A stretch of 38,937 nt of DNA from a virus: the IMG/VR virus record IMGVR_UViG_3300010396_000072, positions 1-38,937 of that record; one strand, 5' to 3'. The notes beneath the pieces were generated by a model that did not search any database, was not told the origin of the DNA, and saw only the letters and a list, made by a program, of their open reading frames with translations. This document shows, in pieces, positions 1 to 38,937 of the stretch (positions are counted from its first letter, which is position 1; each line of letters starts with the position of its first letter). The position numbers and the translations under genes are program-made.

Positions 1-123
1 CCCCGGCTGGGGTGGCGCGGGAACTCAGTATCTGGTCACGCTGGCCGGCGATTCGATGCGGGCCATTCTGGACATTGGGATGCAACTGGCGATGCCAGCC
101 ACCCGTCTGCCGGCCGAGGTCGG
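1..123. repeat. Terminal direct repeat, left copy
   Basis: Bases 1-123 are identical to 38815-38937. The repeat lies inside a reading frame (avd) that is intact only when the two ends are joined, so it marks a circular assembly or a circular molecule and not an att site. The unique genome is 38814 bases. Confidence 0.95.
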
Positions 124-421
124 AGGCGAGGCGGGCGAGCTGTTCGAATTGGCGAAAGCTGGCGAAGGCGCGGATGCGGCTGCCGAGTTGCATGGACAGC
201 TTGAGATCGTCCACCGCCCACACCAGTTGCCCGACCCATTCCGCCTGCCGTGCGCGATCGCGCCAGGCGCGGTGCGCGAGGCGTGCCACTTTCATGGCCT
301 GGGCGCGCAGATCGGCGCCGAAGCTGTACTTGTGGAAGCGCGCGAACCGCCGCACGGCCTGCTCGATATCCACGAGCAGGCGTTCGGCGAGTTTCACGAT
401 GGGCGGGAGGGAAAAGGACAT
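1..421 (-). CDS. avd: DGR accessory variability determinant (Avd), 5' part; gene continues at the right end
   Basis: The start ATG is at 421-419. The frame runs off the left end and, after circular joining at 38814, stops with TGA at 38806-38804, giving 143 residues. The protein is helical, basic and Trp/Arg-rich, with stretches such as YSFGADLRAQAMKVARLA, VWAVDDLKLSMQLG and IRAFASFRQFEQLARLA. These are characteristic of Avd, the four-helix-bundle protein that partners the DGR reverse transcriptase and binds template RNA in known DGRs. It starts 27 bases after the stop of variable-protein gene 1 and is followed directly by the template repeat, the canonical DGR order. The frame was recovered by hand across the contig junction. 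Family assignment is by recalled sequence pattern; a profile search was not run. Confidence 0.9.
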   Translation of the reverse strand, partial: MSFSLPPIVKLAERLLVDIEQAVRRFARFHKYSFGADLRAQAMKVARLAHRAWRDRARQAEWVGQLVWAVDDLKLSMQLGSRIRAFASFRQFEQLARLASDLGRQTGGWHRQLHPNVQNGPHRIAGQRDQILSSRATPAG

Positions 422-432
422 GGTGTGGTTAC

Positions 433-448
433 TCAGCCAAGAGGCCGA
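433..448 (-). other. Hairpin just downstream of VR1 (possible DGR retrohoming structure)
   Basis: On the coding strand TCGGCC and GGCTGA can form a 6-bp stem (one G-T pair) around a TCTT tetraloop, a few bases after the stop codon of the target gene. In the BPP-1 DGR a short hairpin or cruciform just 3' of the VR is needed for efficient target switching. The stem here is short, so the assignment is tentative. VR2 has a comparable element at 3701-3713. Confidence 0.4.
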
Positions 449-943
449 TTACTGACCGGACGCCGGCGACGACACCGACCGCACCGCCCGCACCCGCCCG
501 TCGTTGAGCTGGTGGCTGTAGCCGGCGTTGCCGTCGCCGAAGCTGACGCCCCACGCGCAGTCCGAGGGGGACGACGCCAGCGGCGTGGAGGTCCAGTACC
601 AGTCGCTCTCGCAGTCGAACCGGCTGGTGTCGATGGCGGGGTTGCTGCGGGTGTCGTCGACCAGCGTGAGCAATTCGGCGCGGGTGGGCAGGCGCCAGTC
701 GGTGAAGCCGCCCAGGCGCACGGCTTCGGCTGCGGCCTTCGCTTCGGCCCACGTCTTGCCCTTGGCGGTGGTGGCTTTGGACCACATCAGGCCGGTGCTG
801 TGGTCGATGACGGTGCCGGTGGGAGCGACGCAGCCGTCAGCAAAGCCCATGCTGGCTGCAAGTTCATCGCTGTGCAGCGGGACACCGCGCAACGGCACAT
901 GCAGGTGCACGGTGCCGATGTGGACGATGGTGGATGGATTCAT
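449..943 (-). CDS. DGR variable protein 1, DUF1566 / C-type-lectin-like fold
   Basis: The protein has 164 residues. It has the DUF1566 (Lcl C-terminal) pattern: DHSTGLMW (about 47-54), TWAEAKA (64-70), GFTDWRLPTRAEL (79-91), NPAIDT (101-106) and WYWTST (115-120), then a C-terminal AW-x-V-x-F segment. Residues 123-163 are encoded by variable repeat VR1, so the ligand-facing end of the fold is what the DGR rewrites. There is no signal peptide or membrane segment. It overlaps the preceding gene by ATGA and is followed by avd. Known DGR targets of this fold bind ligands through the variable surface; the ligand here is unknown. Its place in the leftward early/lysogeny operon, away from the tail genes, is unusual. 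Confidence 0.9.
   Translation of the reverse strand: MNPSTIVHIGTVHLHVPLRGVPLHSDELAASMGFADGCVAPTGTVIDHSTGLMWSKATTAKGKTWAEAKAAAEAVRLGGFTDWRLPTRAELLTLVDDTRSNPAIDTSRFDCESDWYWTSTPLASSPSDCAWGVSFGDGNAGYSHQLNDGRVRAVRSVSSPASGQ
455..577 (-). repeat. DGR variable repeat 1 (VR1)
   Basis: This 123-bp segment aligns to the template repeat at 38625-38747 with 13 mismatches and no gaps. All 13 lie at adenines of the TR coding strand (11 A to G, 1 A to T, 1 A to C). The 45-base adenine-free 3' part, encoding GRVRAVRSVSSPASG, is identical in all copies and should act as the initiation-of-mutagenic-homology region. Just past it VR has C where TR has G, followed by AGTA in both. In VR this gives a TAA stop. Confidence 0.97.
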
Positions 944-1188
944 GGGGTTACTCCCTGGCGGTTGGCTTTGCGCAGCAATCGCTGGCGCTGGATTTCGGCG
1001 CGCTTGGTGGCGCGGGTGATGGCGGCGCTGGCCGCCTCGAGTTCATGCAGCACGCCGAGGTCGGCGCATGCGGCGCGGGCATTGATGAGTGCGACATTCA
1101 GCTGGTTGAGGCTGGTGATGGCGTCGGCGGCAGCCTTGGCCAGCAGGGTCAGTCGGCGCTGGAGCTGTTCGGGTGTGTGGGTGGTCAT
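940..1188 (-). CDS. Small helical protein, unknown
   Basis: This 82-residue protein begins MTTHTPEQLQRRL and is almost entirely predicted helix (heptad-like Leu/Ala spacing over residues 8-75), ending in a basic tail. Its start overlaps the previous stop (TGATG), and its stop overlaps the start of variable protein 1 (ATGA), so it is probably translationally coupled to the DGR target. No family was recognised. Confidence 0.7.
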   Translation of the reverse strand: MTTHTPEQLQRRLTLLAKAAADAITSLNQLNVALINARAACADLGVLHELEAASAAITRATKRAEIQRQRLLRKANRQGVTP

Positions 1189-1382
1189 CAGGCGCGCTGC
1201 TTTTGGGTGAGTGCGACCAGGCGGTCGCGGCAGGGCACACAGATGCGGCGACCGCGCCAATGGACTTGTTCGGCCTTGGTGTAGTGGGCGCCGCTTTGGC
1301 AAAACCATTCGCCGGTCACGCGCTGCAGGGCAGCGGACTGCCGGCGCGATTCGAGCGTGGTGGCGTTGGGTGGCTTGCTCAT
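1188..1382 (-). CDS. Small basic protein, unknown
   Basis: A 64-residue basic protein. It has one CVPC pair near residue 50 and a lone Cys near 28, so a small metal site is possible but incomplete. It overlaps the stop of the upstream 95-residue gene and the start of the 82-residue gene. Start chosen from the ATGA overlap. No function can be assigned. Confidence 0.65.
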   Translation of the reverse strand: MSKPPNATTLESRRQSAALQRVTGEWFCQSGAHYTKAEQVHWRGRRICVPCRDRLVALTQKQRA

Positions 1383-1666
1383 GCGCCGGCCTTGCGCGTG
1401 GCGATAACGGGTGGAGCGCAGCCGCCGGCATCAACGCTTTCCAGTTCGCGGTTGAGCACGGCGAGGAAGTTGCGCTCGGCCTGTTCATAAAGCTCACGGG
1501 AGGTGGGCGCCGGCAGCATTTCGTCGAGTTGTTCGCGCAGGCTGGCGGCACCGGCGTCGTCGGTGAATTGGTAGGCGCCGCCGATGAAGATGCCGATGCG
1601 GCCATCGGGCAAACGCGTCACTTGCGGTTTCGCGGGGCGGCTGGCGAAGGGTGCGGGTGTGCTCAT
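1379..1666 (-). CDS. Hypothetical phage protein, 95 aa
   Basis: The N-terminus is rich in Pro/Ala/Ser, followed by a short beta-like motif (RLPDGRIGIFIGGAYQF), then a Glu/Leu-rich helix near the C-terminus. ATGA-type overlaps join it to both neighbours in the leftward operon. No family recognised. Confidence 0.7.
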   Translation of the reverse strand: MSTPAPFASRPAKPQVTRLPDGRIGIFIGGAYQFTDDAGAASLREQLDEMLPAPTSRELYEQAERNFLAVLNRELESVDAGGCAPPVIATRKAGA

Positions 1667-1995
1667 GCGGACATGGCCTCCATCTGGGCTTCGCGCATGT
1701 GACGGCTGGCCTGCGCGGTGCGCGCTTCCTGCAGGTCGTTGAGGATGTCGGCGGTGGTGAGCGGGAACGGCTCACCCCTGGGCTTGCCGTAGAGGCGTAC
1801 GATGTTGTCGGGGAAGTGGCGCTGGACGGCGGCCGCACGTGGGTGGTGGATGAGCGCCAGGTACACGCAACCGTCGTCATCGAGCCAACACAGGTAACGC
1901 TGGCCATCGGCTGCCATGCGCAGCCGATAGCACGCGCTGACGGAAAGGATCTGCAGGTTGGCGGCGATGTGGCCGATGGGGCGGAGGGGTGCCAT
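1663..1995 (-). CDS. Hypothetical phage protein, 110 aa
   Basis: The frame continues upstream, but ATG at 1995 (MAPLRPIGHIAANL) is the first start that avoids overlap with the upstream gene. The middle reads like a small folded domain (RYLCWLDDDGCVYLALI) and the C-terminal 40 residues are helical and charged. It overlaps the next gene by ATGA. Function unknown. Confidence 0.7.
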   Translation of the reverse strand: MAPLRPIGHIAANLQILSVSACYRLRMAADGQRYLCWLDDDGCVYLALIHHPRAAAVQRHFPDNIVRLYGKPRGEPFPLTTADILNDLQEARTAQASRHMREAQMEAMSA

Positions 1996-2005
1996 GGTGG
2001 CGCTC

Positions 2006-2257
2006 TCAGCAGCCGCGGTACGTGCTGGACGGCGTGTCGCGCTGTGGGCCGCCAGTGTTGTGCGCGTTGACCTCAATGCCGCCATCGATCACCTGGAGTT
2101 GCTGGTGGTCAATGTAGATGCCGTCCTCTTTCTTGTTGTCGCGAACGGGCGGCGCGACGCAGTATTGCACGCAGCCGTTGAGGTATTCGACGCGCGAGAC
2201 AGTGATGCCTTCGAAGCCGGTGACGAGACAGCGGACTTTGTTGCCTAGCTTGATCAT
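2006..2257 (-). CDS. Small SH3/KOW-like phage protein
   Basis: This 83-residue protein begins MIKLGNKVRCLVTGFEGI, a beta-rich pattern resembling small phage proteins with a KOW/SH3-like barrel (LG-x-KV ... G-x-G/GFEGI ... RVEYLNGC). It is encoded between DUF2303 and the 110-residue gene in the leftward operon. The assignment is structural resemblance only; no role is known. Confidence 0.7.
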   Translation of the reverse strand: MIKLGNKVRCLVTGFEGITVSRVEYLNGCVQYCVAPPVRDNKKEDGIYIDHQQLQVIDGGIEVNAHNTGGPQRDTPSSTYRGC

Positions 2258-2317
2258 GGTGTTGCTCCTTTGTAGTGACGGGGTGCTACCGCGCCGCCGA
2301 AGCGGCGCCGGTGTGGG

Positions 2318-3157
2318 TTACGGGGCAAAGGTGCCGAGGGTGAGCGAGCTGGCCACGCCGAGCTTGGCTTCCAGTCGGGCAAGGAAGTCGCGGGCGATGT
2401 CTTCGCTGATCTGCTCGGACTGCTGGATGCGCAGGCTGAGGCTGATCTTGTCGCCGCCGGTGTTGACGCCCAGGCGCAGGCGGAAGGTGCGTTCCTGCAG
2501 GCCCTCATAGGGCACGGCCTTGAACTCGAAGCCGCTGGGCAGCGTGAGCGTGCTGCGTGCGTCGACGCTTTCCATGGCGCTCTTGGTGGCGCCGAAGTCG
2601 CGCTCGACGTGCTGCACCTTGCGCGCCTGCTCGATGGTTATGTCGCGCACGGCAGCCAGGGCGGCCGCGATGGCGTTGTCTTTCGGCTGGCCGTCGATCA
2701 GCACGGTGATGTTGTCGCGCCAGTCCTCGAGGAAGTCATGCAGGGAGCGCTGGTCCAGCGCGCGCTGGGTGGTGGCGGCCAGCAGTGCGGCATAGGCGGC
2801 GGTCGGCTTGAGTTTGAGCGAGGCGGTGTTGTCGCCGTGGCCGGGGTGTTCGTGGTCGCCGAGGTTGAAAAATGCGACGGCAGACATTTTCTCCGGGTCG
2901 ATGAAGCCCTTGGCCGGCGTGGGCGGCGTGTTGTTGGCCACGGTTTCGGTGACGTAGTCGGCGAATGCGCCGAGGTTCTGCGTGCTGAACGTGCCGCGAT
3001 AGCGGCTGCGGCCTGGCTGCAGGTGTTCGATGCTCAGCACTTTTTGTCCGCCGTCAGCGCAGGGCAGAATGAGCGCTGGCGTGTCGGTGTCGAGATGGTT
3101 GGCCTTGGCTGCGTCGATCGCGAGCTGGCCGATGGATTCAATGGCGGAACGGTCCAT
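2318..3157 (-). CDS. DUF2303 (YfdQ-like) family protein
   Basis: The 279-residue product starts at ATG 3157 and resembles the DUF2303 family, found in many temperate phages and in E. coli prophage CPS-53 (yfdQ). Supporting stretches are RYRGTFSTQNLGAFADYV (about 52-69), VAFFNLGDHEHPGHGDN and FEFKAVPYEGLQERTFRLRL near the C-terminus. The biochemical role of the family is not established; it is usually encoded with early or recombination genes, as here. It is the largest of the early leftward genes upstream of the DGR. Confidence 0.8.
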   Translation of the reverse strand: MDRSAIESIGQLAIDAAKANHLDTDTPALILPCADGGQKVLSIEHLQPGRSRYRGTFSTQNLGAFADYVTETVANNTPPTPAKGFIDPEKMSAVAFFNLGDHEHPGHGDNTASLKLKPTAAYAALLAATTQRALDQRSLHDFLEDWRDNITVLIDGQPKDNAIAAALAAVRDITIEQARKVQHVERDFGATKSAMESVDARSTLTLPSGFEFKAVPYEGLQERTFRLRLGVNTGGDKISLSLRIQQSEQISEDIARDFLARLEAKLGVASSLTLGTFAP

Positions 3158-3198
3158 GATGGGTTCTCGTTTGGATGAATCGGTGGATGGGGCGGTGA

Positions 3199-3552
3199 TC
3201 AGCTGGCCGCGTTTTCGGCGCCGTCGGTGTCGCGCTGGAACATGTCCTGCGTTTGCGCCATCGGGAACAGGCTCAACACGCCGCCCACGCCGACGTGCAG
3301 CGGGGTGCTGGTGTTGGCTTCTTCCATCACCTTTCCCTTGGCGGTGGGGCGGGCGTACTTGATGGCGTGCTTGCACAGCACCTGGCTGCTGTCGCCGCTG
3401 CGCTCCAGATCGAGCGTGATGGTGACCTTGCCTTTCTTGCCGGTGGTGACGACGCCCAGGGCGGTGTCGCACAAGGCGGCGCTGAGGCGCTGATTGAACA
3501 CGCCGGCGTCGAGGTCATGGAACAGTTCGGTGATATCGAGGGACTTGCTCAC
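3199..3552 (-). CDS. Hypothetical early protein, 117 aa
   Basis: The start is GTG at 3552 (MSKSLDITELFHDLDAG), preceded by GGAG seven bases upstream; no ATG fits. Composition is that of a folded soluble protein with a strand-rich core (VTITLDLER). It lies directly upstream of the DUF2303 gene, and this pair travels together in several phages as far as I recall. No named family recognised. Confidence 0.75.
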   Translation of the reverse strand: MSKSLDITELFHDLDAGVFNQRLSAALCDTALGVVTTGKKGKVTITLDLERSGDSSQVLCKHAIKYARPTAKGKVMEEANTSTPLHVGVGGVLSLFPMAQTQDMFQRDTDGAENAAS

Positions 3553-3700
3553 TGTGTGGCTCCGTGTTGTGCGGCAAGGCCGCGGAATGAAGGGGACAGA
3601 ACAGCGCCCGGCAAGGCCGCAGGGGATTGGCACTGGCGGGAGGGAGACCGCATGCCAGGCGCTGATCTGTGCTGCGTGAAGCCCGGCGCAGCGGCAGGGA

Positions 3701-3713
3701 GGCCAAAAAGGCC
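3701..3713 (-). other. Hairpin just downstream of VR2
   Basis: GGCC-AAAAA-GGCC gives a 4-bp self-complementary stem with a five-base loop, immediately after the stop of variable protein 2. It matches in position the hairpin after VR1. A cruciform role in retrohoming is inferred from BPP-1; the stem is weak. Confidence 0.35.
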
Positions 3714-3715
3714 GA

Positions 3716-4156
3716 TTACTGACCGGACGCCGGCGACGACACCGACCGCACCGCCCGCACCCGCCCGTCGCAGTTCTGGCGGCCGTAGTAGGCGCCGCCG
3801 TTGCCGAAGAGGACGACCCACGCGTAGACCGAGGGGGACGACGCATAGGTGGTGCTTGACCAGTACCAGCCGCCCTTGCATGTCGGGAAGGCATCGGTGT
3901 CGATGGCCGGTGAAATGCGGCTGTGGTCGGCGATGGCAAAGAGTTCCTGCAGCGTGGGCAGACGCCAATCGGTGAAGCCCGCGAACGCTTTGTTGTTGAG
4001 ATCGGCGATCAGCGCGGGTGCATCGCGGAACGTGGCGGTGCCGACATCCTTGGCCGTCCACATCAGGCCGGTGCGCTGGTCGATGACGGCCGCATGCGTT
4101 TTCGCGGTGGGCTTGGCGGTTTTGCCGGTGGCGGTGATCTTGGTGAAGTGGGTCAT
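3716..4156 (-). CDS. DGR variable protein 2, DUF1566 / C-type-lectin-like fold
   Basis: The 146-residue protein has the DUF1566 pattern: DQRTGLMW (26-33), GFTDWRLPTLQEL (60-72), SPAIDTDAF (82-90) and GGWYWSST (95-102). Codons 105-145 are VR2, differing from the template only at template adenines. It parallels variable protein 1 in layout but is diverged upstream of the VR, so the two are old paralogs kept under one DGR. There is no signal peptide. It overlaps the upstream 59-residue gene by ATGA. It is followed by 163 bases without a gene, apart from the small hairpin at 3701-3713. Binding partner unknown. Confidence 0.9.
   Translation of the reverse strand: MTHFTKITATGKTAKPTAKTHAAVIDQRTGLMWTAKDVGTATFRDAPALIADLNNKAFAGFTDWRLPTLQELFAIADHSRISPAIDTDAFPTCKGGWYWSSTTYASSPSVYAWVVLFGNGGAYYGRQNCDGRVRAVRSVSSPASGQ
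3722..3844 (-). repeat. DGR variable repeat 2 (VR2)
   Basis: This 123-bp repeat aligns gap-free to TR with 16 mismatches, all at TR adenines (10 A to G, 5 A to T, 1 A to C). VR1 and VR2 also share 13 bases beyond the 3' end (AGGCCGATTACTG on the plus strand) that TR lacks apart from TACT, marking the IMH versus IMH* difference. Confidence 0.97.
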
Positions 4157-4332
4157 GACAGTTCCTGGTCGGTGGCATCGATGGCGCTGTTGCGCAGCAG
4201 TGACGCGGTGAGATCACGCCAGCGTTCCGCGCAGCGCGGTGCCGGCACATCGGGTTCGGTGAAACGCGGGTCGCCGCGCAGCTCGGCCAATAAGGCCTCG
4301 CTGCCGTCGATGTCGGGCATCCAACTGGTCAT
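4153..4332 (-). CDS. Small acidic/charged protein, 59 aa
   Basis: It starts MTSWMPDIDGSEALLAEL and overlaps the membrane-protein gene upstream and variable protein 2 downstream by ATGA junctions. A short helical, charged protein with no family recognised. The overlaps and codon pattern support it. Confidence 0.6.
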   Translation of the reverse strand: MTSWMPDIDGSEALLAELRGDPRFTEPDVPAPRCAERWRDLTASLLRNSAIDATDQELS

Positions 4333-4571
4333 ATATGGTTCCCGGGGAGGAAGCTGGCGAGGATGACGACGTCGGCGACGGCAATCAGCACCGCCGCGAT
4401 GAACCACGGCCAGCTCGCGTCATGGAGGCGCCACAGGCGCGTGGCGAGGCGCTCCAGCCGTGTGGGCCGGGCCGGAGTGGCCGGCACCAGGCGCAGATGG
4501 TTGGCGCGTGGCCGCCAGCGCACCTGGGCGCGTTGCAGGGCCGAGCGCTGGCGGAAGGTGTGGACGCTCAT
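4329..4571 (-). CDS. Small single-pass membrane protein, 80 aa
   Basis: The N-terminal two thirds is very basic (Arg-rich, residues 1-50). A hydrophobic segment follows at about residues 54-77 (WPWFIAAVLIAVADVVILASF), consistent with one membrane helix with a cytoplasmic basic N-terminus. Start chosen from the ATGA overlap with the upstream stop. Function unknown; superinfection exclusion is possible but unsupported. Confidence 0.6.
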   Translation of the reverse strand: MSVHTFRQRSALQRAQVRWRPRANHLRLVPATPARPTRLERLATRLWRLHDASWPWFIAAVLIAVADVVILASFLPGNHI

Positions 4572-4882
4572 GCCGCACCGCCGACGTGATCGAGCGCTGC
4601 GCGACCTGCGTCCGTTACCGTCCAGTACAGTTCCTTGGCGCCAGCAGCGCTGCAGCGCCACGATCCCGGGTAAAGCTGCGCATGCGTACCGATGCACCGA
4701 ACGGTTCCTGCGCGCTCTGCTACCCGCATGGCGCGCAGCACGGAAGCGGTTGTCGGTGTCTTGTGAAGCACGAGCTTCCCGTCATATCCGCGTGGGCGGA
4801 AGCGCGCTCGGCTTGCAATTGATCCCGTCGATGCGGTCTGAATGATCCGCATCAGCGCCAGCACATCCACCACCCCGCTCAT
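4568..4882 (-). CDS. Winged-helix-like hypothetical protein, 104 aa
   Basis: Starts MSGVVDVLALMRII at ATG 4882 overlapping the upstream stop. The middle has a pattern recalling a winged helix: KTPTTASVLRAMRVAERAGTV, then ELYWTVTDAGRAAL, as in MarR/PadR-like wings where WTVTDAGRAAL follows the recognition helix. A DNA-binding role is an inference; no cysteine or catalytic motif is visible. Confidence 0.6.
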   Translation of the reverse strand: MSGVVDVLALMRIIQTASTGSIASRARFRPRGYDGKLVLHKTPTTASVLRAMRVAERAGTVRCIGTHAQLYPGSWRCSAAGAKELYWTVTDAGRAALDHVGGAA

Positions 4883-5073
4883 GCCGCACCACCCGGCGTC
4901 ATCGGCGCCTTCTGTTGCTGCTTGAACACCCACAGCCGCTGGGCACCCGCAATGGCCTTGTCGCTGTCGGGGTAGAGGTTGACGGTGCGCGTGAGCACGG
5001 TGCCATCGGCGGCAACGACCAGACCACGCCAACCGCCGGTTTCGTGTTTGGCCTGGGCGATGACTACTGTCAT
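4879..5073 (-). CDS. Hypothetical protein, 64 aa
   Basis: MTVVIAQAKHETGGWRGLV opens a small soluble protein with a strand-rich N-terminus and a charged tail. It overlaps both neighbours by ATGA-like junctions. No family recognised. Confidence 0.6.
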   Translation of the reverse strand: MTVVIAQAKHETGGWRGLVVAADGTVLTRTVNLYPDSDKAIAGAQRLWVFKQQQKAPMTPGGAA

Positions 5074-5240
5074 GACAGCGCCTCGACGGCGTTCAGCGTT
5101 ACCCGGCCCTGCGGTGCGCTGGGCGTGTCGGTGATGGGTTCCAGTTCCAGCTTGGCTGGCGTGGGGATGGTGGTCAGCACGGCGGCGATTTCCGCGTCTT
5201 CGGCGAGGCGGCGCATCGCGTTGAAGGTCATGTTGTTCAT
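5070..5240 (-). CDS. Hypothetical protein, 56 aa
   Basis: MNNMTFNAMRRLAEDAEIAAVL suggests an N-terminal amphipathic helix followed by a Pro-rich segment. It is coupled to the neighbours by 4-base overlaps. Function unknown. Confidence 0.55.
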   Translation of the reverse strand: MNNMTFNAMRRLAEDAEIAAVLTTIPTPAKLELEPITDTPSAPQGRVTLNAVEALS

Positions 5241-5455
5241 GCGACCTCCAGTTGCTTCGCCGCGGCGAACGCGTTTTCGGAGTGGTAGGCGGCGAGCTTG
5301 CGCAGCCCCGGGCCCAGGCCGCCGGTGGCGGACAGGCTGGCCTCCTCTTCGGCGAATTGCGCCAGGCGCATGCAGGTCTCGCATTCGCTGCCGGCGTGGG
5401 CGATCACGGAACGGTAGATTTCGCGGCGGCTAGCTTTGCTGATACGGCGGCACAT
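5237..5455 (-). CDS. Hypothetical protein with a C-x2-C pair, 72 aa
   Basis: Starts at ATG 5455, overlapping the preceding stop (TGATG). Residues include CETCMRLAQFAEEE and a helical C-terminus. The single CxxC plus Cys2 could bind metal, but no family is evident. Confidence 0.6.
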   Translation of the reverse strand: MCRRISKASRREIYRSVIAHAGSECETCMRLAQFAEEEASLSATGGLGPGLRKLAAYHSENAFAAAKQLEVA

Positions 5456-5724
5456 CACGCCACCTTCCGGCGCCGCGAGGCGCGCAACGGCAGGGCCAGC
5501 TGGGCATAGTCCATGCCCCACTCGGTTTCGGCTTCGGTGATGGTGTCGTGCTTGGCGGTACGGGCGCCGCAGCTGCAGTTGAGGCTGTGGCGGTGGCTGA
5601 TGACGGTGAACAACACCGGCTCGCGGCTGCTGCGTCCGCTGGTGCGGATGTGGCGCGGCTCGGCGCCGCACTGCCGGCAGCGCGTGAAGCGGCCGGCGGG
5701 GTGGGAAACGACGCGTTCGATCAT
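5455..5724 (-). CDS. Zinc-ribbon-like protein, first gene of the leftward operon
   Basis: The 89-residue product has CRQCG (residues 16-20) and CSCG (about 50-53), spaced as in a small zinc ribbon. An intact GGAGG lies about six bases before the ATG at 5724. It is promoter-proximal in the leftward transcript. It may be a regulator or nucleic-acid binder, but that is not demonstrated by the sequence. Confidence 0.65.
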   Translation of the reverse strand: MIERVVSHPAGRFTRCRQCGAEPRHIRTSGRSSREPVLFTVISHRHSLNCSCGARTAKHDTITEAETEWGMDYAQLALPLRASRRRKVA

Positions 5725-5855
5725 GGTGTCCTCCAGTGCCGTGTGGCGGCGCGGAAGTATTGCAAACTATCTTGCAAAGATTGTCAACAAGTTTTTTTGC
5801 ATCATTCTTTGCAAAGATTTACGAACCGCTGGAAGGCCCACGAAAGGGATATGTC
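5725..5855. promoter_or_regulatory. Leftward early promoter and operator cluster
   Basis: On the minus strand a perfect TTGACA (5787-5782) is followed after 17 bases by TGCAAT (5764-5759), positioned to start the leftward operon. Several TTGCAAA half-sites overlap it: 5760-5766, 5772-5778, the perfect palindrome CTTTGCAAAG at 5807-5816, and an inverted TTTTTGCAT at 5794-5802. The same motif recurs at the repressor promoter (7293-7352), so one repressor probably controls both. The opposite side may also hold a promoter for the 5856 gene. Confidence 0.6.
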
Positions 5856-6314
5856 ATGAGGACGTTTTACATTGCCATCATTGCTCTATGGCTGCTGGTT
5901 GCGGGTGCTGCGGTGGGCCAATCGCCGCCGCGCGACCCGGTACAGGAGCTGCGCACCACGATCCTCAGCGATGCTTACCTGTTCGCCTTCGATAGCGGGC
6001 AGGGAAAGGGGATAGATGCCGCATTGCGCGGCCAGAAGGATCTGACGCGGCTGCTGCCGGCGGCCCTGGATGCCGCAGAGGGGCATGATGGTTTGAAGAC
6101 GGCCATCAAGGCGTTCTACATCGCCGCGAAGACATACTTCGACAGTGCGCTCACGCCGGTTCCGCTGCCTTCATATGACACGCGCCGCCATGAGTTAATA
6201 CCCGCGACGGAGGCGATTCAGTTGCAGGCCGCGCAAGCCAAGTTGAAGGCGGATGTGGACAGCAAGGCGAATGCCATGCAGCTGGAGGCTCAGCTCGCCG
6301 GCATCGATAGATGA
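5856..6314 (+). CDS. Exported small protein (probable lysogenic cargo)
   Basis: The start at 5856 gives an N-terminal signal peptide (MRTFYIAIIALWLLVAGAAVG, cleavage likely after AVG or nearby); a purine-rich AAAGGGAT ribosome site precedes it. The rest (152 residues total) is helical and soluble, without cysteines. Position between the two operator clusters, next to the repressor, suggests a gene expressed from the prophage. No family recognised. Confidence 0.7.
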   Translation: MRTFYIAIIALWLLVAGAAVGQSPPRDPVQELRTTILSDAYLFAFDSGQGKGIDAALRGQKDLTRLLPAALDAAEGHDGLKTAIKAFYIAAKTYFDSALTPVPLPSYDTRRHELIPATEAIQLQAAQAKLKADVDSKANAMQLEAQLAGIDR

Positions 6315-6335
6315 TGCATCTGTCAAGGGCGTGAA

Positions 6336-6869
6336 ATGAGTGATGCAAGGGAAGCGCTCGAATTCGTGATACGTGCCCATGGCACGATGATGATCATCTA
6401 CGACGGTGGAAGTGCATCCGGCACCGCGCGTGCAGTCGCGCCCATTGCGGTCACCAGAGATATGCTGGTGGCAACGTGCCTGGAAACGAACCGGCGCAAG
6501 ACGTTCCACCTGGACAAAATACGCATTGCCACTGATGAGCCGATCATCTCCCGCCCGTTGCAGGCTAGCGAAGATGCCGCACGCATGGCTGTGCTGATGT
6601 CAATGGATTTGCAGCAGCTTTTTGAGGCAACCGCCGAGCGTGCGGGGGAGCGTGGCTGGTCGCTGGAGCTTGACGGCAGCAAGGTGCGCGCCAGCCGCGG
6701 TGAGGACGAGGTGAGGATCGTCTACGCGCCGATGTTACAAGGCGCGTATGTCGATGCGGATGGCAAGCCGATCGAGATCGCTTCAGAGCGACGTTGGCAT
6801 GTGGATGGAAAACTGTACGCCCACAAGAATCGCGCGTTCGCAGCTTTTCAGGATGCCGTATGGGCCTAG
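6336..6869 (+). CDS. WYL-like domain protein (probable lysogenic cargo)
   Basis: The 177-residue protein has a stretch around residues 27-63 (ARAVAPIAVTRDMLVATC ... RRKTFHLDKIR) that resembles the core of WYL domains, which sense ligands or bind nucleic acid in phage-defence regulators. There is no N-terminal HTH, so it is not a full WYL regulator. It follows the exported-protein gene by 21 bases and its 3' end overlaps the convergent repressor gene by four bases. The WYL call is tentative. Confidence 0.6.
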   Translation: MSDAREALEFVIRAHGTMMIIYDGGSASGTARAVAPIAVTRDMLVATCLETNRRKTFHLDKIRIATDEPIISRPLQASEDAARMAVLMSMDLQQLFEATAERAGERGWSLELDGSKVRASRGEDEVRIVYAPMLQGAYVDADGKPIEIASERRWHVDGKLYAHKNRAFAAFQDAVWA

Positions 6870-7294
6870 GCCGGATAACCGTTTGATCGGTGCTGCCTTG
6901 ATTTGCGGCTGGCGTGGAGCATGACGCGCATTGCAGCCTGCACCTCATCGGTGCACGATCGATAGTCAGTTAGCATCGTCAATTCTTCTTTCGACAGATG
7001 GTCCGTCAGGTTGTAACTCGGGCTGGCATCACGCACCCCATGCGCCGATTGGTCGTGATGACCGTACTGCGGCATATTCGGGTGCCAGGCGCGTAGTTCC
7101 TCCACGGATTTTCCGAAGGCGGCGGCCAACTCGATGATGTAGCGCGGCCGCGTGTGTGGCTTGCTCTCCAATTGCTGAAGATGCTGATGCTTGACGTTTT
7201 TCGCGCCAGCACGACGCACGAGACTGGCCAGCTCATCGAGCGTCCAACCATTCGCGGTGCGCAAAGCGCTGACGATTTCGCCTAGCTGTTTCAT
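6866..7294 (-). CDS. HTH (XRE-type) phage repressor
   Basis: The 142-residue product has an N-terminal helix-turn-helix (LGEIVSALRTANGWTLDELASLV, with recognition region about 25-45 and LAAAFGKSVEELRAW after it). There is no S24 peptidase half, so induction would not go through LexA-like self-cleavage. It diverges from the YdaS/Cro-like gene across a 74-base operator region, the classic arrangement for a lysogeny switch. An 18-bp palindrome overlaps its own start codon, consistent with autoregulation. No good ribosome site is visible, so the mRNA may be leaderless. Confidence 0.8.
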   Translation of the reverse strand: MKQLGEIVSALRTANGWTLDELASLVRRAGAKNVKHQHLQQLESKPHTRPRYIIELAAAFGKSVEELRAWHPNMPQYGHHDQSAHGVRDASPSYNLTDHLSKEELTMLTDYRSCTDEVQAAMRVMLHASRKSRQHRSNGYPA

Positions 7295-7360
7295 GCAAAA
7301 GATTTTGCATCGTTGACAGGCAAAAACGCTTGCATTACCTTTGCAAGAAATCTTGTAAGG
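7293..7360. promoter_or_regulatory. Repressor/Cro operator region with rightward promoter
   Basis: It contains the palindrome ATGCAAAAGATTTTGCAT (7293-7310), a perfect TTGACA -35 (7313-7318) with a weak TACCTT -10 seventeen bases on, an inverted pair around TTGCAAGAAATCTTGTAA (7341-7358), and an isolated CTTGCA (7330-7335). The TTGCAAA core is shared with the leftward promoter at 5760-5816. Confidence 0.65.
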
Positions 7361-7368
7361 TTCAGGTT

Positions 7369-7599
7369 ATGACGCCTCTTGAGTCGGCCATCACATTTTG
7401 CGGCAGCCAGAGCGAGCTGGCGCGCCGGATCGGTGGGAAGGTCCGCACTGGTCACATCTACCATTGGCTGCGCCGCAAGGTGCCATCCGAGCAATGCGCG
7501 GCCATCGAAATGGCTACGGGCGGCCAGGTAACCCGCTACCAGCTTCGTCCCGACGTCTTCGGCGAATCCGCCGCCGCCGACCTGCGCGAGGCCGGCTGA
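7369..7599 (+). CDS. YdaS/Cro-like HTH regulator
   Basis: The 76-residue protein begins MTPLESAITFCGSQSELARRI and continues VRTGHIYHWLRRKVPSEQCAAIE, the pattern of the YdaS antitoxin/Cro family, in which the HTH is followed by a helix containing CAAIE. It is the first rightward gene past the switch. The role as Cro-type antirepressor is inferred from position. Confidence 0.85.
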   Translation: MTPLESAITFCGSQSELARRIGGKVRTGHIYHWLRRKVPSEQCAAIEMATGGQVTRYQLRPDVFGESAAADLREAG

Positions 7600-7600
7600 T

Positions 7601-7873
7601 ATGAGCCTGCGCGTGATCATCCGCAACTGGCTGCTGAAGCCGAGCAAGGCTGAGTTGGCCGACATGGACGGGCAGGGCAAGGTCGTGGCCGAACTGGTCT
7701 GGGGCCATGTTGAGCGCGAGTGGAAGCGCAACGTGGTGCGCACGCTCGGCGTCGACGCAACGGCGCGTGGCGTTGTTTTCTCCGAAGGATTGCCGGTCGG
7801 CATGGTGGCGTATACGCAGAACGCACCGGTCGGCGTGGATTTCGGTGAGATGCCTGTTGGGAGTGATGAATGA
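7601..7873 (+). CDS. Hypothetical early protein, 90 aa
   Basis: The gene starts one base after the Cro-like stop (TGATATG). It begins MSLRVIIRNWLLKPSKAEL and has no membrane segment or recognised motif. Position suggests a phage early accessory gene, like the CII position in lambda, but no CII similarity is seen. Confidence 0.65.
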   Translation: MSLRVIIRNWLLKPSKAELADMDGQGKVVAELVWGHVEREWKRNVVRTLGVDATARGVVFSEGLPVGMVAYTQNAPVGVDFGEMPVGSDE

Positions 7874-7877
7874 CTCG

Positions 7878-8069
7878 TTACGTCTCCGCTCCGATGGACG
7901 TCAGGATGGTGACCACGGTATTGGCCTTTGGCTTGCGCCGCTGCTGCCGCAAGTGCAGCGCGATGATTTGCAGCGTTTCCTCGAGCGCAAGTTGGCGATA
8001 CGCCATGACCACGAAGGTCACCTTGCGGCTCCTGTCCCTGATGCGGTGGGGAATGTGCGGACCTTCCAT
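7878..8069 (-). CDS. Small leftward gene inside the early rightward cluster
   Basis: The minus-strand frame (63 residues from ATG 8069, with GGAG seven bases upstream) reads as a compact protein: SRKVTFVVMAYRQLALEETL, then KPKANTVVTILTSIG. The plus-strand frames here are Arg/Ser/Cys-rich and look like shadows. A longer start at 8126 is possible. I recall similar small phage proteins but no function. Confidence 0.6.
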   Translation of the reverse strand: MEGPHIPHRIRDRSRKVTFVVMAYRQLALEETLQIIALHLRQQRRKPKANTVVTILTSIGAET

Positions 8070-8218
8070 GCGGCTCTCCGGTGCGTTGTTGGGTTGGCGC
8101 TTGCCAGCGTACCGGCTGGGCCGCATTCCGCGCCGTTTTGCTTGAAGTGTGTGGTGCGCTGACCACGGCCGGTCGGCGTTTTTTTTGACAGCGCATTGGT
8201 GAATCCCTCTCTGAGGTA
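8070..8218. promoter_or_regulatory. Divergent intergenic region
   Basis: It lies between the leftward 63-residue gene and the rightward ribbon-helix-helix gene. A TTGACA at 8185-8190 on the plus strand could be a -35, but no convincing -10 lies 16-18 bases on. Otherwise nothing clear. Confidence 0.3.
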
Positions 8219-8413
8219 ATGGACATGTACGACGACCCGACCCATATCCGCGACCGTGAAATCAAGGTGCGGTTGAACGATGACGAACTGGCCGTGGTGG
8301 ATGCGCTGGCCCGGTACCACCGTCGGCAACGCGCCGCTTTCATCCGCGACTTGCTGATGGCCAGCGTGGCGCGATTCGAGGCACAGGATATCGATCAACC
8401 GCATGCGGCCTGA
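8219..8413 (+). CDS. Ribbon-helix-helix-like DNA-binding protein
   Basis: The 64-residue protein has a strand REIKVRLNDDELAVVDALA followed by RRQRAAFIRDLLMASV, the ribbon-helix-helix pattern (polar alternating strand, then two helices) seen in Arc/CopG-type regulators. GAGG sits directly before the start at 8219. Probably an early regulator; its target is not evident. Confidence 0.75.
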   Translation: MDMYDDPTHIRDREIKVRLNDDELAVVDALARYHRRQRAAFIRDLLMASVARFEAQDIDQPHAA

Positions 8414-8443
8414 AGGCTCTTTTAAGGGCCTCACGGGGGGCAC

Positions 8444-8641
8444 GTGCCAGAGATAGAGATTGCATTGACTGAAGCGGAGCACCACCGCCTGGCAATGGCG
8501 GCGGCGGCGCGAGGCATGACGGTGGAAGAACTGGCCGCGGATGAATTGCGCAAGCGGTATGCACTGCATGCGAAGAACGGCAACGTGGTTCCGCTGCGAC
8601 CGCGCACGCCCAAAGGGGAACTTGATCGTGGACGTGATTGA
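8444..8641 (+). CDS. Small helical RHH-like protein with GTG start
   Basis: The start is GTG at 8444, with CGGGGGG just upstream. The sequence (MPEIEIALTEAEHHRLAMAA ... VEELAADELRKRY) resembles antitoxin-like ribbon-helix-helix proteins, and no toxin gene is next to it. It overlaps the TraR-like gene. Function inferred only from pattern. Confidence 0.65.
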   Translation: MPEIEIALTEAEHHRLAMAAAARGMTVEELAADELRKRYALHAKNGNVVPLRPRTPKGELDRGRD

Positions 8642-8846
8642 TATGGCACAGCGCCGGCAGATGGAAGACATAGATCACGCCCTGGCCGCTCGGCCGGCGC
8701 AAGCATATGGCAGGACGCATTGCGCCAATGCCGACTGCGGCGAGCCCATTGCGCCGGTTCGCCAGCAGATGGGCGCGCAGCTGTGCATCGACTGCCAGCG
8801 CGCCAACGAGCAGAGGGCGCAGCCATGCGCACGCGGGGCAATTTGA
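8628..8846 (+). CDS. TraR/DksA-type zinc-finger protein
   Basis: The start is GTG 8628 (VDVIDMAQRRQMEDIDHAL), preceded by AAAGGGGAA. The zinc finger is C-x4-C ... C-x2-C: HCANADCGEPI, then LCIDCQ. Short phage TraR-like proteins bind the RNA polymerase secondary channel and tune host transcription; the N-terminal DV-x-D-x-AQ matches that family. 72 residues, normal for the family. Confidence 0.8.
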   Translation: MDVIDMAQRRQMEDIDHALAARPAQAYGRTHCANADCGEPIAPVRQQMGAQLCIDCQRANEQRAQPCARGAI

Positions 8847-9019
8847 AACCATGGCCTATTTCGAATCAGCAGCGCGCAGCGATGTGCGCGGCGATGCAAC
8901 AGGTGGAACATATCCTGGAGCACGGTGTGACACTGCAAGAGCAGGCGCAGGCGCGCGCCGAGATCGCCGCGAGTTCCGATCCACGACAGCCGCAACTGGC
9001 GCTCAAGGTGCCGGCGTGA
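8825..9019 (+). CDS. Hypothetical early protein, 64 aa
   Basis: Starts at ATG 8825 inside the end of the TraR-like gene and ends overlapping the next gene (GTGA). It is helical (QRAAMCAAMQQVEHIL) with no motif recognised. Confidence 0.55.
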   Translation: MRTRGNLKPWPISNQQRAAMCAAMQQVEHILEHGVTLQEQAQARAEIAASSDPRQPQLALKVPA

Positions 9020-9351
9020 CGGCATGGCTGTCGACCTGGCCGCATGACCTTGGCAGCAAGAGAGGCGTCATCGTGTTCGCGCCGCGCACCGATGTGCGGC
9101 GCATCGCGGGAATCGTGTGCGAACGCGCCTGGCGCAGGCAAGGCGTGCGCGTATGGCGTTGGTCATGCGGTTCGATGGCCGTGGTCGATGTGGGCTCAAG
9201 TGTCGATGCGCAACTGCTGATCAGATGCTTCGATGCGCTGCTGGCGACATACGCGCGGCACGGCATCTTCGGCGATGGTCTGCTCGGCGATGGCCCGCAA
9301 CTGGTAGACGTGCTGCTTGACCTGAACTGGTCTCGCGCGGTGCGCACATGA
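9016..9351 (+). CDS. Hypothetical early protein, 111 aa
   Basis: Starts at GTG 9016, overlapping the previous stop (GTGA). Trp-rich N-terminus, then a helical region (DAQLLIRCFDALLATYARHG). No family recognised. It precedes the replication gene, suggesting an early role. Confidence 0.6.
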   Translation: MTAWLSTWPHDLGSKRGVIVFAPRTDVRRIAGIVCERAWRRQGVRVWRWSCGSMAVVDVGSSVDAQLLIRCFDALLATYARHGIFGDGLLGDGPQLVDVLLDLNWSRAVRT

Positions 9352-9533
9352 TCTGCACCCCATCTCCCCATGTGCAAGCGGGCGCGCGCGGCGCAGGCGA
9401 AATGCATAGCGACCTGTCGTCACGCGATACTAACAAATATCTAACATGCCGTTCAGGGTCCTCCTATGGCCTGCCCATATGCGGGTTGCACGGCCGCAAT
9501 TCCTGTGTAGTTAGCGCGGTCGGGAGTTACTGA
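9348..9533 (+). CDS. Possible 61-aa gene, or noncoding leader of the primase
   Basis: An ATG overlaps the previous stop (ATGA), but the product (Ser/Gly/Cys-rich) looks unconvincing. The DNA contains an AT-rich patch with two CTAACA direct repeats at 9430-9445. It could be untranslated leader for the primase gene that starts at 9534. I cannot decide between these. Confidence 0.25.
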   Translation: MICTPSPHVQAGARGAGEMHSDLSSRDTNKYLTCRSGSSYGLPICGLHGRNSCVVSAVGSY

Positions 9534-11933
9534 ATGGCCGGCAGCAACTACGGCGATGTGCTGGACCAGCTACGTGGCATCGGCCTGCAGGTGGATCATC
9601 TCGACATCGGGCGCATGGTGCGCTGCCGCGTCGAGGGTGATCGCGAGCGCCGCGGCTGGTACATGCTGCACGAATTGCACGCCGGCAGCGGCGATCTGCT
9701 GATCGTCGGCAGCTTCGGCATCTGGCGCGGGCAGGACAACGGCGCGCAAAAGGTGACGCTCGGCAAGGGCAACGCGCTCAGCAGCGAGCAGCGCGAGGCG
9801 ATCCGCAAGCGTCTGGCTGAAGACCGCAAGCGCGTCGACGCCGATCGCGCCCGGGTCGCGGCGCGCGCCGCCGACCAGGCCGCGAAGGCGTGGGCCAAGT
9901 GCGACCCCACCGGCGAATCCGATTACCTCACGCGCAAGGGCGTGCAAGCGCACGGCCTGCGCTTCTCGCCCTCCGGCGCGTGCGTCGTGCCGATGCTGGA
10001 CACCGCGGGCAAGATCCACGGCCTGCAGGTGATCCGCCCGAAGAAACACAACGGGCGCGACAAGGATTTCTGGCCCACCGGCCTGGCCAAGAAAGGCCAC
10101 TTCCATCTGCTCGGCTCGCCCACCTGGCTGGTGCTGATCGCCGAAGGCTACGCCACTGCGGCCACGCTGCATGAAGCCACCGGTCACCCTGTGGCCGTCG
10201 CGTTCGATGCCGGCAACATCGGCCCGGTCGCGGCCGCGCTGCGCAAGCGCTACCGGCAGGCGCGCATCCTGATCTGCGCCGACGACGACATCTTCGGCAA
10301 GTGCCGGCACTGCGGTGCACGCGTCGACCTCACGCCGTACCGCAATGGCCCGACCTGCGAAAACCCTGCCTGCGGCAAGGAACACGGTTGCACCAACACT
10401 GGCGTGGTCGCCGCCAGCAGCGCCGCGCTCGAGGTCAACGGCGCGTGGGTCGTGCCGGTGTTCGACGACGCCAACGGCCGGCACACCGCATTCATCGAGC
10501 GCGGCGTCAAGCTCACCGACTTCAACGACTTGCAGGCGCTCGAAGGTCTGCATGTCGTGCGCACGCAGATCGAGGCCCGCCTCACGGAGCTTTCGTGGTC
10601 TGCGGGTGCGCGCGGCGCCCGCGTGCGCACTCCCAAGGGGGAGGGGGATACCGATCTACGTCCGATCGAGACCACCGACGAACTGCTCGAACGCTTCGCG
10701 TTGGTCTATGGCAACGGCGGCATGGTGTTCGATCACGCCGAGCATGCCATGGTGCTGCTCAGCGACATGCGCGATGCATGCCTGTCGCGCGAAATCCACC
10801 GCTGCTGGCAGGAACACCCCGACCGCAAGATGGTGCGCGTGCGCGAAGTCGGCTTCGACCCGGCCGGGCAAGACCCCAGCGTCAAATGCAACCTGTGGGC
10901 CGGCTGGCCGACCACGCCCGTCGCCGGCAAGTGCGACAAGCTGCTCGAGCTGCTGCAGTACATGTGCAGCGGCGATGGCGCCCCGCACACGCTCTACAGC
11001 TGGGTACTCAACTGGCTCGCGTATCCCATCCAGCATCCCGGCGCCAAACTCAAGACCACCCTGGTGCTGCACGGCCCGCAGGGCACCGGCAAGAACCTGT
11101 TCTTCGAGGCCATCATGGCGATCTATGGCGACTACGGCCGGGTGATCGACCAGGGCGCGCTCGAGGACAAGTTCACCGATTGGGCCAGCCGGCGTCTATT
11201 CCTGATCGCCGACGAAGTCATCGCGCGCAGCGATCTGTACCACGTCAAGAACAAGCTCAAGGCATTCATCACCGGCGAGTGGATCCGCATCAACTTCAAG
11301 AACAAGTCCGCGTGGGATGAGCGCAACCACGTCAACATCGTCTTTCTCAGCAACGAAGCGATGCCGGTCGTGCTCGAGGAAGACGACCGCCGCCACGCCG
11401 TCATCTGGACGCCGGCCAAGCTCGGCCCCGACTTTTACGCGACCGTGCTCGATGAGATCAAGAACGGCGGCGTGGCCGCGCTGCATGATTACCTGCTCAA
11501 CCATGATCTGGGCAGCTTCGGCCCGGGCACCTTGCCGCCGTACACCGACGCCAAGCATGAGCTGATCAACCTGTCGCTGGACAGCACCAGCCGGTTCTAC
11601 CTCGACCTCACCGCGGGCGACATCGCCGGCGTCAAGGCGCGCCCCGCGCTCAGCACCGACGTTTATGACCTATACCGCGTGTGGTGCGCCCGCAGCGGCC
11701 AGCGCGCCGGGCCCATGCCGCGGCTCATCAATGCGTTGGAACGCAAGCACGGCGTGCGTTGTGCGCGCAAGCGCTATGACCTCGCCGGCGGCCAGGAACA
11801 AGGCCCACACGGCGTGCTCATGCTGGGCGCTGCGGAGCTGCCTCCGGGCGAAAGCGAGCGCGCCTGGCTCGGCCAAAACATCAGCCGTTTCCGGCAATCG
11901 GTCGGCGTGTTCAAGGGGGAAGCTTATGACTGA
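9534..11933 (+). CDS. Phage replicative primase-helicase (TOPRIM + SF3)
   Basis: 799 residues. The TOPRIM part has IAEGYATAATLHEATG (EG at 204-205) and CADDD (249-252). A zinc-binding insertion follows (C257, C260, C275, C280). The C-terminal half has Walker A HGPQGTGKN (about 513-521) and Walker B LFLIADE (about 556-562), typical of superfamily 3 / DUF5906 helicases related to P4 alpha. It should unwind and prime phage DNA at the origin. It is followed by a repeat-rich, gene-free stretch that is a candidate origin. Domain order and length fit the family. Confidence 0.9.
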   Translation: MAGSNYGDVLDQLRGIGLQVDHLDIGRMVRCRVEGDRERRGWYMLHELHAGSGDLLIVGSFGIWRGQDNGAQKVTLGKGNALSSEQREAIRKRLAEDRKRVDADRARVAARAADQAAKAWAKCDPTGESDYLTRKGVQAHGLRFSPSGACVVPMLDTAGKIHGLQVIRPKKHNGRDKDFWPTGLAKKGHFHLLGSPTWLVLIAEGYATAATLHEATGHPVAVAFDAGNIGPVAAALRKRYRQARILICADDDIFGKCRHCGARVDLTPYRNGPTCENPACGKEHGCTNTGVVAASSAALEVNGAWVVPVFDDANGRHTAFIERGVKLTDFNDLQALEGLHVVRTQIEARLTELSWSAGARGARVRTPKGEGDTDLRPIETTDELLERFALVYGNGGMVFDHAEHAMVLLSDMRDACLSREIHRCWQEHPDRKMVRVREVGFDPAGQDPSVKCNLWAGWPTTPVAGKCDKLLELLQYMCSGDGAPHTLYSWVLNWLAYPIQHPGAKLKTTLVLHGPQGTGKNLFFEAIMAIYGDYGRVIDQGALEDKFTDWASRRLFLIADEVIARSDLYHVKNKLKAFITGEWIRINFKNKSAWDERNHVNIVFLSNEAMPVVLEEDDRRHAVIWTPAKLGPDFYATVLDEIKNGGVAALHDYLLNHDLGSFGPGTLPPYTDAKHELINLSLDSTSRFYLDLTAGDIAGVKARPALSTDVYDLYRVWCARSGQRAGPMPRLINALERKHGVRCARKRYDLAGGQEQGPHGVLMLGAAELPPGESERAWLGQNISRFRQSVGVFKGEAYD

Positions 11934-11991
11934 TCGCGCTATCAATTACTGCACTTGTAGCAGCAGGAACAGTTCATTAATTGCTGCGCCG

Positions 11992-12220
11992 GTGCGGCAT
12001 GTGCGGCATCCCGTGCGGCATCCCGTGCGGCATCAAACCGTTGCGGCGCTTGGCTGTGCGGCATGTGCGGCATCTTGCGCCAGCGTGCGCACCCATGCGC
12101 CTGCGCGCATACCCGCGCGTGCCCATGCGCACGCGCAACTCCCGCACATGCCGCACATGCCGCACAGCGCAGCGTCCGCCTCATTCCATGCCGCACACGC
12201 TCGCCGCACACATGCCGCAC
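11992..12220. repeat. Two opposed arrays of a 9-bp iteron (candidate origin or packaging site)
   Basis: GTGCGGCAT occurs directly at 11992, 12001, 12013, 12025, 12056 and 12065. The inverse, ATGCCGCAC, occurs at 12148, 12157, 12188 and 12212. The three central copies have a 12-bp period; two pairs abut at 9 bp. Between the arrays lie the palindrome GTGCGCAC (12085-12092) and several TGCGCGCA-like blocks. It occupies most of the 357-base gap between the primase-helicase and the terminase small subunit. It could be an iteron origin or a cosB-like array bound by the terminase small subunit. Open frames through it are low-complexity and probably not genes. Confidence 0.7.
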
Positions 12221-12290
12221 GGCCCCACGCGCGCGCCCTTATCCATCTTTCTTCCTGCCTCAAGAAAAAAATGGTAGTGGGAGTTTTTCG

Positions 12291-12890
12291 GTGACCGAAC
12301 CGCAAACCGCTTCGTTTGCCGGCTTCGCGCGCCTGCTCGGCGTCAAGCCCCAGGCCGTCACCGCGCTGCGACATGCCGACCGTCTGGTGCTCACCGCTGA
12401 CGGCAAGCGCGTACTGGTCGTCGAAAGCCAGCAGCGGCTGCGCGAGACGTTCGACCCCAGCAAGGCCGGCGTTGTCGCGCGCCATGCGGCCACGCGGCAG
12501 GTCAAGGCTGGAGAGGGTGCCGTCCATCCCGTCGACGATGCGCCAGCGACCGCCGCCGACGCCAGCGAGCGCGGCGACGATGAACCCGCCAGCACCGGCT
12601 ACCAGCACTGGCGCGAGCGCAATGAGCGCGCCAAGGCGCTGGCCGGCGAGCGCGACAACCTGGTGGCGGAAGGCAAGCTGATGGATGCCGGCGAAGTCGC
12701 CGCTGCGGTAGCTGCTGCAGCCACCCAGCTGCGCGCGCGGCTCGAAGGCCTGCCCAACGTGCTCGGCCCGCAGCTGGCGGCCATCCGCGACGAAGGCGAG
12801 GCGCGGGCGGTGCTGGTCGAGGCCATCGAGCATGCGCTTGAGGAAACGGCGCGGCAGTTTTCCAACATTGCCAAGCAGGTGACGGCATGA
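12291..12890 (+). CDS. Terminase small subunit
   Basis: The start is GTG 12291 with GGGAG eight bases before. The 199-residue protein has an N-terminal HTH (ASFAGFARLLGVKPQAVTAL), a linker with acidic patches, and a long helical C-terminus (DNLVAEGKLMDAGEVAAA ... ARQFSNIAKQV) as in Nu1-like small terminases. It binds the packaging site and hands DNA to the large subunit encoded next but one. The opposed 9-mer arrays lie directly upstream and could be its binding sites. Confidence 0.75.
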   Translation: MTEPQTASFAGFARLLGVKPQAVTALRHADRLVLTADGKRVLVVESQQRLRETFDPSKAGVVARHAATRQVKAGEGAVHPVDDAPATAADASERGDDEPASTGYQHWRERNERAKALAGERDNLVAEGKLMDAGEVAAAVAAAATQLRARLEGLPNVLGPQLAAIRDEGEARAVLVEAIEHALEETARQFSNIAKQVTA

Positions 12891-13213
12891 GCCGCGATGA
12901 GTGCGAGCACGGCAACCTGCGCCGACAGTGCGAAATGTGCGATCTGATCGCCGAATGCGACGTCTTGCGTGATGCTGGTGAAATGGCCGTTATCGGTCGT
13001 GAGTTGCACTTCCAGGATGGACGCAAGGTCTGCCTGTATGACCTCGGCGAATCCTTCGGGATGCATTTCACGCAGCGTGACGGCGTCGAGACGAAAATCG
13101 GCGTCAGCCATGAAGCCATGATGGCGCTGGTGCGTCTGTACATCGAGGCCCATGACGCCGACACCGCGTTTGTGATTGACGGCATCGTTCAATTCGGCAG
13201 GCAGCACGCATGA
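12887..13213 (+). CDS. Hypothetical protein with N-terminal Cys/His cluster, between terminase genes
   Basis: It opens MSRDECEHGNLRRQCEMCDLI. The C-x-H ... C-x2-C group may bind zinc, and comparable openings occur in phage proteins of unknown role. The rest (108 residues) is an alpha/beta mix. It overlaps both terminase genes by four bases, implying translational coupling. Confidence 0.7.
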   Translation: MSRDECEHGNLRRQCEMCDLIAECDVLRDAGEMAVIGRELHFQDGRKVCLYDLGESFGMHFTQRDGVETKIGVSHEAMMALVRLYIEAHDADTAFVIDGIVQFGRQHA

Positions 13214-15123
13214 CCCTCGCCGCCGCCCCGCGCATCCACGCCGCCATCGCCCGCGCCATCGCGCCACGCAAGCCGCTCACCGTGTCGCAATGGGCGGATG
13301 CCGAGCGCGTGCTCTCGGCCAAGGGCAGCGCGGAGCCGGGCCGCTGGCGCACGCATCGCAACCCGCCGCTGCGCGAGCCGATGGATTGCCTGAGCGCGCG
13401 CAGCACGGTGCAGGACGTGGTCTGCATGTTCCCGATCCAGTTCGGCAAGACCGAGATCGCGGTCAACGGTCTGGGCTATACCATGGACCACAACCCGGGC
13501 CCGGTGATGGTCTGCCTGCCCGGTGAAGTGGGGCGCGACAAGTGGGTCGCGCAAAAGCTCAACCCGATGCTGGAAGAAACGCCGGCGGCGCAGCGCGCGC
13601 TCACCAGCGTGGCCAGCCGCGACTCCAGCAACACGCGCACCTTCAAGGATTTCGCCGGCGGCCAGCTCTACCTGGAACACGCCGGCAGCCCCAGCCGCCT
13701 GAAGTCCACCAGCGTGCGCACGCTCATCGTCGATGAGCTGGACGAATTCGCCAGCAACCTGGTCGGCGGTGATGACCCGGTCGAAATGCTCAACGGCCGC
13801 ACCTCCGCTTTCCCGGCGACGTTCAAACGGTTGTATATCAGCACCCCGCAGATGCAGGGCACCAGTCGCATCGAATACCTGTGGAACGCCAGCGACCAGC
13901 GCCGCTTCCACATCGCCTGCCCGGATTGCCAGCACGAGCAGCCGCTGGAATGGTTGGGCCTGCACTACGCGCCGGATGGCAGCGAGTGCTGGTACAACTG
14001 CCGCGCCTGCGGTTACCGCATCGACGAACACAGCAAGACCGCGCTCATCGCCGCCGGCCGCTGGATCCCCGCGCATCCCGAGCGCAAGATCCGCGGCTAC
14101 ACCATCAACTGCCTATATTACCCGATCGGGCTGGGCCCGCGCTGGCTCGATCTGGTCGCCATGTGGCGCGGCGCGCAGAACGACCCGGCCCGGCTCAAGA
14201 CCTTCATCAACGATCGCCTCGCCGAGCCGTGGGAAGACCCGGCCATGCGCCAGGTCAAGCACAACATCCTCGCCGATCGCGCGGAACCGTATGCACTGCG
14301 CACCGCCGCGCGCGGCGTGCTCGCCGTCACCGCGGGCGTCGACACGCAAGACAACCGCCTCGCCGTGCACATCATCGGCTGGGGTCGAGGCATGACCTGC
14401 TGGACCATCGACTACATCGAACTGCCCGGCGACCCGGCCGAGGATAAGGTGTGGGATGACCTCACCGACCTGCTCAACCGAGGCATCGAACACGCCACCG
14501 GCGCCATGGTGCGCGTGGAATGCACCGCCATCGACGGCGGCGGCAACCGCACCGAGGACGTGAAAGCCTACGTGCGCGCGCGCCGCATTCGCCGGCCCAT
14601 GGTCATCTTCGGCGCCGTGCCCAACAACGCGCCCGTGCTCAGCAAGGGCAAGCTGCAGGATGTGAACTGGCGCGGCAAGCAGGACAAGCGCGGCGTCATG
14701 ATCCATCACGTCGGCACCGTCGGCATCAAGCACTGGCTCTACGCGCGCCTGTCCACCGATGCCGACAAGCAAGCCGACGCGCGCACCATCCATCTCAGCG
14801 ACGAACTGCCGCCCGAATACTTCGGCGGCCTGGTGGCGGAAACCTACAACCCCACCAAAAACCGTTTCGAAAAGCGCAAGGGCGCGCCTCGCAACGAACC
14901 GCTCGACACCTGGGTCTATGCCTATGCGGCCGCGCACAGCGCCGAGCTGCGTCTGCACCGGCTGAGCAAGGCGGACTGGGATGCGCGCGAGGCGCGGCTG
15001 CTCGCGGCGGCCGACAAAAAAAGCGGGCCTGAAAAGTCCCCCGAAACTCCCACCACGCCGGCGGCGACTGTTCCCCGTGGAACATCGCAGCGGCGTGGTG
15101 GCGGCTTTGCCACCAACTGGTGA
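13210..15123 (+). CDS. Terminase large subunit, GpA family
   Basis: 637 residues. N-terminal ATPase with a Walker-A-like QFGKTE (77-82) and Walker B TLIVDELDEF (171-180), and zinc-like pairs CPDCQHEQ and CRACGY (about 237-275). The nuclease half has IDGGGNRTEDV and an EPLDTWVYAYAA C-terminal motif. This is the lambda GpA class that cuts and packages DNA into the prohead, so packaging by cos-type cutting is possible. Length fits the family. Confidence 0.93.
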   Translation: MTLAAAPRIHAAIARAIAPRKPLTVSQWADAERVLSAKGSAEPGRWRTHRNPPLREPMDCLSARSTVQDVVCMFPIQFGKTEIAVNGLGYTMDHNPGPVMVCLPGEVGRDKWVAQKLNPMLEETPAAQRALTSVASRDSSNTRTFKDFAGGQLYLEHAGSPSRLKSTSVRTLIVDELDEFASNLVGGDDPVEMLNGRTSAFPATFKRLYISTPQMQGTSRIEYLWNASDQRRFHIACPDCQHEQPLEWLGLHYAPDGSECWYNCRACGYRIDEHSKTALIAAGRWIPAHPERKIRGYTINCLYYPIGLGPRWLDLVAMWRGAQNDPARLKTFINDRLAEPWEDPAMRQVKHNILADRAEPYALRTAARGVLAVTAGVDTQDNRLAVHIIGWGRGMTCWTIDYIELPGDPAEDKVWDDLTDLLNRGIEHATGAMVRVECTAIDGGGNRTEDVKAYVRARRIRRPMVIFGAVPNNAPVLSKGKLQDVNWRGKQDKRGVMIHHVGTVGIKHWLYARLSTDADKQADARTIHLSDELPPEYFGGLVAETYNPTKNRFEKRKGAPRNEPLDTWVYAYAAAHSAELRLHRLSKADWDAREARLLAAADKKSGPEKSPETPTTPAATVPRGTSQRRGGGFATNW

Positions 15124-15128
15124 TCCTT

Positions 15129-15422
15129 ATGGCACATCTCGACATCGTCGCGGACATCCTGCAGCGCATCACCCAGCATACCAAGCTGCCCGCGAAGCTC
15201 GCGCAGGCAGTGGAGCGCGAAGTGCGCGACGACTGGGGTGGCGAGCGCATCTACATCGCCAAGATCGGCGAAAGCGGCAACGCCCAGAGGACCGAGCGCG
15301 ATCAGCGCATCCGCGCGGAATATCGCCAGGGCGAGCACGTCGAATTGCTGGCCCGCCGCCACGGCATCAGCGTAAAACGCGTGCAGCAGATCGTGGCGAT
15401 CGATGGAAACGCTTTGCCTTAA
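15129..15422 (+). CDS. Mor-like transcription activator
   Basis: 97 residues from ATG 15129 (a GTG at 15120 overlapping the terminase stop is an alternative). The C-terminal half matches the Mor/C family: GGERIYIAKIG, then R-x-QRIRAEYRQGEHVELLARRHGISVKRVQQIV, with the winged HTH at the end. Mor-family proteins of Mu switch on middle or late promoters by binding a dyad upstream of a -10. It is encoded inside the late operon. The 26-bp repeat at 15405 overlaps its last codons and is a candidate target. Confidence 0.75.
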   Translation: MAHLDIVADILQRITQHTKLPAKLAQAVEREVRDDWGGERIYIAKIGESGNAQRTERDQRIRAEYRQGEHVELLARRHGISVKRVQQIVAIDGNALP

Positions 15423-15430
15423 TGATTTCC
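15405..15430 (+). repeat. 26-bp dispersed repeat, copy 1
   Basis: GGAAACGCTTTGCCTTA followed by ATGATTTCC. Ends GGAAA/TTTCC are inverted; TT/AA inside also pairs. It spans the end of the Mor-like gene and lies 25 bases before the next start codon. Other copies are at 17551 and 32304. Confidence 0.75.
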
Positions 15431-15455
15431 GGCCACCGCTGCCAACCTGCGCAGC

Positions 15456-16007
15456 ATGGCCGAGAACCCCCTGCAAGGCATCCCCTCCGAGATCACCGCC
15501 GGCGACACCGTGAGCTGGGCTCGCACGGGTGGTGATTATCCCGCCAGCGCCGGCTGGGTGCTGGCCTACACGCTGCTCAGTGCCACCGCGGTGTTCAACA
15601 TCACGGCAGACGCCAACGGCGATGATTACCTGATCGACGTACCGCTGGCCACCAGTGCCACCTGGGGCGCGGGCGCGTACCGCGTGCAGGAATACGTCAC
15701 CAGCGCCGACGGCACGCAACGCTACACGCTGGGCACCTACACGCTGCAGGTGTTGCCCAATGCGGCCGCGGCGACCGTCGGCATGGATACGCGCAGCCAT
15801 GCGCAGATCGTGCTGGACAACATCAAGGCCTACCTCGAAACCAAGGCACCGGTGTACGCCAGCATGGAGATCAACGGCCGCAAGCTCGGCTATTACCCGC
15901 TGGTGGACCTGCTCAAGCTGCGCGACCGCTACGCGATGATGGTGGCGACCGAGCAGCGCCTGGCCAGCGGCCGCACCGGCGGCAACCGCATCCTGGCGGT
16001 GCTCTGA
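15456..16007 (+). CDS. Head-tail connector, Ig-like N-terminus plus gpW-like C-terminus
   Basis: 183 residues. Residues 1-105 look beta-rich and Ig-like (VLAYTLLSATAVFNITA). Residues 110-183 match the gpW-like pattern in lambda-type head-tail joining proteins: THR-like SHAQIVLDNIKAYLE, then YYPLVDLLKLRDRY. Position between terminase and portal is that of lambda W. The fused N-terminal domain is longer than usual. Assignment is from position and C-terminal pattern. Confidence 0.6.
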   Translation: MAENPLQGIPSEITAGDTVSWARTGGDYPASAGWVLAYTLLSATAVFNITADANGDDYLIDVPLATSATWGAGAYRVQEYVTSADGTQRYTLGTYTLQVLPNAAAATVGMDTRSHAQIVLDNIKAYLETKAPVYASMEINGRKLGYYPLVDLLKLRDRYAMMVATEQRLASGRTGGNRILAVL

Positions 16008-17551
16008 TGTGGCCGTTCCCGCGCAAGGCCAGCCGCAGCGCCGTCCCGCGTGATGGCGTGCGTCGGTTCGACGCGGCCATCGTCAACCGGCTCACCGCCA
16101 GCTGGCAGGCGGTCAACCTGGCGATCGACGCCGAGCTGCGCACCGACCTGGACCGCATGCGCGCGCGCAGTCGCGATCTGTTCAAGAACAACGAATACGC
16201 GGCCAAGTTCAGCCGCACCGTGCGCAGCAACATCGTCGGGCCCGAGGGTTTCCGCTTCAAGGCCAACGTGAAAGACCCCGACGGCAGCGCGGACGACCTC
16301 GCCAACAAGGCGATCGAGAAGGCGTTCGGTTTGTGGACGCGTCCTGACCAGTGCGACGTCGCCGGCAAGCGCAGTTTCGTGGATATCTGCGATGCGGCAG
16401 TGCTTGCGCTGGCGCGTGACGGGGAATACCTCATCCGCCGCCGCTTCGGCGCCGGCGCCGGCGGCTTCGGCTACCAGCTGCAACTGCTCGATGTGGATCG
16501 GATCGACACGCTCTACAACGTTTGGCCGGCGCAGGGCCGCAACGCCGTGATCATGGGCGTGGAAATCGACGCATGGCGCAAGCCGGTCGCCTACCACCTG
16601 TGGAACCGTCACCCGACCGAAGCGGCCAGCGTCGTCACGCGCTACCGCGAGCGCGTCCCGGCCAGCGAAATCTTTCACGGCTACATGCCGATCGAGGACG
16701 AGCAGACGCGCGGCATCCCGTGGATGCATGCGGTCATGCGCCGCACCAACGACCTGGACGGCTACCGCGAGGCGGCCGTCATCGCCGCGCGCATCGGCGC
16801 CGCCAAGATGGGCTTTTTCAGCAGTGCGGACGGCGACCCGGCGCCAGCCGCCGACGGCGTCGAGGGCGCCACCGGCACGAGCAAGCCGGAATTCATCATG
16901 GAGGCGACGCCCGGCGCGTTCGGCGTGCTGCCCGATGGCTACAAGTTCGAGGCGTTCAACCCGGATTATCCGCACGCGCAGTTCGACATGTTCTGCAAGG
17001 CCGCATTGCGTGGCATCGCCAGCGGCATCCCCGGCAGCTATCACAGCCTGGCCAATGACCTCGAAGGGGTCAGCTTTTCCAGCATCCGCAGCGGCACGCT
17101 CGAAGAGCGCGACGACTGGATGAAGATCCAGAAATGGATGATCACCCAGCTGCTGGTGCAGGTGTACGAGGACTGGCTCGACATGGCCATCCTGCGCAGC
17201 GCCATCCTGCTGCCCAACGGCAGCGCGCTGCCGCTGGCCAAGAAACAGAAGTTTGTCGACCACGTCTGGCAGGGTCGGCGCTGGCAATGGGTGGACCCGC
17301 TCAAGGACATGGCCGCCAACGTGCTCGCGATCGAGAACGGCCTGGCCAGCCCGCAGCAGGTCGCCGCGCAGCAGGGCAGGGATATCGATGAGGTGATCGA
17401 CGACCTCGCCGCGTTCCAGAAACTGCTCAAGGCCAAGGGCGTCACGCTCACCGGCACCACCGTCCCCACCGGCACCATCGCCAGCGCCGTCGCCGGCACG
17501 GGGCAAGACGCGGGCAAACAGGACGCCGTCACCGGCAAGGCAAAAACCTGA
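16007..17551 (+). CDS. Portal protein, lambda gpB family
   Basis: 514 residues. The N-terminal NRLTASWQAVN, FKNNEYAAKFSRTVRSNIVGPEGF and the central FIMEATPGAFGVLPDGYKFEAFNP, plus GVSFSSIRSGTLEERDDW, are classical lambda portal stretches. It forms the dodecameric DNA gate at one capsid vertex. ATG overlaps the connector stop (TGATG). Followed by an 81-base gap with repeat copy 2. Confidence 0.93.
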   Translation: MWPFPRKASRSAVPRDGVRRFDAAIVNRLTASWQAVNLAIDAELRTDLDRMRARSRDLFKNNEYAAKFSRTVRSNIVGPEGFRFKANVKDPDGSADDLANKAIEKAFGLWTRPDQCDVAGKRSFVDICDAAVLALARDGEYLIRRRFGAGAGGFGYQLQLLDVDRIDTLYNVWPAQGRNAVIMGVEIDAWRKPVAYHLWNRHPTEAASVVTRYRERVPASEIFHGYMPIEDEQTRGIPWMHAVMRRTNDLDGYREAAVIAARIGAAKMGFFSSADGDPAPAADGVEGATGTSKPEFIMEATPGAFGVLPDGYKFEAFNPDYPHAQFDMFCKAALRGIASGIPGSYHSLANDLEGVSFSSIRSGTLEERDDWMKIQKWMITQLLVQVYEDWLDMAILRSAILLPNGSALPLAKKQKFVDHVWQGRRWQWVDPLKDMAANVLAIENGLASPQQVAAQQGRDIDEVIDDLAAFQKLLKAKGVTLTGTTVPTGTIASAVAGTGQDAGKQDAVTGKAKT

Positions 17552-17576
17552 GAAACGCTTTGCCTTAATCATTTCC
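17551..17576 (+). repeat. 26-bp dispersed repeat, copy 2
   Basis: AGAAACGCTTTGCCTTA followed by ATCATTTCC, starting just after the portal stop and 57 bases before the protease-capsid start. It differs from copy 1 at two positions. Confidence 0.75.
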
Positions 17577-17632
17577 AGCATTGCACCGCATCCTCACCAA
17601 AACCCAAGCAACCCCACCCGCGAGGCGACACC

Positions 17633-19516
17633 ATGGCACTTCCCAAGGAACTGAAAGCCGGCAGCACCGGCGAGCGCATCCTGCGCATCGGTTCCGAGCG
17701 GGCCGTGGTCGATGAAGCCACGCGCAGCGTCACCCTGGCCTTCGCCAGCGAGACGCCGGTGGAGCGTTACTGGGGCAACGAAATCCTGGACGTGCAGCCG
17801 GCAAGCATGCGCACCAGCCGCGTCATGGCTGGCGGCGCCGTGCTGATGGATCACAACTCGCGCGACCAGGTGGGCGTCATCGAGTCGGTACACATTGGCA
17901 CGGACCGGGTGGCCCGTGCCGTGGTGCGCTTTGGGAAAAGCGCGCGTGCCAGCGAGGTGTTTCAAGACGTGGTCGACGGTATCCGCCAGAACGTATCGGT
18001 GGGCTACCAGATCCACAACGCCAAGCTCGAATCCGAAAGCGAGGGTGTGGGCACCTATCGCGTCACGGACTGGGAGCCGTACGAAATTTCCATGGTGAGC
18101 GTCCCCGCCGACCCGAACGTCGGTGTCGGGCGCAGCGCCGACCCAACCCCATCCCGTATCCCGGAGACTCGCATGACCCCCGAAGAAATCGCCGCGGCCG
18201 AAGCCGCGAAAAACGCGCAGCGCGACGCACAGCTCGCCACCGTCACCGACGATGCCACGCGCAGCGGCGCCGAGGGCGAGCGCAAGCGCATCGCCGACAT
18301 CAACGCGGGCGCCGCCCAGCTGATCAAATACCCCAAGGTGCGCGAAGTGGCCGACGATGCCATCCGCAATGGCATGACGATGGACCAGTTCCGCGCCAAG
18401 GCCATGGAAGTGGTCACCACCGCGCCGCTGCCCAATGCCGACATCGGCATGAGCCACCAGGAAGTGCAGCGCTTCAGCATCGTGCGTGCGCTGCATGCGC
18501 TGGCGAACCCGACCGACCAGCGCGCCCGTGAAGCGGCCGCGTTCGAATACGAGTGCAGCCGCGCCGCGTCCGACAAGATGGGCACCACGCCCAAGGGCAT
18601 CCTGGTGCCGAACGATGTGCTCAAGCGCGAGCTCAACGTCGGCACGGCCACGGCCGGCGGCAACCTGGTCGCCACCAACCTGCTCAGCAGCAACTTCATC
18701 GATCTGCTGCGCAACAAGATGGTGATCAACCGCATGGGCATGCAAATGCTCACCGGCCTGGTCGGCAACGTCGCCATCCCGCGCCAGAGCGGCGGAGCAA
18801 CCGCCTACTGGATCGCCGAGGGCGGCACTGGCACCGTGTCGGCGCAGAGCTTCGACCAGGTACCGCTCAGCCCCAAGACGCTGATGGGCCGCACCCAGAT
18901 CGGTCGCCAGCTGCTGTTGCAGAGCTCCATCGACGTCGAGGCGTTCGTGCGCAACGACCTGGCCACCGTACTGGGCCTGGCGCTGCAGGCGGCGGCGATT
19001 CAGGGCGGCGGCAGCAACCAGCCGAGCGGCATCCTGGCCACCAGCGGCATCGGCTCGGTCGCCGGGGGCACCAACGGCCTGGCGCCGAGCTGGGCCAGCA
19101 TCGTGGCACTGGAAACCGCGGTCGCGGTCGCCAATGCCGATGTGGGCACGCTGGGCTACCTCACCAACGCGGCGGTGCGCGGCAAGCTGAAGACCACCCA
19201 GAAGTTCACCACCAACCCCGGTGGCAACGCGATCTGGGCCGATGGCAACACGCCGTTGAACGGTTACCAGGCCGGCATCACCAACGCGGTGCCCGGCAAC
19301 CTGACCAAGGGCACCAGCGTCGGCAACTGCTCGGCGATCATCTTCGGCAACTTCGCCGACCTGATCGTGGGCCTGTGGGGCGGCCTGGATCTGCAGGTCG
19401 ACCCGTACAGTGCGGGCGACAGCGGCAGCGTCGTGGTGCGGGCTTTCCAGAGCGCCGACATCTGCGTGCGTCATCCGGAGAGCTTCGCGGCCACGCTGGA
19501 TGTCCTGACCGCGTAA
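17633..19516 (+). CDS. Fused prohead protease-major capsid protein (HK97-like)
   Basis: 627 residues. Residues 1-165 form a U35-type prohead protease: H74 in LMDHN, S122 in QNVSVGYQI, acid residues around WEPYEISMVSVPAD. A charged helical delta/scaffold-like region (175-260) follows. From about residue 300 the HK97 capsid fold reads on: GGNLVATNLLSSNFIDLLR ... GQLLLQSSIDVEAFVRNDLA ... QVDPYSAGDSGSVVVRAFQSAD. The protease should cut the delta region away during prohead maturation. The fusion is known in several phages. Confidence 0.92.
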   Translation: MALPKELKAGSTGERILRIGSERAVVDEATRSVTLAFASETPVERYWGNEILDVQPASMRTSRVMAGGAVLMDHNSRDQVGVIESVHIGTDRVARAVVRFGKSARASEVFQDVVDGIRQNVSVGYQIHNAKLESESEGVGTYRVTDWEPYEISMVSVPADPNVGVGRSADPTPSRIPETRMTPEEIAAAEAAKNAQRDAQLATVTDDATRSGAEGERKRIADINAGAAQLIKYPKVREVADDAIRNGMTMDQFRAKAMEVVTTAPLPNADIGMSHQEVQRFSIVRALHALANPTDQRAREAAAFEYECSRAASDKMGTTPKGILVPNDVLKRELNVGTATAGGNLVATNLLSSNFIDLLRNKMVINRMGMQMLTGLVGNVAIPRQSGGATAYWIAEGGTGTVSAQSFDQVPLSPKTLMGRTQIGRQLLLQSSIDVEAFVRNDLATVLGLALQAAAIQGGGSNQPSGILATSGIGSVAGGTNGLAPSWASIVALETAVAVANADVGTLGYLTNAAVRGKLKTTQKFTTNPGGNAIWADGNTPLNGYQAGITNAVPGNLTKGTSVGNCSAIIFGNFADLIVGLWGGLDLQVDPYSAGDSGSVVVRAFQSADICVRHPESFAATLDVLTA

Positions 19517-19550
19517 GCATGAAAGCCCTGGCCTGCCAGCGCGAAAAAGC

Positions 19551-19579
19551 CCACCACCCAGCGCAACGCTGGGTGGTGG
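19551..19579. other. Strong hairpin after the capsid gene
   Basis: CCACCACCCAGCG and CGCTGGGTGGTGG form a perfect 13-bp stem with a CAA loop, in the gap after the capsid gene. No T-run follows on the plus strand, so it may be an RNA-processing or attenuation element that lowers downstream expression. On the minus strand it is followed by CTTTTTC and would look like a terminator. Confidence 0.6.
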
Positions 19580-19601
19580 TATGCGCGCGCGAGGCCATCG
19601 C

Positions 19602-19904
19602 ATGAATACCGCATTTGACGATTTCAACGCCATGCACGGCGAGCTGTTCGATCAGTTCGCCGAGCCTGGCACCCTGCTGCATGGCACCGACCCGGCGCGC
19701 GATGTGCGCATGGTGGTCGATGACGGCGCGCAGACCGTGGGCGCGCACGGCGAGATCATCGCCAACAAGCGCGTGATCAGCGTGCTCAAGCGCGAATGGC
19801 AGCCGGTGCGCGGCGACACCATCACCGTGCGCGGGCAAACCCGCAAGATCGAGGCGATCGCCACCGACGACGGCTATGTCGTGCAGGCGGTGCTGCATGG
19901 GTAA
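19602..19904 (+). CDS. Head-tail joining protein, gpFII-like
   Basis: 100 residues from ATG 19602. The beta-rich pattern with ANKRVISVLKREWQPVRGDTITVRG then IEAIATDDGYVVQAVL resembles the head-completion / FII-like family that connects head and tail. It precedes a tail terminator-like gene, as in lambda gene order. Confidence 0.7.
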   Translation: MNTAFDDFNAMHGELFDQFAEPGTLLHGTDPARDVRMVVDDGAQTVGAHGEIIANKRVISVLKREWQPVRGDTITVRGQTRKIEAIATDDGYVVQAVLHG

Positions 19905-20367
19905 CGCGATCGTGCCCACCACCAGCCGCAGCTGGACCATCCTGCTGGCGCTCGCCGCGCAGCTGCAGACGATCACCGTCGCCAACGGCTACCTGACCGA
20001 CGCCGGCCTCAACGTGTGGACCACCGACAACCAGCGCACCGACGACGCCGCGCTGGGCCTGATGATCTACAGCGAATCGATCATGGGCCCGGGCATCGAT
20101 CGCGAGCGCCCCGGCTTGCCGGTACGCGAGGTCACGTTCCTCATCGAGGCCGCCATCGGCACCGATCTGGATACCGCCCAGCAGAACATCCACGAAGTGA
20201 TCGACGACATCGATCGCTGCCTGGCCGCCTATACCAAGGCGCAAGCCGGCAATCCGGCGACCAGCGTCACGCCGATGCATGTGGCGGATTTCGCGATATT
20301 GGACCGGCCCGAAGGCGCCGCGGTGATCGCCATGCAGGCGCGCATCGTGGCGAGGTATTTCCGATGA
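19897..20367 (+). CDS. Tail terminator/completion-like protein
   Basis: 156 residues. The helical N-terminus (WTILLALAAQLQTITVANGY) and strand region VREVTFLIEAAIG, DTAQQNIHEVIDDIDRCL fit the gpU/tail-terminator class. It overlaps the head-tail gene by eight bases and the Z-like gene by four. The role is inferred from place and pattern. Confidence 0.55.
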   Translation: MGNAIVPTTSRSWTILLALAAQLQTITVANGYLTDAGLNVWTTDNQRTDDAALGLMIYSESIMGPGIDRERPGLPVREVTFLIEAAIGTDLDTAQQNIHEVIDDIDRCLAAYTKAQAGNPATSVTPMHVADFAILDRPEGAAVIAMQARIVARYFR

Positions 20368-20987
20368 GCCGCTACGCCTCGCTCACCGTGAACCTCGACG
20401 GCGCGCTGGACGCCATGCAGGGGGTCGCCGCCATCCCGGCGCGCATCCTGCAGGCGCAAAAGCGTGCGCTTGGCACGTTGCAGCGCCGCCTGGGTACCGA
20501 AGCCAAGCGCGACATCGGCGCGGAGTACAACCTGCGCGCGACGCGCATTGCGCAGGGCCTTGACGTGCGCAACACCAGCGACGGCATCAAGCTGGTCGGC
20601 AAGTCGCGCGGCATCAACGCGATCGAGTTCGGCGCCACCTGGAGCCGGGTGACTGGTCACGGCGTGGTGGCCACGAGCAGTCGTCAGAAGTTCACCGCGG
20701 TGCGCTTCGGCAGCAGCCTGCGTGGCGACAGCGCGCTCGGCGCACGATATGCGATCAAGCGCGGCGCACCGCGCACGGTGCATGCGGACAGCTTCATCGC
20801 CCGCGGCAAGAACGGCGTGCCGCTGGTGTTCGAGCGCAGCACCGCCAAGCGCCTGCCGCTGCAGGGCGTCTATGGCCCCAGCGTGGGCCAGATGCTCAAG
20901 CACGGCCGCCGCCCCGAGCGGCTGGTCGACTTCGCCATCCGCACCCTTCAAAGCGAGCAGGCACGCCTGCTCGGGAGCACCCCATGA
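20364..20987 (+). CDS. Minor tail protein Z-like
   Basis: 207 residues, basic. Features typical of prophage gpZ-like tail proteins: AIPARILQAQKRALGTLQRRLGTEAKRDIGAEYNL, a central FIARGKNGVPLVFERS, then QGVYGPSVGQMLKHG. It acts at the head-tail joint in lambda (tail connector). Overlaps neighbours by ATGA. Confidence 0.75.
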   Translation: MSRYASLTVNLDGALDAMQGVAAIPARILQAQKRALGTLQRRLGTEAKRDIGAEYNLRATRIAQGLDVRNTSDGIKLVGKSRGINAIEFGATWSRVTGHGVVATSSRQKFTAVRFGSSLRGDSALGARYAIKRGAPRTVHADSFIARGKNGVPLVFERSTAKRLPLQGVYGPSVGQMLKHGRRPERLVDFAIRTLQSEQARLLGSTP

Positions 20988-21238
20988 AAATCATCCTCAA
21001 TCTGCCGCATACGCATGCCGGCATCGAGCACGCCATCGGCGCCGAGCTCGACGTGCTGATGCACGACGCCGAGTACCTGGTCGAGCGTGGCATCGCCAAC
21101 TTCAAGGCCGGCGTGCAGAAGCTCGAAACCCGGTGGGGCAGCGCCCCCAAACCCACCACCACAGAGCCGGCCGCCGCCGAACCGACCGACCCCGAAACCC
21201 CCTCTCTGACCGTCGACACTGGAGCCACCCATGAATGA
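20984..21238 (+). CDS. Small hypothetical tail-region protein (DUF7210-like)
   Basis: 84 residues. The start MKIILNLPHTHAGIEHAIGAE resembles short phage proteins with PHTHAG-like cores in this position (DUF7210-type). The last third is a disordered Thr/Pro/Glu tail. Role unknown. Confidence 0.6.
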   Translation: MKIILNLPHTHAGIEHAIGAELDVLMHDAEYLVERGIANFKAGVQKLETRWGSAPKPTTTEPAAAEPTDPETPSLTVDTGATHE

Positions 21239-22007
21239 TGAATTCTTCTACGGCCAGGGCCGTATCTCCCTCGCCGAGCGCGATCCCGTTACCGGCGTGC
21301 CGGGCAAGTTCATCTATGTCGGCGACGTCAGCGTGCTGACCGGCAAGATGACCACCACGCAGGTCAAGCACGTCGAAAGCAACAGCGGCCAGCGCTCGCT
21401 CGCCGCCAGCTTCACCGTCGAGAAAGCCATGACGGTGGACATGACCCTGCACAGCCTCAGTATCGACAACCTCGCCATTGCCATGCGCGGCACCAAACTC
21501 ACCACCGCCGGCGGCTCCGCCACCGCCGAATCGCTGGGCGCCACCGTGGCGGTGGGCGATACCGTCTACCTCGCCAACCCCGGCGTCTCGGCGCTGGTCC
21601 TCAGCGACAGCACGCCGACCACGCCCCTGGTGCTGGTGGAAGGTACTGACTATACCGTCGACGAGAACTTCGGTCGCATCACCATCCTCAACATTGGCGC
21701 CTATGTGCAGCCGTTCAATGCGGCCTACACCTTCGCCGGCCGCACGGCGGTGGGCATGTTCACCACCGCGCAGAAGTATTACGCGCTCAAGTACGAAGGC
21801 CTGGATCTGGCCAACGGCAACGCGCCCGTGATCGCGGACTACTACAAGGTCTCGCCCGGCGTGCTGCAGGAACTGCAGCACATCACTACCGGCACGGATG
21901 TGGCCGGCATGGCCATCACCGGCGACGTGCTGCTGGACAGCAACAAGCCGGCCACCGGCCCGCTGGGCCAGTTCGGCAGTGTCACCAAGGTGGCGGCGGC
22001 CGCATAA
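21231..22007 (+). CDS. Major tail tube protein
   Basis: 258 residues, beta-rich, with an insertion of Ig-like or hinge sequence (AVGDTVYLANPGVSALVL) in the middle and FAGRTAVGMFTTAQKYYALKYEGLD near the end. Placed before the frameshifted chaperones and tape measure, the conserved siphovirus order, so it should be the tail tube subunit. Confidence 0.8.
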   Translation: MNDEFFYGQGRISLAERDPVTGVPGKFIYVGDVSVLTGKMTTTQVKHVESNSGQRSLAASFTVEKAMTVDMTLHSLSIDNLAIAMRGTKLTTAGGSATAESLGATVAVGDTVYLANPGVSALVLSDSTPTTPLVLVEGTDYTVDENFGRITILNIGAYVQPFNAAYTFAGRTAVGMFTTAQKYYALKYEGLDLANGNAPVIADYYKVSPGVLQELQHITTGTDVAGMAITGDVLLDSNKPATGPLGQFGSVTKVAAAA

Positions 22008-22010
22008 GCC

Positions 22011-22496
22011 ATGACCGACGAACAGACCAGCAGCATGGATGGCGGGGACGACCTCGCCATCCTCTTCCCGGAACGCACCGTCACCGTGGCCGGACGCACG
22101 GTGGTGATGCGCGAATACACGTTCATCGAGAGCATGCAGCTGCACGCGCTCATCACGCCGTTGATCGAGGGCATGGTGGGCATCCTGCTCGCCGACGCGT
22201 TGCCCTACGACGACGCGCTGCGTCCGATCTTCGGCGAGCATGCGGATGATGTCGTCACGCTGATCGCCAAGGCCGCCGACCAGCCGCGGGAATGGGTCGC
22301 GAGCCTGGGTGACGAGGAAGGCAACCAGCTGCGCCTGCTGTGGTGGAGCGTGAATGGCGATTTTTTCGGGCGGCGCGTGCGGGAAAGCATCGTCCTGCAC
22401 CAGCTAAGGGTCTCGGCTGGTCAGACGTCTTCGTCATCCTCGCCCGCGCCGGCTTCGACCCCGATGGACTCGGCCACAAAACCCGTCGTCAACTAA
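22011..22496 (+). CDS. Tail assembly chaperone, short form (gpG-like)
   Basis: 161 residues. The N-terminal half (VTVAGRTVVMREYTFIESMQLHALI) and helical middle match phage tail chaperone proteins; the C-terminal tail past the slippery site (from about residue 120) is Ser-rich and unstructured. Unshifted product of the chaperone pair; it coats the tape measure during tail assembly. Confidence 0.8.
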   Translation: MTDEQTSSMDGGDDLAILFPERTVTVAGRTVVMREYTFIESMQLHALITPLIEGMVGILLADALPYDDALRPIFGEHADDVVTLIAKAADQPREWVASLGDEEGNQLRLLWWSVNGDFFGRRVRESIVLHQLRVSAGQTSSSSSPAPASTPMDSATKPVVN

Positions 22497-22621
22497 TGCT
22501 GCTGATGCGCGCCATCTTGCGTGATGACAAGCGGCAGCGGCGCGCGCGGATTCAGGACGTGATGGCCGCTCACCACATGGGCGACTTTGCCAAGAAGCTG
22601 ATGAAGGACCTGGACGCCTGA
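22011..22621 (+). CDS. Tail assembly chaperone, -1 frameshift fusion (gpGT-like)
   Basis: A slippery T TTT TTC heptamer sits at 22361-22367 in the zero frame (GAT TTT TTC). A -1 shift there continues into the second frame ending at 22621 with AARAGKHRPAPAKGLGWSD ... VMAAHHMGDFAKKLMKDLDA, giving about 203 residues. The second frame has no good start of its own and ends just before the tape measure. This is the conserved siphovirus G/GT arrangement; frameshifting itself is inferred, not measured. Confidence 0.85.
22361..22367 (+). promoter_or_regulatory. Slippery heptamer for -1 programmed frameshift
   Basis: T TTT TTC in the zero frame, the X XXY YYZ form, at the point where the two chaperone frames overlap. 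Confidence 0.8.
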
Positions 22622-22622
22622 C

Positions 22623-25600
22623 ATGGCTGTGCAAGACTACGAACTGCTGCTGAAGGTCCGCGCCGACCTGCTCGATGCCGTGAAGGGCATGAACGGGCTG
22701 TCGCAGTCCATTGGCGGCGTCAGCGATAGTGCCAAGGTCGCCGGCGAAAGCGCGGATGAGGCAGCCGCGCGCATCAAGGCGATGGTGCAGACCACCAGCC
22801 AGCAATCGCAAGTGGTGGAGTCCGCGCGCTCCATCGCCGAACGTGCCGCCCAGCAAGCAAAATCGAGCACGGTCGATTACGACGCGCAAGCGGCCGCGAT
22901 CAAGCGATCGGCTGACGCCACGGCGCTTTATCGCGAACGCATGGCCGGCAACGCGGGCAGCAGTGCCATCGGCGCGATCAGCTCGCAGCGCGCCGAGTTG
23001 GTGCGCCTGGTTGGTCAGATCGATCCCACGGTTGCCGCACTTGGCCGTCTGGATGCGCAGCAGTCCAAGCTCAACCAGCTGCGCAAGGCCGGCGTGGTGG
23101 GACTGGATGACTTCACACGCTACAACGCGACTATCGAAGCGAGCCGCGTAGCGCTCACCAGCGCCAGCGGCGCCGTGCACAACTTCAGCCTCAACAATGC
23201 TGCCGCACGGCGCGAGCTCAGTTACATCACCAAGGATCTGGCAACCGGCCAATACGGGCGTCTAAGCCAGAGCGCATTGACGCTGGCCAGCCGGACGGGG
23301 CTGATCTCGCTGGCGTTTTCCAAGGCCGGTCTGGCCATTGGTGGCACCACCGCCGCCATGGCGCTGCTGGCGATCCAGCTGATCAAGGGCTATCTCGCCG
23401 AACAGGAACTCAATACCGCGCTGATCGCCACCGGCAACTACGCCGGCAAGACCAGTACCGAGCTGCGCAACCTGGCGAACGACATCGGCGGCACCACCGG
23501 CAAATATGCGGATGCCAGCAAGGCTGTGTTGTTGCTGGCGCAGTCGGGCAAGGTCAGCGGCGAGGGCCTGAACGAAGCAGCCAAGGGCGCGGTGGCGCTG
23601 GCCGCGCTGACCGGCGAGAGCATCGACAAGGCCGTAGCGGCATTCGTGAAGTTCCAGGACGACCCGGTCAAGGCGATCAAGGCACTGGACGACCAGTACC
23701 ATTTCCTCACCACGTCCACCTATTTGCAGATTCAGGCGTTGCAGGAACAGGGCGACACGCAGGCGGCGGCGGATCTGGCGCAGAAAACCGCCGCCGATGC
23801 GTTGGAAACACGCCGGCTGCGTGACGTGGAAAACCTCGGCTCCATCCAGCGCGGCTGGAACAGCCTGAAGGAAGCCATCAGCGGCACCATGGCGCTGATC
23901 AAGGGGATCGGCAGCCAGGACGTGTCGCAGCAGCTCGACCAGTTATATTTCAAGGTCGGCGCCGCGCAGAACCTCAAGGAAAGCACGCTCACCCGTTTCA
24001 TCCCCGGCATCAGCACGCTGGCTGACAACCGCATCAAGGCGCTGTACGCGCAGATCACCACGCTGCGCGAACAGGCCTTTCAGGACCAGAAGAAAGCGGC
24101 GAGCGACAGTACCGGTGACAAAACGCAGGATGCCGGCAAAGCCGGTGCCGATGTGCTGCACAAGGCCGTCGAGCAGTACGCGACCGCCTCGAAGAAATAC
24201 AGCGATGAGGTAAAGAAACTCAAGGATGCCGCGGCCGCCGCGATCAAGGCAGCTCCCAATGACGCCAGCGCGATCAATGCGCAGCTGGCCACCGCGCTGG
24301 CCGGCGCCAAAGCCGCCTATGACAAGAGCCTACCCAAGGCGCGCAAGGGCCGCGGCGATACCGCCGAGCAGAATGCCGCGCTGGCGGCGCAGCAGCAGCT
24401 GATCAAGCTGCTGGGCGATGAGCAGGGCGCCGTCGATCCGCTGGTCAAAGTCTGGGCGACCTACAACGACCAGGTGACCAAGGCGAACGCGCTGGCGGAC
24501 AAGGCCAAGACGTTGAAGGGCGCCAATGTCACCGCCATCGACGCCGAGCGCGATGCGCTGATCCAGGCGTATGCCGCCGCGCGCGACAAATCGCTCGCCG
24601 CACTGGCCGAGAAAGACCAAAAAGCCTGGGAAAAGCTGCGCGACAGCCTGCACACGCCAGTCGAGACCAAAGTCGACACCGCACTGGCGCAGCTCAAGCA
24701 ACTCAACGACTTCCTGGCCAAAGGGACGATCAATGCGCAGCAGTACGCCGATGCGCTGAAAGCAATCGGCGACAAGGTGGTTGGCAATCTGCCCACATAC
24801 AAAGGTCCCGGCGCCGCGGTTGGTGGACCGGCTGGTGAGCTGCAGAAGAATTTCAGCGCGCAGTCCGATCTGGACAAGGCATACAAGGCGCAGCTGGCCG
24901 CGCTGGATGCGTTTCGCAGCACGGATCTGGCCAAGCAAAAGATCTACGACGAGGCCAAGGCGAAGCTGGACGCGGACTACGCGCAGAAAAGCCACGCCAT
25001 TGAAATCGCGCGCCAGCAGTTGACCTTATCCGCCAGCGCTGACTTTTTCGGCCAAGTCGCGCAGCTGCAGCACAGCTCCAACAACAAGATCGCCGCCATC
25101 GGCAAGGCTGCGGCGATCGCGCAAGCGATGATCAAGACATACGAGTCCGCAACATCCGCATATGCGGCTCTGGCCGGCATCCCCATCATTGGCCCCGCGC
25201 TGGGTGCGGCGGCCGCGGCCGTCGCGGTCGGTGTCGGCCTTGCCAATGTCGCGCAGATACGCGCGCAACCGTCCAGCTTCGATGGCGGCGGCTATACCGG
25301 CGCGGGCGGACGACTCGAGCCCGCCGGTATCGTGCATCGCGGCGAAGTGGTGTTCTCGCAGGATGATGTTGCGCGCCATGGCGGCGCCAGTGCGGTCGAG
25401 GCATTGCGTCTTGGCTATCCCGCTTATGCTGACGGCGGCTTTGTCGATGCGATTGCCGGCAACCGCGGCCCGGCGATGCCTGACATCGACACGCGCGGTA
25501 CGCGCAGTCCATCCGTCAGCAACAAAATGCGCGTCTACGTCCTCCAGAACGAGGACCAGCTCGCCCAGCGCCTGGCCCAGCACCCGGCGACGGAAAAGGC

Positions 25601-25652
25601 CATCGTGACCGTGGCCGGCGAAAACGGCACGGCCATCCGGGCGAAGTGGTAA
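22623..25652 (+). CDS. Tape measure protein
   Basis: 1009 residues, almost all helix and coiled coil. Hydrophobic helices at about 228-256 (GLISLAFSKAGLAIGG...) and 842-880 (YAALAGIPIIGPALGAAAAA) lie within it. A segment near residue 880-930 (SFDGGGYTGAGGRLEPAGIVHRGEVVF) recalls the C-terminal motif in many lambda-like tape measures. At about 0.15 nm per residue the tail would be near 150 nm long (an estimate). Confidence 0.93.
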   Translation: MAVQDYELLLKVRADLLDAVKGMNGLSQSIGGVSDSAKVAGESADEAAARIKAMVQTTSQQSQVVESARSIAERAAQQAKSSTVDYDAQAAAIKRSADATALYRERMAGNAGSSAIGAISSQRAELVRLVGQIDPTVAALGRLDAQQSKLNQLRKAGVVGLDDFTRYNATIEASRVALTSASGAVHNFSLNNAAARRELSYITKDLATGQYGRLSQSALTLASRTGLISLAFSKAGLAIGGTTAAMALLAIQLIKGYLAEQELNTALIATGNYAGKTSTELRNLANDIGGTTGKYADASKAVLLLAQSGKVSGEGLNEAAKGAVALAALTGESIDKAVAAFVKFQDDPVKAIKALDDQYHFLTTSTYLQIQALQEQGDTQAAADLAQKTAADALETRRLRDVENLGSIQRGWNSLKEAISGTMALIKGIGSQDVSQQLDQLYFKVGAAQNLKESTLTRFIPGISTLADNRIKALYAQITTLREQAFQDQKKAASDSTGDKTQDAGKAGADVLHKAVEQYATASKKYSDEVKKLKDAAAAAIKAAPNDASAINAQLATALAGAKAAYDKSLPKARKGRGDTAEQNAALAAQQQLIKLLGDEQGAVDPLVKVWATYNDQVTKANALADKAKTLKGANVTAIDAERDALIQAYAAARDKSLAALAEKDQKAWEKLRDSLHTPVETKVDTALAQLKQLNDFLAKGTINAQQYADALKAIGDKVVGNLPTYKGPGAAVGGPAGELQKNFSAQSDLDKAYKAQLAALDAFRSTDLAKQKIYDEAKAKLDADYAQKSHAIEIARQQLTLSASADFFGQVAQLQHSSNNKIAAIGKAAAIAQAMIKTYESATSAYAALAGIPIIGPALGAAAAAVAVGVGLANVAQIRAQPSSFDGGGYTGAGGRLEPAGIVHRGEVVFSQDDVARHGGASAVEALRLGYPAYADGGFVDAIAGNRGPAMPDIDTRGTRSPSVSNKMRVYVLQNEDQLAQRLAQHPATEKAIVTVAGENGTAIRAKW

Positions 25653-26851
25653 TGGGGTTCGTCGACAGCACCGACGTGCCATGGACCATCGTGCCCGACT
25701 GGTCGAATGGCGTGCAGGAATCGTTGTCGTGGTCCACCGACGTGATGCAGGCGAATGCCACGGCCGTCACCCAGCATCGCAGTTTGCGCGCCAGCCCGCG
25801 CCGCAGCTTCACGTTTGCATTGGCGGCCGACGCGCAGAACCGGCGCGCCGCCGACATGCTGCTGGCCGGTCACAGCGGCCTGTGGCCGCTGCCGATCTGG
25901 CCGGATGTGCAATGGCTGGTCGCGCCGCTGGCCGGCGGTGTCATGGCCATCCCCTGCGTCACGGCAGGTTATGACTTCGTCGACGGGGGCAAGGCGCTGC
26001 TTTATACCGCGGTCAACACCTGGGAAATCGTCACCATCGACACCGTCGAGGCCGATCATCTTGCCTTGAGCGTTGCCACGGTCGGCGCCTATGGCGTGGG
26101 CAGCCGGTTGTACCCGTTGCGCGATGCACGCGTGCAGGATCAAGCCGTGGAGCAGTTGTCCAGCGACAACGTGAGCAACCGCAGCATCACGTTCGACATC
26201 GATGAGGTATGCGACTGGCCACTGCTGGCCAGCCCCACTACCTATCTCGGGCACATCGTGCTGGATGTGCGACCGGATGAAGGCATCCCCCCGACCAGCA
26301 GCTACCGCCGGCTGGCACAAACCGTCGACTACGGCACCAGCCTGCCGGTGGTGCACGACCTTCCGGGCATCGCGCTGCGCACGCAGCAGAGCCACTGGCT
26401 GCTGTCCGGCCGTGACATGCACACATGGTTCCGCTCGCTGCTCTACACGCTGGATGGCCGTCGCGTGCCGATCTGGGTGCCGAGCTTCGCCAGCGATCTG
26501 AGTCCCACCGCCGACATCGCCGGCAACAGCGCCACCATGAACATCGAGTGGGCCGGTTATGCGCAGTTCGGCCTGGGCAAACCGAACCGGCAGGATGTGC
26601 GCATCGAGCTTTTCGACGGCACGGTCTATTACCGGCGCATCACCGCGGCCAGCGTGGGCGGCAACACCGAAACGCTCACGCTCAGCTCGGCGCTGTCTGC
26701 CTCCAGCATTGCGTCCAGCAACATCCGCGTCATTTCGTTCATGGCCTTGTGCACGTTGGGCAGCGACGACGTGGAGATCGACCACGCCACCGACCAGGAC
26801 GGCATTGCCACCGCCACCACGGGCTGGCAAGCGGTGGTGCCCGATGTTTGA
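25652..26851 (+). CDS. Distal tail protein / minor tail protein
   Basis: 399 residues from ATG 25652, overlapping the tape measure stop (TAATG). Beta-rich; N-terminus VQESLSWSTDVMQAN, middle LPIWPDVQWL, and C-terminal WVPSFASDLSP. Next to the DUF2163-type gene, this order (tape measure, this protein, DUF2163) is common in phages with a GTA-like tail tip. Function inferred from place. Confidence 0.65.
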   Translation: MGFVDSTDVPWTIVPDWSNGVQESLSWSTDVMQANATAVTQHRSLRASPRRSFTFALAADAQNRRAADMLLAGHSGLWPLPIWPDVQWLVAPLAGGVMAIPCVTAGYDFVDGGKALLYTAVNTWEIVTIDTVEADHLALSVATVGAYGVGSRLYPLRDARVQDQAVEQLSSDNVSNRSITFDIDEVCDWPLLASPTTYLGHIVLDVRPDEGIPPTSSYRRLAQTVDYGTSLPVVHDLPGIALRTQQSHWLLSGRDMHTWFRSLLYTLDGRRVPIWVPSFASDLSPTADIAGNSATMNIEWAGYAQFGLGKPNRQDVRIELFDGTVYYRRITAASVGGNTETLTLSSALSASSIASSNIRVISFMALCTLGSDDVEIDHATDQDGIATATTGWQAVVPDV

Positions 26852-27701
26852 TACCTTCGAGACCAGCCGGTTCCTTGGCCGCCCCGTGCGGCTGTTCGTG
26901 TTCACGCTGCAGGGGTTGGTGTGGCGCTATTGCACCGCGCCGCAAGACCTGACGATCGGCGGCGTGACCTATCTTGCCGCGCAGATCGATCGCGGCGAGA
27001 TCCGCCAGACCATCGAGCGGGCGAAGGACAATATCAAGATCACCTTCGCCTATTTGCGCGATCCGCATGCCAGCACGTATCCCAGCACGCAATCGCTCGG
27101 CGACAACTGGCACCCGTACACGCCCAGCGACACCATGCGCGTCATCTGCATGGCCACGCATATCGGTGACACCGATCCGCCGGTAGTCGAGTGGATGGGC
27201 ATCGTGTCGCAGCCGGAGTTCACCGACGTCGAGCTGACGTTGACCTGCGAGCCCGGCACGGCGATTGCGGCGGCCGTGCAACAGGGGCCGAAATGGCAGC
27301 GCGGCTGCTGGAAGACCGTCTATTCCACCGGGCCACGTGGCTGCGGGCTCGACCCGGCCGCCTTTGCGGTCAGCGCCACGCTGACGGCAGTAAGTGGCTT
27401 GGCACTGACCGCGGCCGAGTTCGCCGGCGCGCCGCTCTCGCTGGCCGGTGGTTGGGTGGAATGGGTGCGCACCGACGGGCTCACCGAGCGGCGCTCGATC
27501 ATGTCGCATAGCGGCACGTCCATCGGGTTGCTCTACGGTGCGGCCGACCTTGCGCCGGCGCTGGCCGTCATCGCGCGCCCCGCATGCGAGCAGACCTGGG
27601 CGGCTTGCACCGCGCGCTTCCCCGACCCGGAAAACCACTATGGCGGCGCGATCTACAAGCCCATCAAAAACCCGAGCGGAGACTCCATGTCATGGGGCTG
27701 A
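26844..27701 (+). CDS. DUF2163-type tail tip protein (BR0599-like)
   Basis: 285 residues. Motifs: TYLAAQIDRGEIRQTIERAKDNIKI and, near the C-terminus, CGLDPAAF and CEQTWAACTARFPDPENHYGG, with paired cysteines near 160-172 and 250-257 that resemble iron-sulphur-containing tail tip proteins (lambda gpL-like). Overlaps the next gene. Confidence 0.75.
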   Translation: MFDTFETSRFLGRPVRLFVFTLQGLVWRYCTAPQDLTIGGVTYLAAQIDRGEIRQTIERAKDNIKITFAYLRDPHASTYPSTQSLGDNWHPYTPSDTMRVICMATHIGDTDPPVVEWMGIVSQPEFTDVELTLTCEPGTAIAAAVQQGPKWQRGCWKTVYSTGPRGCGLDPAAFAVSATLTAVSGLALTAAEFAGAPLSLAGGWVEWVRTDGLTERRSIMSHSGTSIGLLYGAADLAPALAVIARPACEQTWAACTARFPDPENHYGGAIYKPIKNPSGDSMSWG

Positions 27702-28129
27702 TCGCTCGATTGCATGCCCGGCTGCGGCATCGCCACTATGTGTGGTCGTGGCGCATGCGTTATTGGTGGCTGGATACCAGCGCGGGCGCGCAGGCCCGCA
27801 TCGTGGTGTTCTGCTTCGCCACGCTGATCGTGGTGCTGCAATTCATCGGCCTGGGCATCGCCGCCCTGGCGCCGCGGCCGGCGGGCAAGCCGCAGGAATC
27901 GATCATCTGGTGGGTGGTATATGTGATCGTCATGCTTATCGCGGCGGCGGTGTCCTACGCCATGCGGCCCAAGGCGCCGTCGGCGGCGCCGACCCAGGCC
28001 GACGGCCCCACCACCGTCGATGGCCAATCCGTGATGCGCTTCTGGGGCACGCACTGGATCGATGACGAATTCCTTCTCGCGTGGAAGATCGTCGGCCGTG
28101 ATCCCATCAAAGCCAGCGGGGGCAAGTGA
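27692..28129 (+). CDS. Tail assembly protein with two membrane segments (145 aa)
   Basis: Two hydrophobic segments at about 36-56 (IVVFCFATLIVVLQFIGLG) and 70-90 (IIWWVVYVIVMLIAAAV), then PKAPSAAPTQADGPTTVDG, a segment seen in phage tail tip-associated proteins with RPK-P linkers. It overlaps the DUF2163 gene. A role in tail tip or DNA injection is inferred only. Confidence 0.55.
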   Translation: MGLIARLHARLRHRHYVWSWRMRYWWLDTSAGAQARIVVFCFATLIVVLQFIGLGIAALAPRPAGKPQESIIWWVVYVIVMLIAAAVSYAMRPKAPSAAPTQADGPTTVDGQSVMRFWGTHWIDDEFLLAWKIVGRDPIKASGGK

Positions 28130-28356
28130 TGATCGTCACGACGCGCCACCTGTTCACCTGCCCGGGCTTTGGCCGGCGTCCCGGATTCTGCCGCGATGGC
28201 GCACGCCGGTCGGCCGTGGCGCTTGGCCTCGACTGGCGCGACTTCGTGCGCCATGGCATCGAGTCAGAAAAGCTGATCGCGACCGGCAACGGTTTCGCGC
28301 TGGCGCTGGTGGCATGGGCCGAGAAGTGCGAAGCCAGGGAGCGGGCGCATGGGTAA
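28129..28356 (+). CDS. Small tail-associated protein, 75 aa
   Basis: Starts at ATG 28129 overlapping the previous stop (TGATG). The sequence GLDWRDFVRHGIESEKLIATGNGFAL matches small phage proteins encoded right before the tail hub gene in related phages. Function unknown. Confidence 0.65.
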   Translation: MIVTTRHLFTCPGFGRRPGFCRDGARRSAVALGLDWRDFVRHGIESEKLIATGNGFALALVAWAEKCEARERAHG

Positions 28357-30988
28357 GAGCAGCAAACCTGTCGTCGGCTACTGGTACCGCGCCGCCTTCC
28401 ACCACGGGCTCACCATCGGCCCCATCGATGCGTTCCTGGAGTTTCGCGGCGGCGACAAGACGGCATGGCAGGGCGAGCTGACATCGAGCGGCACGATCAA
28501 CATCAATGCGCCGAACCTGTGGGGCGGCGAAAAAGACCAGGGCGGCATCGTCGGCGACGTGGACGTGATGTTCGGCGAGCCGACGCAGGCACCTAACTCC
28601 TACCTCGTTTCTGCGTTCGGCAACCAGACCGCCGCCTGGCGTGGCTTTTCCACGCTGGCGTTCAAGGGCGGCCGTTATGGCGCGATGAACCCGTACCCCC
28701 AAAAGCCGAGCTACAAGTTCCGGCAGATCCTGCAGGGCTGGGACGGCGGCGCGTGCTGGTATCCGGAAAAAGCCAGCATCGGTGTTCCGGGCAACAAGAC
28801 CATACCGCTGCCGAGCTTCAACCAGATCGCGACCACGGGCACCGTGCACCCGAGCCCTGGCGTGACTTATTCCATATCGTCAGGCACCAGCCTCTCGATC
28901 ACGGTGCCGTCGACGCATGCCGATGGTTCGCCGAATGGATTCAGCTATTACGCCACCGACAATGACCCGCTTTCGGACGACGGAAAGACCTATGCATGTC
29001 AGTTTGGCGTCAAGACCGCCGAGGGTGTGGAAACACTTTATTTGGCTCCCGATGGAGCCTATGCGGGCAGTTATCACACTGCCGCTGAGGCGGTCGCCGC
29101 TGCGCAAGCCGCTGGGCCCATCGTGCTATCAGGCAGCACGACCTATACCCTATGGCTGCCTGATAACTTCCCCAGCAACAATCGCGGCAGCCTGACGCTC
29201 GATGTTGCGGTGATAGACGTAGGTTTTATGGGCATCAACCCAGTCCATGTTCTCTATTATTCGCGTACCAATAGCGACATGGGCCGCGAGCCGATCGCCA
29301 GCATCAATGATGCCAGCCTGCGCGCAGCGGCCGATACCCTCTATGCCGAAGGCTTCTGCAGCTGCCCGAAGTGGGACCCTGCGAGCGAGAGTGTCGACGA
29401 TTTCGAGCAGCGCATTTGCAAGCTGATCGGCGGCAGCTTCAGCCGCAGCCTGGAAGACGGCCAATGGTATCTCGACCTGGCGCGCGGCAATTATGTGCTC
29501 GACGATCTGCCCATCCTCACCGATGACGATATCCTGGACTTCAAGGAACAGCCATCCATCCTCGACAACGCCGTCAACAGCGTCAGCGTGAGTTATTTCG
29601 ATCCGGAGCAGAAGGAGACCATTGTCACGCCGCCCGTGCGCGCCTTGGCGCTGGTGGCATCCTTCGGCACCATCCATCAAACCAACGAATACCCGGAGAT
29701 CCCCACGGCCGATCTCGCCGCCCGCGTGGCGCTGCGCGATCTGTTGACCACGGCCACGCCGACCCGCGCATTCAACCTGGTAACCACGCGTCGGATCTAC
29801 AACTGGCGTCCGAATCAGTATTTCCGCCTGCAGGCGCCCAAACGCGGTATCGCGGACATGGTGTGCATCGTGGGCGAACTGCAAACCGGCACGCTGAAAT
29901 CAGGCGCATGCACGCTCAAGGCCTCACAGGATATCTATGGGTTGCCGTCCACCAGCTTCGTGCAGGTAGAGCCCGGGGTGGATACCCGGCCATCGCAAAC
30001 GCCCACCGCGATCGCATTGCAACGCGCTGTCGAGGCACCGTACATCGAAGTTGCCAGTGCACTCTCGCGTGCCGACCTTGCCGCATTGCCCGCTGATGTC
30101 GGTTATGCGATGGCCGTGGCCGCCGATGCCGGCGCGGATATCGATTACACGATGATGGTGGCCTCCGGCGGCGGCGATTATGCCGATGCAGGCCGCGGCG
30201 ATTGGTGTGCCACCGCAACTGTCAATGAGGTGGCCGACTGCGTGGGGACCATGTTCACCCTGGCGAATGGTGCGCTGCTAAGTCTGGTTACTGTCGGCAT
30301 GGCGGCGCTCTGGGACGATGAGATCGTCCGCGTCGATGCAATCGACGTCGATGCCGGCACCATCACGCTGGGTCGCGGGTGCGCGGATACCGTGCCGGCG
30401 GCGCACGCGACAGCGAGCCGTTTGTGGTTTTACCCGAGCGGGTTTGCCTACGATACGACCGAATTCTCAGGCGGCGAGACCATCGCTCTCAAGCTACTGA
30501 GCAATACGGGCAGCCAGCAATTGCCATTGACATCTGCCGAGGCGCTGTCGATCACCTTCGATCAACGTCAAGTGCGACCCTATGCGCCAGGCAATCTGTC
30601 CATCCAGGGCTTGGTTTATCCCGCCGAGGTCATCGGCAGCTTTGCGGTCGCCTGGTCGCATCGCGATCGCGGACTGCAGGCGGATCAATTGGTGGATACC
30701 GGTCAGAGTGACATCGGGCCGGAATCGGGTGTCACCTATACGTTGGCAATCTATCTCAATGGCGCCTTGGACAGCACGACGACGGGGATCACTGGCACGT
30801 CGAGCACGCCAACGGTCAGCGGCGATGGCATCGTGCGCGTGGATGTAACGGCGGTGCGCGACGGGCTAACCAGCTGGCAGGCGCTGACGGCGACTTTCGA
30901 TTATGCCCTGGTCGCGACTGAAACCCGCATTACCGAAGCCGGCGAAACTCGAATCACCGAAGACGGCGCTACGCGCACCGTGGAGTAA
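28349..30988 (+). CDS. Central tail hub / tip attachment protein J-like
   Basis: 879 residues. N-terminus WYRAAFHHGLTIGPIDAFLEFRGGDKTAW, and long stretches with NINAPNLWGGEKDQGGIVGDVDVMFG typical of phage tail hub proteins of the GTA/J class. The C-terminus has repeated RITE(A/D)GETR-like motifs at about 860-876. It should contact the receptor-binding proteins encoded after it. Confidence 0.8.
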   Translation: MGKSSKPVVGYWYRAAFHHGLTIGPIDAFLEFRGGDKTAWQGELTSSGTININAPNLWGGEKDQGGIVGDVDVMFGEPTQAPNSYLVSAFGNQTAAWRGFSTLAFKGGRYGAMNPYPQKPSYKFRQILQGWDGGACWYPEKASIGVPGNKTIPLPSFNQIATTGTVHPSPGVTYSISSGTSLSITVPSTHADGSPNGFSYYATDNDPLSDDGKTYACQFGVKTAEGVETLYLAPDGAYAGSYHTAAEAVAAAQAAGPIVLSGSTTYTLWLPDNFPSNNRGSLTLDVAVIDVGFMGINPVHVLYYSRTNSDMGREPIASINDASLRAAADTLYAEGFCSCPKWDPASESVDDFEQRICKLIGGSFSRSLEDGQWYLDLARGNYVLDDLPILTDDDILDFKEQPSILDNAVNSVSVSYFDPEQKETIVTPPVRALALVASFGTIHQTNEYPEIPTADLAARVALRDLLTTATPTRAFNLVTTRRIYNWRPNQYFRLQAPKRGIADMVCIVGELQTGTLKSGACTLKASQDIYGLPSTSFVQVEPGVDTRPSQTPTAIALQRAVEAPYIEVASALSRADLAALPADVGYAMAVAADAGADIDYTMMVASGGGDYADAGRGDWCATATVNEVADCVGTMFTLANGALLSLVTVGMAALWDDEIVRVDAIDVDAGTITLGRGCADTVPAAHATASRLWFYPSGFAYDTTEFSGGETIALKLLSNTGSQQLPLTSAEALSITFDQRQVRPYAPGNLSIQGLVYPAEVIGSFAVAWSHRDRGLQADQLVDTGQSDIGPESGVTYTLAIYLNGALDSTTTGITGTSSTPTVSGDGIVRVDVTAVRDGLTSWQALTATFDYALVATETRITEAGETRITEDGATRTVE

Positions 30989-30993
30989 ACAGC

Positions 30994-31455
30994 ATGACCA
31001 AGAAAATTTCAGAACTCACCGCCGGCACAACGCCCGATGGAACCGAATTGCTGGAGGCCGTGCAGGCTGGGGCAAGCGTCAGCCTGACCGCGCAGCAGAT
31101 AGCCGATTTGGCGCCTGGCGCAGGTCTTGGCAGCACCGTCACGGCGCTATCCATCGCCTCCGGCGTCGTCAATGTTGATTGCTCGCTGGGCGACTATTTC
31201 ACGCTCGCGCTGACGGCGAACGTTACAAGCCTGACCTTCTCCAACGTCCCCGCCAGTGGCAACGGGCGCACGTTGAGCATGACGATCACGCAGGATGCCA
31301 CCGGTTCGCGAACCTTCGCGCTCCCGGCAGCATTCAAGGCGATCACCGGCAGCGATACCGCTATCCAGTCGGCAGCAAATGCAGTGACCAAGCTGGCCAT
31401 CGAAACCGTCAATGCTGGCACGACCTGGGCTTATGTGATGAAGGCGCGGGCATGA
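30994..31455 (+). CDS. Tail fibre-like protein
   Basis: 153 residues. N-terminal MTKKISELTAGTTPDGTELLE matches the repeated start of many phage tail fibres/spikes (ISEL-x-A-x-xPD-x-TEL), followed by a Thr/Ser-rich beta-structured part. Probably a distal tail adaptor or fibre. Five bases after the hub gene. Confidence 0.7.
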   Translation: MTKKISELTAGTTPDGTELLEAVQAGASVSLTAQQIADLAPGAGLGSTVTALSIASGVVNVDCSLGDYFTLALTANVTSLTFSNVPASGNGRTLSMTITQDATGSRTFALPAAFKAITGSDTAIQSAANAVTKLAIETVNAGTTWAYVMKARA

Positions 31456-32237
31456 GTACGCTTTCACAGTTTGCCGAGATGATGGCGCTGGGTTCGGCGC
31501 TTCCATCCAGCAAATGGTACGACTCGCTGTTCGCCTCGGGCGAACAGGGCATGGTGGTGGACTTCAACGATCTGAGCACCTTGTTCCAAGATACGGCGCA
31601 TACCATCCCCGTGACTACAGTCGGCGACCCGATCAATTGCGCGCGATGCAAGCGCACCGGGGCTTACGGTGTCGTCAATTCCGGGTCCGCGACCCTCGCT
31701 TATGATGCGACGCATGCCAAGTTTTATGCGTCGGCAAACAGCACATTCAACATGGCATTCGCGGGAGCGGTTCCAACAACCTTCCTTGGCAATGCTTTGA
31801 TCTCGATGGTGGCGGTCGCTTCCTATACGTCGACCTCGCAGACCATCGCTCCGTATATCGGCCCGGCCTACCCGACAAATCCGAGCAACGGGAACGGGAT
31901 TGGTTTGATCCAGATTCTTGATAGCGTATACGCGATGGAATACCTGATGTTTGGATCAGGCAGAGGGATAAAAGTTACCCCTGCTAGTGGCCTCAAAGTG
32001 ATGACGGGGACCAAGCGATTGTCCGGCAGCACCTATCTCATGACTGTCTACAATGGCACCGTCTCAGTAGCGGGCGATGCCACTGTATTGGCTGGCAACA
32101 TTATTTCCTCGGGGCTGAATTTGGATCTTGGTCGCTCCGGTGGAACAGCTCAAAGCCTCTATTGCTTCGTCGCCATCGACCGCACGCTCACCTATGCCGA
32201 GATCACGGCCTATAACGTAGCCGGGCAAGCGCTGTGA
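31452..32237 (+). CDS. Putative receptor-binding / fibre tip protein
   Basis: 261 residues, beta-rich, ending AIDRTLTYAEITAYNVAGQAL. This C-terminus (dRTLTyaEI-x-xYN) is common in LamG/concanavalin-like phage fibre proteins. It overlaps the previous gene by ATGA. It has no DGR signal: no VR-like segment is found in this gene. Confidence 0.65.
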   Translation: MSTLSQFAEMMALGSALPSSKWYDSLFASGEQGMVVDFNDLSTLFQDTAHTIPVTTVGDPINCARCKRTGAYGVVNSGSATLAYDATHAKFYASANSTFNMAFAGAVPTTFLGNALISMVAVASYTSTSQTIAPYIGPAYPTNPSNGNGIGLIQILDSVYAMEYLMFGSGRGIKVTPASGLKVMTGTKRLSGSTYLMTVYNGTVSVAGDATVLAGNIISSGLNLDLGRSGGTAQSLYCFVAIDRTLTYAEITAYNVAGQAL

Positions 32238-32352
32238 TCAGATGTCATTAAAATAACGGAACGGCGGCCTGTTGACGCAACTCGGCCCATTCCACGGCAA
32301 CACGGAAACGCTTTGCCTTAGTCATTTCCCATGGGCAGACGACCATGGTGGC
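32238..32352. other. Gap before the lysis genes
   Basis: Contains repeat copy 3 (32304-32329) and a TTGACG at 32272-32277, too weak by itself to be called a promoter. Nothing else seen. Confidence 0.35.
32304..32329 (+). repeat. 26-bp dispersed repeat, copy 3
   Basis: GGAAACGCTTTGCCTTA followed by GTCATTTCC, 24 bases before the endolysin start. With copies at 15405 and 17551 it shows a late-region family; GAAA/TTTC ends and inner TT/AA pair as a dyad. Confidence 0.75.
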
Positions 32353-32898
32353 ATGACGATTTCCGCCACCGACCAGCGCCTGATTGCCGAAGTCATCGAC
32401 CGGGAGGGCGGTTACAGCAACCGCTCATCCGATCGCGGTGGCCCGACCAACTTCGGCATCACCCAGGCCACGCTTTCCGCGTGGCTGGGTCGACCGGCCA
32501 GCGTGGCTGATGTGCAGCAGCTCACGCGCGACACGGCCGTTGCGATCTATACGGCCAATTACCTGACCACACCCGGCATCGTGCTGATCACATCCGATGC
32601 GCTGCGCGATCTGGTGTTCGATTCCGGCATCCAGCACAGCGTGGAGCGAGCGGTGCAATGGCTTCAGGCGATCGCCGGCACCGTGCAGGATGGCCGCATC
32701 GGCCCCGTCACCGCCGCCAAGGTCAACGCCGGCAACGTGCACAGCATCTATCTGCGCTACCTCGCGCGACGCCTGCGTTTCTACGGCGAGATTATCACCG
32801 CCGATGCCAAACGCGGCACGGCCCCAACCAGCAGCCAGGCGCAGAACGCCGCCGGCTGGATGAACCGCATGGCCCCCTTCGTTGAGGCCGCCCCGTGA
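32353..32898 (+). CDS. Endolysin, glycosyl hydrolase 108 / N-acetylmuramidase
   Basis: 181 residues from ATG 32353. Catalytic motif EGGYSN ... DRGGPTNFGIT at about 19-36 (Glu19 candidate) matches the ZliS/GH108 family, and the C-terminal half has the PG-binding type sequence DGRIGPVTAAKVN. It degrades the peptidoglycan glycan strand once the holin opens the membrane. No signal peptide. Confidence 0.9.
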   Translation: MTISATDQRLIAEVIDREGGYSNRSSDRGGPTNFGITQATLSAWLGRPASVADVQQLTRDTAVAIYTANYLTTPGIVLITSDALRDLVFDSGIQHSVERAVQWLQAIAGTVQDGRIGPVTAAKVNAGNVHSIYLRYLARRLRFYGEIITADAKRGTAPTSSQAQNAAGWMNRMAPFVEAAP

Positions 32899-32904
32899 GC
32901 CGCC

Positions 32905-33258
32905 ATGTCGATGACGCGAACTGACATGGATCAGCCGCCCATCAACTTCACCTGGTGGCAACTGGTGTTGTATCCGCTGTTCGCATGTGTCGGTGGCGCG
33001 CTTGGCCATGTGCTGCGCACACTGGATGCCGGCGGTCACATCTCGGTCTGGCGCACGCTGCTGGAATCGCTCGCCGCCGGCTTCGTCGGCATCATCGTCA
33101 TGCTGATCTGCCAGCAAATGCACCTCTCGCCGCAATGGACGGGCGTATGCGTTGGCGTGTGCGGGTGGCTCGGCGCGACGGTGAGCATCCGCATGCTTGA
33201 ACGCATCGTGCGTGCCCGACTCGGCGTAAAACCGGATAGCGGCGATGGCGCAACCTGA
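32905..33258 (+). CDS. Holin
   Basis: 117 residues with hydrophobic segments at about 17-40 (WWQLVLYPLFACVGGALGHVL), 50-68 (LLESLAAGFVGIIVMLIC) and 78-95 (WTGVCVGVCGWLGATVSI). Three membrane spans match small phage holins (LydA-like). Encoded between endolysin and spanins, the standard lysis cassette. Confidence 0.75.
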   Translation: MSMTRTDMDQPPINFTWWQLVLYPLFACVGGALGHVLRTLDAGGHISVWRTLLESLAAGFVGIIVMLICQQMHLSPQWTGVCVGVCGWLGATVSIRMLERIVRARLGVKPDSGDGAT

Positions 33259-33715
33259 CCGCCACTTCCATCACCATCAATTATGGGTCGGCTACGCGCT
33301 GATCGTTGCCGTGATCGTGCTGCTGGTGCTGGCGGTGAACAGCGCGATGCAGGCGAAGGCGCTGCGTCAGAAAACCACTGACCTCGACGGCCGCATCAGC
33401 TCGCTGACCACCGAGCACAAGCAAGCCCGAAAACTGCTGACCGCCCAGGCGCGCGAAAACCAGCGGCAGGACGATGCCATCGCCGAGCAGAAGCAACGCC
33501 TGCTGCGACAGGAAGCCGCGATCGCCAGGCTCGCACGCCTGCGCAAGCAGGACAGCACATCCCTGACCAGCCTGCATAACGAGTTGGCCGTCCGCCACAC
33601 CACCGATGCGCGAATCAAGCAACGCCTGCAACAGCTGGAGGCGAACAACGCCGCCGCGCGCAACGTCATCAACGCCACGCCGCCGCCCATCGGCGACAAG
33701 GTGCAACAGCCATGA
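33245..33715 (+). CDS. Membrane-anchored coiled-coil protein of the lysis cassette
   Basis: 156 residues. N-terminal His-rich tip, one membrane helix (about 14-34, VGYALIVAVIVLLVLAV), then long Gln/Lys/Arg heptad-like helix. It resembles an inner-membrane spanin but the next gene fits Rz better. Overlaps holin and Rz genes. Function inferred only. Confidence 0.55.
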   Translation: MAQPDRHFHHHQLWVGYALIVAVIVLLVLAVNSAMQAKALRQKTTDLDGRISSLTTEHKQARKLLTAQARENQRQDDAIAEQKQRLLRQEAAIARLARLRKQDSTSLTSLHNELAVRHTTDARIKQRLQQLEANNAAARNVINATPPPIGDKVQQP

Positions 33716-34152
33716 ATCCACTCTACAAAATCGGCGCGATCGCCCTGGTCATCATCGCCCTGATGCTGGGCATTGCCGCCGCCATCCACCACTACGGCGA
33801 CACCCGCTTCGAAGCCGGCCGCAACGACGTGCTGGCCAGCGATGCACGTGCCGCGGCGCAGCTGCAACAGCAGCACGATCAGTTCACCACGTTCAGCGCG
33901 CTGGCCACCACCACGCTAAACCAGAACCTCGGCACCCAGCTGCCGGCCATACAGGCCCACACCAATGACACCGTCGAAACGATCCGCACGGTCTATCGCG
34001 ACCGCCCTGTTGCTGATCCCGCTTGCTCTCGCCCTGCCAGCGTGCAAACAAGCCTCGACGCGGCCATCGATCGCGCCAACGCCGCCGCCGGTGGTGAATT
34101 GCGACCGGACACCAGCCCCGGCGCCGCTGCCCCACGTGCCAAGCCTGAATAG
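33712..34152 (+). CDS. i-spanin (Rz-like)
   Basis: 146 residues: N-terminal membrane helix (about 8-27, IALVIIALMLGIAAAIH) and periplasmic helix, ending VYRDRPVADPACSRP and LDAAIDRANAAAGG, familiar in Rz-type spanins. Rz1 is encoded in a +1 frame inside it and beyond, as in lambda. Confidence 0.8.
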   Translation: MNPLYKIGAIALVIIALMLGIAAAIHHYGDTRFEAGRNDVLASDARAAAQLQQQHDQFTTFSALATTTLNQNLGTQLPAIQAHTNDTVETIRTVYRDRPVADPACSRPASVQTSLDAAIDRANAAAGGELRPDTSPGAAAPRAKPE

Positions 34153-34282
34153 CGCGGCCGATATCCCGCTCAACGATGAGTGGAAGGCCACCGTGATCGG
34201 CATCTACCAGGCTATGGTCACCGTTCGCGCTGGGGAGCATGCCTGCTGGGCTGCGTTGCGCAGCAAAGGCGTGATTCAATGA
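33965..34282 (+). CDS. o-spanin (Rz1-like lipoprotein)
   Basis: 105 residues. Signal peptide with lipobox LALPAC (Cys about 27), a Pro-rich region (PTPPPVV, PAPAPLPHVPS) as in Rz1. It starts inside the Rz gene in another frame. Together with Rz it would fuse inner and outer membranes in the last lysis step. Requires a Gram-negative host. Confidence 0.85.
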   Translation: MTPSKRSARSIATALLLIPLALALPACKQASTRPSIAPTPPPVVNCDRTPAPAPLPHVPSLNSAADIPLNDEWKATVIGIYQAMVTVRAGEHACWAALRSKGVIQ

Positions 34283-34638
34283 AAGCCAAGGTTGTAGTGG
34301 ATAGCGACGGCAAATTCTACGGCATCCGCATCAACTGCCCGGGCTGCCTGTATTCGGACGGAAAGCCGAGCAAGCACATTATCCCGCTCAGCATCCTGCC
34401 CGCCGGGCAGATGGAGATGTCGCCGCACATTGGCTGGAAGGATCGTTGGACATTCAACGGTGATTTCGAAAAGCCGACGTTCTCCCCCAGTCTCAACACC
34501 TGGTACGGAGGAAGCGACGGCGTGCCACTGCATCGCTGCCATTCCTTCATCCGGGATGGCCGCATCGAGTTCCTCGGCGACTGCACACACGCGCTCGCTG
34601 GCCAGACGGTCGATCTGCCGGACATCGAGGCGGAATAA
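34279..34638 (+). CDS. DUF6527 protein
   Basis: 119 residues from ATG 34279. CPGC near residue 15-18, then WTFNGDFEKPTFSPSLN, CHSFIRDGRIEFLGDCTHALAGQTVDLPD. This is the DUF6527 pattern, common at the end of phage lysis regions. The cysteine/His set suggests a metal site; role unknown. Final gene before the terminator. Confidence 0.85.
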   Translation: MKAKVVVDSDGKFYGIRINCPGCLYSDGKPSKHIIPLSILPAGQMEMSPHIGWKDRWTFNGDFEKPTFSPSLNTWYGGSDGVPLHRCHSFIRDGRIEFLGDCTHALAGQTVDLPDIEAE

Positions 34639-34644
34639 ACAAGA

Positions 34645-34664
34645 AAGCCCGCATCAGCGGGCTT
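34645..34664 (-). terminator. Intrinsic terminator
   Basis: AAGCCCGC-ATCA-GCGGGCTT, an 8-bp perfect stem. On the minus strand it is followed by TCTTGTTT, so it should end the leftward recombinase/tRNA transcript; the plus side has only a short U-poor tail after DUF6527. Confidence 0.75.
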
Positions 34665-34675
34665 CATTGCAGAGT

Positions 34676-34752
34676 TGGCGGAGCGGACGGGACTCGAACC
34701 CGCGACCTCCGGCGTGACAGGCCAGCATTCTAACCAACTGAACTACCGCTCC
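34676..34752 (-). tRNA. tRNA-Asp (GTC)
   Basis: A complete 77-nt cloverleaf on the minus strand, including encoded CCA. Acceptor GGAGCGG pairs fully with CCGCTCC, discriminator G; D-arm GTTC...GAAT; anticodon stem CTGGC/GCCGG with loop CTGTCAC (anticodon GTC); T-arm GCGGG-TTCGAGT-CCCGT. It starts 5 bases after the recombinase stop and is followed by a terminator. It is full-length, so it is a working tRNA candidate and not just an att remnant. Confidence 0.95.
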
Positions 34753-34757
34753 GTTCT

Positions 34758-36350
34758 CTACTGCACATCTTCCAGCAACAACTCAACCGCAACCCTAACT
34801 GCCTCGTCTGATGTCGCTCGACTCAGAGTTAAGGTGGCGTCCCCACGGGGATTCGACCTTAACTCTGAGCCGGCGCGCAGCAGGGAATCGGCGCCGATTC
34901 GGTAATGGATATGGCATGCGAAGGTTTCGGGATCGAGGTCGATGCGCTCGATCATGTTGGCCAGCGCGGCTTTAAGGGTCGGGCGATCGCTGTCGGTCAT
35001 GTCGCTGGCGATGCTGGCCAGCAGGGTGCGGACGTGCTTCTCGGTGATCTGATGCAGCACCACGCGCATCTGGTACGCGTTTTCCTGTGCCTGAAGGCTG
35101 GAAGCCAGCATGGCCCGCTTTTCTTCCAACTCGGTGATCTTGCGCATGACAGGTGCTGCGTCGATCATTTCGGCGGCGAGGTCGAGCATACGGCTGATCT
35201 TGCTGGCCAGCTCGGCCACTTCTGCACGGGTGGCATCGGTGGGGTCGTCAGAAAGGTCCGCTGCCAGCGTTTGTGCGGCTCGGGTGAGCGCCTGGGCGAA
35301 GTTGGTCGCCTGAAGATCCTGCATCACCTGATCAATGACGGCGCGCTCGATGGCCTCGCATGCAACGTAGGTCGACGGGCCTTTGCTCTCGCTGCGGTAC
35401 TTTTCACCATAGCCCCACCACGGTGTATCGGCGGGCGTGCGCAGCAGGCCGGACAGCAGATAGCGCTCGCCACGGCTGCGGGTCTTGTGCGGGTTATAGG
35501 CCTCGATTCTGGCAAGGATGGCGTCGGCCTGTTCCTGGCTGATCAGCGCCGGGTGGGTGTCTTGCTGGATGACCCAATCCTTGCGCGGTCGGCGCTTCTG
35601 GCCGCCCACGTACTGGCCGTCTTTTAGTTCCGCGTGCACGTTCCACACCGTGTGGCCGGCGTAGGTGAGGGCGTTCCACTCCATGCCGATCAGCGAGGCG
35701 CCGGCAAGGGTTAGGCCTGCCTGACGGGCCGCGATGGTGCGCGGGGTTCCCTCCGCGCGGGCCGCGAGGAAGCGGCCGACCATGTCCGCCATGGCGGGGT
35801 CGGGCTCCAGCTTGCTCTTGGTCACGGGCTCGCCGTCGCGGATGGCGCCGGTGGAGTGTTTCACCAGTCGGTAGCCGGTCGGCGCACGGCCGCCGGCGCG
35901 GAAGCCGCTGCGCACGTTCTCGGCCATGCCGGCCAGGCCCTTGTCGCGGCTGGTTAGGCTGTGCCACTCGTCCATCGCCTGCAGGATGGACTTGAGCAGC
36001 ATGGTGGTGATCGGGTCGGTGTCGGGCAGGCTGCGGTAGACTACGTCCACGCCGCGCTTGCGACATTCCATTTCCTCGAAGATGACAGCGATGTGCCGGC
36101 GACGGGCGATGCGGGCGGTGTCGATCACCAGCAGGGTGGACCAGCCGCGCTTGGCGTTGCGGATGGTCTGCAGCAGCTTCTGGAAGCCGGGCCGGTTCTC
36201 ATCCTTGCCGCTTTCGACGGTGTCGCTGAACTCGGCGACGATGGTGTATCCCTTAGCCTGTGCCAGCTCTTGCAGCATGCGTCGCTGGGCGGCGGGCGAC
36301 ATGTCGCTGCGATCCTTGCTCGATCGTAGGTAGAGGGCGGCTGTCGTCAT
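34758..36350 (-). CDS. int: Large serine recombinase (integrase)
   Basis: 530 residues. N-terminal resolvase fold: LYLRSSKDRSDMSPAAQRRML (Ser10/11 nucleophile), FSDTVESGKDENRPGFQKLL, VIDTARIARR. The recombinase domain follows (APTGYRL, PDPAMADMV, RTIAARQAG), then a long coiled-coil region (about 370-450). Where many members carry a CxxC zinc ribbon, the sequence is SGLLRTPADTPWWGYGEKYR without cysteines. It would integrate and (with a directionality factor) excise the phage. The likely attP is inside its own 3' end. AAGGAAGG lies before ATG 36350. Confidence 0.92.
   Translation of the reverse strand: MTTAALYLRSSKDRSDMSPAAQRRMLQELAQAKGYTIVAEFSDTVESGKDENRPGFQKLLQTIRNAKRGWSTLLVIDTARIARRRHIAVIFEEMECRKRGVDVVYRSLPDTDPITTMLLKSILQAMDEWHSLTSRDKGLAGMAENVRSGFRAGGRAPTGYRLVKHSTGAIRDGEPVTKSKLEPDPAMADMVGRFLAARAEGTPRTIAARQAGLTLAGASLIGMEWNALTYAGHTVWNVHAELKDGQYVGGQKRRPRKDWVIQQDTHPALISQEQADAILARIEAYNPHKTRSRGERYLLSGLLRTPADTPWWGYGEKYRSESKGPSTYVACEAIERAVIDQVMQDLQATNFAQALTRAAQTLAADLSDDPTDATRAEVAELASKISRMLDLAAEMIDAAPVMRKITELEEKRAMLASSLQAQENAYQMRVVLHQITEKHVRTLLASIASDMTDSDRPTLKAALANMIERIDLDPETFACHIHYRIGADSLLRAGSELRSNPRGDATLTLSRATSDEAVRVAVELLLEDVQ
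34822..34869. other. Candidate attP: 48-bp dyad with central AC
   Basis: The outer arms CTCAGAGTTAAGGT / ACCTTAACTCTGAG are a perfect 14-bp inverted repeat. The inner CCCC / GGGG also pairs, around an asymmetric AC at 34845-34846. The two 24-base half-sites agree at 20 positions. Large serine integrases use about 50-bp attP sites of this form with a two-base core, usually beside int; this one lies within the last 29 codons. Confidence 0.7.
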
Positions 36351-36468
36351 TCGCTGGACCTTCCTTGCTGGCCTGCAGGCGCTGCAGCAGCGGCATCAGG
36401 CCGTCCACCGCCAGCCCCACGTCGGGGCAATTGGCAGAGGTTACGACGATGGTGGGGTGCTTGGCCAA
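36253..36468 (-). CDS. Possible small protein between methyltransferase and integrase
   Basis: A TTG-started frame (MAKHPTIVVTSANCPDVGLA...), up to 71 residues, starts one base after the methyltransferase stop and overlaps the recombinase start by 98 bases. The first 40 residues look plausible (LAVDGLMPLLQRLQ helix); the rest is in the shadow of the recombinase. No family. It may only be leader. Confidence 0.3.
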   Translation of the reverse strand: MAKHPTIVVTSANCPDVGLAVDGLMPLLQRLQASKEGPANDDSRPLPTIEQGSQRHVARRPATHAARAGTG

Positions 36469-36469
36469 T

Positions 36470-38329
36470 TCAGGCGGCCTCGGCGAGGTTGGTGACGACG
36501 TCGAGGTTGGCGCGGGCGAGCGCGCAGAGTGGGGGTGGGCTGACGCTGTTGCCGACCATGCGGACGCTGGCGCTGATGGACAGTTTGCGGCCGTCGGCGG
36601 TGGTGTCGATGATGTAGTCGGGCGGGAAGCCCTGGGCGCGGAACAGTTCCTCGCGGCGCAGCATGCGCAGGCCGATGTCCACGATCACGTACGGCGTGCC
36701 CTGCACCAGCACAGTCACCAATGCCAGGCAGTCGCGGGTGGTGATGGTGTCCACCGGTTCGCGCAGGTCCAGCGCCTGGCCGTTGCCGTAGTAATTGATC
36801 AGGAACGCGGCCACGCGCAGCGCGCCGGCTTCGTGTTCGGGCGACAGCGTGCACTCGACTACCGCGTGATGCTCGCCGCCGGCGCTGATGGTGTGCAGCG
36901 GGGCGGCCGCGTCGGCGGCGTTGCTGGTGCCGCGCAGCTTGGCCAGGTGTGTGGTGGCCAGCCGCTGCTGGCTGCCGGTGCCGCAGATGGTGGGCGCGGG
37001 TTTGCGCAGGTCGTGGCCGTCGCCGTTGTAATAGCCGCCGTTGGCTTGCTCGAGGAACGCGGTCATCACGCCCATGGCATGCGCGGCACCGGCAGGTCGC
37101 TTTGCGCCGGCGCCGGATGTGATGGTCGGCATGGGCTCGTCGACCGGGGCGCCCTTGCTGTCGCCGCGGAACTTGACCAGGTGCGCTGCGGCCACCGCAT
37201 GTCCGCCGCTGGCCGTCACGGTTCCAAGCGTTTCAGTTACCGCTCGGCAGCCCGAGCCCCAACGCTGCGCCCGGCCAGGCTGGCCGTCGCCATGTGCCGC
37301 CTGCACGAGTGTCGGCGCAACGACGGCGTGCGTTCCACCCTTGGGCCACGCCGTTATGGTGCCTAGCGGTGCGCTGCTCCCTGCCACACCGTTGGCTGAC
37401 GCGTTCGCACACTGCACAATGAACGGCTCGGCCGCGTCGATCACATAGCGCTTCACGCCCTTGGCGATGCGGCGCATCGTGGCGTCGGCCAGTGGCTTCT
37501 TGCGGGTGAAGATGGACGGGCATGGCACGGTGAAGTCGATGCAGTCGGCGGCGGTTACCAGCGGCAGCAGGCCGGGCGCGTTGCCGTGCGTGGGTGCGGG
37601 CCATACGATGGGGTCGCCGTCGCGGCGGGCGATCAGGAACAGCCGCTTGCGGCTGGTGCCGGCGCCGTAGTCGCTGGCGATCAGCTTGCGCCATTCGACC
37701 ACGTAGCCCAGCACGCGCAGCGCGGCGACAAACTGCGCCCACGTGCGGCCGGCGTGGCGCTTGTCGGGCACCAATGCCTGATTCCACACGCTGACCTGTT
37801 CGCCGGGTGCAGCCACGCTGCCATCCAGCTTGATCACGCGGCCGGTGGTTTTGCAACGCTTGGCGATCAGCGGACCCCACGACAGGATCTGCTCGACGTT
37901 CTCCAGGCTGATGATTCGCGGCGCGTTGCCGGTGCGGGCCAGCGAGCCGGCCCACTTGAGCACCACCCAGCTCAGCGATCGCGTGGCGCGCGAGCGCGGC
38001 TGGCCGCCCTTGGCCTGGCTGAAGTGCGTGCAGTCGGGCGAGGCATGGAACCAGCCGACCGGGCGCAAGCCGACTTCGCGGCGTGGATCCGCGATCCAGA
38101 TGTCTTCGCGCTTGTGGACGGTGAACGGGTGGTTCGCCGCATGCAGGCCCACGGCGAGTTCGTCGTGGTTATAGGCGAGGTCGGGGTCTCGGCCCAGCGC
38201 CTGCTTGAGCGCCTCACTGGCACCGCCGCCGCCAGCGAACAGGTCGACGACGATTTCGCCGGCACGCAGCGCCGACACCAGCGGCTTGATCGGGAAGTTG
38301 AAGCCGGATTGGCGGGAGCCGTCAGCCAT
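36470..38329 (-). CDS. C5 DNA cytosine methyltransferase
   Basis: 619 residues from ATG 38329. Motif I DLFAGGGG (29-36), motif IV SPDCTHFSQAKGG (97-109, catalytic Cys100), motif VI ENVE (143-146), motif VIII GTSRKRLFLIAR (about 218-230), then a long target-recognition region with repeated H-L-x-K-(F/L)-R-G ... TI(T/S) units, and motifs IX/X with RMLRREELFRAQGFP, MVGNSVSPP. It probably protects phage DNA from restriction. No restriction enzyme is seen. Its first eight bases overlap the end of the truncated DGR RT, so it lies exactly where the rest of RT should be. Confidence 0.9.
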   Translation of the reverse strand: MADGSRQSGFNFPIKPLVSALRAGEIVVDLFAGGGGASEALKQALGRDPDLAYNHDELAVGLHAANHPFTVHKREDIWIADPRREVGLRPVGWFHASPDCTHFSQAKGGQPRSRATRSLSWVVLKWAGSLARTGNAPRIISLENVEQILSWGPLIAKRCKTTGRVIKLDGSVAAPGEQVSVWNQALVPDKRHAGRTWAQFVAALRVLGYVVEWRKLIASDYGAGTSRKRLFLIARRDGDPIVWPAPTHGNAPGLLPLVTAADCIDFTVPCPSIFTRKKPLADATMRRIAKGVKRYVIDAAEPFIVQCANASANGVAGSSAPLGTITAWPKGGTHAVVAPTLVQAAHGDGQPGRAQRWGSGCRAVTETLGTVTASGGHAVAAAHLVKFRGDSKGAPVDEPMPTITSGAGAKRPAGAAHAMGVMTAFLEQANGGYYNGDGHDLRKPAPTICGTGSQQRLATTHLAKLRGTSNAADAAAPLHTISAGGEHHAVVECTLSPEHEAGALRVAAFLINYYGNGQALDLREPVDTITTRDCLALVTVLVQGTPYVIVDIGLRMLRREELFRAQGFPPDYIIDTTADGRKLSISASVRMVGNSVSPPPLCALARANLDVVTNLAEAA

Positions 38330-38624
38330 GGGTAATGGCCTTGGTATCGCTGGTGCCGAAACCGCGAAGCATGGTGGCGATGCGGTCGGCGAAGTCGGGC
38401 GCGTGGATCTGCCGCGCCTTGGGCTTCGTGGCGATGAAACAGGTGGTGGCGCGTGGCTGCCACTGGCCGGCGTTGATCTGCTGTTGCAGGTCGAGCAGGC
38501 CGTCGATCCACTGGGATTCGAACTGCAGCTGGTTCTGGCTGGGCACCTTCTGGCGCCGGGCGCACTGCCAGGCGCGGTGGAGGTCGCGGAAGTTGACCTT
38601 GCCTTGGGTTGCACCCTGATACTC
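38322..38624 (-). pseudogene. DGR reverse transcriptase, N-terminal fragment only
   Basis: In frame with the TR, the sequence continues KVNFRDLHRAWQCARRQKV, then WIDGLLDLQQQINAGQWQPRA and FIATKPKARQIHAPDFADRI, the conserved N-terminal signature of DGR-type reverse transcriptases. After DFADRI the similarity ends and the frame stops within about 20 residues (TGA 38324-38322), overlapping the methyltransferase start. The palm with catalytic YxDD is absent. No start codon exists between TR and this segment, so translation would begin at ATG 38807 or a GTG inside TR. A full RT is about 300-400 residues; only about 80 are left. Confidence 0.85.
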
Positions 38625-38747
38625 ACCGGACGCCGGCGACGACACCGACCGCACCGCCCGCACCCGCCCGTTGTTGTTCTGGTGGTTGTAGTTGGCGTTG
38701 CCGTTGTTGAAGTTGACGTTCCACGCGTAGTCCGAGGGGGACGACGC
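38625..38747 (-). repeat. DGR template repeat (TR)
   Basis: 123-bp template of both VRs. On the coding strand it holds ten AAC codons (read as W-N-V-N-F-N-N-G-N-A-N-Y-N-H-Q-N-N-N) and 25 adenines, all in the 5' two thirds; the last 45 bases have none. AAC-rich templates are the hallmark of DGRs because mutating AAC can reach many residues but not a stop codon. It lies between avd and RT. The stop TAA of the VRs is TAT here, so the frame from ATG 38807 (overlapping the avd stop) stays open through TR into the RT fragment. Confidence 0.97.
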
Positions 38748-38803
38748 TATCCCGCGCGCTTGCGACTCTTCCGCACGGCCCATGGTGGGTTGGCACGGTT
38801 TCG

Positions 38804-38937
38804 TCATGGCTTGACCCCGGCTGGGGTGGCGCGGGAACTCAGTATCTGGTCACGCTGGCCGGCGATTCGATGCGGGCCATTCTGGACATTGGGATGCAAC
38901 TGGCGATGCCAGCCACCCGTCTGCCGGCCGAGGTCGG
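38804..38937 (-). CDS. avd: Avd, 3' part (continuation of the gene at 1-421)
   Basis: This is the end of the avd gene: the terminal-repeat copy (38815-38937) plus 11 more bases to TGA at 38806-38804. Joined to 421-1 it gives residues up to ...ATPAGVKP. Its stop overlaps the ATG (38807) of the TR-RT frame. Confidence 0.88.
   Translation of the reverse strand, partial: DLGRQTGGWHRQLHPNVQNGPHRIAGQRDQILSSRATPAGVKP
38815..38937. repeat. Terminal direct repeat, right copy
   Basis: Identical to bases 1-123; see left copy. Circularising at this overlap restores the avd gene. Confidence 0.95.

Follow-up and report, generated by a model that had tools for sequence, protein, structure and literature searches.

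A phage diversity-generating retroelement with a truncated reverse transcriptase, probably the product of a recent microhomology deletion

The DNA analyzed here, referred to as the window, is the entire 38,937-nucleotide IMG/VR record IMGVR_UViG_3300010396_000072. Read on the minus strand across the contig closure, it encodes target gene 2 (carrying VR2), target gene 1 (carrying VR1), Avd, a 161-residue open reading frame (ORF) and a C5 cytosine methyltransferase, in this order (Table 1).

Table 1 Features of the diversity-generating retroelement (DGR) locus in the window and of the corresponding variable slot in four relatives (L001-L004).
Feature	Position	Strand	Description
Ends of IMGVR_UViG_3300010396_000072	1-123 = 38815-38937	.	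Identical repeat; circular contig with a 38,814-bp unit
Avd, 5' part	1-421	-	Rest of the gene at the opposite contig end
Target gene 1 (164 aa)	449-943	-	Lcl_C (PF07603) domain bearing VR1
VR1	450-577	-	128-base copy; 13 substitutions, each at a TR adenine
Target gene 2 (146 aa)	3716-4156	-	Lcl_C (PF07603) domain bearing VR2
VR2	3717-3844	-	128-base copy; 16 substitutions, each at a TR adenine
C5 cytosine methyltransferase	36470-38329	-	Normal downstream neighbor; ATG at 38329
Truncated RT ORF (161 aa)	38322-38807	-	TR-bearing leader, RT N-terminal region to about residue 142 and 18-19 residues of a downstream small ORF
Small-ORF 3' remnant	38322-38377	-	Derived from the small ORF lying ahead of the methyltransferase in L001/L003
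Putative deletion junction	38378-38390	-	13-base microhomology GCCGA(C/G)CGCATCG, which L001 and L003 carry at each breakpoint
TR	38620-38747	-	128 bases, within the 5' part of the RT ORF
Avd, 3' part	38804-38937	-	38815-38937 identical to 1-123; stop and RT-ORF start share ATGA
Variable slot, L001	11373-11928		
Variable slot, L002	11370-11702		
Variable slot, L003	3692-4234		
Variable slot, L004	2545-3529		

Alignment of the TR with VR1 and VR2 placed all 29 substitutions at TR adenines (25 of the 123 aligned bases are A), an outcome whose chance probability of about (25/123)^29 is negligible. The sole non-A difference between TR and VRs, a G/C at their 3' boundary, is shared by intact relatives. 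Avd, encoded across the contig ends, is an intact protein of 143 residues with 98.6% identity to the Avd of L002, its match to the bAvd profile being weak and under the curated cut-off (E=2.5e-4). Both targets are Lcl_C proteins (PF07603, E values of 4e-30 and 2e-32) that carry their VR at the C-terminus. About 240 nt downstream of the TR are still intact and RNA folding of the region after the TR gave an uninformative z-score of -1.8. The substitution pattern and the intact Avd bear out a preliminary description of the window, according to which Avd, TR and two VRs are present in canonical order. The features that characterize functional DGRs were thus found in the form of an A-only TR/VR pair, an Avd adjoining the TR and ligand-binding-type targets ending in a VR, while the catalytic core of the reverse transcriptase (RT; YxDD and GxxxSQ motifs) is missing from the window. 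Judged by this anatomy, the locus is a bona fide DGR.

The TR is located in the leader of the RT ORF and in the reading frame of the VRs, both in the window and in L001, L002, L003 and L019. The RT therefore begins with an Lcl_C-like peptide (WNVNFNNGN...VRAVR), which Pfam scores as Lcl_C with an E-value of 3e-4.

The 161-residue ORF is RT-like through HAPDFADRI and continues into an unrelated tail, no longer representing an RT past residue ~142. When a full-length RT from a relative was searched against all six frames of the window, only its residues 1-144 were matched, at 38807-38376, in addition to the TR peptide at the two VRs. This agrees with the endpoint previously read from the sequence. 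Pfam RVT_1 has no match in the window and the full relative RT detected no other RT in any of the six frames, as had also been stated. The stub ends in IATMLRGFGTSDTKAITHG, and the C-terminus of an 81-residue ORF located downstream of the RT gene in L003 reads IAIMLRGFGGGDTKAITHG. The tail of the stub corresponds to the C-terminus of such a small ORF, with 84% identity over 19 residues when compared with L003 and 58% when compared with L001. Private changes in the stub amount to two synonymous and three nonsynonymous substitutions, too few to reveal relaxed selection. With a truncated RT and otherwise clean VR/TR pairs, the window fits the RT-inactivated (degenerate) DGRs of an earlier survey (PMC3521204).

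Using the stub as a query, nine IMG/VR contigs were identified; these relatives and 79 loci on genome contigs are all RT-bearing. The nine viral relatives encode RTs of 408-459 codons, as read from the match and, for L005 and L006, from inside the leader, with a YVDD motif (FVDD in L005). The comparison of related phages that had been proposed as a check found an intact RT of ~458 residues in the nearest relatives. Specifically, L001-L003 share 96-97% DNA identity with the window over Avd, TR and the RT N-terminus and 93-96% amino acid identity with the stub over residues 1-144, their RTs extending to 458-459 residues and including YVDD. Match values and spacing agree throughout between L002 and locus L010 of Rhodanobacter thiooxydans LCS2, which evidently represent one prophage. 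A further search based on Avd, and so independent of the presence of an RT, yielded 10 viral loci and 10 loci among 233 Rhodanobacteraceae genomes; these 20 loci partly overlap each other and the RT-found set, at least one pair being the same prophage. All 20 keep an RT with YVDD and without an internal stop in the match, so that other RT losses among the Avd-found relatives number 0 of 20. Several peculiarities were seen among the relatives. Seven distant loci (L037, L044, L045, L051, L055, L071 and L088) show apparent internal stops, yet all contain YxDD. In a Rhodanobacter MAG prophage (L019, 8941-10128), three VRs to one TR are found inside 1.2 kb. The second VR of L004 (112-237) is one base short relative to the TR and its target gene is possibly frameshifted.

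The methyltransferase immediately follows the stub, its ATG at 38329 overlapping the end of the 161-residue ORF by 8 bases (ATGGCTGA), as noted before. This arrangement had suggested that the RT had been replaced by a methyltransferase gene. However, in L001-L004 the same methyltransferase is already found downstream of an intact RT, with small ORFs in between, and the ORF preceding it ends in ...ACCCATGGCTGA in L001, L003 and L004 and in ...CATGGCTGA in L002, the methyltransferase ATG lying inside. The 8-base overlap is identical in these four relatives and the window. Based on this gene order and on the origin of the stub tail as the C-terminus of the preceding ORF, replacement of the RT by the methyltransferase was rejected and is assigned next to no probability. 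As judged from the relatives, the overlap is ancestral and the methyltransferase an ordinary neighbor that would have been moved against the stub by a deletion. The gap between RT and methyltransferase resembles a variable cargo slot, as each relative carries different small ORFs (one or two) at this position while the 8-base overlap stays constant.

The window is colinear with L001-L003 to 38378 and then, from 38390, with the sequence immediately preceding the methyltransferase. Relative to L003, it tracks to 2748 and picks up again at 4166 with a 13-base overlap, corresponding to 1,430 missing bases; about 1,440 bases are missing relative to L001. For the window's own lineage, the size of the loss, ~1.43 kb, is estimated from relatives. 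The stretch lost from the L003 arrangement comprises RT codons ~143-458, a 97-residue ORF and, counted from its start, ~60 codons of the 81-residue ORF. Both L003 breakpoints share GCCGA(C/G)CGCATCG, agreeing at 12 of 13 bases and including an exact run of 7 bases at the switch. When 13-mers of the RT part were paired with those of the downstream slot, only 4 of 626,696 pairs were as similar. These features are the hallmark of a deletion involving short direct repeats.

It should be noted that the deletion rests on one contig and is common to no relative. Exact and degenerate DNA patterns of the junction were absent from 2.9 million viral contigs, a scan from which records close to the window may be missing. 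The junction could be a laboratory or assembly artefact, either a PCR/MDA chimera formed at the microhomology or a mis-join, with the phage population itself being RT-intact. The contig may also represent a minority variant selected by the assembler. Chimeras also form at short microhomologies, and an RT is present in every other relative. However, only 7 exact bases in register are common to the two flanks, fewer than assembler word lengths (k-mers), so a mis-join would need a real chimeric molecule dominating the coverage, and the remaining contig is circular and colinear with the relatives across the closure. We consider an artefact unlikely and infer a recent deletion that arose in the phage itself, with diversification having come to an end. 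Intact-RT structural variants could be present in the population, as at one previously reported locus (PMC10907252).

We propose as the probable explanation that a recent, private microhomology deletion of ~1.43 kb removed the RT core and left the DGR frozen in cis. A temperate phage infecting a host group of Rhodanobacter type would have carried an ordinary Avd-TR/RT DGR serving two Lcl_C-domain targets. Illegitimate recombination would then have occurred between two copies of GCCGA(C/G)CGCATCG, located in the RT gene and in the small ORF upstream of the methyltransferase, respectively, resulting in the loss of the whole catalytic core, YVDD included, together with most of the small ORF. An in-frame fusion would have joined the remaining pieces of RT and small ORF. 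Avd, TR, VRs and targets would have been kept, and with cis retrohoming no longer possible, the two VRs would be frozen in this lineage. The first description of the RT as a stub and of the DGR as possibly frozen holds up. A compost-community paper naming Rhodanobacter (PMC13220884) was set aside, the phage it describes being without a DGR.

Drift between TR and VRs at non-A sites is 0 in ~200 (~100 per VR), as in intact relatives, with a computed 95% upper bound on non-A divergence of ~1.5%, and the adenine patterns of the window differ from those of every relative. Together, these observations indicate that the DGR worked after the split from L001-L003. The absence of drift fits both a recent loss and continued activity in trans. 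In the latter case, the DGR would have become helper-dependent, having shed its RT while keeping Avd, TR, template RNA and targets, and would rely on the RT of a related prophage residing in the same host. Everything except the RT core is intact, including the ~240 nt downstream of the TR, and RTs of the same family, accompanied by an Avd with 98.6% identity, are encoded in two Rhodanobacter genomes with closely related prophages. Over its 128 bases, the window TR does not differ from those of L002 and L003, so an RT/TR supplied by a prophage of this kind would agree with the data equally well. For Thiohalocapsa, degenerate loci have been proposed to be acted on in trans (PMC10907252), and Bordetella phage BPP-1 lacking avd-TR-brt was rescued by a donor plasmid (PMC3240598). 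Against such dependence, the Avd family was found in only 4 of the 45 Rhodanobacter genomes searched, and a stable helper-dependent form should recur, whereas the junction was found in one contig and nowhere else. We regard a helper-dependent DGR as improbable, and precedent favours a recent loss of the RT over trans activity (PMC3521204).

The window, read as a recent deletion, documents at base resolution one way of shutting off a phage DGR while sparing Avd, TR and targets. If real in the population, it would represent a natural RT-minus counterpart of the well-matched, RT-plus R. thiooxydans LCS2 prophage, a pair useful for asking whether RT acts in trans between prophages. In kind, the event is ordinary gene loss, RT-inactivated DGRs with clean TR/VR pairs having already been described (PMC3521204, PMC10907252).

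The closest known systems are the intact DGRs of the same family in L001 (IMGVR_UViG_3300038412_000133), the R. thiooxydans LCS2 prophage (L002/L010), L003 and L019, which share with the window Avd, a TR in the leader of the RT ORF and VRs in Lcl_C-type targets, as well as, in L001-L003, the downstream methyltransferase. Unlike the window, they encode a whole RT of ~458 residues, separated from the methyltransferase by one or two small ORFs. In the DiGReF survey, truncated DGR RTs accompanied by VR/TR pairs with A-mutations only were read as very recent inactivations (PMC3521204). These cases, from Ruminococcus gnavus, Acaryochloris marina and Bacteroides sp., resemble the window in their truncated RT and intact A-only VR/TR pairs; however, they are due to a nonsense mutation, an insertion element or a frameshift rather than to a microhomology deletion in a phage (PMC3521204). 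Degenerate loci have also been reported elsewhere; for some of these DGRs trans action is the best explanation, and for one of them intact-RT structural variants exist in the population (PMC10907252). Thiohalocapsa PB-PSB1 is alike in harboring DGR loci whose machinery is missing or pseudogenised and for which trans action was considered, but it contains several transposon-shaped DGRs in one bacterial genome whereas the window contains a single phage locus (PMC10907252). Bordetella phage BPP-1 shares the Avd-TR-RT order and A-specific VR variation (PMC3240598, PMC12875486), but has a working RT and a TR between avd and brt, in contrast to the RT stub and the TR inside the RT ORF found in the window.
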